Below, one piece after another: positions 1-64,000 of a stretch of 64,000 nt of DNA. The notes below the pieces were generated by a model, which had not been told where the DNA came from, made no database searches, and saw only the letters and a program-made list of their open reading frames with translations. Position 1 is the first letter of the stretch; every line of letters begins with the position of its first letter. Source of the stretch: Spirochaetales bacterium Spiro_09. Lineage in GTDB: Bacteria; Spirochaetota; Spirochaetia; Treponematales; Treponemataceae. Both the position numbers and the translations under genes were made by a program. The stretch covers positions 62,001 through 126,000 of the forward strand of contig LVBK01000020.1 of the NCBI GenBank assembly GCA_001604385.1. The letters run 5' to 3'.

Positions 1-927
1 CGCATTCGTGACCATCACTGCGGGCAGCGCATGGTAGTTCGCGGTCTCGTGGAGTTCTCCAGTTGTTGCGTCAATACCTGCCGCTATTGCGGCTTGAACC
101 GGAATAATCCGAAGGCAGAGCGTTTCCGCCTTACTCCGGACGACATTCTGGAAAGCGCGCGTCTTGTGCACGAGGCAGGTATCCGCACTATTGTGCTGCA
201 GTCGGGAGAAGAATCCCGCGACGCCCGTGAGCTTGCCGATGTTATCAACAAAATTAAGAGCACCTATGATATGGCAATTACCCTGTCGGTCGGGGAGAGA
301 AGCCATGCCGATTACGCGCTCTGGAAGGAAGCTGGTGCCGACCGGTATCTTTTGCGGATAGAGTCCGTGGACGCGGATGTATACCGCTCCCTGCACGTGG
401 GTCGGGAACTGGAAACCCGTCTTGCCTGTCTTGAAACGCTTCGGGAGTTGGGGTATCAGGTGGGAAGCGGCGTCATGGTTGGCGTACCCGGTCAGACGAC
501 GCATCATCTTGCCCGGGACATCCGGTTTCTCGCTTCCCGCGAATTCGACATGATCGGGGTGGGTCCCTTTATTCCCCACCCGGACACCCCCTTCCGGGAC
601 GAGAAGGCCGGCGGGGTTGGCCTGACGCTCAGGATGCTCGCCCTTTTACGGATCGTCACGCGGAACGCCTGGCTTCCGGCGACGACCGCCCTCGGGAGCA
701 TGGACAGGGATTACCGCATTGACGCGCTCAAGGCAGGCGCCAATGTGCTCATGCCCAATTTCTCGCCGGTGGAAGTGAAGAAAAAGTATGAAATTTATCC
801 GGGAAAGCGGTGCATAACCGAACGCACCGGCGCCTGTGCGCTCTGTACCGAGGGTATTGCCCGCGCAGGGGGGCTCGAGATTGACTGGTCCCGGGCAGAT
901 TCGCTGAAGATGGCCGTCCGGCTCTAG
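1..927 (+). CDS. hydE: [FeFe]-hydrogenase H-cluster maturase HydE (5' end missing)
   Basis: Radical-SAM enzyme that, with HydF and HydG, builds the H-cluster of [FeFe]-hydrogenase. The reading frame is open to base 1, so the gene is cut by the window edge. The ATG at 31 in the ORF track is internal. The CxxxCxxC cluster motif is visible as CVNTCRYC, preceded by the family-typical RGLVEFSS. Near the C-terminus CITERTGACALC matches the CX7CX2C second-cluster motif found in many HydE. The intact C-terminus ends in TAG at 925-927. HydF, HydG and a hydrogenase are not in the window and may lie upstream. BioB and PylB are relatives, but the RGLVEFSS and CX7CX2C motifs favour HydE. The presence of HydE implies hydrogen metabolism and an anaerobic lifestyle. 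Confidence 0.9.
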   Translation, partial: RIRDHHCGQRMVVRGLVEFSSCCVNTCRYCGLNRNNPKAERFRLTPDDILESARLVHEAGIRTIVLQSGEESRDARELADVINKIKSTYDMAITLSVGERSHADYALWKEAGADRYLLRIESVDADVYRSLHVGRELETRLACLETLRELGYQVGSGVMVGVPGQTTHHLARDIRFLASREFDMIGVGPFIPHPDTPFRDEKAGGVGLTLRMLALLRIVTRNAWLPATTALGSMDRDYRIDALKAGANVLMPNFSPVEVKKKYEIYPGKRCITERTGACALCTEGIARAGGLEIDWSRADSLKMAVRL

Positions 928-931
928 GTGC

Positions 932-953
932 GGCAACGGCTCTTGCCGTTGCC
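932..953. terminator. Perfect hairpin between convergent genes
   Basis: GGCAACGGC-TCTT-GCCGTTGCC is a perfect 9-bp stem with a 4-base loop. It starts 4 bases after the hydE stop and ends 8 bases before the stop of the opposing gene. There is no T-tract on either strand. It may be a bidirectional terminator or an mRNA 3'-end stabiliser. Confidence 0.55.
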
Positions 954-961
954 CCTGCATC

Positions 962-1585
962 CTATATCCAGCCCAGAATTCCCGCAAACAGGATCATTGC
1001 CAGGGCGTCCACCGCGAACAGAGACCCGATGACCAGTCGTTGCACCCGGGGTTTCCAGTCGTGCGCGAAGTTTGCCATGAGGAAGAAAGGGATATAGACG
1101 GTAATGAACACGGGCAGGCTGCCCCACCAGGGGTACACCCAGACGAAGGCCGGGGTGCGGGCAAGAAAAATCTCGAATATCGAGAAAAACGCCGCATTGC
1201 CAAGGGCGAACACAATCCGGTTGTTGATTCCCAGAATTTTCAGCGCGGGGTCGGCCGGCAGCAGTTTGGAAAAAATGAGGCCGGCAACCGCGAACATCAT
1301 GGACAGTTCCCAGCCGACGCCGACCAGAAGCAGGAAGGAGGTGCCGGTCGGAACCGTCCACAACGCGTGGCCGCTCCAGTGCTGGATCAGCGCGTTCAAA
1401 ATCTCGAAGAACCAGTGGGTTGCATACAGGGCCAATCCCGCCGCTATTTGTTTCCAGTTTTTCTTTTCAATTTCACCGATATAGATGTACACCACAAAGG
1501 CAAAAAGAGGGATAAAATACCATTGAAAGGGATGGCCCTGACGCAGTATGGAAAGGGCCTGGTTTGTTGCTTCCGGATTGTTCAT
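962..1585 (-). CDS. Hypothetical multi-pass membrane protein
   Basis: A 207-residue protein with about six hydrophobic segments, starting MNNPEATNQ. I do not recognise a family. Hydrophobic stretches include FIPLFAFVVYIYIG, a Trp/His-rich region (THWFFEILNALIQHW) and SFLLLVGVGWELSMMFAVAGLIF; the last one ends the protein. The start at 1585 was chosen because AAGGAG lies 6 bases upstream. The longer ORF in the track (to 1747) would run through the promoter region of the divergent regulator gene. No catalytic motif is visible. Function unknown. Confidence 0.7.
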   Translation of the reverse strand: MNNPEATNQALSILRQGHPFQWYFIPLFAFVVYIYIGEIEKKNWKQIAAGLALYATHWFFEILNALIQHWSGHALWTVPTGTSFLLLVGVGWELSMMFAVAGLIFSKLLPADPALKILGINNRIVFALGNAAFFSIFEIFLARTPAFVWVYPWWGSLPVFITVYIPFFLMANFAHDWKPRVQRLVIGSLFAVDALAMILFAGILGWI

Positions 1586-1660
1586 GCGTGACTCCTTGTT
1601 AATGAAGGATACCGCACCGGAAGAAAAAAAACCGCTCCGGTGAGGCTCATTTCCCCTGCG

Positions 1661-1682
1661 GCAACCAGCGGTTGCGTTTTTT
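1661..1682 (+). terminator. Possible leader terminator/attenuator before the HTH gene
   Basis: GCAACC-AGC-GGTTGC forms a 6-bp stem followed by G and six Ts. This gives rho-independent geometry on the plus strand, 66 bases ahead of the HTH start. It would attenuate transcription into the regulator if a promoter lies upstream in 1586-1660. Confidence 0.35.
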
Positions 1683-1747
1683 GTCCGGTATGGCTGGTAG
1701 AATGCCTCCTTCACCGGTTGTACTCTTGAAATAAGGAGAATAGACAA

Positions 1748-2434
1748 ATGGATATATCATCAACCTTACAGGCTCTCAGAAGAGAACAGGGGTTGTCACA
1801 GGAACGGCTTGCGGAGCTTTTAGGTGTCTCGCGCCAGGCTGTGGCAAAATGGGAGTCGGCCGACAGCCTTCCGGAAATAGAGAATCTTGTGGCAATTGCT
1901 TCTGTCTTCAGGGTCTCCCTGGACGATCTGGTCAGAAATTCAGCCGACTGCGGCGTTCACCCGGGCAGGAAGGACGGTGCAGCTTGCCATGACGCACAGT
2001 CTGAACTGGTTTCTTTTCTGATCAAGGCCAAGCGGCTGACCTATGCGGCTCATGGAGCCGAAACCAGGCCCTCGCGCCCGTCTTCGCACGATCTTGCCTA
2101 CACCGAGGGTGACTATTCCTACTATGACACCTATCTGGGAGGAGAGCGTTTTGCCGGGGAAGAGGCCGTGTGGCGCGGGGTAACGCCTCTGTGGTCCATG
2201 AATTATGCGGGCAGGGTTACCGCTCCGGGCTTCTCAGGCGATTTTTTGAAGGACGCCCTGTTGCGGGTTCCCCGGGACCAGCCGTTTCGGGGGCCGCGCC
2301 TGTATGCCTCGGGAGACTATGTGTATCATTGCCGGGTGGATGGAAACTTTGAATGGTTTTCTGGACGCGAAGAAATATTTCTACATGATATGTGCATATA
2401 TGAATGCCTCTTTCACGGGACGCTCATTGTGTAA
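1748..2434 (+). CDS. XRE-family transcriptional regulator with DUF5680 domain
   Basis: The N-terminal helix-turn-helix (residues about 5-60: LRREQGLSQERLAELLGVSR then QAVAKWE) is a classic Cro/C1-type DNA-binding domain. The C-terminal 140 residues match what I know as DUF5680 (LAYTEGDYSYYDTYLGGERF, then SGREEI), a domain often attached to such regulators and probably a ligand sensor. The start is supported by AAGGAGAA 8 bases upstream. It ends just before an MFS exporter on the same strand, 57 bases from that gene's chosen start, so it may regulate that pump. The adjacent divergent membrane protein is another candidate target. Confidence 0.85.
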   Translation: MDISSTLQALRREQGLSQERLAELLGVSRQAVAKWESADSLPEIENLVAIASVFRVSLDDLVRNSADCGVHPGRKDGAACHDAQSELVSFLIKAKRLTYAAHGAETRPSRPSSHDLAYTEGDYSYYDTYLGGERFAGEEAVWRGVTPLWSMNYAGRVTAPGFSGDFLKDALLRVPRDQPFRGPRLYASGDYVYHCRVDGNFEWFSGREEIFLHDMCIYECLFHGTLIV

Positions 2435-2456
2435 GTACCGGTAGTGCCGAATTCTG

Positions 2457-2485
2457 TTGACGCTGACGTTTTCAATGAATATGTT
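2457..2485 (+). promoter_or_regulatory. Candidate sigma-70 promoter for a leaderless MFS transcript
   Basis: TTGACG, 17 bases, TATGTT, then 6 bases to the ATG at 2492. Transcription would start on or next to the start codon. Confidence 0.5.
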
Positions 2486-2491
2486 TCGGGA

Positions 2492-3766
2492 ATGAGTAAC
2501 TGGAAAGTGAAAACCGGTCTTTTTCTGGCCGGGCAAACCATATCGCTGTTCGGCTCTTCGCTGGTGCAATACGCCATACTGTGGCACCTGACGCTCGAAA
2601 TGCGTTCCGGCATGGTAATGACGGCCTACATTCTTGCGGGCTTTATTCCGTCCCTGTTTTTGTCCCCCTTTGCGGGCGTATGGGCTGACCGCTACGACAG
2701 AAAAAAACTGATTGTGCTGGCAGACGGCTTTATCGCGCTGGTGTCCCTGGTCGCAACTTTATTTTTGGCGCGGGGCTTCGAAAGCCTTGCCCTGTATTTG
2801 ACCGTGGCTGCCTTTCGCTCGTTCGGTTCGGCAGTGCATCAACCGGCGGTCGGAGCTTTTTTGCCGGGTATCGTACCGCCTGAGAGCCTGATGCGGGTAA
2901 ACGGCATTAACGGCAGCCTCCAAAGCGCCCTGATGCTGGTGTCCCCGATGGCGGCGGGCGCCCTTCTGGTATTGCTCGACATTCATTTGATTTTCCTGGT
3001 TGACGTGCTGACGGCCCTTGTAGCCATTGCAATTCTCGTGTTTTTTGTCCGGCACACGCAGGAGAGGGCCGGAGCAAACGCGGACGGAACCGACGCGGCG
3101 GAATCGGGCGGTGAGGCTCTGGCGCCCGCCGGCTACTTGAAAGATATTCGGGACGGAATACGGTATATTCGGGAACACCGGTATCTGATCTCGTTTTTCG
3201 CCTATATGGGAGCCATCTTCTTCCTGGTATCGCCGGCTGCCTTTTTAACCACCGTTCAGACCGCGCGCACTTTTGGCGGCGAGGTGTGGCGGCTGACTGC
3301 CATTGAAATAGTTTTTTCGGTGGGTATGCTCGCGGGAGGGGCCCTGATCGCATCCTGGGGCGGATTTACAAACAGGATCAAGACTATCGTATTGGGAAAT
3401 GCGGGAATGGCCGTATGCACGGTTGGCCTCGCGCTTTCTCCCTTTGTGGCCGGCTCCCTGAACTTCGCCGTGTACCTTGCCTTTATGGGCATTTTCGGGA
3501 TAGCGCTTCCACTTCTGAATACGCCGTCCACCGTGCTCTTGCAGGAGCAGGTTGATTCCGCCTACCTTGGACGAACCTTCGGGGTGTTTTCGATGATTTC
3601 CAGCTCCCTGATGCCCGTCGCGATGCTTGTCTTCGGCCCGCTGGCAGATGTTGTCGCGATCGAGTGGATTCTATTGGTGTGCGGCATCCTTATGCTGGGT
3701 TTGGCCATATCGGTTCGCGCCAACCGCCGGCTCATAGAAGCGGGCCGACGCGTTTCGGCGGTCTGA
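2492..3766 (+). CDS. MFS exporter (EntS / macrolide-efflux type)
   Basis: A 424-residue major facilitator with about 12 hydrophobic segments. The loop 2-3 signature appears as AGVWADRYDRKKL (the G-x-x-x-D-R-x-x-R-K type motif A). The N-terminus WKVKTGLFLAGQTISLFGSS and the loop EAL-like region VNGINGSLQSA resemble MFS_3 proteins such as EntS and Mef pumps, which export siderophores or macrolides. The ORF track begins at a GTG at 2444. I prefer ATG 2492, because the protein start fits the family and a promoter overlaps the extra codons. There is no Shine-Dalgarno. The neighbouring XRE/DUF5680 regulator may control it. Substrate cannot be told from sequence. Confidence 0.85.
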   Translation: MSNWKVKTGLFLAGQTISLFGSSLVQYAILWHLTLEMRSGMVMTAYILAGFIPSLFLSPFAGVWADRYDRKKLIVLADGFIALVSLVATLFLARGFESLALYLTVAAFRSFGSAVHQPAVGAFLPGIVPPESLMRVNGINGSLQSALMLVSPMAAGALLVLLDIHLIFLVDVLTALVAIAILVFFVRHTQERAGANADGTDAAESGGEALAPAGYLKDIRDGIRYIREHRYLISFFAYMGAIFFLVSPAAFLTTVQTARTFGGEVWRLTAIEIVFSVGMLAGGALIASWGGFTNRIKTIVLGNAGMAVCTVGLALSPFVAGSLNFAVYLAFMGIFGIALPLLNTPSTVLLQEQVDSAYLGRTFGVFSMISSSLMPVAMLVFGPLADVVAIEWILLVCGILMLGLAISVRANRRLIEAGRRVSAV

Positions 3767-3782
3767 CACCCTGCGGTGTCAG
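3763..3782. terminator. Hairpin containing the MFS stop codon
   Basis: CTGACACC-CTGC-GGTGTCAG is a perfect 8-bp stem and its left arm includes the TGA stop of the MFS gene. It lies between the convergent MFS and glnK genes and has no T-tract. Confidence 0.5.
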
Positions 3783-3806
3783 CCAGTTTCGCGTTGTATG
3801 CGTCCG

Positions 3807-4148
3807 TTAACCGATGGCTTCCGAGCCGGTTTCCCCGGTCCGGATGCGAATGCAGCGTTCCAGGTTTGTGACCCAGATTTTTCCGTCGCCGATCTTGCCG
3901 GTTCGGGCAGCCGATATGATTGCATTGATTGTCGGATCGACAAATTCGTCGTTGACGGCAATGTCGAGCCTGATTTTCTTGTGCAAATTTACTTCGGTAA
4001 CCGCTCCGCGGTATTCCTCGGTGTAACCGGCCTGTTGTCCGCAGCCATGAGCCGGGCTGACGGTCATTTTCGTAACCTTCGCCTCGACAAGGGCTTTTTT
4101 GACATCTTCAAGCTTGTACGGTTGAATGAGCGCGACTATCAATTTCAT
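3807..4148 (-). CDS. glnK: P-II nitrogen regulatory protein (GlnK-type)
   Basis: A 113-residue P-II protein, the normal length. It begins [20 protein letters not shown] and carries the T-loop [10 protein letters not shown], in which the tyrosine of EYRG is the usual uridylylation site. The ligand-binding C-terminal signature [10 protein letters not shown] is also present. It senses ATP/ADP and 2-oxoglutarate and would plug the Amt channel when nitrogen is plentiful. It starts 14 bases after the amt stop with AAGGAA as ribosome site, so it is the second gene of an amt-glnK operon, the reverse of the common glnK-amtB order. GlnB is the alternative name, but the amt linkage favours GlnK. Confidence 0.95.
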
Positions 4149-4162
4149 GGTTTTATTCCTTC

Positions 4163-5461
4163 TCAGTCAATAATCTGGAAGCCGGCATATGCTTCCGCAC
4201 CGTGTTCTCCGCGGTCCAGACCGCCGAGTTCTTCTTCGCGCGATACGCGGATACCCATGATTGCCTTGAGCGCCAGCCAGATCGCGAGCGAGAGGCCGAA
4301 GACGAAGGCTGCAACCGCCACGACACCGATGGCCTGGTTCAGCAGAAGCTGAAAACCGCCGCCGAAGAACAGTCCGTTTCCGGTTGCCGATCCGGTAATG
4401 CCGTCCTTTGCGAAGAGCCCGACGGCAAGGGTTCCCCAAATGCCGTTTGCAAGGTGGACGGACAGGGCGCCGACCGGATCATCCATCCGTCTGCGGTCAA
4501 AGAAGGGTACCGCGACGACAACAAGCACGCCGGCGACCAGACCGATAAGGGCCGAGCTTCCCACGTCGACAAAGGCACAGCCCGCTGTTATGGCTACAAG
4601 GCCTGCCAGCGCGCCGTTGACGATCATCGAAAGGTCGGGTTTCCCCAGGGTGATCCAGGCGGTGATGGTGGAGGAAAGTATGGCCGCGGCGGCAGCCGTG
4701 TTGGTGGTGACCACGATGTGGGCAATTGCGCTTCCGTCGCCGACCGCCATCGTAGATCCGGGATTAAAACCGAACCAGCCGAACCACAGGACGAGTCCGC
4801 CCAGGGTAACCAGCGACATGTTATGTCCCAGAATGGGATTGATGGTGCCGTCCGCACGGTATTTCCCGGTACGGGGACCCAGCACGAGCACTCCCGCGAG
4901 GGCTGCCCATCCGCCGACGGAGTGAACGACCGTGGAGCCCGCAAAGTCCCAGAAACCGAGGGTCTGAAGCCATCCGCCTCCCCATATCCAGTGTCCGCTT
5001 ACCGGATACACAAGGGCGACCAGGAGGGAGGCGAAGACGATGAAGGCGGGAAACTTGATGCGTTCGGCTACCGCTCCGGACACGATTGTCGCGGCGGTTC
5101 CGGCAAACACAAGCTGGAAAATGAATTTTGCCCAGAAGGGTACGGCTGTCCAGGAGATAGCATCAAAACCCTCGTCAACGCCGCCGTTTGCGAAAAAGAG
5201 ATTCGTCAGGCCGACAAAGGGGTTTCCGTTACCGAACATCAGGCCCCAGCCGAGCGCCCAGAAGGATAGGGAGGCAATTGCAAAGACGATAAAGTTTTTG
5301 GTAAGTATGTTAACCGCGTTTTTGCTCCGGCACAGGCCTGTTTCAACCATGGCAAAGCCGAGATTCATGAAAAACACCAGGAATGCCGCGAAGAGCACCC
5401 ATACAGTGTCGAGTCCTACGGAAAGAGTGGAAAGAATGGCAGGATCGCTGACCGCATCCAT
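4163..5461 (-). CDS. amt: Ammonium transporter Amt
   Basis: A 432-residue inner-membrane ammonium channel with 11 expected transmembrane helices. The family signature is present around [12 protein letters not shown], and the twin pore histidines are in [13 protein letters not shown] and [14 protein letters not shown]. There is no cleavable signal peptide of the kind seen in some AmtB. The C-terminal tail [17 protein letters not shown] is the segment that contacts GlnK in homologues. AAGGAGGT lies just upstream of the ATG. A promoter and an overlapping inverted repeat sit at 5545-5576. First gene of the amt-glnK operon. Confidence 0.96.
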
Positions 5462-5544
5462 AGGAACCTCCTTAAATGAAAGTATTCCTACGTCTTTGTA
5501 GTCAGCGTGAGGCTGTCCAGGACAGCAGTACGCCTTTATCCGGC

Positions 5545-5573
5545 ATACTATCGTACGGTTGACCGCTCGTCAA
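5545..5573 (-). promoter_or_regulatory. Candidate sigma-70 promoter for amt-glnK
   Basis: On the minus strand TTGACG, 17 bases, TAGTAT. The resulting leader to the amt start would be about 75-80 bases and ends in a strong ribosome site. No sigma-54 GG-N10-GC element is visible here. Confidence 0.55.
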
Positions 5574-5576
5574 CCG
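5556..5576. promoter_or_regulatory. Palindrome over the amt -35 box (operator candidate)
   Basis: CGGTTGAC-CGCTC-GTCAACCG is a perfect 8+8 inverted repeat with a 5-base spacer. The -35 box of the amt promoter lies inside one arm, so a dimeric repressor or activator bound here could control nitrogen uptake. It also lies just past the stop of the upstream cyclase gene, so a 3' hairpin is the alternative reading. Confidence 0.45.
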
Positions 5577-5595
5577 GTCTTCGACGGGCAGGTCC

Positions 5596-6522
5596 CTAGC
5601 CTTCTTCGACGCGGTTGCGGCCCGCTTCCTTTGCCCGGTAGAGAGCCCGGTCAGCGCGCGATACCAGTTCGGCCGCTGTCGCGCAGTCGGGAGGAATGCC
5701 CGCGACGCCGAGGCTGACGGTCACCCGCTCTCCGGCGACCCTGGCGGAATTGTCGGCAACCCGGTCGCAACAGTGCCGGGCCATGAGTATCGCCTTTTCT
5801 GCAGGTGTTTCCGGAAGAATGAAAACCAGTTCCTCTCCGCCGTAGCGGCACAATATGTCGCTTGCCCGGCAGGTGGAGGCGAGCAGCATGGCGACCGCAC
5901 GCAGTACTTCGTCCCCTTTCTGGTGACCCCAGGTGTCGTTGTATTTTTTGAAGTGGTCAATGTCTATCATGATGAGGGCAAGCGGGCGGTCATAGCGGTG
6001 GGCGCGGTCCCATTCCTCGGCGAGGCGCCGGTCAAAGTACCGGCGGTTGTAGACCCCGGTCAGCTGGTCCTTCCAGGCCAATGCGGCGAGTCCTTCCTTT
6101 TTTGTATTGTAAAATTGTTTGAGCTCGAGCAATTTTTCTTCGAGGGGGCTTCCGGCCGCACCAGCGATGAGGGTGGAAATTTTCTGCTCGAAGGCCATGG
6201 TGTCGTCGGCGGAGGGTTCCCCATCCTGAATATCGGTGGCTTCCTTTATGACTATTTTCAGGTTTGCGGAGCCAAGCCTGAACCCTGCCTGTTCTCCCAA
6301 TAGCCGTTTTTCGATTCGCTCGCCGTCAATCCAGGTACCGTTTGTGCTGCCCTGGTCGGTCAGCACAAAACCTTCCGGCGTGCCGCACAGAAGCGCGTGA
6401 ACGCGCGAGACGGTCCGGTCCATGATGCGTATGGCACAGTCGTCACCGCGGCCCAGGAGGTAGGTTTTGGACGGGCTTATTTCCGTTTTCCGGTTCTCGT
6501 GATACAGGTAGTAGAGTTTCAT
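5596..6522 (-). CDS. FHA-domain diguanylate cyclase
   Basis: A cytoplasmic 308-residue protein. The N-terminal forkhead-associated domain (about residues 20-85) shows LLGRGDD, SRVHALL and STNGTWIDG, the phosphothreonine-binding GR/SxxH/NG pattern. The C-terminal GGDEF domain (about 150-305) has DQLTGVYNRRYFD, the metal-binding DIDHFKKYND, and an active-site GGEEL. The product-inhibition I-site RASD lies five residues before that motif. It should make cyclic di-GMP in response to a phosphorylated partner, probably a Ser/Thr kinase target. The track's start at 6666 would overlap the divergent VTC promoter. ATG 6522 starts at the FHA fold. Confidence 0.88.
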   Translation of the reverse strand: MKLYYLYHENRKTEISPSKTYLLGRGDDCAIRIMDRTVSRVHALLCGTPEGFVLTDQGSTNGTWIDGERIEKRLLGEQAGFRLGSANLKIVIKEATDIQDGEPSADDTMAFEQKISTLIAGAAGSPLEEKLLELKQFYNTKKEGLAALAWKDQLTGVYNRRYFDRRLAEEWDRAHRYDRPLALIMIDIDHFKKYNDTWGHQKGDEVLRAVAMLLASTCRASDILCRYGGEELVFILPETPAEKAILMARHCCDRVADNSARVAGERVTVSLGVAGIPPDCATAAELVSRADRALYRAKEAGRNRVEEG

Positions 6523-6634
6523 ACATCTTTCATGATACTGCATAGAGCGCGAGCCGGCCATCTTTCTTGCGCGTCTCTCGCGCCGGCAGTCGTCCTCCTG
6601 CCTTTCGCTCTCTGAGTCAATCTGTTCTTCCGTC

Positions 6635-6663
6635 TTGCCTTGACGGGAAGGCTGTGAGATAAT
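6635..6663 (+). promoter_or_regulatory. Candidate promoter for the VTC-DUF4956-CotH operon
   Basis: TTGCCT, 17 bases, GATAAT with an extended TGA in front of the -10. Only 9 bases separate it from the ATG, so the leader would be about 3 bases or absent. Confidence 0.5.
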
Positions 6664-6672
6664 CAAATTCTC

Positions 6673-7410
6673 ATGAAAAATTCACATCCGCGCCATGAGC
6701 TTAAATATTTGATATCCCTGCAGGATGCGGCTGTTTTGTCCACGCGGCTGTCGGCCTTCATGGCTGACGATTCCTACGGAGACGGAAAAGACGGATACGA
6801 GGTGTTGAGCCTTTATTTTGATACCCCCGCGCGGCAATTCGCCCGGGACAAGGAAGACGGTTTGTTCGAGCGGAAGAAGTACCGGCTGCGGACTTATGGC
6901 AGTACCGGGGTGTACAAGTTTGAGCAAAAGCAAAAAAAGGGAAGCCTGTGTTTCAAGACGTCCTGTACCGTTAATCCCGATACCGCGCGGGCCTTGCGGG
7001 ACGGCGGTCTGTCTGTCAATTCCCGGGAGGATGGTTTTCTCGCTTCCTTCGCTGCCCGACGGAATGCGGGCCTTTTGTCTCCTTCCGTGGGCGTTTCCTA
7101 TACCCGCCGCGCCTTTTGCCTTGAAAGCGGCCATGTGCGCGTTACCCTCGACGGGAATGTGCGCGCCCTCCGGCCGGCCGGCGCGTTCGCCGTTTCGGGC
7201 GATGTCGCGAAAGCTCCGTTCTCCCCGTCGGATCGACCGCTCGCGGTTCCCGTGCTCACACGCGGCTTTATCATACTGGAGGTAAAGTATACCGGGTTTT
7301 TGCCTGCCCCGGTTCGCTTTCTCCTGTCCTTGCCCGGCCGCCCGGTCCAATCCCTTTCCAAATATGTGCTCGCGCTTGACGCGCTGTCCGGCCTTCGGCA
7401 GCACCGCTGA
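6673..7410 (+). CDS. VTC-domain (polyphosphate polymerase-type, CYTH-like) protein
   Basis: A 245-residue cytoplasmic protein of the VTC/triphosphate-tunnel family. The strand motifs of the charged tunnel are visible: HELKYLIS, LYFDTP, RKKYRLRTYG, YKFEQKQKKG and IILEVKYTG. Together they give the alternating Arg/Lys/Glu residues that bind polyphosphate and metal in yeast Vtc4. The size matches the standalone bacterial versions. It is the first gene of a three-gene operon with a DUF4956 membrane protein and a CotH-type lipoprotein kinase, a combination I know from many bacteria. Whether the bacterial protein makes polyphosphate is inference from the fold. Confidence 0.85.
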   Translation: MKNSHPRHELKYLISLQDAAVLSTRLSAFMADDSYGDGKDGYEVLSLYFDTPARQFARDKEDGLFERKKYRLRTYGSTGVYKFEQKQKKGSLCFKTSCTVNPDTARALRDGGLSVNSREDGFLASFAARRNAGLLSPSVGVSYTRRAFCLESGHVRVTLDGNVRALRPAGAFAVSGDVAKAPFSPSDRPLAVPVLTRGFIILEVKYTGFLPAPVRFLLSLPGRPVQSLSKYVLALDALSGLRQHR

Positions 7411-7442
7411 TGTGCCAATAAAACAACATTAAGGATGAGTAA

Positions 7443-8126
7443 ATGATCAATTTTGCGGATGTATTCAAGTCAAGTTTTCTTGCCCAGTCTGGCGGTCCCT
7501 CTGCCAACCCTCTGACCTTCGCGCTTTCCATCGTCAGTATCATCGTGTATGCCGCCCTGATCCGGGTTGTCTACCGGCATACCTATCGGGGGGTCATGTA
7601 TTCGAGGACCTTCGGTACCGCGCTCGGCGTTGGCGTATTGGTAACCGGTTTTATTATCATGACCATTTCGTCGAACATTGTGCTGTCCCTCGGTATGGTT
7701 GGCGCCCTGTCCATTGTACGCTTCAGAACGGCGGTAAAGGACGCCATGGACGTCATCTACATGTTTTGGGCGGTCGGTCTGGGCATTGCGGCCGGCGGCG
7801 GTCTTTTTGCCGTAGCCGCCCTGCTTTTTGTAGTGGTTGCCCTCTTTTTGATTGTCACCGCACGGGAAGGCCTTTTTACCCAGCCGTATCTGTTTGTCGT
7901 TTCCTGTGACGGAGAGGACTGCGAAAAAGAGGTGCTTGCCCTGATCTCGCCGGCCGTCAGGAAACTCTCCCTGCGCGGAAAAACGGTGCGGGGTACCGAG
8001 CGGGAACTGACTGTCGAGGTTGTTCTTGGCCGGGAAGGGGATACCTCCTTTGTCGCCCGTGCTGCCGCCGTCAAGGGCGTTGGTTCCGCTTCACTGATCG
8101 GTTGCGACGGCGATGTATCGGTGTAA
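7443..8126 (+). CDS. DUF4956 membrane protein
   Basis: A 227-residue protein with about four transmembrane helices in the first 150 residues and a soluble C-terminal domain of about 75 residues. The core SLGMVGALSIVRFRTAVKD, followed by DAMDVIYMFWAVG, is the hallmark of DUF4956. It has an AAGGATGAG ribosome site and sits 32 bases after the VTC gene. Its stop overlaps the CotH start by 14 bases. In eukaryotic VTC complexes a membrane subunit moves polyphosphate across the membrane. A similar role here is inference only. Confidence 0.88.
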   Translation: MINFADVFKSSFLAQSGGPSANPLTFALSIVSIIVYAALIRVVYRHTYRGVMYSRTFGTALGVGVLVTGFIIMTISSNIVLSLGMVGALSIVRFRTAVKDAMDVIYMFWAVGLGIAAGGGLFAVAALLFVVVALFLIVTAREGLFTQPYLFVVSCDGEDCEKEVLALISPAVRKLSLRGKTVRGTERELTVEVVLGREGDTSFVARAAAVKGVGSASLIGCDGDVSV

Positions 8127-10629
8127 GCCCGTCCTGGCAGGTGTCCTTTTACTGGTTGTAGCGCTCGTCTCCTGTGCTCCCCGTGACGCGGAACAGGCCG
8201 ATCTCTCTGCGTCCGTCGCGTCGCCGCCGATACCGCAGCCGTCCCTGGTGATCAACGAGGTAATGTCCTCGAATACCCGGTTTTTGTATGACCGGCAGGG
8301 GAATACCTCCGACTGGATAGAGCTTCGCAATACCGGACGGCGACCGCTCCGCATCGGAGGCTGGGGCCTCAGCGACAGTGAGAAAAACCCGTTCAAATTC
8401 ACCTTCCCCGATATTGTTGTACCGCCGCTTTCCCTGGTTCTTGTCCGCGCGTCCGGAATGGAGATTACGGACGGAATTGAACTGCATGCGCCGTTTCGCC
8501 TCCAGTCCGGTGGCGAGAAAATCCGGCTGTCGGACAAAAATGGTGTCCTGATAGACAGTCTGCGCATACCTCCCCTTGAAACCAACGCCAGTTACGGACG
8601 GCCACATTCCGATCCTGGTCGCTTTGACCTTCTCTCCGAAGCGACTCCCGGCGCGATGAATGCCGACTATCTGAGCGGGGATGAGCGCGTTCCGGCCCTT
8701 ACCGCGAATACCCGAACAGGACGTGTGAGTGCGGGAAGCATGCTGACCCTTGCGTGCGATCATCCGGAGGCTGAAATTCGCTATACCCTGGACGGATCGG
8801 TCCCCGACCTTTTTTCGCCCCTGTGGCCCGGCTCCCTTGCCCTTGATCCCTCCCTGATTCCTGATGAATCCCTGACCGCGGTGGAAGGAATTACCGAGCA
8901 GTATGAGTCTCCGGGAATTATCGGGGAACGGGCCCTTGTTGTGCGAGCCCGGGCCTTTGTTCCGGGCTTGAAGCCGTCCTCCTGTTTCACCGGAACGTAT
9001 TTTTTTGAAAGCGATGCCCTTGAGCGCAGTATGCCTGTCATGCTTTTGACATTGCCTGCCGGGAGCCTGATGAACCGCGATTCGGGTATCTATGTGCTTG
9101 GCCGCGTGTATGCCGACTGGAGGGCCAACAATCCCGACGCTCATTATCAGGGCGACAGTCCTGCGAACTATAACCGGCGTGGTGGGGCCTGGCGCGTGCC
9201 GGTAGCGGCCGAGTTTGTTGATGGAGGAAGCGGTTTTTCGGTCGATGGTGAACTGAAATTGATGGGCGGCTGGTCGCGGGCAAGCGCGCAAAAGTCGTTT
9301 CAGCTCTTTTTTCACCGCAAGGCGGATGATTCGGGCGCCCTGGAATATGAACTGTTTCCGGGACTCCTGTCGCGCGACGGTTCCGGCCGCCCGGTCCGTT
9401 CTTTCCGGTCTGTGCTGCTGCGAAACGGCGGCAATGACTGGCCGATAACCCTCTTCCGCGACCTGATGATCGGGCGGCTTGTCTCCCTCTTTCCGGTGGA
9501 CGTCCAGGCCGGCCGTCCGGTCATTGTGTATGTGAACGGGGAGTATTGGGGAATCCTGAACATGCGGGAAGCCTTTGACGAAGGCTATTTTTCTGCCCAT
9601 TACGGATCTGATCCCGGACGGGTACGCATGCTTGAGGGAAAGGACCCGACCGGTACCGAGCTTCGGCTCGGGAGCGAGCGGGACCTCCGCGCGTACAACT
9701 CCCTGCGGGATGCCATTTCCCGCGCGGATTTCTCTTCGCAGGAGACGTACGACCGCTTTGATCGACAGATGGATCTTCGGAACCATGCCCTGTATACCGC
9801 CATACAAACCTGGACCGCAAACGGTGACTGGCCGGGAAACAATATCCGCTATTGGCGGTACGATGGTGTCCGGCCTTCCGACGTCGCTGCGGGCGTGAAA
9901 ACCTCCCTCGACGGACGCTTTCGCTGGCTCCTGTATGATCTTGAGTTCTCGATGAATATTTATAACCCGAACCAGTTTCGGGTAAATATGTTCGAAGTTC
10001 TCAATACACCCGATGCTCCCGGATGGCCAAACCCGCCCTGGTCAACCGTTCTGTGGCGAGCCTTCCTGAAGAGTCCGGAGTATCGCCGTCATCTGGTGAA
10101 CGCTGCCTGCGATCTGACAAGCTCGGTGTTTACTCCTCAAGCCATAGCACGCGCAGTGGATGAAATGATAGCCCTCTATAATCCGGAAATGGACGCGCAC
10201 TGGCAACGCTGGAACTGGGCGGCAAGCGGAAGCCGTGAAAACTGGCTGGCGCGGACGGAGGTACTGAAAGAGTACCCCGTCTATCGGACTCCGGAGTTCC
10301 ACCATCACCTCCGGAACTTCTTTATCCTTCCCCGCTCTGTCCCGGTTGTGGTCGAAGTGCCGGAGGGTGGGACCGTGGAGTTCAATTACCTTCGTCTTCG
10401 CGGGGAAACCTTCACAGGCTCGTATTATCCCGGCATACCCGTGGATATGCGAGCGCTTCCCGACGATGGATATCGCTTCACCGGGTGGCAGGCCATTCCA
10501 CCCGACAGAAGCTGGAACGAAGGCCCTGATGAAAGCGGGAGGCTTTTTTCCCCGGAGGACAGGCTGCGCCTTGATCCGAAACAGGGAATCAGGCTGAAAG
10601 CCCGTTTTGAAAGGATATCTCGAGACTGA
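8113..10629 (+). CDS. CotH-family kinase-like lipoprotein with lamin-tail domain
   Basis: An 838-residue exported lipoprotein. The N-terminal hydrophobic segment ends in the lipobox LVSC (Cys about 17 residues in). A lamin-tail-type domain follows (about 40-160: INEVMSSN, SDWIELRN, GWGLSDSEKNPFKF). Then comes a chitobiase-like segment (IRYTLDGSVPD) and a CotH kinase-like domain (about 310-690: LRNGGNDWPITLFRD, YVNGEYWGILNMREAFDEGY, LLYDLEFSMN). The C-terminus ends in an InlB-repeat-like stretch (DDGYRFTGW). CotH proteins phosphorylate partner proteins. The location here is the periplasm or cell surface. The gene overlaps the DUF4956 gene by 14 bases, so expression is coupled. The substrate is unknown. 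Confidence 0.85.
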   Translation: MYRCKPVLAGVLLLVVALVSCAPRDAEQADLSASVASPPIPQPSLVINEVMSSNTRFLYDRQGNTSDWIELRNTGRRPLRIGGWGLSDSEKNPFKFTFPDIVVPPLSLVLVRASGMEITDGIELHAPFRLQSGGEKIRLSDKNGVLIDSLRIPPLETNASYGRPHSDPGRFDLLSEATPGAMNADYLSGDERVPALTANTRTGRVSAGSMLTLACDHPEAEIRYTLDGSVPDLFSPLWPGSLALDPSLIPDESLTAVEGITEQYESPGIIGERALVVRARAFVPGLKPSSCFTGTYFFESDALERSMPVMLLTLPAGSLMNRDSGIYVLGRVYADWRANNPDAHYQGDSPANYNRRGGAWRVPVAAEFVDGGSGFSVDGELKLMGGWSRASAQKSFQLFFHRKADDSGALEYELFPGLLSRDGSGRPVRSFRSVLLRNGGNDWPITLFRDLMIGRLVSLFPVDVQAGRPVIVYVNGEYWGILNMREAFDEGYFSAHYGSDPGRVRMLEGKDPTGTELRLGSERDLRAYNSLRDAISRADFSSQETYDRFDRQMDLRNHALYTAIQTWTANGDWPGNNIRYWRYDGVRPSDVAAGVKTSLDGRFRWLLYDLEFSMNIYNPNQFRVNMFEVLNTPDAPGWPNPPWSTVLWRAFLKSPEYRRHLVNAACDLTSSVFTPQAIARAVDEMIALYNPEMDAHWQRWNWAASGSRENWLARTEVLKEYPVYRTPEFHHHLRNFFILPRSVPVVVEVPEGGTVEFNYLRLRGETFTGSYYPGIPVDMRALPDDGYRFTGWQAIPPDRSWNEGPDESGRLFSPEDRLRLDPKQGIRLKARFERISRD

Positions 10630-10663
10630 AACTGCTCCAGGCGGGTCGGATATACAGTCTGGG

Positions 10664-11782
10664 TCATGGCTCCAGGCGGTAGAGGCCTGCCCGTTGCGCA
10701 TCGGTAATGAAGTACACATATCCGTCCGGACCCTCGCGAACATCGCGGATACGCCCCACACGTCCCTCAAGAAGCGTTTCCGCCTCGATTACCCGATCTC
10801 CGTCCAGGGCAAGCCGTACGATACGGGTACCGGCAAGATTGCCTGAAAAGAGGTTGCCTCTCCACTTGGGAAAGGCATTGCCGGTGTAGAAGTCCAGTCC
10901 CGACGGGGCAATTGAGGGTGTCCACTGGATGAGTGAATCCTCCATCCCCTCCTTTGTAGTCCCTTCTCCGATTCGCGCTCCCGAACCATATTGTCTTCCG
11001 TGGGTGACTACCGGCCAACCGTAATTGGCTCCCGCACGCACCCGATTCAGTTCATCGCCGCCCTGGGGACCGTGTTCGGTCGCGAATATTTTCCCGGTCC
11101 CCGGCTGAACGGCAAGTCCTTGAATGTTACGGTGACCCAGCGAATACACGCTTGCGGCGGCCGCTTTGTTTTTGACAAAGGGATTGTCCGGGGGAATCGA
11201 GCCGTCCCGGTTAATGCGGTGTACTTTTCCCGCGCTGTCGAAGGGATCCTGGGCGCGATTCATGTCGCCGCGGTCACCGGTAGAAACAAGCAGGGTTCCA
11301 TCCGGCAAAAAACGCAGTCTGGAGCCGAAATGCTGACCAGCGCCGGTTTTCCTGTCCATTTCCCAGATTCGTTGCACCCCGATCAGGCTGTCTCCCTGAA
11401 GAATGGCCCGGCTTACCGCCGTTCCGCTTCCGGACGAACCGGAAACCGAATGGCTCAGATACAGGGTCCTGTTTGTGGCAAAATCCGGATCAAGAGCTAT
11501 GTCGAGAAGGCCTCCCTGACCGCCGGTCGCTACAGCAGGGACACCCTCTATGCGCGATGTGGATGCCGCAGAAATGCGGAGGAGGTTTCCTCTTTTTTCT
11601 GTAACGAGAATTGAACCGTCGGGAAGAAAGACAAAACCCCAGGGTTGCACCAGTCCTTCCCGGACTGTAACCAGCGAAAAGGAATGATGCTGTGATGATT
11701 CTTGCGCATGGAGTAAAGACGGTAAAAGGGGAGTGGCGAAACAGAGAATGCCTGCCATATACAAAGCCGTACTTTTTCTCAT
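10664..11782 (-). CDS. PQQ-dependent sugar dehydrogenase (Asd/YliI type)
   Basis: A 372-residue exported six-bladed beta-propeller. A signal peptide (LYMAGILCFATPLLPSLLHA) precedes the motif QPWGFVFLPDGSILVTEKRG. The conserved blade motifs GGQGGLLDIALDPDF, RFLPDGTLLVSTGDRGD, GHRNIQGLAVQP, TEHGPQGGDELNR and APSGLDFYTG match soluble aldose sugar dehydrogenases that bind PQQ and calcium. It would oxidise aldoses in the periplasm and pass electrons to a quinone or cytochrome. No PQQ synthesis gene is in the window, so PQQ may be scavenged, or the protein may work otherwise. AGAAGGAGG supports the start. Confidence 0.88.
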   Translation of the reverse strand: MRKSTALYMAGILCFATPLLPSLLHAQESSQHHSFSLVTVREGLVQPWGFVFLPDGSILVTEKRGNLLRISAASTSRIEGVPAVATGGQGGLLDIALDPDFATNRTLYLSHSVSGSSGSGTAVSRAILQGDSLIGVQRIWEMDRKTGAGQHFGSRLRFLPDGTLLVSTGDRGDMNRAQDPFDSAGKVHRINRDGSIPPDNPFVKNKAAAASVYSLGHRNIQGLAVQPGTGKIFATEHGPQGGDELNRVRAGANYGWPVVTHGRQYGSGARIGEGTTKEGMEDSLIQWTPSIAPSGLDFYTGNAFPKWRGNLFSGNLAGTRIVRLALDGDRVIEAETLLEGRVGRIRDVREGPDGYVYFITDAQRAGLYRLEP

Positions 11783-11864
11783 ATGTTCCTCCTTCTGTAT
11801 AAGTTAGTATGTTAATAGGAAAAGTCAACTATTATGAATGACAGCTACAACATGGAATTCTAAC

Positions 11865-11894
11865 TTGCGTGTTCCCCATGGACGGCAGTAGTAT
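11865..11894 (+). promoter_or_regulatory. Candidate promoter for a leaderless PhoH-like transcript
   Basis: TTGCGT, 18 bases, TAGTAT, then 6 bases to the ATG at 11901. No Shine-Dalgarno lies upstream. Confidence 0.5.
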
Positions 11895-11900
11895 GTATCC

Positions 11901-13229
11901 ATGGCACGAAAAAAGAACAAGATTTTTTTACTCGATACGAATGTGGTGTTGCACGACTTCCGCTGCATCTATCAGTTCGAGGAGCATGATATTGTTATTC
12001 CGATCACCGTGCTTGAAGAACTGGACCGCTTTAAAAAGGGCAACGACATTATCAATTTTCATGCCCGCGAGTTTACCCGCGAAATTGACCAATTGTCGGG
12101 CGATCTTCTTTTCAGCAAGGGTGTGCAGCTTGGCCCCAAACTGGGAAAGCTGTTTGTCGAAACCGGCAAGCCTTTTTCCAGGACCCTTGCGGAATCCTTT
12201 CCGGAACAATCCGCGGATCACCGTATTCTTGCCATTACGGAATATATCGCCCAGAAATACCCTGACCGGCACGTTGTCCTCGTTACCAAGGATATCAACC
12301 TCAGGCTCAAGGCAAAATCACTGGGTCTGTTCGCCGAGGACTATGAATCCGACAAGGTTCAGGATGTCAGTGAATTCGACCGGACAATAAAAAAAATCGA
12401 GGACATGGATTCCCGCCTCATTGGCCGCCTCTATGAGGAGGAACGCGTTCCCTATGCCGACTTCGGGTTTGACCGGAAACCGCAGTACCACCAGTATTAC
12501 ATTCTGAAAAATTCCTCCTCAAGCGCGCTTGCCTGTTATGACAAGGAGCATGACAGCTTGCGCCGGGTTGAGCGCCTGCGCTGTTATGGCATTGAACCCC
12601 GGAACGCGGAACAGGCCTTTTCCCTTGATGCGCTCATGCAGCCGGACATTCCCCTGGTAGCCCTTTCCGGCAAGGCCGGAACCGGGAAAACGCTTCTTGC
12701 CCTGGCTGCCGCCCTGTCGCAGGAAGACAAGTTTGATCAGATACTGCTTTCACGGCCGATCGTGCCGCTCGCGAATCGGGATATCGGCTTTCTTCCCGGA
12801 GACGTAGATGACAAAATCGGCCCGTACATGCACCCCCTTTTTGACAACCTTTCGGTTATAAAGCATCAGTTCAAAACGAATGGCAAAGAAAACCAGCATA
12901 TCGATGATTTGCAGAAGAAGGGTAAACTGGTTATTTCGCCTCTTGCCTATATCCGGGGCAGAAGTCTGTCAAACGTGTTTTTCATTGTCGATGAGGCTCA
13001 AAACCTGACTCCGCACGAGGTAAAAACCATTATTACCCGCGCAGCCGAAGGAACCCGCATGATTTTTACCGGCGACATCCAGCAAATCGATTCGCCGTAT
13101 CTCGATTCCAGTTCGAACGGTCTGAGTTACTTGATTGATCGTATGCGCGGGCAGGAAGTGTTTGCGCATGTGCACCTGGTTAAAAGCGAGCGAAGCCGAC
13201 TGGCCGAGCTGGCAAGCTCTCTTTTGTAG
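11901..13229 (+). CDS. PIN-PhoH fusion protein (YlaK type)
   Basis: A 442-residue protein. The N-terminal PIN nuclease domain (about 5-150) has the acidic triad region FLLDTNVVLHD, PITVLEELDRFK and VVLVTKDINLRLKAKS. The C-terminal PhoH ATPase (about 235-440) shows Walker A LSGKAGTGKTLLALAA, Walker B NVFFIVDEAQNLTPHEVKT and GDIQQIDSPYLD. Proteins of this layout act on RNA as helicase-nucleases. Stand-alone PhoH lacks the PIN domain, whereas YlaK and mycobacterial PhoH2 have it. There is no ribosome site, and a promoter sits 6 bases before the ATG. It is followed by an RRM protein gene, which is consistent with an RNA-related neighbourhood. Confidence 0.9.
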   Translation: MARKKNKIFLLDTNVVLHDFRCIYQFEEHDIVIPITVLEELDRFKKGNDIINFHAREFTREIDQLSGDLLFSKGVQLGPKLGKLFVETGKPFSRTLAESFPEQSADHRILAITEYIAQKYPDRHVVLVTKDINLRLKAKSLGLFAEDYESDKVQDVSEFDRTIKKIEDMDSRLIGRLYEEERVPYADFGFDRKPQYHQYYILKNSSSSALACYDKEHDSLRRVERLRCYGIEPRNAEQAFSLDALMQPDIPLVALSGKAGTGKTLLALAAALSQEDKFDQILLSRPIVPLANRDIGFLPGDVDDKIGPYMHPLFDNLSVIKHQFKTNGKENQHIDDLQKKGKLVISPLAYIRGRSLSNVFFIVDEAQNLTPHEVKTIITRAAEGTRMIFTGDIQQIDSPYLDSSSNGLSYLIDRMRGQEVFAHVHLVKSERSRLAELASSLL

Positions 13230-13268
13230 GTTTTTCCCCGATCGGGGGCAGACACGATTTTTACTTTA

Positions 13269-13277
13269 TGGTACAAT
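13269..13277 (+). promoter_or_regulatory. Extended -10 promoter for the RRM gene with a long leader
   Basis: TGG-TACAAT is an extended -10. Transcription from about 13284 would give a leader of about 115 bases before the RRM start at 13399. The leader holds short self-complementary runs (ACCGGATACCGGG). Long structured leaders are common for cold-induced RNA-binding genes. The 13230-13398 gap holds no convincing gene. Confidence 0.35.
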
Positions 13278-13398
13278 ACACATGTTGGCAGTTCATCCTG
13301 GATGTTTTTTACCGGATACCGGGCGCGAATCGCTTGCAGGCTTGTCAGAGGACGGGCAAATTATTGTTAATCCGGTGGATCGGATGAAGGATGCCAGT

Positions 13399-13668
13399 AT
13401 GGGCAAGAAAGTTTATGTAGGAAATCTCAGCTATGACACAAGTGACGCGGGTCTCGCCGAATTGTTCGGAGCACACGGAAACGTAGTGTCTGCACGCACG
13501 ATTGTTGACCGCGACACAGGCCGTTCAAAAGGCTTTGCGTTTGTTGAAATGGGAACTGACGAGGAAGCTCAGTCAGCCATTTCCGCCTTGAATGGTATGT
13601 CCCTTGATGGACGTCAGATTAAGGTGAATGAATCTGTAGAAAAACCCCGCACAAACAGCCGCTGGTAA
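13399..13668 (+). CDS. Small RRM-type RNA-binding protein
   Basis: An 89-residue protein made almost entirely of one RNA-recognition motif. RNP2 is KVYVGNLSY and RNP1 is KGFAFVEM, followed by a short basic tail PRTNSRW. This is the size and layout of the glycine-poor bacterial RRM proteins of the cyanobacterial Rbp type, thought to be RNA chaperones. The track ORF starts at 13135 inside phoH. I chose ATG 13399 because GAAGG lies 8 bases upstream and the RRM fold begins immediately. A strong intrinsic terminator follows at 13691. Confidence 0.9.
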   Translation: MGKKVYVGNLSYDTSDAGLAELFGAHGNVVSARTIVDRDTGRSKGFAFVEMGTDEEAQSAISALNGMSLDGRQIKVNESVEKPRTNSRW

Positions 13669-13690
13669 GATACCGGCGTTATGAATAAAG

Positions 13691-13722
13691 CCGTCCGGCC
13701 CTGAGCCGGGCGGTTTTTTTTT
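13691..13722 (+). terminator. Intrinsic terminator after the RRM gene
   Basis: CCGTCCGGC-CCTGA-GCCGGGCGG is a 9-bp stem with one G-T pair, followed by nine Ts. It is the clearest rho-independent terminator in the window. Confidence 0.92.
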
Positions 13723-13829
13723 GTCCGATTTCCGTTCTTTATGTGACCATATCACCGTTTCGTTCCGGCGGTATGGTCGTGCACCTTTTTCCTGCGTATA
13801 TTACCGATATACGGAGAAAGGAGCCTTTC

Positions 13830-14381
13830 ATGAAAAAGTATGTACCGACCGCACTTATTCTTTTTGGCGTATTTTTTGTGATGTCCTGCGCCAGCGCCCC
13901 CACCACAGCGCACATACCCGCGGTGGAACGGATAGACTTCGACTTGTTCGAGGCACCCTGGTACGAAATAGCCCGCATCCCCATTCCCATTGCCTCTGAC
14001 TGGGTCGGTACGACCGATACCTACGTAAGACAGGAAGACGGCAGCTGGATAGTGCTGTATGAGGGCTATAAGGGCGATTTTGACGGAAAAAAAGGGGTGT
14101 TGACGCAAAAATTGAAGCTGGTGGAAGGCGATCGCCAGGGCGAAATGAAGGCGCGGCCCTTTCCTTTTATATGGATGCCCTACCGGATAATCTACTGGAA
14201 CAGTGAAAACAGAACCATGCTGGTAACAAGCGGTTCCATGGATTATCTGTGGATCATGGCCCGCGACAGCGTGCTTCCGCAAGCGGTCTATAACGAGCTT
14301 GTCGAAGAATCCGGGCGACTGGGTTTCGATATAGCCCGTCTCCAGATAGTTCCCCAACGTGAACATGGAGGTGAAATGTGA
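13830..14381 (+). CDS. Lipocalin-family lipoprotein (Blc-like)
   Basis: A 183-residue outer-envelope lipoprotein. The signal segment YVPTALILFGVFFVMSC ends in a lipobox Cys. The mature part has the lipocalin start motif APWYEIARIP (usually GxWYEIAR) and later strand motifs YWNSENRTMLVTSGSMDYLWIMAR, close to bacterial Blc, which binds lysophospholipids. A ribosome site AAAGGAG lies upstream of ATG 13830. The track start at 13743 runs through it. Its stop overlaps the GTG of the next gene (ATGTGA), so the two are co-translated. Confidence 0.88.
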   Translation: MKKYVPTALILFGVFFVMSCASAPTTAHIPAVERIDFDLFEAPWYEIARIPIPIASDWVGTTDTYVRQEDGSWIVLYEGYKGDFDGKKGVLTQKLKLVEGDRQGEMKARPFPFIWMPYRIIYWNSENRTMLVTSGSMDYLWIMARDSVLPQAVYNELVEESGRLGFDIARLQIVPQREHGGEM

Positions 14382-15109
14382 GATTTCTTACCGGTAACCC
14401 GCCGACCCTGCGCGTTGTATTCTCTGCCTTGTTTGTGCTGACCACCGTCGCCTCCCTTGCCGCTCAGACAACCACTATCTGGCGCTTTTCCTCCCGTGCG
14501 GTAAAGGACGGCCGTCTGGTGTATGACGAGAAGCATGAAGCGGAATATCGTGACGGAAAGATTTTCCGGGGCCGAACGGATTATCTTGCTCCCGACGGTA
14601 CGCCCCTTGCATATATAGAATCGTTCTTTACCGAATCCTTGACGGCCCCTTCCCACATTTTTGTCGATTATCGCAACGGTTTTACCCATGGTACCCGCTA
14701 TGAAAATGGACTGCCGGTATTATTTGCCCGGGAACAGGGCAAGGCGGAGCGGTCCCGGGTTCTGACGGAACGAAACAATGGTCGGGCCCTTATGGTGGGC
14801 TGTCAGGGACTTTTCTATTATTTGCAGGAAGATTTTGCTGTAGTGCGTGAACAACGGAGAATACCGGTACGGTTATTGATCACCGGCACCCTTGATGTAT
14901 ACGATTTTGAGCTTGAGTACAAGGGGGAGAAGGACGGGGTTGCGGACCTGGTTATCCATATTTCAAACCGCTTTTTGCGCCTGTTTGCTCCGAAACTGGA
15001 CGTCAAATATGATGCAGTGAACAAAAAAATGCTCTATTACCGCGGTTTGTCCAATATCCAGGATGATAGGGGAAGGCTCCAAACCGTGGAGATTGTCTAC
15101 ACCTATTAG
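14378..15109 (+). CDS. Exported hypothetical protein, DUF3108-like at best
   Basis: A 243-residue protein with a signal peptide ending near SLAAQ. It has a predicted all-beta mature region with alternating charged and aromatic residues (WRFSSRAVKDGRLVYDEKHEAEY, split over several strands). The C-terminus VKYDAVNKKMLYYRGLSNI suggests a repeated-strand scaffold, as in DUF3108-type periplasmic proteins, but I cannot assign a family. It starts at GTG 14378 with GGAGGTGA upstream and overlaps the lipocalin gene by 4 bases. It may act with the lipocalin in the envelope. Function unknown. Confidence 0.7.
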   Translation: MRFLTGNPPTLRVVFSALFVLTTVASLAAQTTTIWRFSSRAVKDGRLVYDEKHEAEYRDGKIFRGRTDYLAPDGTPLAYIESFFTESLTAPSHIFVDYRNGFTHGTRYENGLPVLFAREQGKAERSRVLTERNNGRALMVGCQGLFYYLQEDFAVVREQRRIPVRLLITGTLDVYDFELEYKGEKDGVADLVIHISNRFLRLFAPKLDVKYDAVNKKMLYYRGLSNIQDDRGRLQTVEIVYTY

Positions 15110-15124
15110 TGCCGGGTGCCTTCA

Positions 15125-16390
15125 CTATCGCGGTGAGGCGAACGAGTTATCCGAAAATTGTGGCATACGGAGCCCGGGCATTCTTCCCTGCGAAAATTCA
15201 TCCGTAGTATTCTGGGAAAACAGGCAGGATTGTGCAAGGATATTCGCACTCAGAGAATCGATCGAAAAAAGTGCGCTTCCCCGGTTGTTCGAAAAGGTGC
15301 AGTCCCGCCACAACACGTTTTCCGAGGCAATCACCTCGATCAGGCTGTATTCTCCGGTGTCCTGCAATCGGGTGGTGATGAACGAGATGTCGCTGCTTCT
15401 TTCGATACGTAACAAACCATAGGTACATTCCCGGATTATACTGTCGCTCAAGGTAACCTTCTGGGTGCGTTCCAGGGATATCCCGATGGTTCCGGACCCG
15501 TACAAGTCACAGCGAGACATATCGATCTGCTCGCAGTTTTTGAACCGTAATACGCCCCCCAAACAGTAACCGGGCACGCTATGACCGAAGGTAATGCCTG
15601 AAAGGGTAATTGCTGAACAGTTTTCAAAGGAAAATACCCAGCCATAGGCCGGTTCAATAACTATTTCCGCTCCCTCTTCCCCGATTATTGCGAGATTGGA
15701 TACTCCCCTGATCACCGGACACAGACCGTCATACTCGTCAACCCAATTGATGACGCGATTTTTTACCTGCCAGGATTGTGAAATATCGTATATTCCCTTT
15801 TTCAGGCGAATGGTTTTATCGCTTCCCACTGCTGCAATCAGTTCGTCTGCCGTACTGACATCAATGATCGATCCGGTTTTTGTTCCTGAACGGAGCGTAT
15901 TGTACAGCGTTCCCTCGGGCAAGCGGACGCTTTCCATCGCGAGAATTCGGGCCGTTTCCACCGCGATCGCTTTCAGGCGCAACAGGCGGGTATCATCGAG
16001 CGTCCCGGTTATGATGATTTGCGCTCCAAGCATTTTGCCAATGGACTGCGCTGACTCGTCGCTTACTTCACCTGAAAGCTGAAAGGTCAGTTCTTTTTTA
16101 ACGAGCTCGATGTCCTTGCGGTCAACCACCACAAGTTTTCCTGACTTGACGAAATTTTGGGCAATTTCCTGGCTTACAAAGGCCGCAAGATTTTCTGACG
16201 GCGCGGAGCAATCCAGCACTGCCACCACGCTTCCCTGAACGAGCGGTTTTTCAAGACGCAGGGCCGCATCGCGTATGCCCGTTTCTAGCAGACCGTCCTG
16301 ACCGTACAACACGGCGTTCAGCAGAAAGAGAATCAGACAGATTCCTGGCAAGGGATGGCGGATGCACTTCTGAAGATGGTTGGCACTCAT
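15125..16390 (-). CDS. FlgO/CsgG-like domain plus right-handed beta-helix protein
   Basis: A 421-residue exported protein. After a signal peptide (GICLILFLLNAVLYGQ) a FlgO/CsgG-type alpha-beta domain spans about residues 40-145 (SVVAVLDCSAPSENLAAFVS, KLVVVDRKDIELVKKEL, IGKMLGAQIIITGTL). It is followed by a right-handed parallel beta-helix (about 200-400) with repeated short rungs such as NLAIIGEEG, AITLSGITFGHS and KVTLSDSIIRECTYG. The beta-helix domain resembles NosD-type pectate-lyase folds, but no catalytic residues are recognisable. ATG 16390 was chosen: the longer track ORF runs into the upstream cyclase gene, and a -10 box lies 7 bases upstream. The role may be envelope assembly. Confidence 0.78.
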   Translation of the reverse strand: MSANHLQKCIRHPLPGICLILFLLNAVLYGQDGLLETGIRDAALRLEKPLVQGSVVAVLDCSAPSENLAAFVSQEIAQNFVKSGKLVVVDRKDIELVKKELTFQLSGEVSDESAQSIGKMLGAQIIITGTLDDTRLLRLKAIAVETARILAMESVRLPEGTLYNTLRSGTKTGSIIDVSTADELIAAVGSDKTIRLKKGIYDISQSWQVKNRVINWVDEYDGLCPVIRGVSNLAIIGEEGAEIVIEPAYGWVFSFENCSAITLSGITFGHSVPGYCLGGVLRFKNCEQIDMSRCDLYGSGTIGISLERTQKVTLSDSIIRECTYGLLRIERSSDISFITTRLQDTGEYSLIEVIASENVLWRDCTFSNNRGSALFSIDSLSANILAQSCLFSQNTTDEFSQGRMPGLRMPQFSDNSFASPR

Positions 16391-16397
16391 GTCGTGC

Positions 16398-16406
16398 AGT
16401 ATATCA
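16398..16406 (-). promoter_or_regulatory. Extended -10 before the FlgO/beta-helix gene
   Basis: Minus-strand TGA-TATACT ends 7 bases before the ATG at 16390. No good -35 and no Shine-Dalgarno are seen, consistent with a leaderless transcript. Confidence 0.45.
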
Positions 16407-16454
16407 CAGTTTGATTTTTTGCTCTTCGGGAATCTATTGAAGAAGCGCTTCGTG

Positions 16455-17531
16455 TCAGTTTCCTGAAACCTCGTACCGGTTCCTGCCGCCTTTCTTGGCC
16501 CGGTACAGGGCCTCGTCAATGCGGTGATACAGGGATTCAAACTGTTCGGATTCGCGGAATTCGCCCACACCGATACTGATCGTTATCTTGACTCCTTCAA
16601 GATCGGCCCGTTCGACCGCTGCGCGGACTTTTTCCGCTACCCGCGAGGCATTTCGCAAGGAGGTTTGGGGAAGCACAATAAGAAATTCTTCGCCTCCCAT
16701 GCGCGCGATGATGTCTGACTGCCGTATCTGCTCCTGCAGGCACCGGGTGAGCGCCGAGAGCACCCGGTCACCGGTCTGGTGTCCCCGCGTGTCATTGATG
16801 TCCTTGAAGTGGTCAACGTCGATGAGCAAACAGGATATGTCGGTATTATAGCGGTGTTTGGTCTCCAGCATCCGGTTAATGTATTCATGGAGAAAAATAC
16901 GGTTGTAGACTCCCGTTAAATGGTCCCGCAACATCATGTCGCGCATGCGCAGCCGGGCTACCTGATTCTGGGTGCGGCTCCGTTCGGTGTACATGCCCAA
17001 CGCAGCGCTCAAACCGCCCAGAAACGCAATCGAAATAATCAGGCTTTGGTTCGCAGTTTCCTGTAAGAACATGACGTAGACTATGCAAAACAGGGCGGTC
17101 AGATACAGAATAATCAGCGCATACCATCGGTAGGGCGCGCTCAGCATAATGCTGACCCCGATCGTCGCAATATATACCGCGGTCAGATTTTGATAATCGT
17201 GAAAGTCGAGCAGGGTCAGGGAAAGTCCGAGCGTAACCACAAAAAGGCAAAAAAGGAGGGCGGCGGCCGAGACCAGTTTTTTCAGGTGTTTTTTCCGTGC
17301 GAACCAGCTTCCAGCCATAAAAAGAGGCGCGAAAATAAGGGCTGAAAGGTACAGACGTACGTACCGGGCTGTATAGAGCGCACTGGTATTTCTGTCGGGC
17401 AGATACAGTTTTTGCAGCAAAAAAATGCCGCAGCTGGCAAAAAGAATGATCGCGAGGATCATGAAGGTTTTGTAATTATGGTGCAGTCTGAGGTCCGACA
17501 GCTCTTCGCGATAATCATTTTGTGTGCTCAC
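16455..17531 (-). CDS. Membrane diguanylate cyclase
   Basis: A 358-residue protein with about six transmembrane helices (residues about 20-190: FMILAIILFASCGIFLL onward), then a GGDEF domain with DHLTGVYNRIFLHEY and LLIDVDHFKDIND. The active motif is GGEEF, and the I-site RQSD lies five residues before it. All catalytic residues look intact. The ORF track begins at a TTG (17567). I prefer GTG 17531, because it overlaps the stop of the upstream Asp-box gene as GTGA, giving translational coupling, though no clear Shine-Dalgarno is present. Third gene of an overlapping LacI-GGDEF / Asp-box / GGDEF set. Confidence 0.87.
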   Translation of the reverse strand: MSTQNDYREELSDLRLHHNYKTFMILAIILFASCGIFLLQKLYLPDRNTSALYTARYVRLYLSALIFAPLFMAGSWFARKKHLKKLVSAAALLFCLFVVTLGLSLTLLDFHDYQNLTAVYIATIGVSIMLSAPYRWYALIILYLTALFCIVYVMFLQETANQSLIISIAFLGGLSAALGMYTERSRTQNQVARLRMRDMMLRDHLTGVYNRIFLHEYINRMLETKHRYNTDISCLLIDVDHFKDINDTRGHQTGDRVLSALTRCLQEQIRQSDIIARMGGEEFLIVLPQTSLRNASRVAEKVRAAVERADLEGVKITISIGVGEFRESEQFESLYHRIDEALYRAKKGGRNRYEVSGN

Positions 17532-18535
17532 ATACTGGAGTGTAGTGTATTGGCGGACGTTTCGCAAAGCGCTTTCAGGAGGCCCGGCGGATATACGGCA
17601 AGATATATCCGGGACCGGCCCTCATGGGAAGAATAGTATGAAACATGGAGCGTCTTCCGGTGCACTGCCATGCCGGGGTAGCCGCAGTCACCGCCCGAGG
17701 GAAGTTCATGGATAACCGAGAGGGAGTCCCCTTTCATCAGACAAAGGGCAACCAGGGGTTTCCGCTTTTTCCAGATACGGGTCGCCGCAAGGAGCGTGCC
17801 GTCTTCCAGCACGATGAAATTGGGTCCGCCGATGCGTTGTCCGGAGGAAGCCCAGGTCCACCTGGTGTACGGCGGTTCGCTTGTCCCGATTCTGGCTGCG
17901 CCCCGGCCCGCCTCACGACGGACAAGCGCTATGGCGGTTGAACCCCTGAAGCGGATCACCGCTTCGTTGGGCAAACCGGGAACGCGCAATTCGCACAGGT
18001 CATGCCATTCGCGGCCGTCCGCGCTTTTCATCAGGTGAACGGTCCATCTTCTTTTTTCGGGAAGGCGGTAACTGATCCCGTACACTGCCTTTCCGTCCGT
18101 TTCAGGCCGCCACAACCAGTCTCCCTCGCTTCCCGCCTGCCAGCCCTCACTCCATTTCTGTCCGTCCTCCGATTCCCGAAACAGGGTATGGCGGCCAACG
18201 GGCACGCCCTTTACCAGGCGCGTCGCGCCGGTTACCAGAAGAATTTTTTTGGGCGAGAGGACAAGGAATTTCGGGTCGCGCAGATCAACCGACCGTTGCG
18301 AAATCAGGGCAACGCTCGTCCACTGGCGGCCATCCATGGAGCTGATTACCCGTATTTTACCCGGACAGAGGGCATGGGCCTTTGCTTCCCGAAACGTGCA
18401 AAACCACCGGTTTTTGAAGCGTACCAGATCGGTAAAGGCGCAGTGGGGTGCGCCGTCCCAGATCATCTGCAGTGTATAGTTAGCAGCGACGGGACTTTCG
18501 GCGACCATACCGTCAATGCCTGCCATATTCGGCAT
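17528..18535 (-). CDS. Cytosolic Asp-box (sialidase-fold, BNR) protein
   Basis: A 335-residue protein of the six-bladed sialidase fold. Three Asp-box repeats of the S-x-D-G-x-x-W kind are visible: SMDGRQW, SEDGQKW and SADGREW. Further motifs are FREAKAH, LRDPKFLV and GGPNFIVLEDGTLLAA. Typical sialidases are secreted, yet no signal peptide is present here. AAGGAAG supports ATG 18535, which overlaps the end of the LacI-GGDEF gene by 23 bases. Its own stop overlaps the next cyclase start by 4. The substrate is unknown. It could be a glycosidase acting on imported sugars or a non-catalytic binder. The catalytic arginine triad of true sialidases cannot be assigned with confidence. Confidence 0.75.
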   Translation of the reverse strand: MPNMAGIDGMVAESPVAANYTLQMIWDGAPHCAFTDLVRFKNRWFCTFREAKAHALCPGKIRVISSMDGRQWTSVALISQRSVDLRDPKFLVLSPKKILLVTGATRLVKGVPVGRHTLFRESEDGQKWSEGWQAGSEGDWLWRPETDGKAVYGISYRLPEKRRWTVHLMKSADGREWHDLCELRVPGLPNEAVIRFRGSTAIALVRREAGRGAARIGTSEPPYTRWTWASSGQRIGGPNFIVLEDGTLLAATRIWKKRKPLVALCLMKGDSLSVIHELPSGGDCGYPGMAVHRKTLHVSYYSSHEGRSRIYLAVYPPGLLKALCETSANTLHSSM

Positions 18536-20660
18536 TGTGCCGGCTTCCTTTTTTCAATTGTTTTTCGCGGTACAGATCGGTATCCGCTTCTTCCATCATT
18601 TGTTCCAGACTCATGGTGCAATCGACACCGGAATAAAAATGGCCGATGCTTATAGCCAGCGTCCATTCCCTGCCGAGCTCGCGGTTTTTTTCGTCAAAGG
18701 CCTTGTCTATACGTGCCTTGATTGCCGGATAATTCGGCGGTTCGGCCTTGAGCACGAGGGCAGTGTATTCATCTCCGCCCAGGCGGGCCACGAGGTCAGA
18801 GTCCCGCAAGGTTTTCTTGAGTACCTGTCCGGCAGACAGGATGGCAAGGTCTCCGTCAGCGTGACCCCATTTGTCATTGATTATTTTCAGACCGTCAAGA
18901 TCGGCGTACAGTACATAAAAGGGGGTTTGCTGACGACGCAGATATTTTACCTGCTGTTCCGCCATGGCAAGAAAACCCCGTCGATTATAGAGATGGGTCA
19001 GTTCATCCTCGATGGACATGCGCTCAACCAGTGAAATTGCCTCTTTCAGCTTGTTCTCGGTTCGTTGTCTGATTGTGTTCTCGCTTTTGAGCCGTCTGTT
19101 CAGGCGCTGGATTTTCGCGATTGCCAGAATGTCCTTTGTAATGGCGATGCTGCTGATCCTGATCTGATCAAAGGCAGATACTTCCGGGATGCGCTCGTCG
19201 ATAAGCACGAAGCCATATGAGCGTTCGTCATCCAGTATCATGTTTGCTACAAGGGAGCCGGTGCCGCGGGGCGGAAACCAGGAGCCGCTTCCTGCCCTGT
19301 TGTGCGGATATGCGATATTGAATGAAAAAATGGCAGCAGCTCCGTTGTCTGTTTTGCCAAAGGAGCGGAATCGTAACAGGGCTGCCTTATTCGCACCGCA
19401 TACTTCGGCAATCTCGCTGCAGGTGGCAAGATGCTTTTCAATGCGAAGATCCTGTGCCAGTTCACCGTGAAGCCGTTCGAGCAGTATCCGCAGACTTTGT
19501 GTGTGCAGTATCGTTCTCCAATAGTCTGTATAGGTGCGGTGCCCGTATTCTTCCAGAAGATAGGCATAGAGCTCTACGGGCAGGGCTTCTCCGGTTCGGG
19601 TCAGGGTATGTTCGGATACCATGTGCAAGACCTGTTCAAGCTCGTGGCGCGACTTTTGATCCTTCATTATAGTGGTGACCATGGAAGCCCACCTGCGGAG
19701 CACTTCGGTTTTATCCGTCGTCAACACATCCTTTACCTCGCTGTAGAGCGCTGTAGCACCGTCAATCCGTTCGGGCATCCGCCGGGTAAAATCGACACAG
19801 CCGCAGGAATTGCGGATGCGTATCTGGGGCTGCCAGGGCGGGCTGACGGGGGCTTCATGGCCTTCAACAATGGAGGCAAGGTGTTTTGCGGCATGGTAGC
19901 CCAGGGTGTCAAAGGACTGGCTTGCGGTTGTAAACTGGTGTGAAACCGTGCGCGAAATCTGGTGGTCGTCATAGCCGGTTACCGCGATATCGAAGGGGAC
20001 ACTGATTCCCCGATCCGCGAGGGCATTGTAGACTCCGGCCGCCATCATGTCATTCGAACAGACAATTACCTGCGGGCGAATCTTTCGTTTTTCAATGAAC
20101 GTTACAGCCGCCTCATATCCGGAGGGAGCGTTGAAGTTACCCTCGAATTCCCTGCTCTCGTCCCGTTTGATTCCTGCCTCGTCAAGGGCCGCAAGGTAAA
20201 TTTCCTTGCGAAGCCAGGCTTCCCGGTTGCTCATGGGCCCGGACACGAAGGCAAAGTCGCGATACCCGTGATCATCAAGCAAGTGCTTCATGATAGTTCG
20301 CATGCCGCTGATGTTGTCGAAGGTAAAGGATGGTTCTCCGGCTACCGAGGGCCCTATCGACACAATCGGAAGCGATGATAATCTGTTGATGATCGCCAGT
20401 AATTCTTCATTCTGCCCGTTGTGGGCAAGGGTTGCGGAAACCAGGATAAGCCCGTCAAACTCAGCGGGCGATATCATTTCGAAGAACAGTTTTTTCAAAC
20501 TGTCTTCCGGATTTTTCGGGTTAAGATTTCCGACCCCGAAAAATACCGCTTCCATGCCCTTTTCGTCGAGCAGACGGTTGATGCCTGTTCGCACATCAAG
20601 CAAAAAATTGGAAAAGGCATAATCCATACAAACGGCGAAACGTTTTGGGCTGGCAGACAT
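18513..20660 (-). CDS. LacI-type ligand-binding domain fused to GGDEF
   Basis: A 715-residue cytoplasmic protein. Residues about 5-290 form a LacI/RbsB-like periplasmic-binding fold (FDGLILVSATLAHNG, SFTFDNISGMR, VIVCSNDMMAAGVYNAL, VTGYDDHQIS) without the HTH of LacI regulators. The family's RIRNSCGC motif follows. A helical middle and coiled coil (RLNRRLKSENTIRQRTENK) connect to a C-terminal GGDEF domain with IEDELTHLYNRRGFL and YADLDGLKIIND. The active motif is GGDEY, and the I-site RDSD lies five residues upstream. It probably senses a sugar-like ligand and tunes cyclic di-GMP. CGGAGGC upstream supports ATG 20660. It heads the overlapping operon. Confidence 0.88.
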   Translation of the reverse strand: MSASPKRFAVCMDYAFSNFLLDVRTGINRLLDEKGMEAVFFGVGNLNPKNPEDSLKKLFFEMISPAEFDGLILVSATLAHNGQNEELLAIINRLSSLPIVSIGPSVAGEPSFTFDNISGMRTIMKHLLDDHGYRDFAFVSGPMSNREAWLRKEIYLAALDEAGIKRDESREFEGNFNAPSGYEAAVTFIEKRKIRPQVIVCSNDMMAAGVYNALADRGISVPFDIAVTGYDDHQISRTVSHQFTTASQSFDTLGYHAAKHLASIVEGHEAPVSPPWQPQIRIRNSCGCVDFTRRMPERIDGATALYSEVKDVLTTDKTEVLRRWASMVTTIMKDQKSRHELEQVLHMVSEHTLTRTGEALPVELYAYLLEEYGHRTYTDYWRTILHTQSLRILLERLHGELAQDLRIEKHLATCSEIAEVCGANKAALLRFRSFGKTDNGAAAIFSFNIAYPHNRAGSGSWFPPRGTGSLVANMILDDERSYGFVLIDERIPEVSAFDQIRISSIAITKDILAIAKIQRLNRRLKSENTIRQRTENKLKEAISLVERMSIEDELTHLYNRRGFLAMAEQQVKYLRRQQTPFYVLYADLDGLKIINDKWGHADGDLAILSAGQVLKKTLRDSDLVARLGGDEYTALVLKAEPPNYPAIKARIDKAFDEKNRELGREWTLAISIGHFYSGVDCTMSLEQMMEEADTDLYREKQLKKGSRHNAEYGRH

Positions 20661-20720
20661 GAAGCCTCCGATGAATGGTAACTTTACTAATTGGACAAGT
20701 CCGGGCGCTCGTTCCCTTTA

Positions 20721-20749
20721 ACTGTAATAGGTGTATCGGCATTTCACAA
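20721..20749 (-). promoter_or_regulatory. Candidate promoter for the LacI-GGDEF operon
   Basis: Minus-strand TTGTGA, 17 bases, TACAGT. The leader would be about 50 bases and contains a good ribosome site. It lies in the divergent region shared with the giant kinase-like gene. Confidence 0.45.
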
Positions 20750-20797
20750 GTACAACATGAATATGCCTCCCGGTTCGGGATTACCCGACAGCGCAAT

Positions 20798-20826
20798 TTG
20801 ACAAACGACCGTGGATGAATGATCCT
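20798..20826 (+). promoter_or_regulatory. Candidate promoter for the giant signalling gene
   Basis: A perfect TTGACA, 17 bases, GATCCT (3 of 6 matches), then 6 bases to ATG 20833. The -10 is weak, but the geometry matches the other leaderless candidates. Confidence 0.35.
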
Positions 20827-20832
20827 TGAGTA

Positions 20833-23800
20833 ATGATCGATCTTGCGGGATATCGCGTTACCGAGCTGGTGCATACCGGCTCGGTGTCGACGGTTTACAG
20901 GGGTTTTCGTCTTGATGACGGTAAACCGGTTGTCATAAAAAAGTATGAGGGCGCGGAGGTGGAACGGGAGTATTCCGTCGTTCGCTCGCTCTCCGGCCCC
21001 GGTATTCCGAATCTGGTGTCCTTTGACCGCACCGACAACCGGTCTTTTCTCGTGTACGAGGATACCGGCGGTCTTGCCCTTGATACCGCCCGTTCCGCAG
21101 CGCAATTCGGTCCTGACAATCGTTGTGAAATTTCACTGTCACTTGTTGATATTATATTTTCAATTCATGAACAGGGATATCTGTATACCGCGTTCCATCC
21201 TTCCCGAATCATCTATTGTCCCGATACGGGCGTCATACATCTTGCCGGCCTCGGACACGCCGTATTGGCCGAAAGCATGAAGGTTCCCCTGACGGAACGT
21301 CCTTCCGGGCGTATCGAGTGCATTTCTCCCGAGCAAACAGGCCGGATCCAGAAGATCCCCGATATGCGAAGCGATCTGTATTCGCTGGGCTGTTGCCTTT
21401 ACTGGCTGTGGACCGGACACTATCCGTTTACGGGTGACACGCTCGAGATATTGTACAGTCACATTGCGCGCGTACCGCTTGCCCCCGCACTTGTGGAAGG
21501 AATTCCCGGCGAGCTTTCTGCCATCATCATGAAGCTGCTTTCGAAGCGCAGCGAGGATCGGTATCAGACTGCTGCGGGGTTGCGTTCAGATTTACAGTAT
21601 GCGCTCAGTACCAATCGGGGGGCTGTTTCCCCGGAGGTCTTCGTTGCGGGAGCCCAGGACAAGAATCCGTATTTGCTTCAGTCCTCCCATATATACGGCA
21701 GAAAGGACGAATTCGAGCGAATGACCAGGATCCTGTGCGCAAAGCGCAACACACCGGTGTGCGTACTGGTTTCCGGGGCCTCGGGAATCGGCAAAACAAG
21801 TCTTATCCAGGAGGCCGTTCGCCTCTGTGTGGAAGAGGGTGCGGTGCTGGTTACGGGTACTTTTTCCCTTCTGGAGAGAAATATCCCCTTCAGTATATTG
21901 TCTGCCGTTTTGAGCGACGTATACCGGGCTGTACTGCAAAAAGACGGAGAGAGTGAGCCGTTCAGAACCGAGCTTCTTGCTGCCCTTGATACAAATGCGG
22001 GTATTTTAACGCATCTGGTTCCGGACCTGGTTGCATTACTGGGGGAACACGAAGAGCCGCCCACACTTTTTCCGACTGAGGCATGGAAACGCCTCGTTCG
22101 GGTAGTCGGGGATTTTGTCCGTCTGTGTGCGGATCGCCTGCCGCTGGTAGTGTTTTTTCTGGATGACGTGCAATGGGCCGATATGTCTTCGATGGATTTG
22201 CTTGGTCAGCTGATTTTTTCGAAGGCATCGCCAAATATCCGCTTGATTCTTTCGTACCGTGACTGCGATATTATGTCGGGACACCCTGTCTCTCTTTTTC
22301 TGGAAGATATTCACAAAGGGGGCGGCTTTGGACCGGATATTCAGGAATTTGAAATTGGTCCGCTTCCGGAAACGGACGTGAATCTTCTGGTGGCCGGCAC
22401 TCTGCAGGTATCAAGCGAAATGGCGACAAGTCTTTCCCATTATATTTATACGAAGACCAAGGGTAATCCGTTTTTCAGTTTGCGGCTGTTACAATCCCTG
22501 TCGGAGAGAGGCTTGCTGACAAATGGCGGAAATCCGGGCGACTGGTCCTGGAAAATGGCAGAAATCGAGCGCGCTCCGGTGTCGGACGATGTGGTTGACT
22601 TTCTGGTCGATGAGATGGCTGCCCTGCCTGAGGCTGTTCAGAGTGTATTGAGCAAGGCCGCCTGTATTGGCCAGCGTTTTGACTTTCATGCCCTTTCGCA
22701 CTTTTGCGAACGCAGCGATGGCCTTCCCGGTATTGTCTGGTTGTTGCTCGAGCGGGGGTATATTCTTCCGCTGACTTCCGCATACCGGCGGCTTGATTCG
22801 GCAAAGACTGCCTATGCCGGAAGCGGCGTGGAAATGCTTTTCCGGTTTGCCCATGATCGCATTCATACCGCGGCCTATTCGCTGATGTCATCGCAAACCC
22901 GGGAACAAACGCACCGGCTGATCGGAATGAAGCTGCTTGCTTCCCGCGTTCGGTCAACACCCGGACAGATGCAAATATTCGAGCTGACAAATCAGTTGAA
23001 TCTTGCGGGCCAAACCATCTCGCTTTTTGATGATCGTCTGGAATTGATGCGTCTGAACACCGAGGCGGCCCGAAAAGCCGCTGAAAATACGGCCTATGAT
23101 GTGGCGTTGACCTACGTGGATCGCGCAATATCCCTTTTATCACCACAGGAGTGGGAAGATTATCCGTCGGATCTGTATTGTCTGCGAACCCTTCGTGTTG
23201 AATGTCTTTTTCACCGTCACGGGACGGAAGATGCGCTGAACGAGTGCTCTTTGCTGGTCACTCTGGCCGGCTCAAAGCTTGAGCAGGCTGACGTGTTCGC
23301 CCTTCGGGCAAAGATACTTGACCATGGAGGAGAACGCCGCGAGTTTATCATGGATGAACTGCGGAAAGCCCTTGCGCTCTTCGATGTATCGTTTCCCTAT
23401 GAGCCTGAGCGTCTTTCGGAGCTTGCCGCAGCGTCCCTGGTGCGTATGCGCGATCGTTTTCTGGAAATGGGTGAGTCGGCAACGAATATCATCACCTCCT
23501 TGCCGCTCATGAACAATCCGGAGAATGAGCGGGTCATGCGGCTTTTATATCAGGCCCTTCCGGTCGCTTTCCAGTATAATCAGGATCTCTATCTTTCAAT
23601 ACAGGCCCGGATGTTTTCCATTACCCTTGATTACGGAATCTGCGATGTTTCGTGCAAAAACCTGGTTGAGTGCGGCATGTCGCTGGGCAGTATTTTCGGT
23701 ATGTATCGGGAAGGTCATGCGTGCGGAAAAATCGCCTTCGATCTGATTGATCGCTACCGGTATCGCGAACAGAAGTCCGCCTGCTGTTTTATATTCGCAA

Positions 23801-25998
23801 CCTTCATTTCGCACTGGAGCGCCCCGTTTTCTGAAAGCCTTGAGTATTTTGATTTATCCATAAAGAGCGGACTTGAACTGGGGGACATTCAGCATGCCGC
23901 CTATGCCGCGACGCATCGCTTTAACCGTCTGGTATATACTTCCCTGCCGCTGAGCGAGGCCTCCCGTACACTGGAAGAATTGAAGGTCTTTCTTGAGTCG
24001 GTTCAGGGAAACTTGCTGTTGGTGTATGCCGAATATCTTCGCTATTTTATTGATCGCCTGACCGGCAGGGCGGATATTTCCCGTGAGTCCGATCTGGCCG
24101 CTGTCGCTGCCTCGGACGACAATGTGTTTTATCGCTGCATATTCGGACAGTTGAATGTGTTTTATTCGGTCGTCATGGGAGACCTTGAGGCCGCTGCCCA
24201 GTGGGTCGCGTATACCGAACCATTTTTGAATTCCGGTATCGGTATGTTTCCTCTGGCGGATCATGTGTTGTTCCGCTTGCTGACCGTACTCCGACAGGAG
24301 CGCGCGAAGAAAACAGAGCTTACTGAAGGTGAGCGAAAAATAGTCGAGACCTCGCTGGCTCAACTTGAGCTGTGGGCTGAAAACTCGAGCGAGAATTTTT
24401 ACCCGGTCTATTGGTTTGCGCTCGCGGAATATCGTGCTAGCGAGGGAAGGGCCCCTTCCGAGGTTCTGGAGGCATACCGCAAGGCGCTTGAGGGAATCCG
24501 TCCGGGCAGCTTTGAGTACATTCGGGCGATGGTGCTGGAAGGCGAGGGCTTGTACCGGAGTATGACAGGTGACGTCGCAGGTTTTCACTCATCCATACGA
24601 TCTTCCTGTGCCGCGTTTCGCCTGTGGGGAGCTACCGAGAAGGTGTCCCTCATGGAACGCCAGTATCCTTTCGTGCAGGATCGTCCGCTCATCCGGCTGT
24701 CACAGGGTGAGGTCTCCGAGGGCGGACCGATACTTTTTGAGCGGACCCTTTCCGCGGTACAGGTGCTTGCACGCGACTTGAAGCGGGATTCTGTCATTGC
24801 TGCCGCCTTGCGACTGGTGTGCGAGTTATTGGACATGGACCGGGGTGTTTTTCTTGCACCGATACCGGGCACCGCCCAATTTTCTGCGGTTGCCGGGTGC
24901 GAGCGGAATATGGAAGGATATGTCGTGGTACATGAGGGTGACACGCACGAAAGGTCGCGGATAGCGTGCAATCGTGATGTCGTCCGTCAGGTGCACAATT
25001 CGGGCGACCTCGTGTTGCTTCATTGCGCGTCTGAAGTACGATCCCGTTTTTCCCCGGTGACGGAGGGTCTCCCGGAAGCCTTGGTATGCGCTTCAGTGAA
25101 AAGCCAGAATCTGCAGTTCGGTGTGTTATATCTTGATTCGCTCCGGACCCGTGAGGGTTTTGATTCCGCGCTCAGGGCGTCTCTTGTGTGTATTCTTGAG
25201 CAGCTGGGTGTCTCTCTGGAACACGCGCACCGGTTTGACGATCTTGAGGGAAGACTCTGTTTGCGCAATGAGCAGGTAGCATCACTTCAACGCGAAAACA
25301 GCGAACTGTCGCTGGTTGATCCGATCACCGGATTATACAACCGCAGATACCTTGATGAGGTCGTCAAGGAAACCTGTGAAAAACATATGCAGGCGTATTC
25401 TTCCGTTCAGTGGTCCCGGGAAAAACGGCGGGGTTTTTTGGGCCGCTACGTCACGGGCGTCGTGCTGGTCCGTCTGGACTCCTGGTCGCGGGTTCATGCC
25501 GTGTATGGGCAAACCGCTTCCAGCCAGTTGATGTCCCGGTTCACGGACCAGTTGCGCGCACTCGTCAGAAAAAACGATGTCCTGATCAAATGGGGATCTG
25601 ACGATATTCTCGTATTGCTGACAAACGCGACCCGCCGGTTTATTCCCCGTTTTGTCGACAAAGTCCTGTCTGCCTGCGCCAACGGGGAAGTGGATCTGGG
25701 TGATAACCGGAAGTTCCGTCTTGACTGCAGCGTGGGCTCCTGTTCCTTCCCTTTGTACGCCGGACAATCGGACCGCTTTTCATTGGACTCGGCAATTACC
25801 CTTTGCTGTGTCGTACGCAATTCCATAAGCCGCCGCACCGGAAGCCAGGCCGCCTGCGCTACCGGCAGGCGTTTCCGCGATGACGGTATCTCCCTTGAGA
25901 GCTGGCTTGACCGACTTGAGGCCGACAGCGACTTTGACGACCGGTTTATTACCGTCGATTATCGTGGATCCTCCCGTGCCGTTTCCGGAAATGCCTGA
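20833..25998 (+). CDS. Giant pseudokinase-ATPase-GAF-degenerate GGDEF protein
   Basis: A 1721-residue soluble protein. Residues 1-265 are a protein-kinase fold: the ATP lysine is kept (VVIKKY, K36), but the glycine loop is poor. The HRD loop is replaced by AFHPSRIIY and DFG by AGLG, so it is probably a pseudokinase. An AAA/STAND ATPase follows with Walker A GASGIGKTSL (about 312-322) and Walker B VVFFLDDVQWAD (about 437-448), then a long TPR-like helical region (about 720-1270). A GAF domain spans about 1310-1460. A GGDEF domain (DPITGLYNRRYL at about 1495) carries GSDDI in place of GGDEF. The layout matches trifunctional kinase/ATPase/histidine-kinase proteins, with GGDEF at the end. A regulatory scaffold is likely. 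Confidence 0.88.
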   Translation: MIDLAGYRVTELVHTGSVSTVYRGFRLDDGKPVVIKKYEGAEVEREYSVVRSLSGPGIPNLVSFDRTDNRSFLVYEDTGGLALDTARSAAQFGPDNRCEISLSLVDIIFSIHEQGYLYTAFHPSRIIYCPDTGVIHLAGLGHAVLAESMKVPLTERPSGRIECISPEQTGRIQKIPDMRSDLYSLGCCLYWLWTGHYPFTGDTLEILYSHIARVPLAPALVEGIPGELSAIIMKLLSKRSEDRYQTAAGLRSDLQYALSTNRGAVSPEVFVAGAQDKNPYLLQSSHIYGRKDEFERMTRILCAKRNTPVCVLVSGASGIGKTSLIQEAVRLCVEEGAVLVTGTFSLLERNIPFSILSAVLSDVYRAVLQKDGESEPFRTELLAALDTNAGILTHLVPDLVALLGEHEEPPTLFPTEAWKRLVRVVGDFVRLCADRLPLVVFFLDDVQWADMSSMDLLGQLIFSKASPNIRLILSYRDCDIMSGHPVSLFLEDIHKGGGFGPDIQEFEIGPLPETDVNLLVAGTLQVSSEMATSLSHYIYTKTKGNPFFSLRLLQSLSERGLLTNGGNPGDWSWKMAEIERAPVSDDVVDFLVDEMAALPEAVQSVLSKAACIGQRFDFHALSHFCERSDGLPGIVWLLLERGYILPLTSAYRRLDSAKTAYAGSGVEMLFRFAHDRIHTAAYSLMSSQTREQTHRLIGMKLLASRVRSTPGQMQIFELTNQLNLAGQTISLFDDRLELMRLNTEAARKAAENTAYDVALTYVDRAISLLSPQEWEDYPSDLYCLRTLRVECLFHRHGTEDALNECSLLVTLAGSKLEQADVFALRAKILDHGGERREFIMDELRKALALFDVSFPYEPERLSELAAASLVRMRDRFLEMGESATNIITSLPLMNNPENERVMRLLYQALPVAFQYNQDLYLSIQARMFSITLDYGICDVSCKNLVECGMSLGSIFGMYREGHACGKIAFDLIDRYRYREQKSACCFIFATFISHWSAPFSESLEYFDLSIKSGLELGDIQHAAYAATHRFNRLVYTSLPLSEASRTLEELKVFLESVQGNLLLVYAEYLRYFIDRLTGRADISRESDLAAVAASDDNVFYRCIFGQLNVFYSVVMGDLEAAAQWVAYTEPFLNSGIGMFPLADHVLFRLLTVLRQERAKKTELTEGERKIVETSLAQLELWAENSSENFYPVYWFALAEYRASEGRAPSEVLEAYRKALEGIRPGSFEYIRAMVLEGEGLYRSMTGDVAGFHSSIRSSCAAFRLWGATEKVSLMERQYPFVQDRPLIRLSQGEVSEGGPILFERTLSAVQVLARDLKRDSVIAAALRLVCELLDMDRGVFLAPIPGTAQFSAVAGCERNMEGYVVVHEGDTHERSRIACNRDVVRQVHNSGDLVLLHCASEVRSRFSPVTEGLPEALVCASVKSQNLQFGVLYLDSLRTREGFDSALRASLVCILEQLGVSLEHAHRFDDLEGRLCLRNEQVASLQRENSELSLVDPITGLYNRRYLDEVVKETCEKHMQAYSSVQWSREKRRGFLGRYVTGVVLVRLDSWSRVHAVYGQTASSQLMSRFTDQLRALVRKNDVLIKWGSDDILVLLTNATRRFIPRFVDKVLSACANGEVDLGDNRKFRLDCSVGSCSFPLYAGQSDRFSLDSAITLCCVVRNSISRRTGSQAACATGRRFRDDGISLESWLDRLEADSDFDDRFITVDYRGSSRAVSGNA

Positions 25999-26010
25999 GG
26001 GAAGATAATC

Positions 26011-28725
26011 CTACAATTGTATACCCATGACGAGGGCCGTAACCGTAAAGCCGTTTTGTTCAAAGAGCCAGGCGTAGCGGATGCCGGCCTGTATTTCGAA
26101 TGGCAGCTGAAGCGGCATGAAGTGTGATATCAGATCAAGGCCAACCGCTTTGAGGGTTTCCCCGCTCTCCAGAATACTGTTTGCGTCGTAGAATACTTCT
26201 GCGGCGATTTTATTGAAATACACCAGTGAGCCGAGCGCGGCATCGGGATAAACGAGGGGAAGATTCCAGCTGAGACCTGCCGACACACGCCCTTTTCCCG
26301 ACATGCCGTCCGAGCCCTTGTAGTATCCGGTCATCACTGGCTGCGCGTCATCCGGCGCGAATTCCGAAGCGGCATAGAAGCCGATGCTGTCGCGACGCAG
26401 TGGGCCCCTGAGGGATGAGCGCACGGAAGACCACAGATGGGCTGTATCACGCGCCTTTGCGGGATCGGCGGTCAGCGCGCCAAGCACGGCAACGCTCGTC
26501 AGCGGATGATACCATTGCTGCGATATCTGGGCCAGGACAAGCGCCTCCGCCTCGGATCCGGTGAATCTGCTTCCCGTGGAAAGGGCAAGCAGGGTATGGA
26601 AACTCCAGGTGCCCGGCCTTTCGACACCGAAGGGCAGTTCAACTCCTGCGGTAAACTGCGCACTGTTATCCTGTGCGATGTTGTCGGGTGCTCCGGAAAA
26701 GAGTGCTGAAAGGGTTAACCGGGGCCGATACCGCGACCAGCGGGTAGTCCATGAACCGGTAACAGTACTGGTGCGGACATCCCAGAGCGAGAGAAAATCA
26801 TGCGAAAGTACCCCGGCGAGATTGTCGATTCCGAGTGTCAGGCCGATTCTGCTTCGTGTCAATTCATCAACTGCAATACCCCACCGGGTAGGGCGGTTGC
26901 CATCAAGCTCGGCCGTCCAGTCACGGACGGGACCCTCGAATTTTGCAATCAGTGAAGGGTTAATCTCTGTGGCCGGTCCTTCCTGCGTGTGGGCTGTATG
27001 ATAAAAATCCTCCCGCACAATCGGGACATTGCTCCGGCTTATTGGCACTATGTCATCGCTGTTGACCACTGCGATGCTGTCACCCGTCGATCCGGAAAAG
27101 TCGACAAAGTAAAGGTTTCCCGAATCCGGGTCAGGCGTCGGGTATCGGGCGGAATAGGGCCTGCCGAACAGCTGTTCGGGGGCCGATCCCTCGTTCATGC
27201 GCCACAGGGTTTCAATCCCGGACCAGGTGGAGCTGAATACGATCGAGTTTGAATCAGCTACCGGACTGGATATACGCTCTTCCTGCGATTGCATCATAAC
27301 GCGCAGTGTCCCAGTGTCCATGTCGAGGGTAACCAGGCGGCTTCCCTGCCATTGGGCCCGGAATGAATACGGGTAGAGGATGCCGATAAGGGTCCGGCTG
27401 TCTGCTCCAAAGCGGAAATCGGCCAGTATTGTGCCCGGCTCGCATGTAAAGCGGGATACTTCGCTGAAATCGGCAAGGGACAGAAGAAGAATTGAGTACT
27501 CCCCTTCAGGCGAACGGGCACGAACCGCAATCACTGTTCCATCGGGACTGAGCGCCGGATGGTCAAGGTTTCCTCCGTTCGCCAGGACGCGCGTACGGCC
27601 GGTGCGGGTGTCACGGACAATAATTCGCGTTGTTGATGAGGCAAACACCGTGTCAAACTGAAATTCGTCCCAGGCAATCAGGGATCCCGCGGCGCTGAGT
27701 GCCGATGCGGGGCGAGCGCGCGCAAGCAGCCGGGTTTCTCCGTTCGAGTGGCGTACAATTTCAGAAATACCGTCTGTTCGGGTATGATAGATGAGTGAAC
27801 CGTCATCGATCCGGTTAAGGTGGGTAATTTCCCGAAAGGTCTGTTCCCGGGGCGGAACTATCCATCGTACCGGTGTGACCGGCAGTGTCAACTGCTGCCG
27901 TTCCCAGAAGGCTCGATACCAGGCAGTCATTTCCCGCAGCGAGTTCTTGCCTCCTTTACCGGTTACCGCTTTCATGGCGCGATAGGGCCCCCATGCAGGT
28001 ACCGGTGTTTGAGTCCAGGCGTTCAACAGGGTTTTCGGTGCTTCCGGCGAATATTCGCTTCTCATCCAGGCCTGCATTACATAGCCGAAGGTATAGGCAT
28101 CCGGCACCTCATCCCGGAAGGAACCGAGAAGGAACTTGTTATAGGACCACTCTTTGTTCTCCAGAACAATTGCCTTGAAGAGTTTGGTAAAATCAGGATC
28201 CCGGCCCCTGCCTCCCGAAGTATATATCGTTTCCGCCATTACCGCATCGCCCTCAAGCCACCACAGGGGCATCAGGGGAAGAAAGCCGATTTCACCGTTC
28301 AAAAAATAGAGGGCCCGTGTCGTGTTCCGGTTCAGAGAATCGATCTGAAACATGTGTCGGCCCTCGTGAATGGCAAGCAGTGTCAGCCAATCGCTTCCGA
28401 AGGATACTCCCGGCGACGTAAAAAAGGTAGCTCTCCGGGGCAACAGGCTGACGCTGCCGTTGGCGTGCGCGGTGAAGGGGTTCAAAAGAACGGGGAAACG
28501 GTAGTTTCGAGAGGGCTGCAGCGCTGATTGTTGAAAGGGCCACAAATGTTCGAGTATGGCTGCCGAATATCGGGCGTCCTCTTCCAGAAAAGCGGGAAAA
28601 ATAATCTCGTAGTGCTCGCTGTCCAGTTTTTTCCATCCCGCAGTTCCCTGTGGAACCGGCTGGGCTGTGAGCAGAAGCGGGCATGAGAGGACGGCAAGGA
28701 CCATCACCAAGTGTCGTTTACTCAT
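26011..28725 (-). CDS. Outer-membrane gluzincin-like protease with propeller and barrel
   Basis: A 904-residue exported protein with a signal peptide (VMVLAVLSCPLLLTAQ). An N-terminal domain has the zinc motif HEGRH (120-124) and WLEGDA with Glu at about 158, the HExxH plus E pattern of gluzincin/peptidase-MA proteins. A TolB-like propeller follows (about 300-600: ALSPDGTVIAVRARSPEG and ILADFRFGADSRTLIGILYP). The last 280 residues have alternating polar/aromatic strands (WTTRWSRYRPRLTLSALF) and end GIQL, suggesting an outer-membrane beta-barrel. ATG 28725 was chosen over a TTG at 28791, which would push the signal peptide inward. A -10 lies 7 bases upstream and there is no ribosome site. Convergent with the giant gene, 12 bases apart. 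Confidence 0.75.
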   Translation of the reverse strand: MSKRHLVMVLAVLSCPLLLTAQPVPQGTAGWKKLDSEHYEIIFPAFLEEDARYSAAILEHLWPFQQSALQPSRNYRFPVLLNPFTAHANGSVSLLPRRATFFTSPGVSFGSDWLTLLAIHEGRHMFQIDSLNRNTTRALYFLNGEIGFLPLMPLWWLEGDAVMAETIYTSGGRGRDPDFTKLFKAIVLENKEWSYNKFLLGSFRDEVPDAYTFGYVMQAWMRSEYSPEAPKTLLNAWTQTPVPAWGPYRAMKAVTGKGGKNSLREMTAWYRAFWERQQLTLPVTPVRWIVPPREQTFREITHLNRIDDGSLIYHTRTDGISEIVRHSNGETRLLARARPASALSAAGSLIAWDEFQFDTVFASSTTRIIVRDTRTGRTRVLANGGNLDHPALSPDGTVIAVRARSPEGEYSILLLSLADFSEVSRFTCEPGTILADFRFGADSRTLIGILYPYSFRAQWQGSRLVTLDMDTGTLRVMMQSQEERISSPVADSNSIVFSSTWSGIETLWRMNEGSAPEQLFGRPYSARYPTPDPDSGNLYFVDFSGSTGDSIAVVNSDDIVPISRSNVPIVREDFYHTAHTQEGPATEINPSLIAKFEGPVRDWTAELDGNRPTRWGIAVDELTRSRIGLTLGIDNLAGVLSHDFLSLWDVRTSTVTGSWTTRWSRYRPRLTLSALFSGAPDNIAQDNSAQFTAGVELPFGVERPGTWSFHTLLALSTGSRFTGSEAEALVLAQISQQWYHPLTSVAVLGALTADPAKARDTAHLWSSVRSSLRGPLRRDSIGFYAASEFAPDDAQPVMTGYYKGSDGMSGKGRVSAGLSWNLPLVYPDAALGSLVYFNKIAAEVFYDANSILESGETLKAVGLDLISHFMPLQLPFEIQAGIRYAWLFEQNGFTVTALVMGIQL

Positions 28726-28732
28726 AGATTCA

Positions 28733-28741
28733 GGTATACCA
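28733..28741 (-). promoter_or_regulatory. Extended -10 before the protease-barrel gene
   Basis: Minus-strand TGG-TATACC ends 7 bases before ATG 28725. A TCAACA lies 17 bases further upstream as a weak -35. Confidence 0.45.
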
Positions 28742-28817
28742 CGCTGCCATGAAAATGTTGACCCCATGACGCGCTTTTTCCTGTTTGTCAAAATATCGGT
28801 AACCTTTCATGATTTTC

Positions 28818-28846
28818 TTGTCCGGTAGCGGGATGCATAGTATAAA
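28818..28846 (+). promoter_or_regulatory. Candidate promoter for a leaderless chrA transcript
   Basis: TTGTCC, 17 bases, TATAAA, then 6 bases to the ATG at 28853. A GAAAGG next to the ATG is too close to act as a normal ribosome site. Confidence 0.5.
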
Positions 28847-28852
28847 GAAAGG

Positions 28853-30034
28853 ATGGAACAGCCTGTCAAAACAACCGCATTCCTTGCAGATGTCTTTGTG
28901 TGCGCGTTGGGAGCCTACGGAGGCCCGGAAGCCCACATGGGCGTTTTCCTGGATCAACTGGTGGTCAGAAGAAAATATCTGACCGAGGGGGAACTGGTCG
29001 AATTGCTCGCACTGTGCAGCGTCCTCCCGGGACCTACCAGCACTCAAACCATTGTCGCCGTCGGCTATAAGACAGGCGGGCCGTGGCTTGCCCTGCTCAC
29101 CATGCTGGTTTGGGCCGCACCCGCCATAGCCGTCATGACCATCCTGTCGTTTATGTTCAGTTTTCTTGATGCGATCGGCCTTTCGCGCAATATGTTGCGC
29201 TTTATCGGGCCGGCAGCGGTTGGCTTTATTGTGGTCGCTGCATGGAAAATCGGTAAGAAAGTTGTTGTAGACAGGCTGACGGCCTTTTTGTGCCTCATAT
29301 CCGCCCTCATTACCTGGTTTTTTCATACACCCTGGGTTTTCCCGGTGTTGCTGGCCCTTGGTGGCGTGGTGACAGTTGTCGCTTCAGGAGAGAAAACGCT
29401 GTGGAAGCGTGTTGACCTGAACCCTCCCTGGATATATCTTTTTATTTTCTTTTTTATAGCCGGAGCCGCTCTTGTCGGCGCGGCTGTATTTCCCGGCAGT
29501 CTGGTTTCCCTTTTCGAGAAATTCTACCGATACGGGTATCTGGTTTTTGGAGGGGGACAGGTTGTGGTTCCCCTTATGTATTCGGAACTGGTTGATGTAT
29601 ACCGCTATATGGATAATACGGAATTCCTGACCGGATACGGACTTGTACAGGGAATACCGGGGCCCATGTTCAGCTTTGCTTCCTGGGCCGGGGCTCTGGC
29701 GGCTCGCAGCGGGGGCCGGGTCTTACAAGCTGTGGGTGGTATGCTGGGGGGACTCGGAATTTTTCTTCCCGGCCTTCTCCTCATTTATTTTGTGTATCCT
29801 GCCTGGGAACGGCTCAAAAGCATTCCCGCCATCCGCATATCGCTGAAAGGTATCGGTGCGGTTGCAGGCGGTCTTATCGCGGTGGCTGCCTTTGTCCTTG
29901 CGGCAAAGAACGGCCTGACCGCGGTCAATCTGCTTGCGACCGCGATAACCATCGCCCTTCTGTTGACCGGACGGGTTCCCGCCCCGCTTATTGTTGCCCT
30001 TGCCCTGCTGTCGGGCTTTTTCTTGCCGTTGTAG
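28853..30034 (+). CDS. chrA: Chromate-transporter family (CHR) permease, ChrA
   Basis: A 393-residue inner-membrane protein with two homologous CHR halves, the long bidomain form. The first half shows ALGAYGGPEAHMG and LPGPTSTQT. The second shows VFGGGQVVVPLM and VQGIPGPMFSFASW. These are the repeated GGP/PGP motifs of the family. Studied members export chromate, but many homologues in anaerobes may handle other anions such as sulfate. It is flanked by oppositely directed genes, so it is probably a single-gene unit with its own promoter. The symbol reflects family membership, not proven chromate resistance. Confidence 0.9.
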   Translation: MEQPVKTTAFLADVFVCALGAYGGPEAHMGVFLDQLVVRRKYLTEGELVELLALCSVLPGPTSTQTIVAVGYKTGGPWLALLTMLVWAAPAIAVMTILSFMFSFLDAIGLSRNMLRFIGPAAVGFIVVAAWKIGKKVVVDRLTAFLCLISALITWFFHTPWVFPVLLALGGVVTVVASGEKTLWKRVDLNPPWIYLFIFFFIAGAALVGAAVFPGSLVSLFEKFYRYGYLVFGGGQVVVPLMYSELVDVYRYMDNTEFLTGYGLVQGIPGPMFSFASWAGALAARSGGRVLQAVGGMLGGLGIFLPGLLLIYFVYPAWERLKSIPAIRISLKGIGAVAGGLIAVAAFVLAAKNGLTAVNLLATAITIALLLTGRVPAPLIVALALLSGFFLPL

Positions 30035-30048
30035 GAAGCTCTCTCCGG

Positions 30049-31422
30049 TCAGTCTGATCCGAGTTCTGCGGCGATGTGTTTGTCATGCCCATGAATCCGC
30101 TCGAAGATTTTCAGCCAATGGCCCGAGCGGTAATAAAAGAAGCCGGCAATGGTTCCGACAAGCCAGCCGGTCGGAAAAGCCATCCATACACCGGTAACAC
30201 CGAACAGGCGGGAAAATAAAATGGCAGCGGGTACACGAATAAGCCACATGGCGACAATGGTATTGATGAGCGGCATGAATGTGTCGCCTGCTCCCCGAAT
30301 GATGCCGTTGTACATGAACATGACGGAAAACAGTACAAAACAGGGACCGATGATTTGCAGATAACTGTATCCGATACGGATAACCCCCGGGTCGCGATTG
30401 AACATCCCGATCAATTCTTTTCCGAAGACCAGGAATATAATCGCCGCAAGGACCGATATGCTGACCGAGAGTATGAGCGAAGCGTTCAAGCCGCGCTTCA
30501 CGCGATGGGGCATGCGGGCTCCCAGATTTTGTCCGACAAAGGTTGAAAGAGCCATTGCGATGGTCATTGACGGAAGAGACGCAAGACTGTCCAGACGGGT
30601 TGCCGCTGCATACCCGGCAATGGCGTCGGTTCCGAAACTGTTGACAATACCGGTCATCGCGCTGATTCCGAGAGCCACCAGCGATTGCTGTATACCCGAG
30701 GGGATACCGATTTTTATGCTGAGCATGAAAATGTCGCGGTTAAATCGTAACTGAAGAAAATTCACTTTTAATAATTTGTGTTTTCTGTTGAGCCACCAGG
30801 CTGATCCGATGAGCGAAACCGTTTGACTGATAATGGTTGCCAGGGCTACCCCCGCAACGCCCCAACCAAAGAAAATAACAAACACAAGATCCAGCACGAT
30901 ATTTATACCGGTGGACACCAGCAGCATGTACAGGGGAGTGCGGGAATCGCCCAGGCCGCGCAGGATTCCGCTGATGGTATTGAAACCGAGCGAAGGCAGC
31001 ATGCCGAGGCTGAAAATACGCAGATACAGGCTTGCTTGCGGCAGTACCTCGGGCGGGCTTTGAAGCAGGCGCATGACCGGCTCGGCGCCAAAAAAGCCGA
31101 TAACCATCAGGACCAGGCTTGCCCAGAAGGTAAAGATATAGGTTGTTTCTATCGCGAGCTTAACCTTTTCCTCGTCTTTTGCTCCCTGATACTGGGCGAT
31201 CAGGATGTTTGATCCCATTGAAAAGCCCATAAAAAGAGATAACAGAAGGAATATTACCGGAAAGCTTGCCCCGACTGCTGCCAGAGCTTCTTTTCCGACC
31301 CAGTTTCCGACCACTATGCTGTCAACCATATTATATAATTGCTGAAACAGATTACCGATGAGCATCGGTATTGAAAACAGGATGATGAGCCTCGTTTCGC
31401 TGCCCTTTGTCAAATCATGCAT
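30049..31422 (-). CDS. MATE-family multidrug efflux transporter
   Basis: A 457-residue membrane protein with 12 expected helices in two homologous halves. The first half starts LFSIPMLIGNLFQQLYNMVDSIVVG and the second at about residue 240 (LSIKIGIPSGIQQSLVALG). Typical MATE landmarks are ISGILRGLGDSRTPLYM and YNGIIRGAGDTFMPL. It would export cationic compounds in exchange for Na+ or H+. The start is ATG 31422 (MHDLTKGS), supported by AAAGGAA. The longer track ORF adds a non-family N-terminus. It is convergent with chrA, 14 bases apart, and divergent from tpx. Confidence 0.93.
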   Translation of the reverse strand: MHDLTKGSETRLIILFSIPMLIGNLFQQLYNMVDSIVVGNWVGKEALAAVGASFPVIFLLLSLFMGFSMGSNILIAQYQGAKDEEKVKLAIETTYIFTFWASLVLMVIGFFGAEPVMRLLQSPPEVLPQASLYLRIFSLGMLPSLGFNTISGILRGLGDSRTPLYMLLVSTGINIVLDLVFVIFFGWGVAGVALATIISQTVSLIGSAWWLNRKHKLLKVNFLQLRFNRDIFMLSIKIGIPSGIQQSLVALGISAMTGIVNSFGTDAIAGYAAATRLDSLASLPSMTIAMALSTFVGQNLGARMPHRVKRGLNASLILSVSISVLAAIIFLVFGKELIGMFNRDPGVIRIGYSYLQIIGPCFVLFSVMFMYNGIIRGAGDTFMPLINTIVAMWLIRVPAAILFSRLFGVTGVWMAFPTGWLVGTIAGFFYYRSGHWLKIFERIHGHDKHIAAELGSD

Positions 31423-31546
31423 GGATATTCCTTTTGTCAGGGATGGATGTTTTGTTATTGGCCATTTATCTGATAGCCTGGTACAAAGAATACCGGAGCA
31501 CTTCGTCAGATACAAGACCTCCGTACCTTTCTTTTCCGGTATTTAT

Positions 31547-31575
31547 TTGCCTTCGGGCGCCAGCTTTTGTATACT
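31547..31575 (+). promoter_or_regulatory. Sigma-70 promoter for tpx
   Basis: TTGCCT, 17 bases, TATACT. The transcript start near 31582 gives a short leader containing AGGAGG before ATG 31600. Confidence 0.65.
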
Positions 31576-31599
31576 ATGGCTAACAACAGGAGGTTGTGT

Positions 31600-32109
31600 A
31601 TGGCAAAAATTACCCTGGGCGGATCGCCCATAGAAACATCCGGTTCTCTTCCCGCCGTCGGTTCGGTGGTTCCCGACTTTCTACTGACCAGGGAAGACCT
31701 GTCAGATGCCCGGCTTGCGGATTTCTCCGGAAAAATAAAGATTGTCAATATCGTGCCCAGTCTTGATACCGGCGTCTGTGCCGCGAGCGCGCGGAGGTTT
31801 GACCATGAGGTCGCGAAGCTTGGGTCGGTGGTACTCCTGACCGTTTCGAATGATCTACCCTTTGCCATGAGCCGGTTTTGCAAGGCGGAAGGCCTTTCCA
31901 ATGTAATTTCCCTTTCGCAGCTGCGCAACCGTTCGTTCGGGACTGATTGGGGGGTAGCAATAACAACGGGACCCCTTGCCGGTCTTTTGTCCCGTGCTGT
32001 CGTCATTCTGGACAAGGATAATCGTGTCGCGTATACGGAACAGGTTCCCGAAATAAAACAGGAACCGGATTATGAGAGGGCTCTTGAAGCGGTACGAAAG
32101 CTGATCTGA
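31600..32109 (+). CDS. tpx: Thiol peroxidase Tpx (atypical 2-Cys peroxiredoxin)
   Basis: A 169-residue thioredoxin-fold peroxidase, full length for the family. The peroxidatic cysteine is in PSLDTGVCAASARRFD and the resolving cysteine in AMSRFCKAEG, the C60/C95 pair of Tpx. It reduces lipid and other hydroperoxides with thioredoxin as donor. The region DWGVAITTGPLAGLLSRAVV is also typical. The start at ATG 31600 follows an ideal AGGAGG. The track start at 31567 lies upstream of this. A single-gene unit with its own promoter and a 3' hairpin, suited to oxygen protection in an anaerobe. Confidence 0.96.
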   Translation: MAKITLGGSPIETSGSLPAVGSVVPDFLLTREDLSDARLADFSGKIKIVNIVPSLDTGVCAASARRFDHEVAKLGSVVLLTVSNDLPFAMSRFCKAEGLSNVISLSQLRNRSFGTDWGVAITTGPLAGLLSRAVVILDKDNRVAYTEQVPEIKQEPDYERALEAVRKLI

Positions 32110-32126
32110 GAGCGTTTATCCATATC

Positions 32127-32152
32127 CCCGATGCTCGGTAACCGGCATCGGG
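32127..32152. terminator. Hairpin between tpx and the adenylate cyclase gene
   Basis: CCCGATGC and GCATCGGG pair as an 8-bp stem. Inside, CGGT-A-ACCG extends it. It lies between convergent genes and has no T-tract on either side. Confidence 0.5.
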
Positions 32153-32189
32153 AGACGTTCGTACGGGCAGCCTGGAGGAATAGTCGGGC

Positions 32190-33536
32190 TCAGCAACCCT
32201 TTCGCTTTACCTCATTGTACATAGCCACGAAGGCCGCGTTCGGGAAGTTGTTGTCAAAGTCCAGGCACAGATCCTTTTTGATGCCGTGTACGTAAAACAT
32301 CTCGTAGGTTTCGCCGTTTTTCGCTTCCACAATACCCCTGTTCTCGCATTCAAAGAAGTCCTTGACCTGCTCGTAGGTTGACCGGGAAATGTTCACCTTG
32401 TTTGGCGCGCTGTACTTCTCCATGCGGGAGGCCATGTTGACGGTCGATCCGAATATGTCGTACGAGAATTTCAGGGATCCCAGGACACCCGCTATAACCG
32501 GTCCGGTATGAACCCCGATTCTCATATCGAAACACAGGGGCGACTCGCATTCTTCGGCATCCCGCTTGACGAAATCCATAAAATCGAAGGCTGCCAGAAT
32601 GCAGTCAATGGCATGCGTTGGTATGCTTGTGTCCAGACCGCCGGCCAACATGTACGCGTCCCCGATCGTCTTTATTTTCTCAAGATCATACTTTTTCGTA
32701 ATGTAGTCGAAGTAGCTGAAGTACTTGTCCAGGGTTGAAATGACCGGTTCCGCGGCGATTCCCTCGGTTATCTGGGTAAAACCGACAAAATCAGCGAACA
32801 GAACGGTGACCCCCTCGTAATTGACCGGCAGGGCTTTCCCGCGGGTTTTCAGCTCCCGGGCGACCTGTGCGGGAAGAATGTTCAGGAGCAGGGCCTCCGA
32901 CTTTTTTTTCTCCGCGTCAAGCTCGTTCGCCTGGAGGAAGTTCATGCGGACGTACCATTCCCGGGAATACCCGCCGATCAGGCCGATAAGCGAAAATGCG
33001 CCGACAATGAAGCTGACATACACAATGGACACCGGATCGGCGCGCAGGCCAAAAATAAGCACAATGAAAAGGAGAATCAGATCAAAGACCAGGTAGATGA
33101 CGGCGTGGATATACCTGATGGTCGCGAAGGTCAGCGGGAAGACTATGACGATAGAGCTGATAAAGGCGAAGTATTCGCTCGGGAAGTTACAGACGAGGGC
33201 GAGAAAAATATGTCCAAGCTGCGTGCCAACCAGGATGATGAAGGACCAGACTTCAATCTTACCCTTATGTTTCCAGGTCATGAACAGGCAAAAACTGAAC
33301 ACTACCGGCGCGACGCCAAGGCGTACCAGCAGGGATATAAACAGACTTTCCGGCACAATCAGGTGATCCAGCGCGCTGAATGACATAAAAAGGATCAAGC
33401 CCAATATGAGCGCGAAGCGCGATTGCATGAGCGAATGCTTGACGTTGCGTATCCAGAACAGCCGCTCGAGGCGACGGTCCGCAAACCCTCTTATCCGTAA
33501 TATACCCTGATTTGTTTCTGCGTGTTTATTTTCCAT
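32190..33536 (-). CDS. Membrane class III adenylate cyclase
   Basis: A 448-residue protein. About six transmembrane helices (residues 40-195) are followed by a class III cyclase domain (about 225-400). It has VTVLFADFVGFTQITEG and TIGDAYMLAGG, each with a metal Asp. Further motifs are RIGVHTGPVIAGVLG and YDIFGSTVNMASRME. The base-specifying Lys (KTIGD) and Asp (YDIFG) are both present, and the transition-state Asn/Arg are in VNMASR, so it should make cyclic AMP. A pre-cyclase helix LDAEKKKSEALLLNILP links the parts. It follows the sirtuin gene by 24 bases but has its own candidate promoter, with a TTGACA inside the end of the sirtuin gene. Confidence 0.93.
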   Translation of the reverse strand: MENKHAETNQGILRIRGFADRRLERLFWIRNVKHSLMQSRFALILGLILFMSFSALDHLIVPESLFISLLVRLGVAPVVFSFCLFMTWKHKGKIEVWSFIILVGTQLGHIFLALVCNFPSEYFAFISSIVIVFPLTFATIRYIHAVIYLVFDLILLFIVLIFGLRADPVSIVYVSFIVGAFSLIGLIGGYSREWYVRMNFLQANELDAEKKKSEALLLNILPAQVARELKTRGKALPVNYEGVTVLFADFVGFTQITEGIAAEPVISTLDKYFSYFDYITKKYDLEKIKTIGDAYMLAGGLDTSIPTHAIDCILAAFDFMDFVKRDAEECESPLCFDMRIGVHTGPVIAGVLGSLKFSYDIFGSTVNMASRMEKYSAPNKVNISRSTYEQVKDFFECENRGIVEAKNGETYEMFYVHGIKKDLCLDFDNNFPNAAFVAMYNEVKRKGC

Positions 33537-33541
33537 ACCTG

Positions 33542-33571
33542 ATTGTGCGGGCTGCCGGTTTTATCTGTCAA
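33542..33571 (-). promoter_or_regulatory. Candidate promoter for the adenylate cyclase gene
   Basis: Minus-strand TTGACA, 18 bases, CACAAT, then 5 bases to the ATG at 33536. No ribosome site is visible. Confidence 0.4.
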
Positions 33572-34322
33572 GCTCCAATGTGCGCAGAAGGCCGGTAAAA
33601 GTCGTTTCAAGGTCCTCAAAGCGCAAAAAGGCGCGGTCGTCAAGCGCGGTCGGCATGTCATTCACCAGAACAATTCGGCCTCCCGCGCGAAGCGTCCGTT
33701 CGGGCAAACCGGCGGCGGGGTGGACAATGAGCGAGGTTCCCAGTACCAGCATGAGATCCGCCTTCCTTGATTCGTCTATGGCCTCTTCCAGGGCTTTTTT
33801 GGGCAAGGCCTCGCCGAAGAATGTTATGTCGGGTTTCAGAATGCCGCCGCAGGCGGGACAACGGGGTATTTCCCCGCGGCGTACCACATTTGCCACCTCG
33901 GAAAAACCTTGCTGGAAACCGCAGGAAAGACAGTGGTGAACGGCGGGAGAACCGTGAATTTCTATAACCCTTCTCGATCCTGCTTTCGTGTGCAGGAGGT
34001 CAATGTTTTGCGTGATGACCGCATCCAGATACCCCGCGCTTTCCAGGGCCGCAAGGGCCATATGCACCGTAGACGGTTTTTTGTCATCGAGCGCATAGAT
34101 AAAGTCGCCGCTCATCCGGTAAAAATAGGAGGGGTCGTGCCTGAATATTGAAATGTCGAAGATGGTATCGGCATTCATCGTGCGGTACAAACCGTTTTTC
34201 CCGCGGAAATCCTGAATGCCGGATAGTGTGCTGACTCCGGCGCCGGTCAGGGCAACACAGCGGGACGCACTCCGTATCGCCTCGGCGAGTGCGGAGATCG
34301 CCCCCTCGTCACGGGCACCCAT
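33561..34322 (-). CDS. NAD-dependent protein deacylase, Sir2 family
   Basis: A 253-residue sirtuin. NAD-binding motifs are LTGAGVSTLSGIQDFRG (GAGxS and a GIPDFR variant) and TQNIDLLHTKAGS. The catalytic His is in IEIHGSPAVHHC. Four zinc cysteines occur as CLSC and CPAC. ITFFGEALP and LGTSLIVHPA complete the pattern. It removes acyl groups from lysines using NAD. Its ATG overlaps the stop of the upstream esterase gene by one base (TGATG), so it is the last gene of an EEP-esterase-sirtuin operon. Substrate class cannot be told, but the lack of the Tyr/Arg pair of SIRT5-like desuccinylases favours a deacetylase (inference). Confidence 0.92.
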   Translation of the reverse strand: MGARDEGAISALAEAIRSASRCVALTGAGVSTLSGIQDFRGKNGLYRTMNADTIFDISIFRHDPSYFYRMSGDFIYALDDKKPSTVHMALAALESAGYLDAVITQNIDLLHTKAGSRRVIEIHGSPAVHHCLSCGFQQGFSEVANVVRRGEIPRCPACGGILKPDITFFGEALPKKALEEAIDESRKADLMLVLGTSLIVHPAAGLPERTLRAGGRIVLVNDMPTALDDRAFLRFEDLETTFTGLLRTLELDR

Positions 34323-35143
34323 CAGTGAAGCGCCTGTGCGAACCAGTCGATAAACCGTTCATCGCCGATACCGGTTTTATCGTCCGGTTCGATATAAAAG
34401 TGCCGCCTGCTTTCATATTCTACATAGCGCGAATCGGGGCAGAGTAGGGAAAGAATCTGGCCGGTTCGGTGACCCTGCTCGAAAATGCCCGCGTCATTTC
34501 GCGCGGTCGCGCAGTAAAACCGCACCCGGGCAGCCCTGAATAGTTCGACAGGCGAGGCCGCGTAATAAGAACTGCCGGAAGCGACTGCCCTGAAGAGGCG
34601 AGGATCATACATGGCAAGTTCCTGCACAAAGGCCGCTCCCTGCGAAAAGCCCCAGCCTCCAATGCGTTTGCTGTCGAGGCAGGGATATTGAATGCACAGG
34701 TTCTGGACAAGGCGGGAGTATGCGTGCGGGTCTGAATAATAGTCGACACGGGCCTGTACGGCAAGAACGGCGGCTCCCCGCTCTCCGAAGGCTTGCTGGC
34801 TCTTGGCGGATGTAAAAAGCCTTCCATACCGGTCTTTCACGATCCCCTTTTCTCCCTGGCCATGGAAGACGATAATGAGTGGAATGCGTTTTGTGGAACT
34901 TTCGCGGTCTATCCCTTCCGGAATAAACAGATTGTAATTAATTCCTGCCGGCGTGAGCGCCCATATCCAGGAACCGCTTTCAAGACTCTTGTTCGGCCAA
35001 AACGCCTTATCATATTTGAGGGCGAGTGACGGCCGCCAGCGAAGCGCGAACGCGCACGCGATCGTGATCAGGACGGCGATGCCGATACCGGTGCACAGGC
35101 GCGTGGTCATGTGCAATCTCTGTTGACTTCTTTCTTTTATCAT
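34322..35143 (-). CDS. Membrane-anchored or exported alpha/beta hydrolase (esterase)
   Basis: A 273-residue protein with an N-terminal hydrophobic segment (CTGIGIAVLITIACAFAL) that is a signal anchor or signal peptide. The alpha/beta-hydrolase core shows IIVFHGQGEKG as oxyanion region and GGWGFSQGAAFVQEL with the nucleophile Ser. Likely Asp and His come late (NDAGIF, SRRHFYIEPDD). It resembles dienelactone-hydrolase or PHB-depolymerase-like esterases. ATG 35143 overlaps the preceding stop as ATGA and has GAGGATAT just upstream. Middle gene of the EEP-esterase-sirtuin operon. Substrate unknown. Confidence 0.82.
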   Translation of the reverse strand: MIKERSQQRLHMTTRLCTGIGIAVLITIACAFALRWRPSLALKYDKAFWPNKSLESGSWIWALTPAGINYNLFIPEGIDRESSTKRIPLIIVFHGQGEKGIVKDRYGRLFTSAKSQQAFGERGAAVLAVQARVDYYSDPHAYSRLVQNLCIQYPCLDSKRIGGWGFSQGAAFVQELAMYDPRLFRAVASGSSYYAASPVELFRAARVRFYCATARNDAGIFEQGHRTGQILSLLCPDSRYVEYESRRHFYIEPDDKTGIGDERFIDWFAQALH

Positions 35144-35997
35144 ATATCCTCGCTTTCTATTTCAATCCGGGCACGCAAAAAAAGATGGTCCGACGGCAGA
35201 TTATACCGTTCTTCCCTGTTCCGGGGAACGGCTTCCTCGATAACCGACGCGTCCATAATGTGAATGTCGTGGGTACAAAACATATAGTCAAGCTGGGAAA
35301 AGTGCGTGCCGTTTCCGAAGTAATAGTGGGTGTGCCGTTGCCCGGGAGGGATGCCTACCGCGGCCAGTACATCGGTCAACGGGAGTTCGAGCAGGGGTTC
35401 AAACTCGAACTGATTTTGAGTGCGGATGGCAATGCCGTTGAAGTCGCCCATCACGATTGTCCGCTTTTTGCCGACAAGTGAAGCCAACCGGCCAATTTCT
35501 TGCGCCCGCTCGTCAATGCCGTAATCATCTCCCCGCTGGCTTTTCAAATGAACCATAAAGATGTCAAGGTAATCCTGCCGGGTTTGCACCCGCAGGCGTA
35601 ACAGATTTCGCGAAAAGTCGTTGCCCATATTTTTCGCAGTGACGTGCCTGAAGACTCCTTTTTTGACCAGCGCCCCGACAAAGATTCCCCGTTTCGAGTT
35701 TTCCTCATGAAGCAGCGGGATGTATTCGCCGTCAAGATAGATGCGGTTGAAGGCTTCGAGTGTTTCCATGCCGCCAATTTCGCACAGACCGACGATGTCA
35801 AAGTCTTCTTTCTGGATGATTCGCGCGATCCGGGCAATTTTTCGGCGGTCCTTGTTCGGGTTGTAGATAGAGGTGTTCATTGCCCGATAGTCGTCGAGCG
35901 GCAGGGCGTCAAGGTCTTCGCGGGTATAGTCGTCCCGGTCGAGCAGGAGGGAAAAGTTCTCTGCGTTGAAGGTTGCGATGTGTAATTCAGTGGTCAC
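35140..35997 (-). CDS. Endonuclease/exonuclease/phosphatase (EEP) family protein
   Basis: A 285-residue cytoplasmic protein with the metal-dependent phosphoesterase fold of DNase I and exonuclease III. Motifs are IATFNAENFSL, DIVGLCEIGG (metal Glu), MVHLKSQRGD (His), VMGDFNGI (Asp/Asn), SQLDYMF and LPSDHLFLRA (catalytic Asp-His). The substrate could be nucleic acid, a phospholipid or an inositol phosphate. I cannot choose. It starts at GTG 35997 and has no ribosome site, but a promoter ends 7 bases before it. First gene of an overlapping EEP-esterase-sirtuin operon. Confidence 0.9.
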   Translation of the reverse strand: MTTELHIATFNAENFSLLLDRDDYTREDLDALPLDDYRAMNTSIYNPNKDRRKIARIARIIQKEDFDIVGLCEIGGMETLEAFNRIYLDGEYIPLLHEENSKRGIFVGALVKKGVFRHVTAKNMGNDFSRNLLRLRVQTRQDYLDIFMVHLKSQRGDDYGIDERAQEIGRLASLVGKKRTIVMGDFNGIAIRTQNQFEFEPLLELPLTDVLAAVGIPPGQRHTHYYFGNGTHFSQLDYMFCTHDIHIMDASVIEEAVPRNREERYNLPSDHLFLRARIEIESEDI

Positions 35998-36004
35998 ACA
36001 CCAG

Positions 36005-36033
36005 AGTGTATCAATTTTTATGAGTGGTTTAAA
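36005..36033 (-). promoter_or_regulatory. Candidate promoter for the EEP-esterase-sirtuin operon
   Basis: Minus-strand TTTAAA, 17 bases, TACACT, then 7 bases to the GTG start at 35997. This is another leaderless arrangement. Confidence 0.4.
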
Positions 36034-36064
36034 GACAGGTAGGACAAACTGTCCTGCCTGTCCG

Positions 36065-37141
36065 TTACACCGGATAGAGCGCCGCGATCAGGGGCGCCGC
36101 AAGTCGATTGCGGTGCCATTCGGGCCGGCAGGCAATCTCCGCCATAAAATCTTCGATGAGGAAAACGGCCCGGAAAGTGTCATCCGCACAGGACCATCTG
36201 TTTCTTCCCCTCCTCAGGGCTCCGCCGCGTGCCATTGCCTCCGCAATATTCCGTTTGTAGTGGTCTATGTTCGCAATATACTGTTCCAGTTCCTGCTCTA
36301 TATTTTGATAGTAACACCAGTGGCCGAAACCCGATTCGGAGAGTTTCTGTGCATTCAGCTCCTGTTCATGCTGGCCTTCTACCGGTATGACAAAGACCGG
36401 CTTGCCCAGCGCCAGGGCTTCGGAAATGCTTTGATGCCCGGCGGGCGCAACAAGTCCCGCGCTTCCGGCAAGGGCTTTTTCATAACTTTCTCCTGCTTTC
36501 GGAAAAAGGCGGAAATCCTGATCCTTGAGCCGCGAAAGGACCGGTTCAAGGTGTTCTGCGTACAGCTTCTTTTGGTAGACAACAAAGTATTTTCCGTCAG
36601 AAATTTCCTGGTTTCGTAATTCACTCCTGATAATGGGGCCGACGTCGCCGTTGAAAAAGGAACAGATGATGCGCCGGTCGGAATGGCCCATCATGTAGGC
36701 TGCCACTGCCCGGGAAACAAGGGCTGCGGGATTGAACGCGGGAATCCTGTCTACAATTCCGGGATGATTCAGTTGCAGCACCGGAATGCCCGAAAGTTTC
36801 GCTGCCCGCGAGGTGAATGGCTCAAAATCTGACAGCACCATTTTGCATCCCTCCGCCTTCAATTCGCGTGCAATGCGCGACTGGATGCGCAGGCTGGAAA
36901 GAACGAGCGAGGCATTGACGCTTGCCGTTTTCAGGTAATCGAGCGAAAAACCTTTTTGTACAAAGGCAAAATAGGGGATGCTCTTGACTGTGCAAGCCGG
37001 AAAGAGCGTTGTCAGTTCAGTGCACAGGTGTTCCGGCGCACGGAATGTAATGGTATGCGATTTTACCAGTATTTCGGCCAGCGCGCGTGCCCGTGAAAAA
37101 TGACCCCGTCCTTCACCGTTGATCGCGATACATATGTGCAT
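36065..37141 (-). CDS. GT-B glycosyltransferase (MJ1255 / UGT-like)
   Basis: A 358-residue soluble or peripheral GT-B enzyme. The N-terminus HICIAINGEGRGHFSRARALAE is the acceptor-side motif of the MJ1255/VC2487 family (MurG-like). The donor-binding region appears as AGLVAPAGHQSISEALALGKP, followed by VIPVEGQHEQELNA. The start ATG 37141 was preferred because GGGAGGAAT lies upstream and the fold starts here. The track start at 37195 adds an unrelated stretch. It probably glycosylates a lipid or envelope component. Substrate unknown. Divergent from the partner-switching operon. Confidence 0.85.
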   Translation of the reverse strand: MHICIAINGEGRGHFSRARALAEILVKSHTITFRAPEHLCTELTTLFPACTVKSIPYFAFVQKGFSLDYLKTASVNASLVLSSLRIQSRIARELKAEGCKMVLSDFEPFTSRAAKLSGIPVLQLNHPGIVDRIPAFNPAALVSRAVAAYMMGHSDRRIICSFFNGDVGPIIRSELRNQEISDGKYFVVYQKKLYAEHLEPVLSRLKDQDFRLFPKAGESYEKALAGSAGLVAPAGHQSISEALALGKPVFVIPVEGQHEQELNAQKLSESGFGHWCYYQNIEQELEQYIANIDHYKRNIAEAMARGGALRRGRNRWSCADDTFRAVFLIEDFMAEIACRPEWHRNRLAAPLIAALYPV

Positions 37142-37286
37142 CGTATTCCTCCCGATACACGAGATATTCGCGGGTATGTGTGAAAAGACGGTCACGGTTT
37201 ATTGAAAAAACGGTTAAAAAGATTTCGGCCCTCGCTTTTAACATTATTTTCATGAAAAGTTCACGCTTGTATTATCTGGCATTGTC

Positions 37287-38498
37287 ATGCTCTCGTACAT
37301 GAGTAGACATACAGCATACGAGCGTGCGCTCAACAGTATTACCCGTTTTTACCGCGAACTTGACGGTTCCATCCCCGCCTCGGCCCGCGATTTTTTCGTA
37401 GTGGCCACCTCCTCCCTCGCCCAATTCGCCGGAGATGACCTGTGGATGACCGCCGAGCGAATCCGCGAACCGGCTCCCGGTTTCCGGACCGTACAGTCAT
37501 CTTCCCGCATGCTTCCCTTTGACGCAGCCAGTCTCGCCGCCCTTTTTGCGCGCAACCGGTGCATGAGCGCGGACGGCCGGGATGTGCATTCCCCGTCAAA
37601 GGACTTGAAATCCTGGCTCTTTATTCCCGTCTCCACAAAAAAAGAAGCGGTGTTTGCTCTGTTCTTGACGCGTCGAAGCGGGACGTATTCCAAACATGAT
37701 CTGCATAGTGCGGAGCTTCTCTCCCAGTTGTTTTCACAGGCCTTTCGCATGGTAAGGATAACAAATCGCAAGAACCGCAAACTTGCCGAAGAAACGCGTC
37801 ATGCAATGCTGATCGATACGCAGCGCACCTTTGCCCGCCGGGATCCCGATTGGTCATGGTATGCCTGTACACGCGACTATTCGGGCGGGACCGGCAGCGA
37901 TGCCGCCCTCGTGTATCCATTCGGACAGGATAATGCCCTTGTGTGTACCGCCGATGTTACTGCCGATGACGCCGACCGTCAGGCAGGCCTATTGTATCTG
38001 GACACCTGGTTTTCCATCCTGGTACAAACCTCCCTCGATGCCCGAAGCATGATAAGCCGTCTGAATACCGATATGGTTCGCAGAAAGGGTGACTGTTACG
38101 CCTCCGTGTGTCTGGTGCGCTACATTCGATCAGAAAACCGTATCGAGATTGCCGGTTGCGGCAACACTGGCTGCGTTGTTTTTTGCCACGCCAGCATGAG
38201 CGTGCGGGTAATTGAATTCGGAGCGGCCGCAGGTATTGCCTCAGATAGTGCGATTGTTTCCGAAACGGTGGCAGTGCGTCCGGGGGATATTATCTGCGCC
38301 TTCACTGACGGGGTCTCGGGAACTCGCAAACGAAACGGCGATCTGTTCGGGCTTGAAGAAATCGCGCAGATAGTGAAAAAACACTATTTCTTGTCCGCAA
38401 ACGATTTGTCGGCGCGGATCATGACCATACTCACTGAAAAGGAAGTCTCCGGCGTGCATAGCGATGACCGGACGGTACAGATAATCAAGGTCGACTAG
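37287..38498 (+). CDS. SpoIIE-type PP2C phosphatase with N-terminal GAF-like domain
   Basis: A 403-residue protein. Residues about 20-165 look like a GAF sensor (FFVVATSSLAQFAGDDLWM, LKSWLFIPVSTKKEAVFALF). A SpoIIE/RsbU phosphatase domain spans about 190-403, with metal-binding acidic positions in GSDAALVY, CTADVTADDADR, CAFTDGVSGTRKRNG and HSDDRTVQII. The first two are looser than the usual GGDYYD and GDVSGHG but keep an Asp. It would dephosphorylate the STAS antagonist made by the next gene. It starts at ATG 37287 with no ribosome site; ATG 37299 is the alternative. First gene of a four-gene operon. Confidence 0.85.
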   Translation: MLSYMSRHTAYERALNSITRFYRELDGSIPASARDFFVVATSSLAQFAGDDLWMTAERIREPAPGFRTVQSSSRMLPFDAASLAALFARNRCMSADGRDVHSPSKDLKSWLFIPVSTKKEAVFALFLTRRSGTYSKHDLHSAELLSQLFSQAFRMVRITNRKNRKLAEETRHAMLIDTQRTFARRDPDWSWYACTRDYSGGTGSDAALVYPFGQDNALVCTADVTADDADRQAGLLYLDTWFSILVQTSLDARSMISRLNTDMVRRKGDCYASVCLVRYIRSENRIEIAGCGNTGCVVFCHASMSVRVIEFGAAAGIASDSAIVSETVAVRPGDIICAFTDGVSGTRKRNGDLFGLEEIAQIVKKHYFLSANDLSARIMTILTEKEVSGVHSDDRTVQIIKVD

Positions 38499-38523
38499 GA
38501 TGTCGACAGGAGGGCAACGCATT

Positions 38524-38871
38524 ATGGAAGTAAAAACACGATTGGTGGACAATATCATTGTGTATACGGTAAAGGGGGAGATAGATATGTACGAGGCTTC
38601 CTCGTTACATGAAACCTATCTGAAAGAAACGGCAAAACATCGGAATGCCTCTGTGGTCATCGACATGGAACAGGCCTCCTACATCGATTCGAGCGGCATT
38701 GGCGTGTTGTTCCAGATGTATTCAGACTCCAAAACGCGCAAGACCCTGTTTTGCCTGTGCAATGTGGGAGGCATGATCGAAAAGCTCTTCAAATTGAGCC
38801 GGATGATCTCGGTGTTTCCCATTGAACCTGATATGGCGTCCGCGCTTCGCCGGGCAGGGGGTACCCTGTGA
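38524..38871 (+). CDS. STAS-domain anti-sigma-factor antagonist
   Basis: A 115-residue single-domain protein of the SpoIIAA/RsbV type. It begins MEVKTRLVDNIIVYTVKGEI, and the phosphorylatable serine lies in YIDSSGIGVLFQMY. It would bind the HATPase partner when unphosphorylated and free the kinase's target. ATG 38524 is preferred because AGGAGG lies 11 bases upstream; ATG 38500 is an alternative adding eight residues. Its stop overlaps the next gene's GTG as GTGA. Confidence 0.9.
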   Translation: MEVKTRLVDNIIVYTVKGEIDMYEASSLHETYLKETAKHRNASVVIDMEQASYIDSSGIGVLFQMYSDSKTRKTLFCLCNVGGMIEKLFKLSRMISVFPIEPDMASALRRAGGTL

Positions 38872-39410
38872 TTGCAGAAATTCTTGTCAGTGACGACCAT
38901 GCGCTTTTATCCCGGAAAGATATGCAGTACTCCGTGTTTGCGAGCGACTTCAGGCAAATCCGGTATTATACGCTTCTTTTGGTACAGCGTTCGCGGCCGA
39001 GAAGCGATGAGCGGCTATTGCTCGAGCAACAGGTCAGCGAGGTGCTCAAGAATGCCATAAAACACGGGAACAAAAGCGACCCCTCAAAAATGATCAAGGT
39101 CTGGTACCGGTTTACCGCGACCGAAGCGCGCCTCATTGTCGAGGATGAAGGTCCGGGTTTTGCAGACATTGAAAAATGGAATATTTTCAACAGAAAACGC
39201 CAGGAATATATAGAGAAGGAAGACTTTATCGGCTTGATGAATTATGTGTCATGGCGGACAAGCAAGAGCGACCCGTATGATGGCGGCAATGCTCTTTTTG
39301 CGGCGGTCGAATACTGGAATGAGGGTGTCGTCTATACTGGAGCACGGAATACGGTTGCCGTCGGAAAACGGTTTGAATCCGATTTTCTTGACATGGAGGG
39401 CGATGAATGA
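38868..39410 (+). CDS. RsbW/SpoIIAB-like HATPase (anti-sigma kinase)
   Basis: A 180-residue protein with a GHKL ATPase fold. The N-box is QVSEVLKNAIKHGNKS and the G1 box is IVEDEGPGFADIE. A tail of about 60 residues (NYVSWRTSKSDPYDGGNALFAA and beyond) makes it longer than typical RsbW (about 160). It would phosphorylate the STAS serine and hold a sigma factor or another client. The GTG start at 38868 overlaps the STAS stop as GTGA. Its own stop overlaps the next start as ATGA. No sigma-factor gene is in the window. Confidence 0.88.
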   Translation: MIAEILVSDDHALLSRKDMQYSVFASDFRQIRYYTLLLVQRSRPRSDERLLLEQQVSEVLKNAIKHGNKSDPSKMIKVWYRFTATEARLIVEDEGPGFADIEKWNIFNRKRQEYIEKEDFIGLMNYVSWRTSKSDPYDGGNALFAAVEYWNEGVVYTGARNTVAVGKRFESDFLDMEGDE

Positions 39411-40564
39411 TTCTTTCCGAGGTCGCTCGGTCGGTTCTTCCCGACGAACGGATCATCAAGATTGCGAGTTCCTTTTCGTTCGTTTCCGCAGGGACCACCG
39501 TCCATGAACTGCTGGCCGAAATGAAAGACTCTTCCCGTCATGCGGTCGCCGTCATCGACAAGGGTCGGCTTGCCGGTATTATAGTTGCCGAAGATCTTAT
39601 GGAAATTCTTGGCAAACCCTTTGGTCGCGATCTATTGCGCAGGCAGCGCGTCGAGGACGTCATGCGGAGCGCGGTTACCTTTCGGTATGACGAGTACATC
39701 CAGTCGATTATGGAGCGAGTGCAGGGCGATCTGGAAGCTGAACGGGACGCGCACTATGTGCTGGTCGATGAATCCCTGTCCTTCAGGGGACATGTGTCCG
39801 CCCGGGACATTATTTCCTACGCGCTGGAGGATAAACGCCGTGAGGTCGAGCTTGCCGCCCGTATCCAGAGCCGTCTGGTTCCTCCGTTTCTGGAACGGGG
39901 AGGCCAACCGGTATCGTTTGTCTGTTCATCGGTCATGGCCCAGGGGGTCGGCGGTGACTATTACACGGTCATTGAATATGAACCGGGACGGTGGTTTTTT
40001 TGCCTGTGCGACATTTCGGGGAAGGGCGTGTCAGCTGCAATAATCACGGCTATGTTGGGCTGTTTTATGCAAACTGCCAATTTGTCGGGCCCTCTCGAGG
40101 CTGTGCTACAAAATCTGAACCGGATCATTCACGATACCTTTCATCTGGAAAAATACCTGACCGGGCTGTTCGCGCGCTTTTGTCCGGCCACGGGAGAACT
40201 CGAGTACTGCGACATGGGCCATTCCCTTTTTTTTGTCGTCACATCATCGGGCTGCGAGCAGCTGCATGAAAATGCCGACAATATGCCGCTTGGTCTGGAA
40301 CCGGTTCTTGACCCTGTCGTCAGGACTCTCAGGCTTGCCGGTGACACGACGCTTCTGTTGCTGAGCGACGGCGTTATCGAACAGAAAAACCGTTCGGGGG
40401 AACAGTGGCCGCTGTCGGCAATAGGTACGGCAATCGAGGAAAGCCTCCGTGTCTCAGGCGATCCGGTGCGTGCGAAAATCCGTATCCTCGAGTCTTTTTT
40501 CTCGTTCAAGGAGGATGTTCCCCAGCACGATGATATCAGCATGCTGATTTTTCACTACCGGTAA
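39407..40564 (+). CDS. CBS-pair SpoIIE-type phosphatase
   Basis: A 385-residue protein. Two CBS motifs occupy about residues 15-145 (AGTTVHELLAEMKDSSRHAVAV, AGIIVAEDLME, RGHVSARDIISYAL), a fold that senses adenine nucleotides. A SpoIIE phosphatase domain spans about 150-385 with complete metal motifs: GGDYYTVIEYE, CDISGKGVSAA, LLSDGVIEQK and HDDISMLIF. It is a second phosphatase in the same operon, possibly reading energy state. The ATG overlaps the HATPase stop as ATGA. It is convergent with the opp operon, with an unusual inverted-repeat element in between. Confidence 0.92.
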   Translation: MILSEVARSVLPDERIIKIASSFSFVSAGTTVHELLAEMKDSSRHAVAVIDKGRLAGIIVAEDLMEILGKPFGRDLLRRQRVEDVMRSAVTFRYDEYIQSIMERVQGDLEAERDAHYVLVDESLSFRGHVSARDIISYALEDKRREVELAARIQSRLVPPFLERGGQPVSFVCSSVMAQGVGGDYYTVIEYEPGRWFFCLCDISGKGVSAAIITAMLGCFMQTANLSGPLEAVLQNLNRIIHDTFHLEKYLTGLFARFCPATGELEYCDMGHSLFFVVTSSGCEQLHENADNMPLGLEPVLDPVVRTLRLAGDTTLLLLSDGVIEQKNRSGEQWPLSAIGTAIEESLRVSGDPVRAKIRILESFFSFKEDVPQHDDISMLIFHYR

Positions 40565-40579
40565 GCGAACGTTACACAC

Positions 40580-40699
40580 TGCTATCAATATTGTTGATGG
40601 TAAATAGAATGAGGCAGAATACGGGTTGACTGGCGGGATGGCCATGCGCGGAGCCGCCGCGTATGAAAGAGCCACGAGGTTTCAACAATATTGATAGCA
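40580..40699. repeat. 120-bp element with perfect 18-bp terminal inverted repeats
   Basis: TGCTATCAATATTGTTGA at 40580-40597 is the exact reverse complement of the sequence at 40682-40699. The arms are AT-rich against a GC-rich background. The interior of 84 bases has no gene and includes a GC-rich CGCGGAGCCGCCGCG stretch. The element fills the gap between the convergent CBS-phosphatase and oppF genes. It may be a MITE-like insertion, a long-range hairpin terminator or a protein-binding site. I found no second copy in this window. Confidence 0.7.
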
Positions 40700-40715
40700 C
40701 TACAAAAGGTGTTCT

Positions 40716-41663
40716 TTATGAATCCAGATGGCAACGGATCCTGTGTCCCGGGCCAATTTCACGCCATTCGGGCCGTTCCTGAAGGCATCGGTCAAGAACA
40801 TGAGGACACCGGTCCGCAAAAGCGCATGAAGTGACCCCGGCTTGCACCCTATGATCCTTACCCACGGCGGGATTATCCTGTCCGCGGGCAGCATTAAAGA
40901 GAATAACCGTATACGGGTGCCGGGCTGTGCGGTGCATATCACGCGCGGGTGCTTCCTCGACAAGTTCGCCCCGGTACATGACGCCGATTCGGTCGCAGAA
41001 CCAGCTGGCGACCTTGAGATCGTGGGCAATGAATAAAAAGGCGATGTTCCGGCGCGTGCGAATGTCAGAGAGCAAATTCAGAATCTGACCCTGTATGGAC
41101 ACGTCGAGCGCGGAGACCACCTCATCGCAAATCAATACCTCAGGCTGCATGATAAGACCGCGGGCAATTGAAATACGCTGACGCTGTCCACCGGAAAAGT
41201 CTGCCGGTCTTCGTTCCAGGTCGGAGGCGGAGAGTCCTACCTCTTCCAGTATGGCGGCAGCTTCGGCCCGGGCTTTTACCGTTCCCGGCCAGTGGCCGGA
41301 CCAGCGGTAGCCGGAGGTTAAAATGTGGAAGACATTCATGCGCGGATTGAGCGAGCGGGCCGGATCCTGAAATACATATTTGACCCGTGCCCGATAGTCC
41401 CGGAATTCCTTGCCCGACAAACGCGAAATGTCCGTTGCCTCCCGGTAGACAATGCTGCCCCCGTCTACCGGATACATGCCGGTAAGCATGCGGGCGGTTG
41501 TCGTTTTTCCGCAACCGGACTCTCCGACAAGGCCGTAGGATTCATTTTCACCGATACTGAAGCTTACGTTACGGACTGCATGGACAAAGCGTCCAAAGCG
41601 GGCAAAAAAACCGGAGTCCAGGTTGAAGCGTTTGGAAAGGTTCGTGCATTCGAGTATGTTCAT
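40716..41663 (-). CDS. oppF: Oligopeptide ABC transporter ATPase, OppF type
   Basis: A 315-residue ABC ATPase. Walker A is GLVGESGCGKTTTARML, the signature is DFSGGQRQRISIARG, Walker B is VLICDEVVSALD and the H-loop is FLFIAHDL. The oligopeptide-family C-terminal cysteine motif CAFADRCPHVLDRC is present. In Walker B the usual DEP is DEV, a mild change. ATG 41663 overlaps the oppD stop as ATGA. Last gene of oppABCDF. With OppD it powers import of peptides or similar solutes. Confidence 0.94.
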   Translation of the reverse strand: MNILECTNLSKRFNLDSGFFARFGRFVHAVRNVSFSIGENESYGLVGESGCGKTTTARMLTGMYPVDGGSIVYREATDISRLSGKEFRDYRARVKYVFQDPARSLNPRMNVFHILTSGYRWSGHWPGTVKARAEAAAILEEVGLSASDLERRPADFSGGQRQRISIARGLIMQPEVLICDEVVSALDVSIQGQILNLLSDIRTRRNIAFLFIAHDLKVASWFCDRIGVMYRGELVEEAPARDMHRTARHPYTVILFNAARGQDNPAVGKDHRVQAGVTSCAFADRCPHVLDRCLQERPEWREIGPGHRIRCHLDS

Positions 41664-42673
41664 TGTAAACTCTCCGGGTCAAAAATACATCGGCGGCGTC
41701 CACTGAACACTGCCTTTTTGCCATCCGAGGATGCTCCGCCGGTGGCTGTCAGTTCAGGTATTGCTTGTTTGCATTCCCCGATGGTCCAGCGGCAGCGGGG
41801 AGCGAACGGACACCCCGGTTCGGGGTCAGCCGGATCGGGAACGCGGCCGGGAATCGATGCCAGTTTGCCGGTGCTGTAATGAGCGTCAAAGGCCGGGGCC
41901 GCCTTCAGTAACGAGCGGGTATAGGGATGCGTGGGGGCTCCCAGTACACGTGCGCTTTCGCCTTCCTCGACTACCAGCCCGCCATACATGACCAGTAGCC
42001 GGTCGGAAATCGAGGAGACAAGGTCAATATTGTGACTGATGAAAATGATGGCAATGCGTCTCGATTCCCTGATCCGTTTCAGGAGCGCAACGATATGTGC
42101 CTGTATGGTTACATCGAGCGCGGTTGTCGGCTCGTCGGCAATCAGCAGTTCGCAGCCCTGGGCCAAAGCAAGCGCTATCCCGATACGCTGAAGCTGCCCG
42201 CCAGAAAACTGGTGCGGGTAGTTTCCGAGCCGTTCCTCCGCTCCCGAAAGCCCGACTTCCGTTAAAAGCGTTATGGCTCTCAGCCGGGCCTCCTCCCTGT
42301 CGATGTCCGGCTCGGAATTCCTGAATGTTTCCAGAAACACCTTCTCCATGCTGTAGAGCGGATCATATGAACGTGCCGGTTCCTGGTAAATCATGCCAAT
42401 TTTTTTTCCGCGCCATTGACGCAGTTCTTCGGTTGACCGGCCCAGCAGTTCGACTCCCCGGAAGCGGATTGAACCGCTTACGCGCGCATGGGCGGGCAGC
42501 AGCGAGGGAATGGCTGACGTGCTGACACTCTTTCCCGAACCGCTTTCTCCGACAATGCCGAGTATCTCTCCTTCCCGGATGGTCCAGCTTACGCCGCGAA
42601 CCGCCTGGACCGGTTTATTTTCCCGGGGAAAATGCACCACAAGATTATCAATTGACAGTAAGGGTTCACTCAT
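41660..42673 (-). CDS. oppD: Oligopeptide ABC transporter ATPase, OppD type
   Basis: A 337-residue ABC ATPase. Walker A is GIVGESGSGKSVSTSAI, the signature is QFSGGQLQRIGIAL, Walker B is LLIADEPTTALD and the H-loop is IIFISHNIDL. The C-terminal cysteine motif CPFAPRCRWTIGEC is present. The start has AGGAGG just upstream and overlaps the oppC stop as ATGA. Works as a heterodimer with OppF under the OppBC channel. Confidence 0.94.
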   Translation of the reverse strand: MSEPLLSIDNLVVHFPRENKPVQAVRGVSWTIREGEILGIVGESGSGKSVSTSAIPSLLPAHARVSGSIRFRGVELLGRSTEELRQWRGKKIGMIYQEPARSYDPLYSMEKVFLETFRNSEPDIDREEARLRAITLLTEVGLSGAEERLGNYPHQFSGGQLQRIGIALALAQGCELLIADEPTTALDVTIQAHIVALLKRIRESRRIAIIFISHNIDLVSSISDRLLVMYGGLVVEEGESARVLGAPTHPYTRSLLKAAPAFDAHYSTGKLASIPGRVPDPADPEPGCPFAPRCRWTIGECKQAIPELTATGGASSDGKKAVFSGRRRCIFDPESLQ

Positions 42674-43737
42674 TTTTTCCTCCTGCCGAAGCGCGGAAAG
42701 ACAGTATGGTAGGGATCAAAAAAATCGCGGAGGGCGTCACCGATAAAATTGAAAGCGAGGGTAACGGTCAACAGAAACCAGACCGGTGACAACAGCCAGG
42801 GATAATTGCGCAGGTTTCCCAGCGTCGATATGTCCCTTCTGATGAGCGAGCCCCAGCTGACCGCGGGATCGACTATACCCAACCCCAGATACGACAGTGT
42901 CGTTTCGCTCATAATAAAGCCCGGAACACTCAGTGCAATGCTGATAATAAGGAGGCTGGCAATTTGCGGTATAATTTGTGCATAAATGATTATCAACGGG
43001 GGAATGCCTTCGAGCTGTGCGTTCAGAATGAATTCTTCCCGTTTAATAGAATGGACAAGGCCGCGAACGGTTCGTGCCGAACCGGGCCAGCCAACCAGAG
43101 ACAGAATAATGGTTATGACCATATAGGATTGTCCCGAATCCATTGTCGAAGAAAGAAGGGATCGCAGAAAGAGAATCAGATAGAGGCCGGGAATCAGCAT
43201 GAAAAATTCGGAAAAGCGCATGATGAGCCAGTCGGTTATGCCCCCGAAATATCCCGCGAGCCCGCCGAACAAAATGGCGAGCGACAGCGATATTGCTGTT
43301 GCGATGAAGCCGATTGTCAGCGAAATTCTGCTGCCGTACACAACGCGCGTGAACAGGTCACGTCCCAGATTATCCGCGCCGAATAGAAAGACAGGGGGCG
43401 TACCTTCAGCTGTACCAAAAAGGTGCCGGTCGAAGGGAAATACACCAAATATGCGGTAGGACTCCCCTTTTACAAAAAAACGCACCGGAAAGTGAGCATC
43501 CCGCACCCGCACGTATTCCCAGGTAACGGGGTTGATCACCTGTGCTTCCTGCACTGTAAGTCCCCGGATCGTCAGGTGCACGTTTGGCGGATGATAGGTC
43601 ATGCCCGCGAAGGAGGTCGTTGGCCGGTAGGGCGCGAAAAACTCGGCGAAACCCATCATCAGATAGAGAGAGGCTAATACCGCAAGCGACACACGGGCGA
43701 GCGGTCTTGTTTTCAGGAATCGGATAAACTGTTTCAT
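42670..43737 (-). CDS. oppC: Oligopeptide ABC transporter permease, OppC type
   Basis: A 355-residue permease with six helices. After the first helix (ARVSLAVLASLYLMMGF) comes an unusually long periplasmic stretch of about 90 residues (FAPYRPTT, TYHPPNVHL, PFDRHLFGTAE), before the family motif FGADNLGRDLFTRVVYGSR. The cytoplasmic EAA-loop is NAQLEGIPPLIIIYAQIIPQ. Such an insertion with a YHPP motif occurs in OppC-like permeases of several deep-branching bacteria and in YejE. It may contact the binding protein. ATG overlaps the oppB stop as ATGA. Confidence 0.92.
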   Translation of the reverse strand: MKQFIRFLKTRPLARVSLAVLASLYLMMGFAEFFAPYRPTTSFAGMTYHPPNVHLTIRGLTVQEAQVINPVTWEYVRVRDAHFPVRFFVKGESYRIFGVFPFDRHLFGTAEGTPPVFLFGADNLGRDLFTRVVYGSRISLTIGFIATAISLSLAILFGGLAGYFGGITDWLIMRFSEFFMLIPGLYLILFLRSLLSSTMDSGQSYMVITIILSLVGWPGSARTVRGLVHSIKREEFILNAQLEGIPPLIIIYAQIIPQIASLLIISIALSVPGFIMSETTLSYLGLGIVDPAVSWGSLIRRDISTLGNLRNYPWLLSPVWFLLTVTLAFNFIGDALRDFFDPYHTVFPRFGRRKK

Positions 43738-44810
43738 TCTGCACCGTACCGTATACGCGGATCGACCAAGGCAAGGATGATATCGGACAGCACCATGCCG
43801 ACCAGAACCAGGAACGAAATAAACATTATATTGGCCAATACAAGGTTTATGTCTTCCTGCATGACTGCTTCGTACATAAGTCTGCCGATGCCGGGATAGG
43901 CAAAGACAATTTCCAGGATGAGCGAACCGGAGAACAGGCCGGCGAGCAGGTTTGCGCTTCCGGTGATATACGGATTCAGCGTATTGCGGAAAGCATGGTT
44001 GAAATATACCCTGCGCTCGGCAATTCCGCGCGAACGGAGCGCCGTTATGTAGGGCTGGCCAAGCTGGTCAAGCATGGTTGCCCGTATCATGCGCATAGTG
44101 CCTCCGACTCCGCCCAAAAAAGCTGCCAGAAGGGGTAAAAAGACATGATGGGCATAACTGAAGACAAATTTGCCCGGGTTTTCCACCCAGGGAAAACCCG
44201 GGTACCCGGTAACCGGAAAGAGTCCGCTGACCGAGGCAAAGAGCTGCAAGAGGATCAGCAGCAATATTCCCGGGAAGGCATGCAGAACGAGCGCAAAAAA
44301 GGTGACGGCAAGGTCGGTGCGCGTTCCCGCCTTCGAGGAAAACCAGACCCCCAGGGCAAAGGAGGTGAGGGTAATAAGCACCAGTGAAATGAGGTTGAGG
44401 AGGACTGAGTTTGCCAGTCTCGGGCCGATCAAAAACAGAACCGGCGCGCGGGAAATCAGGCTGTTTCCCAAATCCCGATGCACAAAGACCCGTTCCAGCC
44501 AGCGGAAGTATTGTTCGTAAAAGGGCCGGTCGAGACCAAGGTCCGCGCGGGTGGCGGCAATTTGTTCATCCCTCAGTGCCCGGTCTCCCTCTCCCGCACG
44601 CGATTCCTGGGTCAACAATTGCTGGGTTACCAGCTGGTCCACGATGTCTCCGGGTGCAAGTTCCATCAGGCCGAAGACAGCAAAGCCAAGGACGAACAGG
44701 ATGGCCGCCATAGTGACCATCCGCGATACAATAAAGGAAAGGAGCGGAAATTTTTTTCGTGTCCGGTTTACCGCGTCAATGGCGGCATAGAGTGCTGTTC
44801 GTGCATTCAT
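43734..44810 (-). CDS. oppB: Oligopeptide ABC transporter permease, OppB type
   Basis: A 358-residue permease with six helices. The first helix (MVTMAAILFVLGFAVFGLMELAPG) is followed by a periplasmic loop with QQLLTQESRAGEGD and the family motif DLGLDRPFYEQYFRWL. The EAA-loop region is YITALRSRGIAERRVYFNHAF, and VFAYPGIGRLMYEAVMQED precedes the last helix. It starts one base after the binding-protein stop. The C-terminus VDPRIRYG is typical. Pairs with OppC. Confidence 0.93.
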   Translation of the reverse strand: MNARTALYAAIDAVNRTRKKFPLLSFIVSRMVTMAAILFVLGFAVFGLMELAPGDIVDQLVTQQLLTQESRAGEGDRALRDEQIAATRADLGLDRPFYEQYFRWLERVFVHRDLGNSLISRAPVLFLIGPRLANSVLLNLISLVLITLTSFALGVWFSSKAGTRTDLAVTFFALVLHAFPGILLLILLQLFASVSGLFPVTGYPGFPWVENPGKFVFSYAHHVFLPLLAAFLGGVGGTMRMIRATMLDQLGQPYITALRSRGIAERRVYFNHAFRNTLNPYITGSANLLAGLFSGSLILEIVFAYPGIGRLMYEAVMQEDINLVLANIMFISFLVLVGMVLSDIILALVDPRIRYGAE

Positions 44811-44811
44811 G

Positions 44812-46692
44812 TCAGGGTTGGTCCTCCTGTTTCAGCCAGAGGCGATCTGTTTGCAAGCCGCCTATATTGTCGTAATACAGATTTGCCGTATCCCACCGGT
44901 TGTCTACCGCGGTAAAATTCCGGGGTCTAACCAGATATATGACCGGACATTGCTCAAGAATGATACTCTGGTATTCATCCCATATTCGTTGAGCCCGACT
45001 CCGGTCAAGGGTAAAACTTCCTTCGTTATATAACCAGTCGATACGGGCTTCCCATTCGGTGGCGGGCTCTTCCTGAAGGGGATGCCACAGGTGCAAGTTC
45101 CCCGTTGAAGGCCATACGTTAGACCCTTGGGTCGGCCAGTAATTGACGCCAAGTCCGATAATGACGGATTGCCAGTCGAAGGTAGCGGTGAGCTGTTCCA
45201 CTATTTTCTGGAAATCGGTTGCCCTGATCCGCACGGTAATGCCGATCCGGGCACATTCATCGGCAATGATCGACGCTATGTCGCTGGTCGTGGTGACATC
45301 GGAAGGGATGGTCAGATCAAATTCAACCGGCCTGCCCTGTACGTCCCGCATAATGCCGTCACTTCCCCGCTCCATGCCGATCGATGCAAGCAGGGCCAGT
45401 GCGCGCTCCGGATTGTAGAGGTACTCCAGCCGGATAGACGGATTGTAGAAGGGGTTCGGCTCGGGAAAGAAATCGGTCTTGGGCACGGCAAGTCCCCGGT
45501 ATGTTTGCGCGATAATGCGGTCCCGGTGAAGGATCGAACTCATTGCCTGGCGGAATTCTTTTTTGGTAAACCAGGCGTACTGGGCGCTCTCGTTGTTTGC
45601 AGGATTCTGGTTGAAACTCCAGAAACTTGCGCCGAGAGAACCTCCCGCGCTGTACATGGTGTAATGGGGATTCGCCCGCTCTACAAGCTCTTCAAGATCT
45701 TCCGGTCGCAGACCATAGCTTTCAAGTTCCGCCTGTTTGAAAAGAAGAAACCGTGTGTTTTCCTCGGGAATGATGCGGACTACCTTCCGTTCGGGATAGG
45801 GAATGCTGTCTTTTCCGTCTTTTTTCCAGTAATGGGGGTTTCGGGTAAATATCAGGCGCTGCCCCGGTGTATATTCAGTCAAATGCCACATGCCCATTGA
45901 GGGTATTTTCCGGGGGTCGCTTGCAATGCTGAAGAGGTCCATAACACCCTTGACGCCTCCTTCATCCTTTGCCTTCTTGTACAGAAAGCGTGGTCCGAAA
46001 TTGCGGTTTGTTGACAAAAAGGGATTGGAGTCGATGCGGGGAAAATCGAAGGCGAAACGTTTGTCGTCGATGCGCCTGATTGTCACTCTTCCTTCCGAAC
46101 CGTCCTCGAGGGTGACAAATTGGCTGTTGTAGGCAGAGCTGCGGAATTCGCTGTCGCCCTCAATCTCATTGTACCAGAAAATGACATCATCGGAGGTTAC
46201 CGGGATTTTCTCGGCGGATCCGTAGAATGTCCAAAAGAGGTCATCACGAAGCGTGTAGATGACCGACAGGGTTCCCTTATCCTCGTCAATATGTATTTCT
46301 CCCGAGGCGCAATTGGGCTGCCACTCGCGGGTAATGTAATTGTAGTCCATAAGGGAATCGTGCAGATGATCCAAAATGGCGCTGGTCGATCCGTCTCTCT
46401 CTGCGACGAGGAGGTTAAAACTTTTCGGATCGGCTGAAACTGCAGATCTCCAGTCTCCCCCGCGAAAGCCGGGAACCCATTGTTCTCCCTGCCAGGGTTT
46501 GTGTACTGTTTTCTCCAGAAGCGCATTTTTGCCTGCAGACATCAGGCTTTCAATTTCTTCCCGGCTCATTTCCGCCGTACGGGAACAGGAAACACTTGCG
46601 AGGAGTGCGGTCACTGCAAGAAACAGGGGAAGGAAGTATCCTCCCGTCCGTTGCGATCCGCATGCATTTCCGGTACACAATTTTTTATTCAT
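44812..46692 (-). CDS. oppA: Oligopeptide ABC transporter binding lipoprotein, OppA type
   Basis: A 626-residue family-5 extracellular solute-binding protein. The signal segment FLPLFLAVTALLASVSC ends in a lipobox Cys. Typical landmarks are CASGEIHIDEDKGTLSVIYTL, GMWHLTEYTPGQRLIFTRNPHYW and YLYNPERALALLASIGMERG. It is longer than the classic OppA (about 540). It captures peptides or similar solutes outside the inner membrane and delivers them to OppBC. ATG 46692 is chosen for AAGGAT upstream and because the signal peptide follows. The track ORF from 46848 lacks these features. First gene of oppABCDF. Confidence 0.92.
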   Translation of the reverse strand: MNKKLCTGNACGSQRTGGYFLPLFLAVTALLASVSCSRTAEMSREEIESLMSAGKNALLEKTVHKPWQGEQWVPGFRGGDWRSAVSADPKSFNLLVAERDGSTSAILDHLHDSLMDYNYITREWQPNCASGEIHIDEDKGTLSVIYTLRDDLFWTFYGSAEKIPVTSDDVIFWYNEIEGDSEFRSSAYNSQFVTLEDGSEGRVTIRRIDDKRFAFDFPRIDSNPFLSTNRNFGPRFLYKKAKDEGGVKGVMDLFSIASDPRKIPSMGMWHLTEYTPGQRLIFTRNPHYWKKDGKDSIPYPERKVVRIIPEENTRFLLFKQAELESYGLRPEDLEELVERANPHYTMYSAGGSLGASFWSFNQNPANNESAQYAWFTKKEFRQAMSSILHRDRIIAQTYRGLAVPKTDFFPEPNPFYNPSIRLEYLYNPERALALLASIGMERGSDGIMRDVQGRPVEFDLTIPSDVTTTSDIASIIADECARIGITVRIRATDFQKIVEQLTATFDWQSVIIGLGVNYWPTQGSNVWPSTGNLHLWHPLQEEPATEWEARIDWLYNEGSFTLDRSRAQRIWDEYQSIILEQCPVIYLVRPRNFTAVDNRWDTANLYYDNIGGLQTDRLWLKQEDQP

Positions 46693-46748
46693 AGGGCATC
46701 CTTTTCCCAAGCAGTATACCGGAAAACGGTCCGGTTGGGTGAATTTTC

Positions 46749-46778
46749 TTGCCCGTTTTCGACAACGAGCTGTATGCT
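46749..46778 (+). promoter_or_regulatory. Candidate promoter for the CatA-like gene
   Basis: TTGCCC, 18 bases, TATGCT, then 7 bases to the ATG at 46786. Two in-frame ATGs at 46774 and 46780 would overlap the -10, so 46786 is the likely start. Confidence 0.45.
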
Positions 46779-46785
46779 GATGCTC

Positions 46786-47661
46786 ATGAATACTGCCAGG
46801 CGCCGCTTCGGGGATCGAAAAGAAGGAAGACTCCTTCGTACCCTGCACCCAATGGATCTGTTAACCCCGTATTTGATGGTCGAACGCAATGATGCGACCA
46901 ATTATATCCGTGATCGCTTCGAAATCGGGGAAGCCGATCGCTATGTTCATAAAAAGCGCGCTGAAGGGCTGTCCTCGTTCGGGCTCATGCACCTTCTGAT
47001 CGCTGCCTACGTGCGTGCGGCCAGCCAGCGGCCGGGAGTAAACCGGTTTGTTTCCGGCCAGCGCATCTATGCCCGCAACCGGCTGACCGTGAATATGGTG
47101 GTCAAGCGCAGCCTTCGGCTGAACGAAGAGTCGACAATCATCAAGGTCACCTTTGACCCATCCGATACAGCCTCTGCAGTATACCGCAAGTTTAACGAGG
47201 AATATGAAAAAGCGATTGCCGCCACCTCGACGGATTTCGACACTCTCGCGTTTGTAATCAATCTCATCCCCCGACCGGTTAAACGACTGTTGATACGCAT
47301 ACTCAAGGCTCTGGACTATGCCGATCTGCTCCCCGCCCGCCTTGTCGAGCTGAGTCCCTTTCATTCATCCCTCTTTGTTACCTCGATGGGCTCTCTCGGC
47401 ATTCCGCCGGTATTTCATCATCTGTATAATTTTGGAAATGTGGGTGTGTTCCTCTCCTTCGGCTCGAAATATTCCGAATATGTGCTGAACGGAAACGGAG
47501 AAGCGGTAAAAAAATCTTTCATGGATTACACCGTCGCGGCCGACGAGCGATGTTGCGACGGCTTTTACTTCGCCTCTGCGCTGAAACTGGTTCGTTCGTA
47601 TATCGCGCGGCCGGAGGTTCTTGACAGTCCGCCCGAAACCGTTGTCCCGGACATTGGATAG
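46786..47661 (+). CDS. CatA/E2-fold acyltransferase-like protein lacking the catalytic His
   Basis: A 291-residue protein resembling the catalytic domain of 2-oxoacid dehydrogenase E2 and chloramphenicol acetyltransferase (RRTLHPMDLLTPYLMVERND region, FGLMHLLIAAYVRAASQRP, SLFVTSMGSLGIPPVFHHLYNFG). The signature DHRxxDG is replaced by DERCCDG at about 253-259, so the catalytic His is Glu. There is no lipoyl domain or E1/E3 neighbour, so it is not part of a dehydrogenase complex. ATG 46786 is chosen from the promoter position. Function unknown, possibly a non-catalytic or altered acyltransferase. Confidence 0.75.
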   Translation: MNTARRRFGDRKEGRLLRTLHPMDLLTPYLMVERNDATNYIRDRFEIGEADRYVHKKRAEGLSSFGLMHLLIAAYVRAASQRPGVNRFVSGQRIYARNRLTVNMVVKRSLRLNEESTIIKVTFDPSDTASAVYRKFNEEYEKAIAATSTDFDTLAFVINLIPRPVKRLLIRILKALDYADLLPARLVELSPFHSSLFVTSMGSLGIPPVFHHLYNFGNVGVFLSFGSKYSEYVLNGNGEAVKKSFMDYTVAADERCCDGFYFASALKLVRSYIARPEVLDSPPETVVPDIG

Positions 47662-47677
47662 GAGCTCCTGGCAAAGG

Positions 47678-50600
47678 TCAATACAGGAGCGGTTGAAGTT
47701 CTTTCCATGCGGTATCGAGGCGCTTTTGCAACTCGTCAAAGCCCCGGTGATTTTTCTGTCGGGCTGCTTCTTCGAGCGCTGCGGTCACGTCGGCAAATTG
47801 CTCGAAGCACATGTTCAAAGCCATTCCTTTCAGGGAATGGGCAATGCGGATAATGTCGGCATACTCCCGTGCCGCTACGCTTGAGTGGAGTTCTTTCAGT
47901 TTCACGGGAATTTCTGAGCGACAGGAATCGATCAATTTTTTTTGCAAGCCGGTATCGTGGCAAATATACTCGCCCCAGGTTTTGCGGTTAAACGCTTCTT
48001 TCCTGTGTCCCGTGCCGGCAGTTCCCTCACACAGGATCCCGTTGGAAGCGATCCAGGTATCCAGTATCCTTTTCAGCTTGACTTCGTCGATCGGTTTGGA
48101 CAGAAAGTCGTCCATTCCGCTTGCGAACGCCCGATCCCTCTCTTCTTTCAAAGCCCCTGCTGTCAAAGCGATAATGGGTATATGAGTGCCTGTTTCCGAA
48201 TCCCGCTCCCGGATGCGTCGCGCTGCTTCGTGGCCGTCTATTTCCGGCATCTGCACGTCCATGAATACCAGATCGACATGCTCTTTGGTTATCAACTCAA
48301 TTGCTTCCCGGCCATTTACCGCTTCAAGAATTTCTGCTTCAGGAAGAAGCCGTTCAAGCAGTGCGCGTGTCAAGGTCATATTCATGGGCAAGTCCTCGGC
48401 GACGACAATGACGGGTCGGGGCGTGTTGGCGCTATCCGGCTTGTCCATGTGGGACAGCTTTTTTTTCTCGAGCTTTTTTTCCTGTGCCTGTATCCTGTCC
48501 AGACAGTCGTCAAGATCCCGCGCTTTTACCGGTTTAATCAGGTTGTGGGCAATGCCCTTTGTTTTGCATTCATCGTGCAGTTCCTGGCTTTCCGCTGCCC
48601 CGTGCAGCAGTATGACCGGTATGCGGGAAGAGGGCAGTTCCGTGCGTTTTCTGAGGGAGGTAACCGTTACCAGCCCGTCGAGAGGACTCATGTTATAGTC
48701 GACAACCGCAAGACTGAAGGTATCTTTTTCGAGCAGGCTGAGGGCTGAAAGTCCGTCAGCTGCCTCCGAAACGGAATAGCCCCGGCCCTCGAGCATGCGT
48801 TTCAGTATTCTGCGCGAGCTTTCATTATTGTCGATTATCAACACTGTCTTGTCTGATCCGGGGATTATCGCCGGTGCTGACTCTTTGGAGCAGGCTGTTT
48901 CAAATCCGAAGTAAAAGGTCGATCCCTTGCCGACTTCGCTTTCGAAGGAAATACTTCCGCCCATTTTTTGGGCAAGAGTTGTGGAAATGGTCAAGCCAAG
49001 CCCTGTTCCGCCAAATTTTCTGGTAGTGGAGCTGTCCGCCTGCGAAAAGGCCCGGAAAAGACGGTTTTTTTGATCTTCCCGTATACCAATACCGGTATCC
49101 CGCACGGCAAAATGAAATATGCCGCGGCTGTTACCGGACGGGGTAAAATTTGCGTGCAGCTCGACTTCTCCCAGTTCGGTAAATTTGACCGCGTTGTTCA
49201 AAAGGTTCAGCAAAATTTGTTTTACCCTCACCGGATCGCAGTCGGCTTTCCGGGGCATCCCGGCCGGAATGTCCAGTAACAGTTCCAGGCCCTTTTCGGC
49301 CGCCTGATATTTGACAATATCAATGGCATCTTCCATCAGGCTGTACATGTCTGTTTCAATAATTTCCAGTTCAAGCTTACCGGCTTCGATTTTTGAAAAG
49401 TCGAGAATGTCGTTGATTATGCCGAGCAGGGCTTTACCTGCCGTATTCGCATTGACCGCGTAGTTCATTTGCATTTCTGACAAACTCGATTTTAAAAGGA
49501 GCTCGGTAAAACCTATGACCCCGTTTAAGGGCGTACGGATTTCGTGGCTCATGTTCGCAAGGAACTCGGACTTTGCGCGGTTGGCTTCCTCCGCTGCCTT
49601 TTGCGCCTCGAGTATCTGCCGTGCTGCTTTTTTCCGTTCCTCCTCTGCCTCCCGGGCAGGCGTAACATCCCGGATGTTCAAGACAATACCGTTGATTGCC
49701 GGGTCATGGAGGAAATTGACGCCGATGGTGTGCAAGTATATTTTCTTTCCGTTTTTGTGGGAAAATCGGTACTCGATATCGATGCGGGAACCCTGCGCAA
49801 GCCGGCACTGTTCGAGGGCTGTCTGGGTTCGCGGGACGTCTTCCTCATCGATTCCCTCAAAAACGCTGGTTTTCAAACTGTCTTCAACTGTGTACCCGGT
49901 AATGGCTTCAACCTGATTGCTTATATACTCAATAATGCCGTTACGGTCGGTAATGATGATAATATCGCTCGAGTTCTGCACGAGGTGACGGAAACGCTCC
50001 TCGCTCTTTTTCAGGCTGTCCTCGGTTTTCTGCCGCAAGGTGATGTCACGGAAATTCCAGACCCGGCCGGCAATCGAATCATCGATACGGTATGGATGGC
50101 TAATTCGCTCAATGATCCTCCCGTCAGCGAGCTCCAGCGTGTCGCGGGCGTTTTCTTCCGGGCTTGCGTATAGCTTCCGCACCCTCTGCGTAAAGGAAAG
50201 CGGGTTTTTTTGTTTGAGGGCAACCGCTTCAAGAAGCTGTTGGTCATCGCCCGAGAGGAGTGCCGGGTGTCCTTCGATTTGCCACAGTTCGACAAATTTC
50301 CGGTTCATCTTGACTATTTGCTCGTTTCGATCGACGACAAGTACACCATCGGCAGTGGATTCTATCGTGGCTTCCAGGACTGACAGCGATTCCTGCAGGG
50401 CCTGTTCCGTTTGAATACGGCCGCTGATGTCTCTGGCCGCCGCATATATCAGTTTCCCCTGTGGATGTGATCGCCACTCGATATACTTCCATTCGCCGTT
50501 CTTTGTCCGGTAACGGTTGACAAAGTTGATCACGTTTTTCTGGCTGTCAAGTTCGCCCATTACGGCAAGGGTGGACTCAAGATCGTCAGGATGCACAAAG

Positions 50601-51103
50601 TCAAGAAATTTGGCCGACTCAAGCTCTGTAGCCGTGTATCCCAGGACGTTTTCCCATTCACGGTTTACCTTGAGAAAGTTTCCGTCGGTATCCGCAATAC
50701 ACAAGAGGTCAAGATTGACCGAAAAAAAACTTTCAAGTTCTTCGGCCTGTTTTTTGGTCTCTGTGATATCGGTGAAGACGGTAAGAAAATGTTCCGGTTC
50801 ATCGCAGTAGGCTTGTACCTTATACCAGCGTTGCAAATGCGGGGAGAATTGCTCGGTATGGCTTTCCTTACCCGTCCGGGCGACTTCGCCATAATAGGCT
50901 ACCCAGTCGAAGCCGCTTTCCCGTATGCCGGGAATGACTTCGGTGACCCGCCTCCCGATAATTGTTTGAATGTCCAGGCCGGTCAGTTCGCCGAAAGCCG
51001 GATTGGCGTCCAAAAAAACGTAATCTTCCGGAATACCGGCTGCATCGCAGAGTATCTTATGCCGGGCAATCGCGAAGGGAGAATTCCTGAGCGCTTCAAT
51101 CAT
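47678..51103 (-). CDS. Hybrid histidine kinase with four PAS domains, two receivers and Hpt
   Basis: A 1141-residue cytoplasmic protein. PAS domains cover about 10-120, 125-235, 240-360 and 370-490 (FLDANPAFGELTGL, LDLLCIADTDGNFLKVNREW, STADGVLVVDRNEQIV, SSDIIIITDRNGIIEYIS). The kinase core has H-box NMSHEIRTPLNGVIGF and ATPase boxes LLNNAVKF, DTGIGI and GGTGLGL. Receiver 1 has VVDYNMSPLDG and receiver 2 has VFMDVQMPEIDGHEAA. The Hpt domain has AHSLKGMAL. This gives a full internal phosphorelay. No transmembrane segment is seen, so signals are intracellular. It begins 29 bases after the upstream permease stop. A TATAGT lies 11 bases before the ATG. An output protein is not adjacent. Confidence 0.93.
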   Translation of the reverse strand: MIEALRNSPFAIARHKILCDAAGIPEDYVFLDANPAFGELTGLDIQTIIGRRVTEVIPGIRESGFDWVAYYGEVARTGKESHTEQFSPHLQRWYKVQAYCDEPEHFLTVFTDITETKKQAEELESFFSVNLDLLCIADTDGNFLKVNREWENVLGYTATELESAKFLDFVHPDDLESTLAVMGELDSQKNVINFVNRYRTKNGEWKYIEWRSHPQGKLIYAAARDISGRIQTEQALQESLSVLEATIESTADGVLVVDRNEQIVKMNRKFVELWQIEGHPALLSGDDQQLLEAVALKQKNPLSFTQRVRKLYASPEENARDTLELADGRIIERISHPYRIDDSIAGRVWNFRDITLRQKTEDSLKKSEERFRHLVQNSSDIIIITDRNGIIEYISNQVEAITGYTVEDSLKTSVFEGIDEEDVPRTQTALEQCRLAQGSRIDIEYRFSHKNGKKIYLHTIGVNFLHDPAINGIVLNIRDVTPAREAEEERKKAARQILEAQKAAEEANRAKSEFLANMSHEIRTPLNGVIGFTELLLKSSLSEMQMNYAVNANTAGKALLGIINDILDFSKIEAGKLELEIIETDMYSLMEDAIDIVKYQAAEKGLELLLDIPAGMPRKADCDPVRVKQILLNLLNNAVKFTELGEVELHANFTPSGNSRGIFHFAVRDTGIGIREDQKNRLFRAFSQADSSTTRKFGGTGLGLTISTTLAQKMGGSISFESEVGKGSTFYFGFETACSKESAPAIIPGSDKTVLIIDNNESSRRILKRMLEGRGYSVSEAADGLSALSLLEKDTFSLAVVDYNMSPLDGLVTVTSLRKRTELPSSRIPVILLHGAAESQELHDECKTKGIAHNLIKPVKARDLDDCLDRIQAQEKKLEKKKLSHMDKPDSANTPRPVIVVAEDLPMNMTLTRALLERLLPEAEILEAVNGREAIELITKEHVDLVFMDVQMPEIDGHEAARRIRERDSETGTHIPIIALTAGALKEERDRAFASGMDDFLSKPIDEVKLKRILDTWIASNGILCEGTAGTGHRKEAFNRKTWGEYICHDTGLQKKLIDSCRSEIPVKLKELHSSVAAREYADIIRIAHSLKGMALNMCFEQFADVTAALEEAARQKNHRGFDELQKRLDTAWKELQPLLY

Positions 51104-51132
51104 GTATACAGTGTACTATACTTTTTCCGTCT

Positions 51133-52365
51133 TTACAGTATTCCGCCCATAACATACAGGCTCATGATGCCGAGGCCGGCCATTGTTGTTGCAATCGTTG
51201 AGGGCAGGCCGAATTTCAGAAAGTCAAGAAAACCGATGTCGCACTGGTCACGGGCTTTTTCTGCCACAATGATGTTTGCAACCGCGCCGATAAGGGTCAG
51301 ATTTCCGGCAATGGTGCTTGCGAAGGCAAGCGTATACCACATCAGTTCCGGTTTCCCATATTGTCCGACAGATTCGGCAATGAGCAGCACATAGGGCACG
51401 TTGGCGAAGACATTCGACGCCGCAATACTGATCAGGCCGAACAGCCACATGTCCGCGATGGTGTCGCCGGAAAGACGCGCGGCAAGGGCTGTCAGCGGCT
51501 TGCTTGCTCCCGAGACGTGCAGGGCACCGGTTACAATGAAGAGGCAGGCAAAGAATAACAGAAGATTCCAGTCGATGCGCTTGAGGATATCCGTTTCATT
51601 GCGGTTCCCCAGCACAAAAATGGCGGCTGCTCCGGCAAGGGCTGTCCAGGCCATATTGTGCAGGATAAAGAAACCGGCGATAACGCATGAGATTGTCAGT
51701 ACCGAGCGTTTCAAAAGCGGTTTGGCAAAAGGTGCGGTCGCTCCCCGGTCCCAAAGCTGTTTGACCGACAATTCTTTTTTGAACATGACGATCAGAAAGA
51801 TATAATTGACGCCCAGGCAGACAAGGCCAACCGGAAGCATCAGCAGAAAGTGTTCCCGGTAGGGAATGCCTGAAAGATGGCCTATGATCATATTTTGCGG
51901 GCTTCCGGTAAAGGTCAGGAGGCCGCCGATATTTGTCGAGGTGGCAAGTGCGAGCAGAAAGGGTAGGGGAGGCAGTTTTCCTTGCCGGAGCAGAATCAAA
52001 AGTAGCGGCGTGCAGATGATGCATACAATATCGTTTACCAAAAAACCGGCAAGGATGCCCGTGCCGAATACGACGATTGCCATGAAAACCCGCGGAGAGG
52101 GGCTGTATCGGGATATTCGTTCCGCCGCGATGTCGAAGAATCCCGACTCGAGCAGGTGCTCGGTCAATATCATCATGCCGAGCAGGAGGACGATGGTATC
52201 CCAGTTGACCAGGGCGTATGCCTGTGACGGGCGAATTACCCGGGAAGCGACCATGAGAACTGCACCGAGAAGAACGCCTGCCGGTCTGCCAATGTGTATG
52301 ATATTGAGTCGCCGACCGGAAATCAGGATGTAGGTAACAAGGAAAATTAATATAGAGGTGATCAC
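51133..52365 (-). CDS. ArsB/NhaD-superfamily anion permease (SLC13-like)
   Basis: A 410-residue membrane protein with about 11 helices of the ion-transporter superfamily. Repeated motifs are FLVNDIVCIICTPLLLILL and ALATSTNIGGLLTFTGSPQNMIIG in the first half. VFANVPYVLLIAESVG and TIAGNLTLIGAVANIIVAEKA occur in the second. The Asn-rich hairpins match ArsB-like and DASS transporters. No arsenic genes (arsR, arsC) are near, so arsenite export is not supported. Start GTG 52365 with AGGAGTT upstream. Possibly co-transcribed with the downstream histidine kinase. Confidence 0.85.
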   Translation of the reverse strand: MITSILIFLVTYILISGRRLNIIHIGRPAGVLLGAVLMVASRVIRPSQAYALVNWDTIVLLLGMMILTEHLLESGFFDIAAERISRYSPSPRVFMAIVVFGTGILAGFLVNDIVCIICTPLLLILLRQGKLPPLPFLLALATSTNIGGLLTFTGSPQNMIIGHLSGIPYREHFLLMLPVGLVCLGVNYIFLIVMFKKELSVKQLWDRGATAPFAKPLLKRSVLTISCVIAGFFILHNMAWTALAGAAAIFVLGNRNETDILKRIDWNLLLFFACLFIVTGALHVSGASKPLTALAARLSGDTIADMWLFGLISIAASNVFANVPYVLLIAESVGQYGKPELMWYTLAFASTIAGNLTLIGAVANIIVAEKARDQCDIGFLDFLKFGLPSTIATTMAGLGIMSLYVMGGIL

Positions 52366-52449
52366 GGGTAACTCCTGCGCGTACTATATTCACTATATGA
52401 AATTACCGGTGAATCTGTCGAGACAGAGGGCCCTGCCCTGGAAATTTCA

Positions 52450-52458
52450 TGGTATAGT
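52450..52458 (+). promoter_or_regulatory. Extended -10 before the esterase gene
   Basis: TGG-TATAGT followed by 6 bases to the ATG at 52465. No -35 and no Shine-Dalgarno, in keeping with a leaderless transcript. Confidence 0.45.
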
Positions 52459-52464
52459 ATTCGT

Positions 52465-53304
52465 ATGACCAACCTGAAGAAACTGAAAAAGCTTCTGTCC
52501 CTTGACGCCCGCCGAGACGGTTTGTTGCCGACCGCTTCCCATGCCCTGCCGTTCAGAATTGATCCTCCTGGGGCACGGGAGGCCTTCCTGATTTGTCACG
52601 GATATACCGGTATCCCCGACGAGATGCGCCACCTGGCAACCGTTCTTGCCGGCGCGGGCTATGCAGTGTCCGTTCCCCGGTATCCGGGCCACGGAACCTG
52701 CCGGGAAGACCTGTTTCACTGCGGCGCAGAGGACTGGCTGCGTTGCGCGCTCGACGCGTATGCCAACCTTTCCGCCGAATATCCCGTAGTGCACATAGCC
52801 GGTCACTCGATGGGAGGCCTTATCGCCACCGCCATTGCCGCGATACACGGTTCATCTCGTCTTGTGCTGATGGCTCCTGCTTTTTCCCTGTCTATACCCC
52901 GCATTCAGTGGATACCCTTTACATCACATTTTGTCAGGGATATCAAACGCAACCGCCAGCCCTCCGATTTTGACCGATCGAATCCGGCCCGCATGCAGAT
53001 ATTCGCGCAATACTGGCAGGACGATCTTGTCGCGCCTACGGCCGGCCTGGTGTATTTGAGCCGCCTTGTCCGTGGCCTGTTGCCCCGCGTAAAGGCCCGT
53101 GTGTTGGTGCTTTTGGGAGAAAAAGACACAACCGTACCGGTTAGCGTCAGTTCGCTCATCGGGAGGAAGGCAATTAATGCCTCGCATATCGAGACGGTTG
53201 TATTTGATAATGCCGGTCATTTGTTCCCCTTTGACAGCGATCGGGACCGTTCTTCGACGGTTGTTCTGCGCTGGCTTGCCGATTCAGCATCGAAGCCGAC
53301 ATAG
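52465..53304 (+). CDS. Alpha/beta hydrolase (carboxylesterase / monoacylglycerol-lipase-like)
   Basis: A 279-residue cytoplasmic hydrolase. FLICHGYTGIPDEMRHLA holds the oxyanion His-Gly, AGHSMGGLIATAIAA holds the nucleophile Ser, LGEKDTTVP the Asp and DNAGHLFPFDSDRD the His. The layout matches Est30-type carboxylesterases and YvaK. It probably cleaves short- or medium-chain esters. There is no signal peptide. The start follows an extended -10 by 6 bases. Divergent from the ArsB-like permease and followed by the TAXI operon. Confidence 0.88.
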   Translation: MTNLKKLKKLLSLDARRDGLLPTASHALPFRIDPPGAREAFLICHGYTGIPDEMRHLATVLAGAGYAVSVPRYPGHGTCREDLFHCGAEDWLRCALDAYANLSAEYPVVHIAGHSMGGLIATAIAAIHGSSRLVLMAPAFSLSIPRIQWIPFTSHFVRDIKRNRQPSDFDRSNPARMQIFAQYWQDDLVAPTAGLVYLSRLVRGLLPRVKARVLVLLGEKDTTVPVSVSSLIGRKAINASHIETVVFDNAGHLFPFDSDRDRSSTVVLRWLADSASKPT

Positions 53305-53403
53305 TTACCGAATCTTTTTTTTATTTTTTTACCGGTTGTTCCTGTTTCACGAAATGTAAGTGTATGATACAGTTTGGCGAATGAAATCAATATCGGAGCA
53401 TTT

Positions 53404-53420
53404 TTGTCCCTCATGGACAA
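53404..53420 (+). other. Small leader hairpin before the TAXI operon
   Basis: TTGTCC-CTCAT-GGACAA is a 6-bp stem 33 bases ahead of the TAXI start. It may be a leader structure or an operator half-site pair. T-rich runs at 53310-53330 precede it and may end the esterase transcript. Confidence 0.3.
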
Positions 53421-53453
53421 GGTTCCGGGTGATGTAACGAATGGAGGGTACAT

Positions 53454-54425
53454 ATGAAAACTGCAGGTATCAAGTTGAGTACAGTCCTGTTTGCTTTTTC
53501 TGTCGTGGGCATTGTGGTCCTTGGCGGTTGCGCAAAACCGGTCAACAAAAATTTTATTCTGGCAACAGGCGGAACCGGAGGAACGTATTATCCCTTCGGT
53601 GGAGCCATCGCAAACATCTGGAACACCAAGGTAGCCAACATGAACGTTACCGCACAGTCAACCGGTGCTTCCGCCGAGAATCTTCGTCTTGTCAGCAAGG
53701 GCGAGGCTGAATTTGCGATAGTGCAGAACGATGTCATGGATTATGCGCATAATGGCTCGGACATATTTGCCGGCAATAAACTTGATAATCTTGCAACCAT
53801 CGGAACGCTGTACCCGGAGGTAATCCAGATTGCGGCCTCAAAATCGAGCGGTATCGCCACCATTGCCGACCTCAAGGGCAAGCGCGTATCGGTTGGTGAC
53901 GCAGGCAGCGGTGTGGAATTCAACGCCAAACAGATTCTTGAAGGATACGGACTTTCCTTCGACGATATCCGCAAGTCGAATCTTTCATTCAAGGAATCAA
54001 GCGATGGTTTGCAGAACGGCACACTTGACGCCTGTTTCGTTACCGCCGGTGTACCGAACGCCGCCCTGCAGGAACTGGCAGTGTCCGCGGGCCTTGTGCT
54101 GTTGTCCGTGGACGGCGATGCCGCCAGGGCAATTGCCGCAAAGTACTCCTATTACACCCCGGTAGTTATTCCCGGCGGTACATATAATGGAAGTCCCTCG
54201 GACGTTACCACCCTTGCGGTCAAGGCTACCCTGGCCGTTAATGCGAAACTTGATGAAAAGGTCGTTTATGATCTGACAAAGGCCCTGTTTGAAAACCAGG
54301 GTGAACTGGCGACCGCCCATGCAAAGGGCAAGGATCTCAACGCGGCCTATGCCGTTACGGGGGTTTCTGTTCCCTTCCATCCCGGTGCGGCGAAATATTA
54401 CCGGGAACTGGGTCTTCTTCCGTAA
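53454..54425 (+). CDS. TAXI-family TRAP substrate-binding lipoprotein
   Basis: A 323-residue lipoprotein. The signal segment ends in VVLGGC. The mature part has the TAXI hallmark FILATGGTGGTYYPFGGAIA, followed by AQSTGASAENLRLVSKGEAEFAIVQND, split across two regions, and the late VPFHPGAAKYYRELG. It binds a carboxylate or amino-acid-type substrate, often glutamate in studied members, and hands it to the fused TRAP permease downstream. GGAGGG supports the start. First gene of the TAXI-DUF1850-TRAP operon. Confidence 0.95.
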   Translation: MKTAGIKLSTVLFAFSVVGIVVLGGCAKPVNKNFILATGGTGGTYYPFGGAIANIWNTKVANMNVTAQSTGASAENLRLVSKGEAEFAIVQNDVMDYAHNGSDIFAGNKLDNLATIGTLYPEVIQIAASKSSGIATIADLKGKRVSVGDAGSGVEFNAKQILEGYGLSFDDIRKSNLSFKESSDGLQNGTLDACFVTAGVPNAALQELAVSAGLVLLSVDGDAARAIAAKYSYYTPVVIPGGTYNGSPSDVTTLAVKATLAVNAKLDEKVVYDLTKALFENQGELATAHAKGKDLNAAYAVTGVSVPFHPGAAKYYRELGLLP

Positions 54426-54428
54426 TTC

Positions 54429-54944
54429 GTGAAGCGCTTCATTATTATTGCTACTGCGGTGCTCGTCGCCGCAGCAGCTTTTTTGTTTCTGCCCGCGGGG
54501 TTTGCCCTCTGTCTTTCGGAATACGACCGTCCCTCCCGAATGTTTGTGACTCCGGTCGTTCCTGGACAGTCTTTCACGGTTTCGTATACCCATTCGGTAA
54601 ACCGGGGACGTATCTTTGACGACTTCGACATTATGGGCGACAGAACCCTTCGCCTGACACGGACGCGTTTTGTATCCTGGGGTGCAGGTATGAGTGACCC
54701 GTCGGAGGGTGGCCTTCTCGAGAAAACCGCTGACGGGTATCAGTTGACCTGGGAGAACCGTGAATTCCGGTCCTTTTTATTGTCGGTAGCCCTGTTGGGT
54801 GATCACCGTATCGCGATGGCTGACGGTGTCAGCTTGTTGGCCGACCTGTTTGCCCCCCAAACCCGTGTTGTATTCGAATGCCGTGCTGTTTCTCTTTTTG
54901 ACCGGATTCGATCACGCGTTTTGTTTCACCAGGGTTTGCCCTGA
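54429..54944 (+). CDS. DUF1850 exported or membrane-anchored protein
   Basis: A 171-residue protein with an N-terminal hydrophobic segment (FIIIATAVLVAAAAFLFLPAGFALCL). The conserved SFTVSYTHSVNRGRIFDDF is the core of DUF1850. In many genomes this family sits exactly between a TAXI binding protein and the fused TRAP permease, as here, and may be an accessory subunit. It begins at GTG 54429, 3 bases after the binding-protein stop. Biochemical role unknown. Confidence 0.85.
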   Translation: MKRFIIIATAVLVAAAAFLFLPAGFALCLSEYDRPSRMFVTPVVPGQSFTVSYTHSVNRGRIFDDFDIMGDRTLRLTRTRFVSWGAGMSDPSEGGLLEKTADGYQLTWENREFRSFLLSVALLGDHRIAMADGVSLLADLFAPQTRVVFECRAVSLFDRIRSRVLFHQGLP

Positions 54945-55033
54945 ATAACTGCGTTCTTTGACCGCCTGTTGAGGTTCTTTCCAGACAACAACACCCGAGC
55001 CGGTTTACGCAATTCTGCCAAGGAGTATTTTCG

Positions 55034-57049
55034 GTGACAGATCAACATCATACACATCACAGCACCAGCGAGGTAATGGAAGAAATCAGCGATTCCATGA
55101 TACCGACTTCAAATGAAGAGGATATCCAGGAATATATGAAGCAGTTCGATCCCGGTTCGGCATATCGGGAGCATACCTGCTGGAAACGGTATATAACAAT
55201 TGTTGTGTCCGTTCTTTTTTGTGCGTTCCAGTTGTACGCAACCCTGTCCGGGGCGGTTACCGCCCAGATTTTGCGTGCAACACACCTCTCATTTGTTATG
55301 CTCCTGGGCTTCCTCCTGTATCCCGCCTCACGGAAAATGCCCCTCAACACCCTGCCACTGTATGATGTCTTTCTCGCAGTTCTCGGTTGGGCTTCCTGGA
55401 TGTACATCGTCATTAACTTTGACACCCTGGTTCGCAGGGCAGGCGCCTATCTTCCGCTCGACATTGTGGTCGGTGTGTTCGGGATCCTGGTCCTGTTTGA
55501 AGCATGTCGCCGCATTGTCGGTATTCCCATACTTCTCATCGCTGCGACGTTTATAGTCTATGCGTTCGTTGGTCCCTGGTTACCCGGTTTCTTCAATCAC
55601 CGTGGGTACAGTTTTGAACGGGTGGTCACCCACCTCTATTACAATACGGAAGGCATTATGGGCACACCCATAGGCGCCTGTGCGACGTTCATTTTCCTGT
55701 TTATCATGTTCGGAGCCTTTCTCGAAAAAACGGGGATTGGTCAATTTTTTATCGACATCTGCAATGCAATTGCCGGGGGGGCAGCCGGTGGACCGGCAAA
55801 GGTCGCCGTCCTGACAAGCGCCCTTGAAGGAACTGTTTCGGGAAGTTCTGTATCGAATACTGTCGGTTCGGGCAGTTTTACCATACCGATGATGAAGCGC
55901 CTGGGGTATAAACCCGAATTTGCAGCTGCAGTCGAGGCCGCAGCTTCTACCGGTGGGCAAATCATGCCGCCGATCATGGGAGCCGCCGCATTTTTGATGG
56001 CAGAAAGCCTTGGCATTTCGTATATAACTATTGCGAAGGCGGCAGTTATTCCTGCCTTGTTGTACTTTTCGGGTATCTTTATCATGGTTCATCTTGAGGC
56101 CAGAAAGCTCGGCCTGAAAGGAATGAGCAAGGAAAATATTCCGCGCTTTATACCGCTTTTTCTTGCAAAGGGCTATTTGATGCTCCCGCTCGGTGTCATC
56201 ATTTTCTTTTTAATGGAAGGTAAAACCGCCACCTTTTCCGCCTTGATGGGAATTGTATCCTGTGCGGTACTGGCCGTTACCGCCGCAGCAATAGATATGT
56301 TTCGCGGTCGCACGCCCCGATACACCCTGAAGGATTTTATCGAGATTCTGACGACCGCAGCCCGGAACATTGTCAGCGTCGCCATTGCGTGCGCCATGGC
56401 AGGTATCATCATTGGTGTGGTAACGCTCACCGGTATCGGGCTGAAACTGGGCGCCGGTCTTATCGCCATATCTCGCGGTATTCCCCTGATCACCCTGTTT
56501 TTGACCATGGTGTCGTCAATCATTCTGGGTATGGGTGCACCGACTACCGCAAACTATCTGATTACCTCGACAATCACCGCAGGAGCGATCATCGGTCTTG
56601 GTTTCGAGCCTCTGGCGGCCCACATGTTTGCCTTCTATTTCGGCATTATTGCCGATATTACCCCTCCGGTTGCGCTTGCCGCTATCGCCGGCTCTGCCAT
56701 TGCGAAGTCAAAACCGATGGCTACCGCGGTCCAGTCAACCAAACTCGCAATTGCGGCCTTCATCATCCCCTATCTGTTTGTGTTCAATCCTGAAATGCTG
56801 TTGATTGGCACGACCTTTGCCAATGTCACGCTTATTATCGTTACCTCTCTCATCGGTATGTACGGTATCGGCGCGGCTCTTGAAGGCTATACCATACGGC
56901 TGTGTAATCCTCTTGAGCGTATACTGCTCGGTGGCGCAGGCTTATTGATGGTTGCGCCGGGATTGCGCACAGATATTGCGGGTTTTATCGTTATTACCCT
57001 TGTGCTGGGCATTCAACTGCTCACCGGACGGAGAAAATCTTCCGTTTGA
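55034..57049 (+). CDS. TRAP transporter fused permease (4TM plus 12TM)
   Basis: A 671-residue inner-membrane protein. A soluble N-terminus of about 45 residues precedes the small-subunit-like helices, then the large 12-helix part. Motifs of the large part include FGAFLEKTGIGQFFIDI, GGPAKVAVLTSALEGTVSGSSVSNTV (in two pieces), EAAASTGGQIMPPIMGAAAFLMAE and GMGAPTTANYLITSTI. It uses the Na+ or H+ gradient to import the substrate bound by the TAXI lipoprotein. GTG start with AAGGAG upstream, 89 bases after the DUF1850 stop. Last gene of the operon; a separate promoter for the next cyclase overlaps its stop. Confidence 0.95.
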   Translation: MTDQHHTHHSTSEVMEEISDSMIPTSNEEDIQEYMKQFDPGSAYREHTCWKRYITIVVSVLFCAFQLYATLSGAVTAQILRATHLSFVMLLGFLLYPASRKMPLNTLPLYDVFLAVLGWASWMYIVINFDTLVRRAGAYLPLDIVVGVFGILVLFEACRRIVGIPILLIAATFIVYAFVGPWLPGFFNHRGYSFERVVTHLYYNTEGIMGTPIGACATFIFLFIMFGAFLEKTGIGQFFIDICNAIAGGAAGGPAKVAVLTSALEGTVSGSSVSNTVGSGSFTIPMMKRLGYKPEFAAAVEAAASTGGQIMPPIMGAAAFLMAESLGISYITIAKAAVIPALLYFSGIFIMVHLEARKLGLKGMSKENIPRFIPLFLAKGYLMLPLGVIIFFLMEGKTATFSALMGIVSCAVLAVTAAAIDMFRGRTPRYTLKDFIEILTTAARNIVSVAIACAMAGIIIGVVTLTGIGLKLGAGLIAISRGIPLITLFLTMVSSIILGMGAPTTANYLITSTITAGAIIGLGFEPLAAHMFAFYFGIIADITPPVALAAIAGSAIAKSKPMATAVQSTKLAIAAFIIPYLFVFNPEMLLIGTTFANVTLIIVTSLIGMYGIGAALEGYTIRLCNPLERILLGGAGLLMVAPGLRTDIAGFIVITLVLGIQLLTGRRKSSV

Positions 57050-57074
57050 CAGCGGCGTGAAGCGGTTCGATACT
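57046..57074 (+). promoter_or_regulatory. Promoter for the small GGDEF gene, overlapping the TRAP stop codon
   Basis: TTGACA, 17 bases, GATACT, then 6 bases to ATG 57081. The -35 contains the TGA stop of the TRAP gene. This is the best-formed leaderless candidate in the window. Confidence 0.6.
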
Positions 57075-57080
57075 TGAGAT

Positions 57081-57653
57081 ATGAAATACGGCATACTCTT
57101 CCTTTTCATTCTGGTTGTTGTGCTGTGCGTCCTGTACCTGCGTGAGCGGAAACGGGTTCGTCTTCTGTCTTCAACCGATTCGCTGACCGCGCTGGCAAAC
57201 CGCACGGCATTTCTGGGCTTTCTTTCACGGGAGCTTGCCCGGACGGACCGGCACGGGAATCCCCTGTCTGTCCTGATGATCGATATTGACGATTTCAAGT
57301 GCATCAATGATACCTGGGGCCATGGCGAGGGCGATCGGGTATTGCGTAAGCTTGCCGATGAGCTTAAAGCAAATTTGCGCTCGATTGATTGCATTGGCAG
57401 ATGGGGCGCAGACGAGTTTGCCGTGGTTGTCAGCGAAACAGGGTATGATGCTGCCCTGGTTGTCGGAGATAAATTATGCAGGGTGACAGCAGCCTCCGAT
57501 GTATGCAGGTTCAAGCAGGTGACCGTCAGTATAGGGGTTTGTGCCTGTCAGGTGCATGATTCTGTCGATGCGGTGCTTGCCCGCGCCGAAAACGCCTTGT
57601 CTCGCGCTAAAGCGGAAGGGAAAAACCGTTCCTGTGGATCGCCGGTGGCATAA
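57081..57653 (+). CDS. Small membrane-anchored GGDEF protein with altered motif
   Basis: A 190-residue protein. One transmembrane helix (ILFLFILVVVLCVLYL) is followed by a GGDEF domain with TDSLTALANRTAFL and LMIDIDDFKCIND. The signature is GADEF in place of GGDEF, while the I-site RSID lies five residues before it. Gly-to-Ala at this position often lowers or abolishes cyclase activity, but some GGDEF variants remain active, so activity is uncertain. No sensor domain is present. Convergent with the DUF2974 gene, 20 bases apart. Confidence 0.85.
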   Translation: MKYGILFLFILVVVLCVLYLRERKRVRLLSSTDSLTALANRTAFLGFLSRELARTDRHGNPLSVLMIDIDDFKCINDTWGHGEGDRVLRKLADELKANLRSIDCIGRWGADEFAVVVSETGYDAALVVGDKLCRVTAASDVCRFKQVTVSIGVCACQVHDSVDAVLARAENALSRAKAEGKNRSCGSPVA

Positions 57654-57673
57654 GCCCGGGGCGAAAACTCCTG

Positions 57674-58783
57674 TTACCTGCGGCGTGTTTTCCTGTTCAG
57701 GGAGTGTCCAATCTCCTTTCCTGCTGCGTGCGCCAGTATACCCAATCCGTCCAATAGCACGGTTCTGTCGCTGCTTTCCAGTTTTACCAGCCCTTTTGCA
57801 ATTGCTTTCGCGCTTTTCAACCAGTCCGCTGTCAGTTCATGTATGGTACTGGCCCCTGTTGCCGAAACTACTTCATAGAAAGCGCCGAAAAAGATTTCCC
57901 GTTTATCGATATCCAGCTTCCGGAGCCAGTCCCGTATGGTTCGATCGATAAACCGGCTCGACGAGTCGACGTTGTGAAGGCGGACAAAATCGTTTGCTCT
58001 GGTTTCCCAGCTGTAGGGATCATGTTGAAGAAGTCCTCTCTGGCTGCTTTGTACCACTGTGTAGTCTTCATCGTGTTCCAGCAACATGCCGATAATCGAC
58101 GACTCCGGAATGAAGGAATATATCCGGCCTCGGATTGCCCGGTAGCCGGCAGATTCTATTACGACGGGTGAAAACCCCGGTCCGTCATTAGTGTATACGC
58201 TGTGTATTCGTTTTTGAATCCGCGGTGAGACGTGAGCGGCAGCGTAGACCGCAAGGTTTCCCCCCTTCGAATGTCCGCCGACACGCATCTTTCCGGAGAC
58301 GAGTCTCGCTGTTTCCTCAAGGTAATCGCGGGCTGCTTCCTGGGCAGGGACCGGAGTGCGAAAACTCATATTGAAATCTTCTTTCCAGCCAATCAGGCTT
58401 AAATCGGTTCCGCGAAAGGAAACGAAGATGTGCCTGTCACCCGTCAGTATTGTCAGCGCGGCAAACTGTTTTTCCAGGGCATAGTCGGTGCTGTGCACGT
58501 AATTGCAGACTGTCATACTCGAATAACGCGGTGACAGGGCCAGCCGTTCAAGCAATTGAACATCCTCAGCCGCCCGTATGGCATGATCGTTCATCTTGTT
58601 GGAGGCGAATTGACGGGCTGCTTCGGCGAGAGGCATTCCCGTTTTTTGTCCTCCCGGAACGAGAATGCCGTCAAAGGGAATGTATGAAAGTACTGAAAGA
58701 ATCAGGTTGTCAACCGGATTGAAGGGATGGGCCCTCAGGTTCAGATCTCCCCGCCAGTCAAGATAGTCAAAGACCGTATTCAT
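57674..58783 (-). CDS. DUF2974 (Mbeg1-like) lipase-type hydrolase
   Basis: A 369-residue cytoplasmic protein. The N-terminus TVFDYLDWRGDLNLRAHPFN, then VDNLILSVLSYIPFDGI, is the DUF2974/Mbeg1 signature. A class-3-lipase-like core contains HIFVSFRGTD and the nucleophile elbow VGGHSKGGNLAVYAA. It is an alpha/beta hydrolase of unknown substrate. Starts 3 bases after the stop of the upstream lipoprotein gene, so it is the third gene of a run of three minus-strand genes. Confidence 0.88.
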   Translation of the reverse strand: MNTVFDYLDWRGDLNLRAHPFNPVDNLILSVLSYIPFDGILVPGGQKTGMPLAEAARQFASNKMNDHAIRAAEDVQLLERLALSPRYSSMTVCNYVHSTDYALEKQFAALTILTGDRHIFVSFRGTDLSLIGWKEDFNMSFRTPVPAQEAARDYLEETARLVSGKMRVGGHSKGGNLAVYAAAHVSPRIQKRIHSVYTNDGPGFSPVVIESAGYRAIRGRIYSFIPESSIIGMLLEHDEDYTVVQSSQRGLLQHDPYSWETRANDFVRLHNVDSSSRFIDRTIRDWLRKLDIDKREIFFGAFYEVVSATGASTIHELTADWLKSAKAIAKGLVKLESSDRTVLLDGLGILAHAAGKEIGHSLNRKTRRR

Positions 58784-58786
58784 GGA

Positions 58787-59875
58787 TCATTTGACCCGCA
58801 GGATCATGGTTCGGAACGCGGAACCGCCAACAGTTCCCTCCGGGTTAAAATTCCTTCCATCGGACAAGGCCATGAACTCCCATTCGACGCATCCCATAAC
58901 CGAATCGAACCAGGGATCCTGAATGTCGACATCGGATATCGGGCTCTTTGCGCCGGGAACAGGGCGAAAGCGGTCCGAGTAGCGGGTAGTCAGGGCTGGC
59001 CGTGATTTCCATGCTGCATGAAGGTGCCAGATAAACCAGGCCGCTCCGCGACGCGGCATTGGATCGTCCAGTGCCGTATATCCTGTGTGCGCCGAGGGGA
59101 GTATCTTTCTTTCCCGCAGTGCGGTTTCCAGCCGTTCTGGAGTCCACCGGTCACCGCCGGTAATAAACTGAAGAAGTGATGTCTCGGATCCGGTTAATTC
59201 AATCGCATCCCGCCAGGATATACTATTTTTCGCAAGTATTTCAGCTGTTTTTGCATCGGTAGTCCCGCTCATGTCTTTCAGTTGCCAGGCCCTCTCGCGC
59301 TCTTCTCCATAGGTTGTGCGGAATACGGGTGGCAGCCGGGAAAAGGCGGAATCGAAGGCGGCAACTGCTTCCTGATTGCGCGACAGGGAGGCGAGGGTGC
59401 GTGCCCGCTCAATATCAAGAAGGGCGGGTTCTTCCGCCCGGGCGGCTGACAGAATGAGCTGCTCAAGACGCTTTGTACTGTCCGGTTCAAGTCGTGCTGC
59501 AAGCACAAATGAAGCAGTTTCCGCAGGGGACAGGCGTTCTGCCTGGGCAAGTCTGCGTTCTGCCTCGGCGCGTTTTCCTTCCAGTAAATAAAGCCTTCCG
59601 GACCAGGCAAGAAGTTGTGCCTGATACTGGCTGTCCTGGATATTTCGGCTTTCCATTTCTTTTATCCGTTCTCGGATCAGGGACATTTGTAGCGGATCCG
59701 CATTCCTGTCGAGGGGAACTATCAGTTCCCGCAGCCGGGCTAAATCTGTTTCAAGCGCGGCATCGACCGTTTGGTTGAGTGTGTCCTGCTGCAGCGTCGC
59801 GCAAGATACTGTCGACAAGAGACAGGTAATTACCGCCAGCAGGCGGAGACATTGCCGGATTCTGGCTGCCATCAT
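58787..59875 (-). CDS. Lipoprotein with TPR-like repeats and SLH-like C-terminus
   Basis: A 362-residue lipoprotein. The signal segment CLRLLAVITCLLSTVSC ends in a lipobox Cys. The middle is helical and Ala/Glu/Arg-rich (GRLYLLEGKRAEAERRLAQA) with TPR-like spacing. The C-terminus contains SLH-like segments: ILPSAHTGYTALDDPMPRRG with AAWFIW, then SDVDIQDPWFDSVMGCVEWE followed by SDGRNFNPEGTVGGSAFRTM. SLH domains bind cell-wall or surface polymers. GGAGGAACG supports the start. It lies 19 bases after the large propeller gene. I do not recognise a named family. Confidence 0.75.
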   Translation of the reverse strand: MMAARIRQCLRLLAVITCLLSTVSCATLQQDTLNQTVDAALETDLARLRELIVPLDRNADPLQMSLIRERIKEMESRNIQDSQYQAQLLAWSGRLYLLEGKRAEAERRLAQAERLSPAETASFVLAARLEPDSTKRLEQLILSAARAEEPALLDIERARTLASLSRNQEAVAAFDSAFSRLPPVFRTTYGEERERAWQLKDMSGTTDAKTAEILAKNSISWRDAIELTGSETSLLQFITGGDRWTPERLETALRERKILPSAHTGYTALDDPMPRRGAAWFIWHLHAAWKSRPALTTRYSDRFRPVPGAKSPISDVDIQDPWFDSVMGCVEWEFMALSDGRNFNPEGTVGGSAFRTMILRVK

Positions 59876-59894
59876 CGTTCCTCCAAATACTGTG

Positions 59895-62537
59895 TCAGCG
59901 GATATGCCATCCGTAGATCAGATTGTCCATTCCACCCGAGATAATATCGGTTTTCCCGTCACCGTTGAGATCACCCGTCCAGGGTTTTCCCCACACTGGC
60001 AGTGGAAAACCCGGCAGCATGGTCAAATCGTGACGAACCGCATACAGTAAATTCGCCTCCCCGCTTGCAAGGACTTCGGGGACCTTGTCACCATCAATAT
60101 CTGCTGTTGCAAGATACCCAGTCTCGGCAGTAATGCCTTCAAGCTGTACCGACTCCGTTGTGCCGTCCAGACCGGTTTTGAACAGTCTTCCGTCTGAAGC
60201 AAGTGACCACAATGCTTTTCCGTCGAAGACCGGCTGGATGAAGAATACGCCGGGAAGCTGCAGGGGGAATGTCTCCCTCATTGTTCCGCTTTCACTATAC
60301 ACACTCAGTTCTCCTGCCTGGGTCAAAAAGGCCAGTCCCGTATCGGTCCGGCCCGAGTGAAAAAGAAGGGGTGACCCGAAGGCAATGCCGGAGGCGGAAA
60401 CAGGCCAGCCGGGACGAACTGTTCCTTTTTCGTCTGTCAGCCACAGTTCGCTGAAAAAACCCTTCGGATATGCGGCCATATAGATATTGCTTCCCTGTCT
60501 CATAAACGACGGGGCAGCGCGCAATATATCCTGAAATGGCAGGGACAGCGTGTGCGTTTTTGCAAATCGGTCAATAATATACAGCGAGGACTCCATATCC
60601 GAAATATAGAGACTGCCCCCAAAGGCAGCCGGGGGAGCTGAAAGCCGGTTTCCGGTAGCAACAGGAAATCCTTCCTGGTTTTTCAGATTACCGTCCAGGA
60701 GAGCGACAGTTCCCTGTTGTGATACTACCCATACTGCAGGTTGTGACAAGTCTGTCCGCTCGATACCCTCCGAGAGGACAAACCACAGTGGCTCAGGGCT
60801 TTCATATGTAGTCCGTGTTCCGTTCACCGGGTTCAGGGAGACCAGCCGGTTCCCGTTTTCCGTAAACAGGATACGTACCTCTCCTTTTGCCGGGAAAAGA
60901 AGAACCTCGATCTCGGGGGAAAGTTTCCCTTCGGGCTTCAGGGGATACCCGCTCAAAGGCAAGGGGCCTTTGGTCGAGACTGATTTTATCGCAAGCGAGA
61001 TACCTGTCTCACCATCCCGCAGGGAAAGCCGTGCGAGGCCCTGGCCGTACAACTGGAGAATGCGTTGTACGGTATCCGTACCCCGCAAGAAAAACGGGAC
61101 TGACCGGTCCAGTGAATAAAAAAGCGTAATGGTAGATGCGTCAGGGCTATGCGTGGCCAGTTTCTTCCATACTTCGGTTTTGACAATCGATGTGTTTTGC
61201 CTGATCGCGTTTACCGTTTCCAGAAGGTTTTCCGGTGATTCGGACAGATACAGAAATCCCCGTTCGGTCAGATAATAGGGAGAGGGAACCTGAATTTTCC
61301 ACAGCGAGAGCAGAGCGGTCAGAAAATCCGGCAACATGAGACGCGGAATGCGGGTTCCGTCAAGAATGACCGTATTGTCTCCGGTGAGCGCGAAGGAAGA
61401 AAGCAGGGATTCAAAGACCTGCTTTCTTCGGTTTTCATCGGCAATTTTGACCGCAAAAACCGGTCGGGGCCGTCCCTCAAGTCCGAATATGGCAAGTTCG
61501 TTTCCCGTCCAGGAGAATATAAGTTCCTCGAGCGAAAGTCCTGTCAGGAATCTGCTAGATGCGTCAGCCTTTTCCAGAAGTCGCACTGCCTGATTTCCCT
61601 GAATAGCGATTGCAGCATCCAGGAGGTCCCGCAGGGAACCGGGTGATAAAATAGTCGCATACTGGCTTTCAGGGGGAAGACCGTACAGCATGGAAGGTAC
61701 GGTGGAATCTGCATCAATGAGTTTCGTGATAGCGGGCAGGGGCGATGATATCGGCATGCGTATATTCAGGTCAATTTGGTCTTTTTGTATGTATACGGAC
61801 GCTTCTGCCTGACCGGAAGTGTTCAGACGTTCCAGAATTGTCCGGATATCCGGGGCGTCGTCTGCAAGGCCCGCGAGTATGCTCTCAGAGCGCAGAAGAA
61901 GAGCTGCATCGAAGTTTTTTGCGGCGAAGGCGGGTTGCCGGCTTCCATCGTTCTTGATTCCGCTTTCGTCAAGAACCGGCTCAATCAGCCTCTCGCTGTT
62001 GGATACTACGATCAGGTTTCTTTTAATGGCAATATATACAGTGTCCTGGTCGCTCCCGCGGTATTCAAACCGGGAATAGCGTCCTGCCTGTACGTAGTAG
62101 AGATTCTTGATCGAGAATCGCGGCAAGATGGCCGGAGCCAGAAACAGTAGCGATGACAAACGTGCGGTGTCGTAGGCTGCCAGATAGTGGCTGTCCGGGT
62201 ACAGGGCCAGATCAAGGGATCCTCCGGCGGCAAAGCGGATGAGCGGGTTCGAGAATAACCCGCTGTGCCTGAGCGTATTCACCGCGGGGGCGACCGAAAG
62301 GAGGGCCGGATCCGCCAGGAGAGTATCGAGTGTCTGGTGTTCAAGCAGACGGTTGGCCGTTCGCAGTAAATTCGGTACATGCACATATGCAATGCTTTCC
62401 TCGCCTATAACGGTATGCGGTTTCAGGGTTCCGAAGAAAGAAAACGCAAAGAATCCGGCTGGAATCAACAACAGCAGGACCAGTATCAAAAAAGGAAGGA
62501 TTGAACGTTTTTTTTGTGTATCTTTTTTTGAGCTCAT
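59895..62537 (-). CDS. Large anchored protein with DUF3352-like part and beta-propeller
   Basis: An 880-residue protein. A short cytoplasmic start (SSKKDTQKKR) and one transmembrane helix (ILPFLILVLLLLIPAGFFAF) place the rest outside the cytoplasm. Residues about 40-540 look like a DUF3352-type region (SIAYVHVPNLLRTANRLL, NLYYVQAGRYSRFEYRG). The last 330 contain PQQ-like and FG-GAP-like blades (TADIDGDKVPEVLASG, GDLNGDGKTDIISGG). The start at ATG 62537 is set by GGAGGCAGT; the track start at 62750 is in the promoter region. First of three minus-strand genes with the SLH-like lipoprotein and DUF2974 protein. Function unknown. Confidence 0.75.
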   Translation of the reverse strand: MSSKKDTQKKRSILPFLILVLLLLIPAGFFAFSFFGTLKPHTVIGEESIAYVHVPNLLRTANRLLEHQTLDTLLADPALLSVAPAVNTLRHSGLFSNPLIRFAAGGSLDLALYPDSHYLAAYDTARLSSLLFLAPAILPRFSIKNLYYVQAGRYSRFEYRGSDQDTVYIAIKRNLIVVSNSERLIEPVLDESGIKNDGSRQPAFAAKNFDAALLLRSESILAGLADDAPDIRTILERLNTSGQAEASVYIQKDQIDLNIRMPISSPLPAITKLIDADSTVPSMLYGLPPESQYATILSPGSLRDLLDAAIAIQGNQAVRLLEKADASSRFLTGLSLEELIFSWTGNELAIFGLEGRPRPVFAVKIADENRRKQVFESLLSSFALTGDNTVILDGTRIPRLMLPDFLTALLSLWKIQVPSPYYLTERGFLYLSESPENLLETVNAIRQNTSIVKTEVWKKLATHSPDASTITLFYSLDRSVPFFLRGTDTVQRILQLYGQGLARLSLRDGETGISLAIKSVSTKGPLPLSGYPLKPEGKLSPEIEVLLFPAKGEVRILFTENGNRLVSLNPVNGTRTTYESPEPLWFVLSEGIERTDLSQPAVWVVSQQGTVALLDGNLKNQEGFPVATGNRLSAPPAAFGGSLYISDMESSLYIIDRFAKTHTLSLPFQDILRAAPSFMRQGSNIYMAAYPKGFFSELWLTDEKGTVRPGWPVSASGIAFGSPLLFHSGRTDTGLAFLTQAGELSVYSESGTMRETFPLQLPGVFFIQPVFDGKALWSLASDGRLFKTGLDGTTESVQLEGITAETGYLATADIDGDKVPEVLASGEANLLYAVRHDLTMLPGFPLPVWGKPWTGDLNGDGKTDIISGGMDNLIYGWHIR

Positions 62538-62655
62538 ACTGCCTCCGGAAATACCAGTATAGCCGACAAATCCCCGCCGGAAAAGGGTAATCCGGTGTTG
62601 AATCTTCTTGCCGCCATACTGGCGCTGAAGTACTATCAATTTATAGCGTTTGTAG

Positions 62656-62696
62656 CCGGACCTGATTGTCCGGAAAACCGCTTGTGAACAAATAAT
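62656..62696 (+). promoter_or_regulatory. Promoter and operator candidate for the RND efflux operon
   Basis: CCGGAC-CTGATT-GTCCGG is a 6+6 inverted repeat (62656-62673) with a TTGTCC -35 in its right arm. AAATAA or AATAAT follows at 18-19 bases. A repressor bound here would block the efflux genes. The remaining 62538-62655 gap holds no gene. Confidence 0.4.
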
Positions 62697-62709
62697 TAAG
62701 GAGCCTGTT

Positions 62710-63792
62710 ATGTATAAAATCGGTGCGGTATGTGTGGCCCTGTTTTTCATTGTCTCCTGTACGGATAAAACTGATGCTCAAAGCGGTCCGACCGCCTGGG
62801 AAGGCGGGGCTCCAGTCGATACGGTTGCCGTTGAGGCCCTGGTGGTTTCCCGCGGGCAGCTGGTCTCGACAATCAATGCCTCGGGCACGGTTGCCGGCGT
62901 CAATGAAGCCCTGGTGGTTTCGGAAGCACAGGGAATTATCAGGCGGCTTTCCGTGGCTCCCGGACAGCGGGTTCGGGAAGGGCAGGAGTTGTTGAAAATA
63001 GACGACACCATTGCGGCCTTGAATGTGCAGCGGGCAAAGGATCAGCTCGATTCAGCCCAGCTTGATTTACGCGCAAATGAACAGCTTGCCGAGTCTGGCG
63101 GAAGTTCCACTGCGGCCCTTATTCGCGCCAGAAGCGCCGCGAGCGCGGCCCGTGCCCAATACGAAACCGCTCTCAAGGCCTTTAACGACACGACGGTGCG
63201 TTCGCCCATAAGCGGTATTGTAGCCACCAGGTCCGAGGGTGTAACCGTGGGAAATGTTATCAGCGCCTTCACGCGCGTAGCCCGTGTTGTTGACAATTCA
63301 TCATTCAAAATAACGGTAGGTCTCGGTGAACGGGAAATAGGCCTTGTACGTACAGGGAATCCGGTGTCGGTGAGCATTCCCTCGGCTTTGGGAAGCGAAC
63401 TTGTAGAGGGCCTTGTCGAGTCGACGGGCGGAGGTGCAGATCCTTCTACCGGCAGCTATTCTGTCATCATCTCCTTTGCAAATAAATGGGATAATCTGGT
63501 CAAGTCGGGCATGTCCGCGTCGGTAGAAATAACTTCCAGTGAGCGGGAACCGGCTATTGTTATTCCTCTGTCTGCCCTTTTGCGCCGTAATGAGCGCTAT
63601 GCAGTATTTGTTGTCAAGGACAATACGGTTCAGGTCCGGGAAGTCACGCCCGGTCAGCGAAGCGGAGTCCGTACGGAAATCCTTTCCGGATTGTCCGAAG
63701 GCGAGCATCTTGTTATCAGCGGCTTGAGCCGGCTTCGGGACGGTACGCCGGTAGCTGTCACGCTCCGGGGGAATTCCTCGGAAAGGGAGTAA
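62710..63792 (+). CDS. RND efflux membrane-fusion lipoprotein (AcrA/MdtA-like)
   Basis: A 360-residue periplasmic adaptor. The signal segment GAVCVALFFIVSC ends in a lipobox. The biotinyl-lipoyl parts flank a short coiled hairpin (AALNVQRAKDQLDSAQLDLR, then a second helix). LSVAPGQRVREGQELLKID and RSPISGIVATRSEGVTVGN are the two lipoyl halves. A beta-barrel (ITVGLGEREIGLVRTGNPVS) and a membrane-proximal domain follow. AAGGAG supports the start. It links the RND pump that begins 2 bases downstream to an outer-membrane channel. Substrate unknown. Confidence 0.92.
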   Translation: MYKIGAVCVALFFIVSCTDKTDAQSGPTAWEGGAPVDTVAVEALVVSRGQLVSTINASGTVAGVNEALVVSEAQGIIRRLSVAPGQRVREGQELLKIDDTIAALNVQRAKDQLDSAQLDLRANEQLAESGGSSTAALIRARSAASAARAQYETALKAFNDTTVRSPISGIVATRSEGVTVGNVISAFTRVARVVDNSSFKITVGLGEREIGLVRTGNPVSVSIPSALGSELVEGLVESTGGGADPSTGSYSVIISFANKWDNLVKSGMSASVEITSSEREPAIVIPLSALLRRNERYAVFVVKDNTVQVREVTPGQRSGVRTEILSGLSEGEHLVISGLSRLRDGTPVAVTLRGNSSERE

Positions 63793-63794
63793 GC

Positions 63795-64000
63795 ATGAAA
63801 CTTCCCGCATTTTCCATAGACAATCATGTCCTTTTGAACATCGTCCTGGTTACCCTTTTGTCGCTCGGAATCATCAGCATCGGAAGACTGCCCCAGGAAC
63901 AGTTTGCCGAAGTGCCCTTCTACTGGGTAAATATTACCGTACCGTATCCGGGAGCCTCCGCGGACGATATCGAGAGATCGGTTACCGTTGAAATCGAGAA
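63795..64000 (+). CDS. RND-family efflux permease (3' end missing)
   Basis: Only the first 68 or so codons are present. My translation starts MKLPAFSIDNHVLLNIVLVT and continues with LPQEQFAEVPFYWVNITVPY and PGASADDIERSVTVEIE. This is the standard start of AcrB/MexB-type pumps: the first helix, then the PGAS-A-x-x-V/I-E motif of the porter domain. It begins 2 bases after the adaptor stop with GGGAG upstream. The gene runs off the right edge of the window, so the ORF track does not list it. Confidence 0.93.
   Translation, partial: MKLPAFSIDNHVLLNIVLVTLLSLGIISIGRLPQEQFAEVPFYWVNITVPYPGASADDIERSVTVEIE

Follow-up and report, generated by a model that had tools for sequence, protein, structure and literature searches.

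A widespread bacterial protein family with a gluzincin-like zinc motif, a TolB-like propeller, and a predicted Omp85-type barrel

The gene considered here, located in a window of 64,000 nucleotides (the whole stretch of DNA that was analyzed), raises the question of whether its product is a zinc peptidase carried on its own outer membrane barrel. The initial annotation had proposed a gluzincin-type zinc motif followed by propeller blades and a strand-rich, apparently barrel-forming C terminus, i.e., a surface or periplasmic protease of uncommon design. The reading frame starts with an ATG to which the starts of the homologues correspond; an alternative upstream TTG at position 28791 would extend the 904-residue protein by 22 residues. 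Inspection of the sequence by eye revealed a putative signal peptide ending in LLLTA, and the following residue, Q22, is kept in at least 90% of 72 homologues. Lipidation via C15 is unlikely, as the homologues show an Ala-Gln cleavage site without a cysteine.

26011 to 28725, minus strand: coding sequence of the three-domain protein, 904 amino acids, with the ATG at 28725 and the stop codon ending at 26011
28663 to 28725, minus strand: putative signal peptide, residues 1 to 21, with cleavage before Q22

The N-terminal domain was delimited by hhalign alignment to N-terminal domains positive for PF13485 and by AlphaFold2 (AF2). Its features are as follows.

27871 to 28638, minus strand: zinc metallopeptidase-like domain, residues 30 to 285
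28354 to 28368, minus strand: HEGRH, residues 120 to 124, within predicted helix 113 to 130; invariant in 72/72 and 33/33 relatives
28243 to 28260, minus strand: WLEGDA, residues 156 to 161, within predicted helix 154 to 168; E158 and G159 invariant
28231 to 28233, minus strand: E165, a second invariant glutamate (72/72 and 33/33)
28093 to 28095, minus strand: Y211, an invariant tyrosine (72/72 and 33/33)

Translation thus places HEGRH exactly where it had been annotated, and WLEGDA, previously given as about residues 155 to 160, at 156 to 161. An HExxH motif with a conserved glutamate downstream is the pattern of gluzincins (clan MA(E)), and it is present in the 904-residue protein and its relatives. 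Specifically, 33 divergent spirochaete members sharing 14 to 34% identity all have H120, E121, H124, E158, G159, E165, G172, R173, Y211, and G214, and the same ten residues are invariant in 72 members from many phyla with 21 to 32% identity; in the latter set, R123, Q127, D160, A161, V162, T166, and G174 are among the further invariant positions. When the 904-residue sequence was shuffled, HExxH occurred in 1.7% of the shuffles and HExxH combined with a suitably spaced W..E[GA] in 0.01%. A chance origin of HExxH is excluded by the conservation of the site, and the invariance of the catalytic residues in roughly 100 distinct proteins of low identity speaks equally against a dead site. We take H120, H124, and E158 to be the zinc ligands and E121 to be the general base, following general knowledge of clan MA(E), and Y211 is a candidate for the transition-state-stabilizing tyrosine found in other gluzincins. 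In the AF2 model, both zinc motifs lie on helices of an α/β domain, for which pLDDT values are mostly between 83 and 97. The invariance of the catalytic residues favors an active enzyme, in which the HExxH...E site, judged by its sequence, very probably binds zinc and cleaves peptide bonds.

Pfam gave nothing above cut-off for the 904-residue protein, the gathering cut-off of PF13485 (Peptidase_MA_2) included; likewise, the isolated N-terminal domains of 54 relatives had no credible Pfam match, and a PDB sequence search with the N-domain profile returned zero matches. A sister group of spirochaete proteins (L209 to L216), encoded by single open reading frames of about 950 to 1030 residues, scores above the Pfam cut-off with PF13485 as well as with PF01103. 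Profile-profile comparison aligned our family with this group end to end (P 100, E 2.5e-47); the alignment comprises 823 columns, beginning at the signal peptide and reaching the barrel, and domain order and length match as well. The peptidase domains alone were also aligned with confidence by hhalign (P 98.9, E 1.3e-17; reversed control, 0.09), and in this alignment the sister group differs from our protein by lacking a counterpart of E165. Conservation, comparison with a Pfam-recognized sister group, and structure prediction all support the three-domain reading of the initial annotation. In contrast to the sister group, the branch of the 904-residue protein has two of its three domains invisible to Pfam, so that its members are easily annotated as "TolB" or as hypothetical proteins.

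The full-length AF2 model, built from 72 sequences, confidently displays three domains (pLDDT 86.9, pTM 0.88). Beyond the peptidase-like domain, it comprises the following elements.

27061 to 27867, minus strand: TolB-like β-propeller, residues 287 to 555, based on TolB matches, AF2, and Foldseek
26899 to 27060, minus strand: linker, residues 556 to 609, from AF2 secondary structure
26014 to 26898, minus strand: C-terminal 16-stranded Omp85-type β-barrel, residues 610 to 904, from AF2 of residues 585 to 904 and Foldseek
26314 to 26319, minus strand: position of the Omp85 loop-6 RG motif, K803-G804, between predicted barrel strands 11 and 12

The propeller has about 24 predicted strands, which would correspond to six blades. 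Its presence, already suspected from the sequence, is supported by a match of the 904-residue protein to NCBIfam TIGR02800 (E 6.7e-5) and by TolB matches in 29 of the 33 divergent members. The family profile also detected TolB in the PDB (E 2e-25), with the similarity confined to the propeller repeats, and a Foldseek search with the full-length model, dominated by this domain, returned TolB and other propellers. By both sequence and fold, TolB is the closest solved propeller.

Omp85 proteins have a 16-stranded barrel with an RG(F/Y) motif in loop 6, the loop that joins strands 11 and 12. Modeled alone, residues 585 to 904 form a barrel of 16 strands, of which 11 precede and 5 follow the RG-motif loop, and the longest loop is the one between strands 11 and 12 that holds the RG motif position. 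Of the two motif residues, R is present in 69 and G in 71 of 72 relatives; the 904-residue protein itself reads KGS. The 17 best Foldseek matches of the isolated barrel were all TamA, FhaC, or BAM-complex chains, with E values of 8e-5 to 1e-3 and TM scores up to 0.51 for TamA, FhaC, and BamA. Sequence comparisons gave the following picture: PF01103 (Omp85) did not match the 904-residue protein above the Pfam cut-off, the isolated barrel domains of 54 relatives had no credible Pfam match, and the barrel profile found zero matches in a PDB sequence search. The barrel-only profile matched BamA weakly (E 0.02; controls, about 0.17), so that the Omp85 assignment draws chiefly on structure prediction. 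The barrels of our family and the sister group likewise aligned weakly on their own (E 0.005; control, 0.19), with the RG and FxD motifs lined up, and the sister-group barrel aligned with BamA barrels at E 8e-24. Taken as a model-based assignment, an Omp85-type barrel is supported. The barrel expected by the initial annotation was thus recovered, spanning residues 610 to 903 (about 294 residues compared with the 280 claimed), and a soluble C-terminal domain is ruled out by the 16-stranded model and the Foldseek matches. A POTRA domain before the barrel is usual, not universal, in the Omp85 superfamily; no POTRA-like element is predicted by AF2 secondary structure in residues 556 to 609. The protein is not BamA, the core insertase with its POTRA repeats and barrel: it has no POTRA domain, and its genome has a separate BamA-like open reading frame (G000:C58). 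Overall, the computations show a protein of three domains whose catalytic residues are conserved and whose barrel is of the Omp85 type.

The combination proved to be anything but uncommon. Searches with the single sequence gave matches in 36 of 145 genomes of its own family and in 60 of 296 of the phylum; a profile of the 33 divergent members, applied at E ≤ 1e-10, detected members in 129 of 149 spirochaete genomes, representing 72 of 83 genera. Most of the best spirochaete matches start near the beginning of the profile, in frames of about 900 to 1100 residues. A scan of public genomes yielded at least 584 confirmed relatives in about ten phyla. The 80 of these that were listed include Bacteroidota, Chlorobi, Ignavibacteriales, Balneolaceae, Calditrichaceae, Neomarinimicrobiota, Aminicenantes, Gemmatimonadaceae, Bacteriovoracaceae, and Spirochaetota, and among the matches listed, members are widespread in Bacteroidota and other phyla. 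Catalytic residues that are invariant over about ten phyla, together with the presence of members in 72 of 83 sampled spirochaete genera, point to a widely conserved, unstudied envelope function. A tblastn search of plasmids with a Bacteroidota member gave zero matches.

Besides the 904-residue gene, the source genome has another full-length copy (G000:C47), in a frame of 966 residues. A third member (G000:C74:7371-8741, L221) has a 718-residue frame that covers profile positions 10 to 580 only and is without the barrel, being truncated, frameshifted, or provided with a different C terminus. A divergent member of 1052 residues (L220, G020:C1) occurs in a reduced genome of the same family, a single contig of 1,139,633 bases; its motifs read HELTH and TEGVAVAFES, and the barrel part of its match is weak. 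In genus g31, none of the four sampled small genomes (1.0 to 1.5 Mb) has a member, whereas most other spirochaete genera have one. In Treponema pallidum, according to a 2026 review of its outer membrane proteins, the only stand-alone ones are BamA and LptD (PMC13403249). Regarding the genomic context, a convergent open reading frame of 1721 residues (20833 to 25998, plus strand) is separated from the 904-residue gene by 12 bases; read by eye only, it would encode a Ser/Thr kinase, a P-loop ATPase, a GAF-like domain, and a degenerate GGDEF domain. A further frame of 715 residues (18513 to 20660, minus strand), also read by eye only, would combine a LacI-type periplasmic-binding-like domain with GGDEF (motif RLGGDEY). 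None of the neighbors is common to other loci, and the neighbors shared among Bacteroidota are lineage-level housekeeping genes; no conserved neighbor was found.

Considering all of this, we propose that the protein is a secreted, outer membrane-anchored zinc peptidase that faces the periplasm and acts on envelope proteins, a reading that we consider probable as a whole. The signal peptide would send the protein to the periplasm, the 16-stranded barrel would insert into the outer membrane, and the propeller and peptidase domain would be held at its periplasmic face. There, the HExxH...E site would bind zinc and cut peptide bonds, and the propeller might serve as a docking or substrate-presenting platform; substrates would most likely be envelope proteins, e.g., misassembled outer membrane or secreted proteins. 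With respect to orientation, the annotation had left surface and periplasm side by side. A periplasmic location of peptidase and propeller is likely, because of the signal peptide, the even number of barrel strands, and the precedent of PlpD, a patatin-Omp85 protein and the single Omp85 case tested with an N-terminal enzyme domain, which stays in the periplasm (PMC11116518).

The opposite orientation, in which the barrel would move the propeller and the peptidase domain to the outside, where the enzyme would act on extracellular proteins, is improbable. The sixteen strands of the model would leave both barrel ends in the periplasm; moreover, we know of no precedent for a propeller and an α/β enzyme passing through their own Omp85 barrel. 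Two-partner-secretion proteins, which belong to the superfamily, do move unfolded proteins outwards (PMC11116518), and PlpD was formerly interpreted in this manner according to Heinz and Lithgow (PMC4104836), but its N-terminal domain proved to be periplasmic (PMC11116518), which by analogy argues for the same arrangement here. The invariance of the presumed base E121 and of all ligands, unneeded in a noncatalytic module, also makes it unlikely that the protein is a BamA/TamA-like insertase or translocase whose zinc domain binds substrates or plays a structural part; in addition, it has no POTRA domain, and the genome has its separate BamA-like gene. Such an activity would nevertheless suit an Omp85-type barrel with a loop-6 motif and a propeller as in BamB, and Heinz and Lithgow suggested an insertase- or translocase-like role for WD40-Omp85 proteins in 2014 (PMC4104836). 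Finally, the resemblance to TolB in sequence and fold would fit a Tol- or peptidoglycan-linked envelope anchor whose propeller binds Pal-type lipoproteins and whose peptidase trims them. We consider this very improbable, as outside the propeller repeats the sequence shows no similarity to TolB, and conserved neighbors of any kind are missing.

As for the task of the proposed periplasmic peptidase, our leading guess, a tentative one, is that it serves the quality control or maturation of outer membrane proteins and not some other envelope function. This is drawn by analogy from BepA, an M48 peptidase that degrades or matures outer membrane proteins on BAM (PMC8423444), and from BamB, a BAM propeller (PMC13067283); the neighboring genes lend it no support. 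Doubtful, and offered as speculation, is the more elaborate picture of a single-chain quality-control machine, near-universal in spirochaetes, whose BepA-like protease, BamB-like propeller, and BamA-like barrel would together clear or mature outer membrane proteins beside a reduced spirochaete BAM.

Few proteases act on outer membrane proteins, and most, such as BepA and DegP, are peripheral; a predicted protease that carries an Omp85-type barrel of its own contrasts with these. BepA resembles the 904-residue protein, as a functional analogy, in being a periplasmic zinc peptidase at the outer membrane; unlike it, BepA is peripheral and has neither barrel nor propeller, and no sequence match was found between the two. 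The name "Metallo," given to one Omp85 subfamily, may mislead in this context, as PF00149 is presumably the calcineurin-like phosphoesterase family. Heinz and Lithgow defined this separate group by PF00149 and called it metalloprotease (PMC4104836). Our literature search found no gluzincin-propeller outer membrane protein and no published report of a functional test of the three-domain family, and no protein of this type is among the subunits named in the passages on BAM complexes purified from Flavobacterium johnsoniae and Bacteroides (PMC12611786, PMC12578637). PlpD shares with our protein an enzyme domain, periplasmic in PlpD, that is N-terminal to an Omp85 barrel, but this is a patatin-like lipase domain, and PlpD has POTRA and lacks a propeller. 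WD40-Omp85 was defined in 2014 as a TolB-like propeller with an Omp85 barrel and likened to a BamA-BamB fusion (PMC4104836), and Omp85 subfamilies including this one are still called not well characterized (PMC11116518). Compared by the description in the main text, WD40-Omp85 corresponds to the 904-residue protein in its TolB/WD40-like propeller N-terminal to the barrel; an N-terminal peptidase domain is absent from that main text and would, relative to its description, be the added feature (PMC4104836). Since the propeller-barrel fusion was thus already defined, the 904-residue protein is best classed as similar to WD40-Omp85 and extended at the N terminus by a gluzincin-like domain. It is widespread and apparently uncharacterized, and it adds a likely catalytic activity to a class so far described as a fusion of propeller and barrel.
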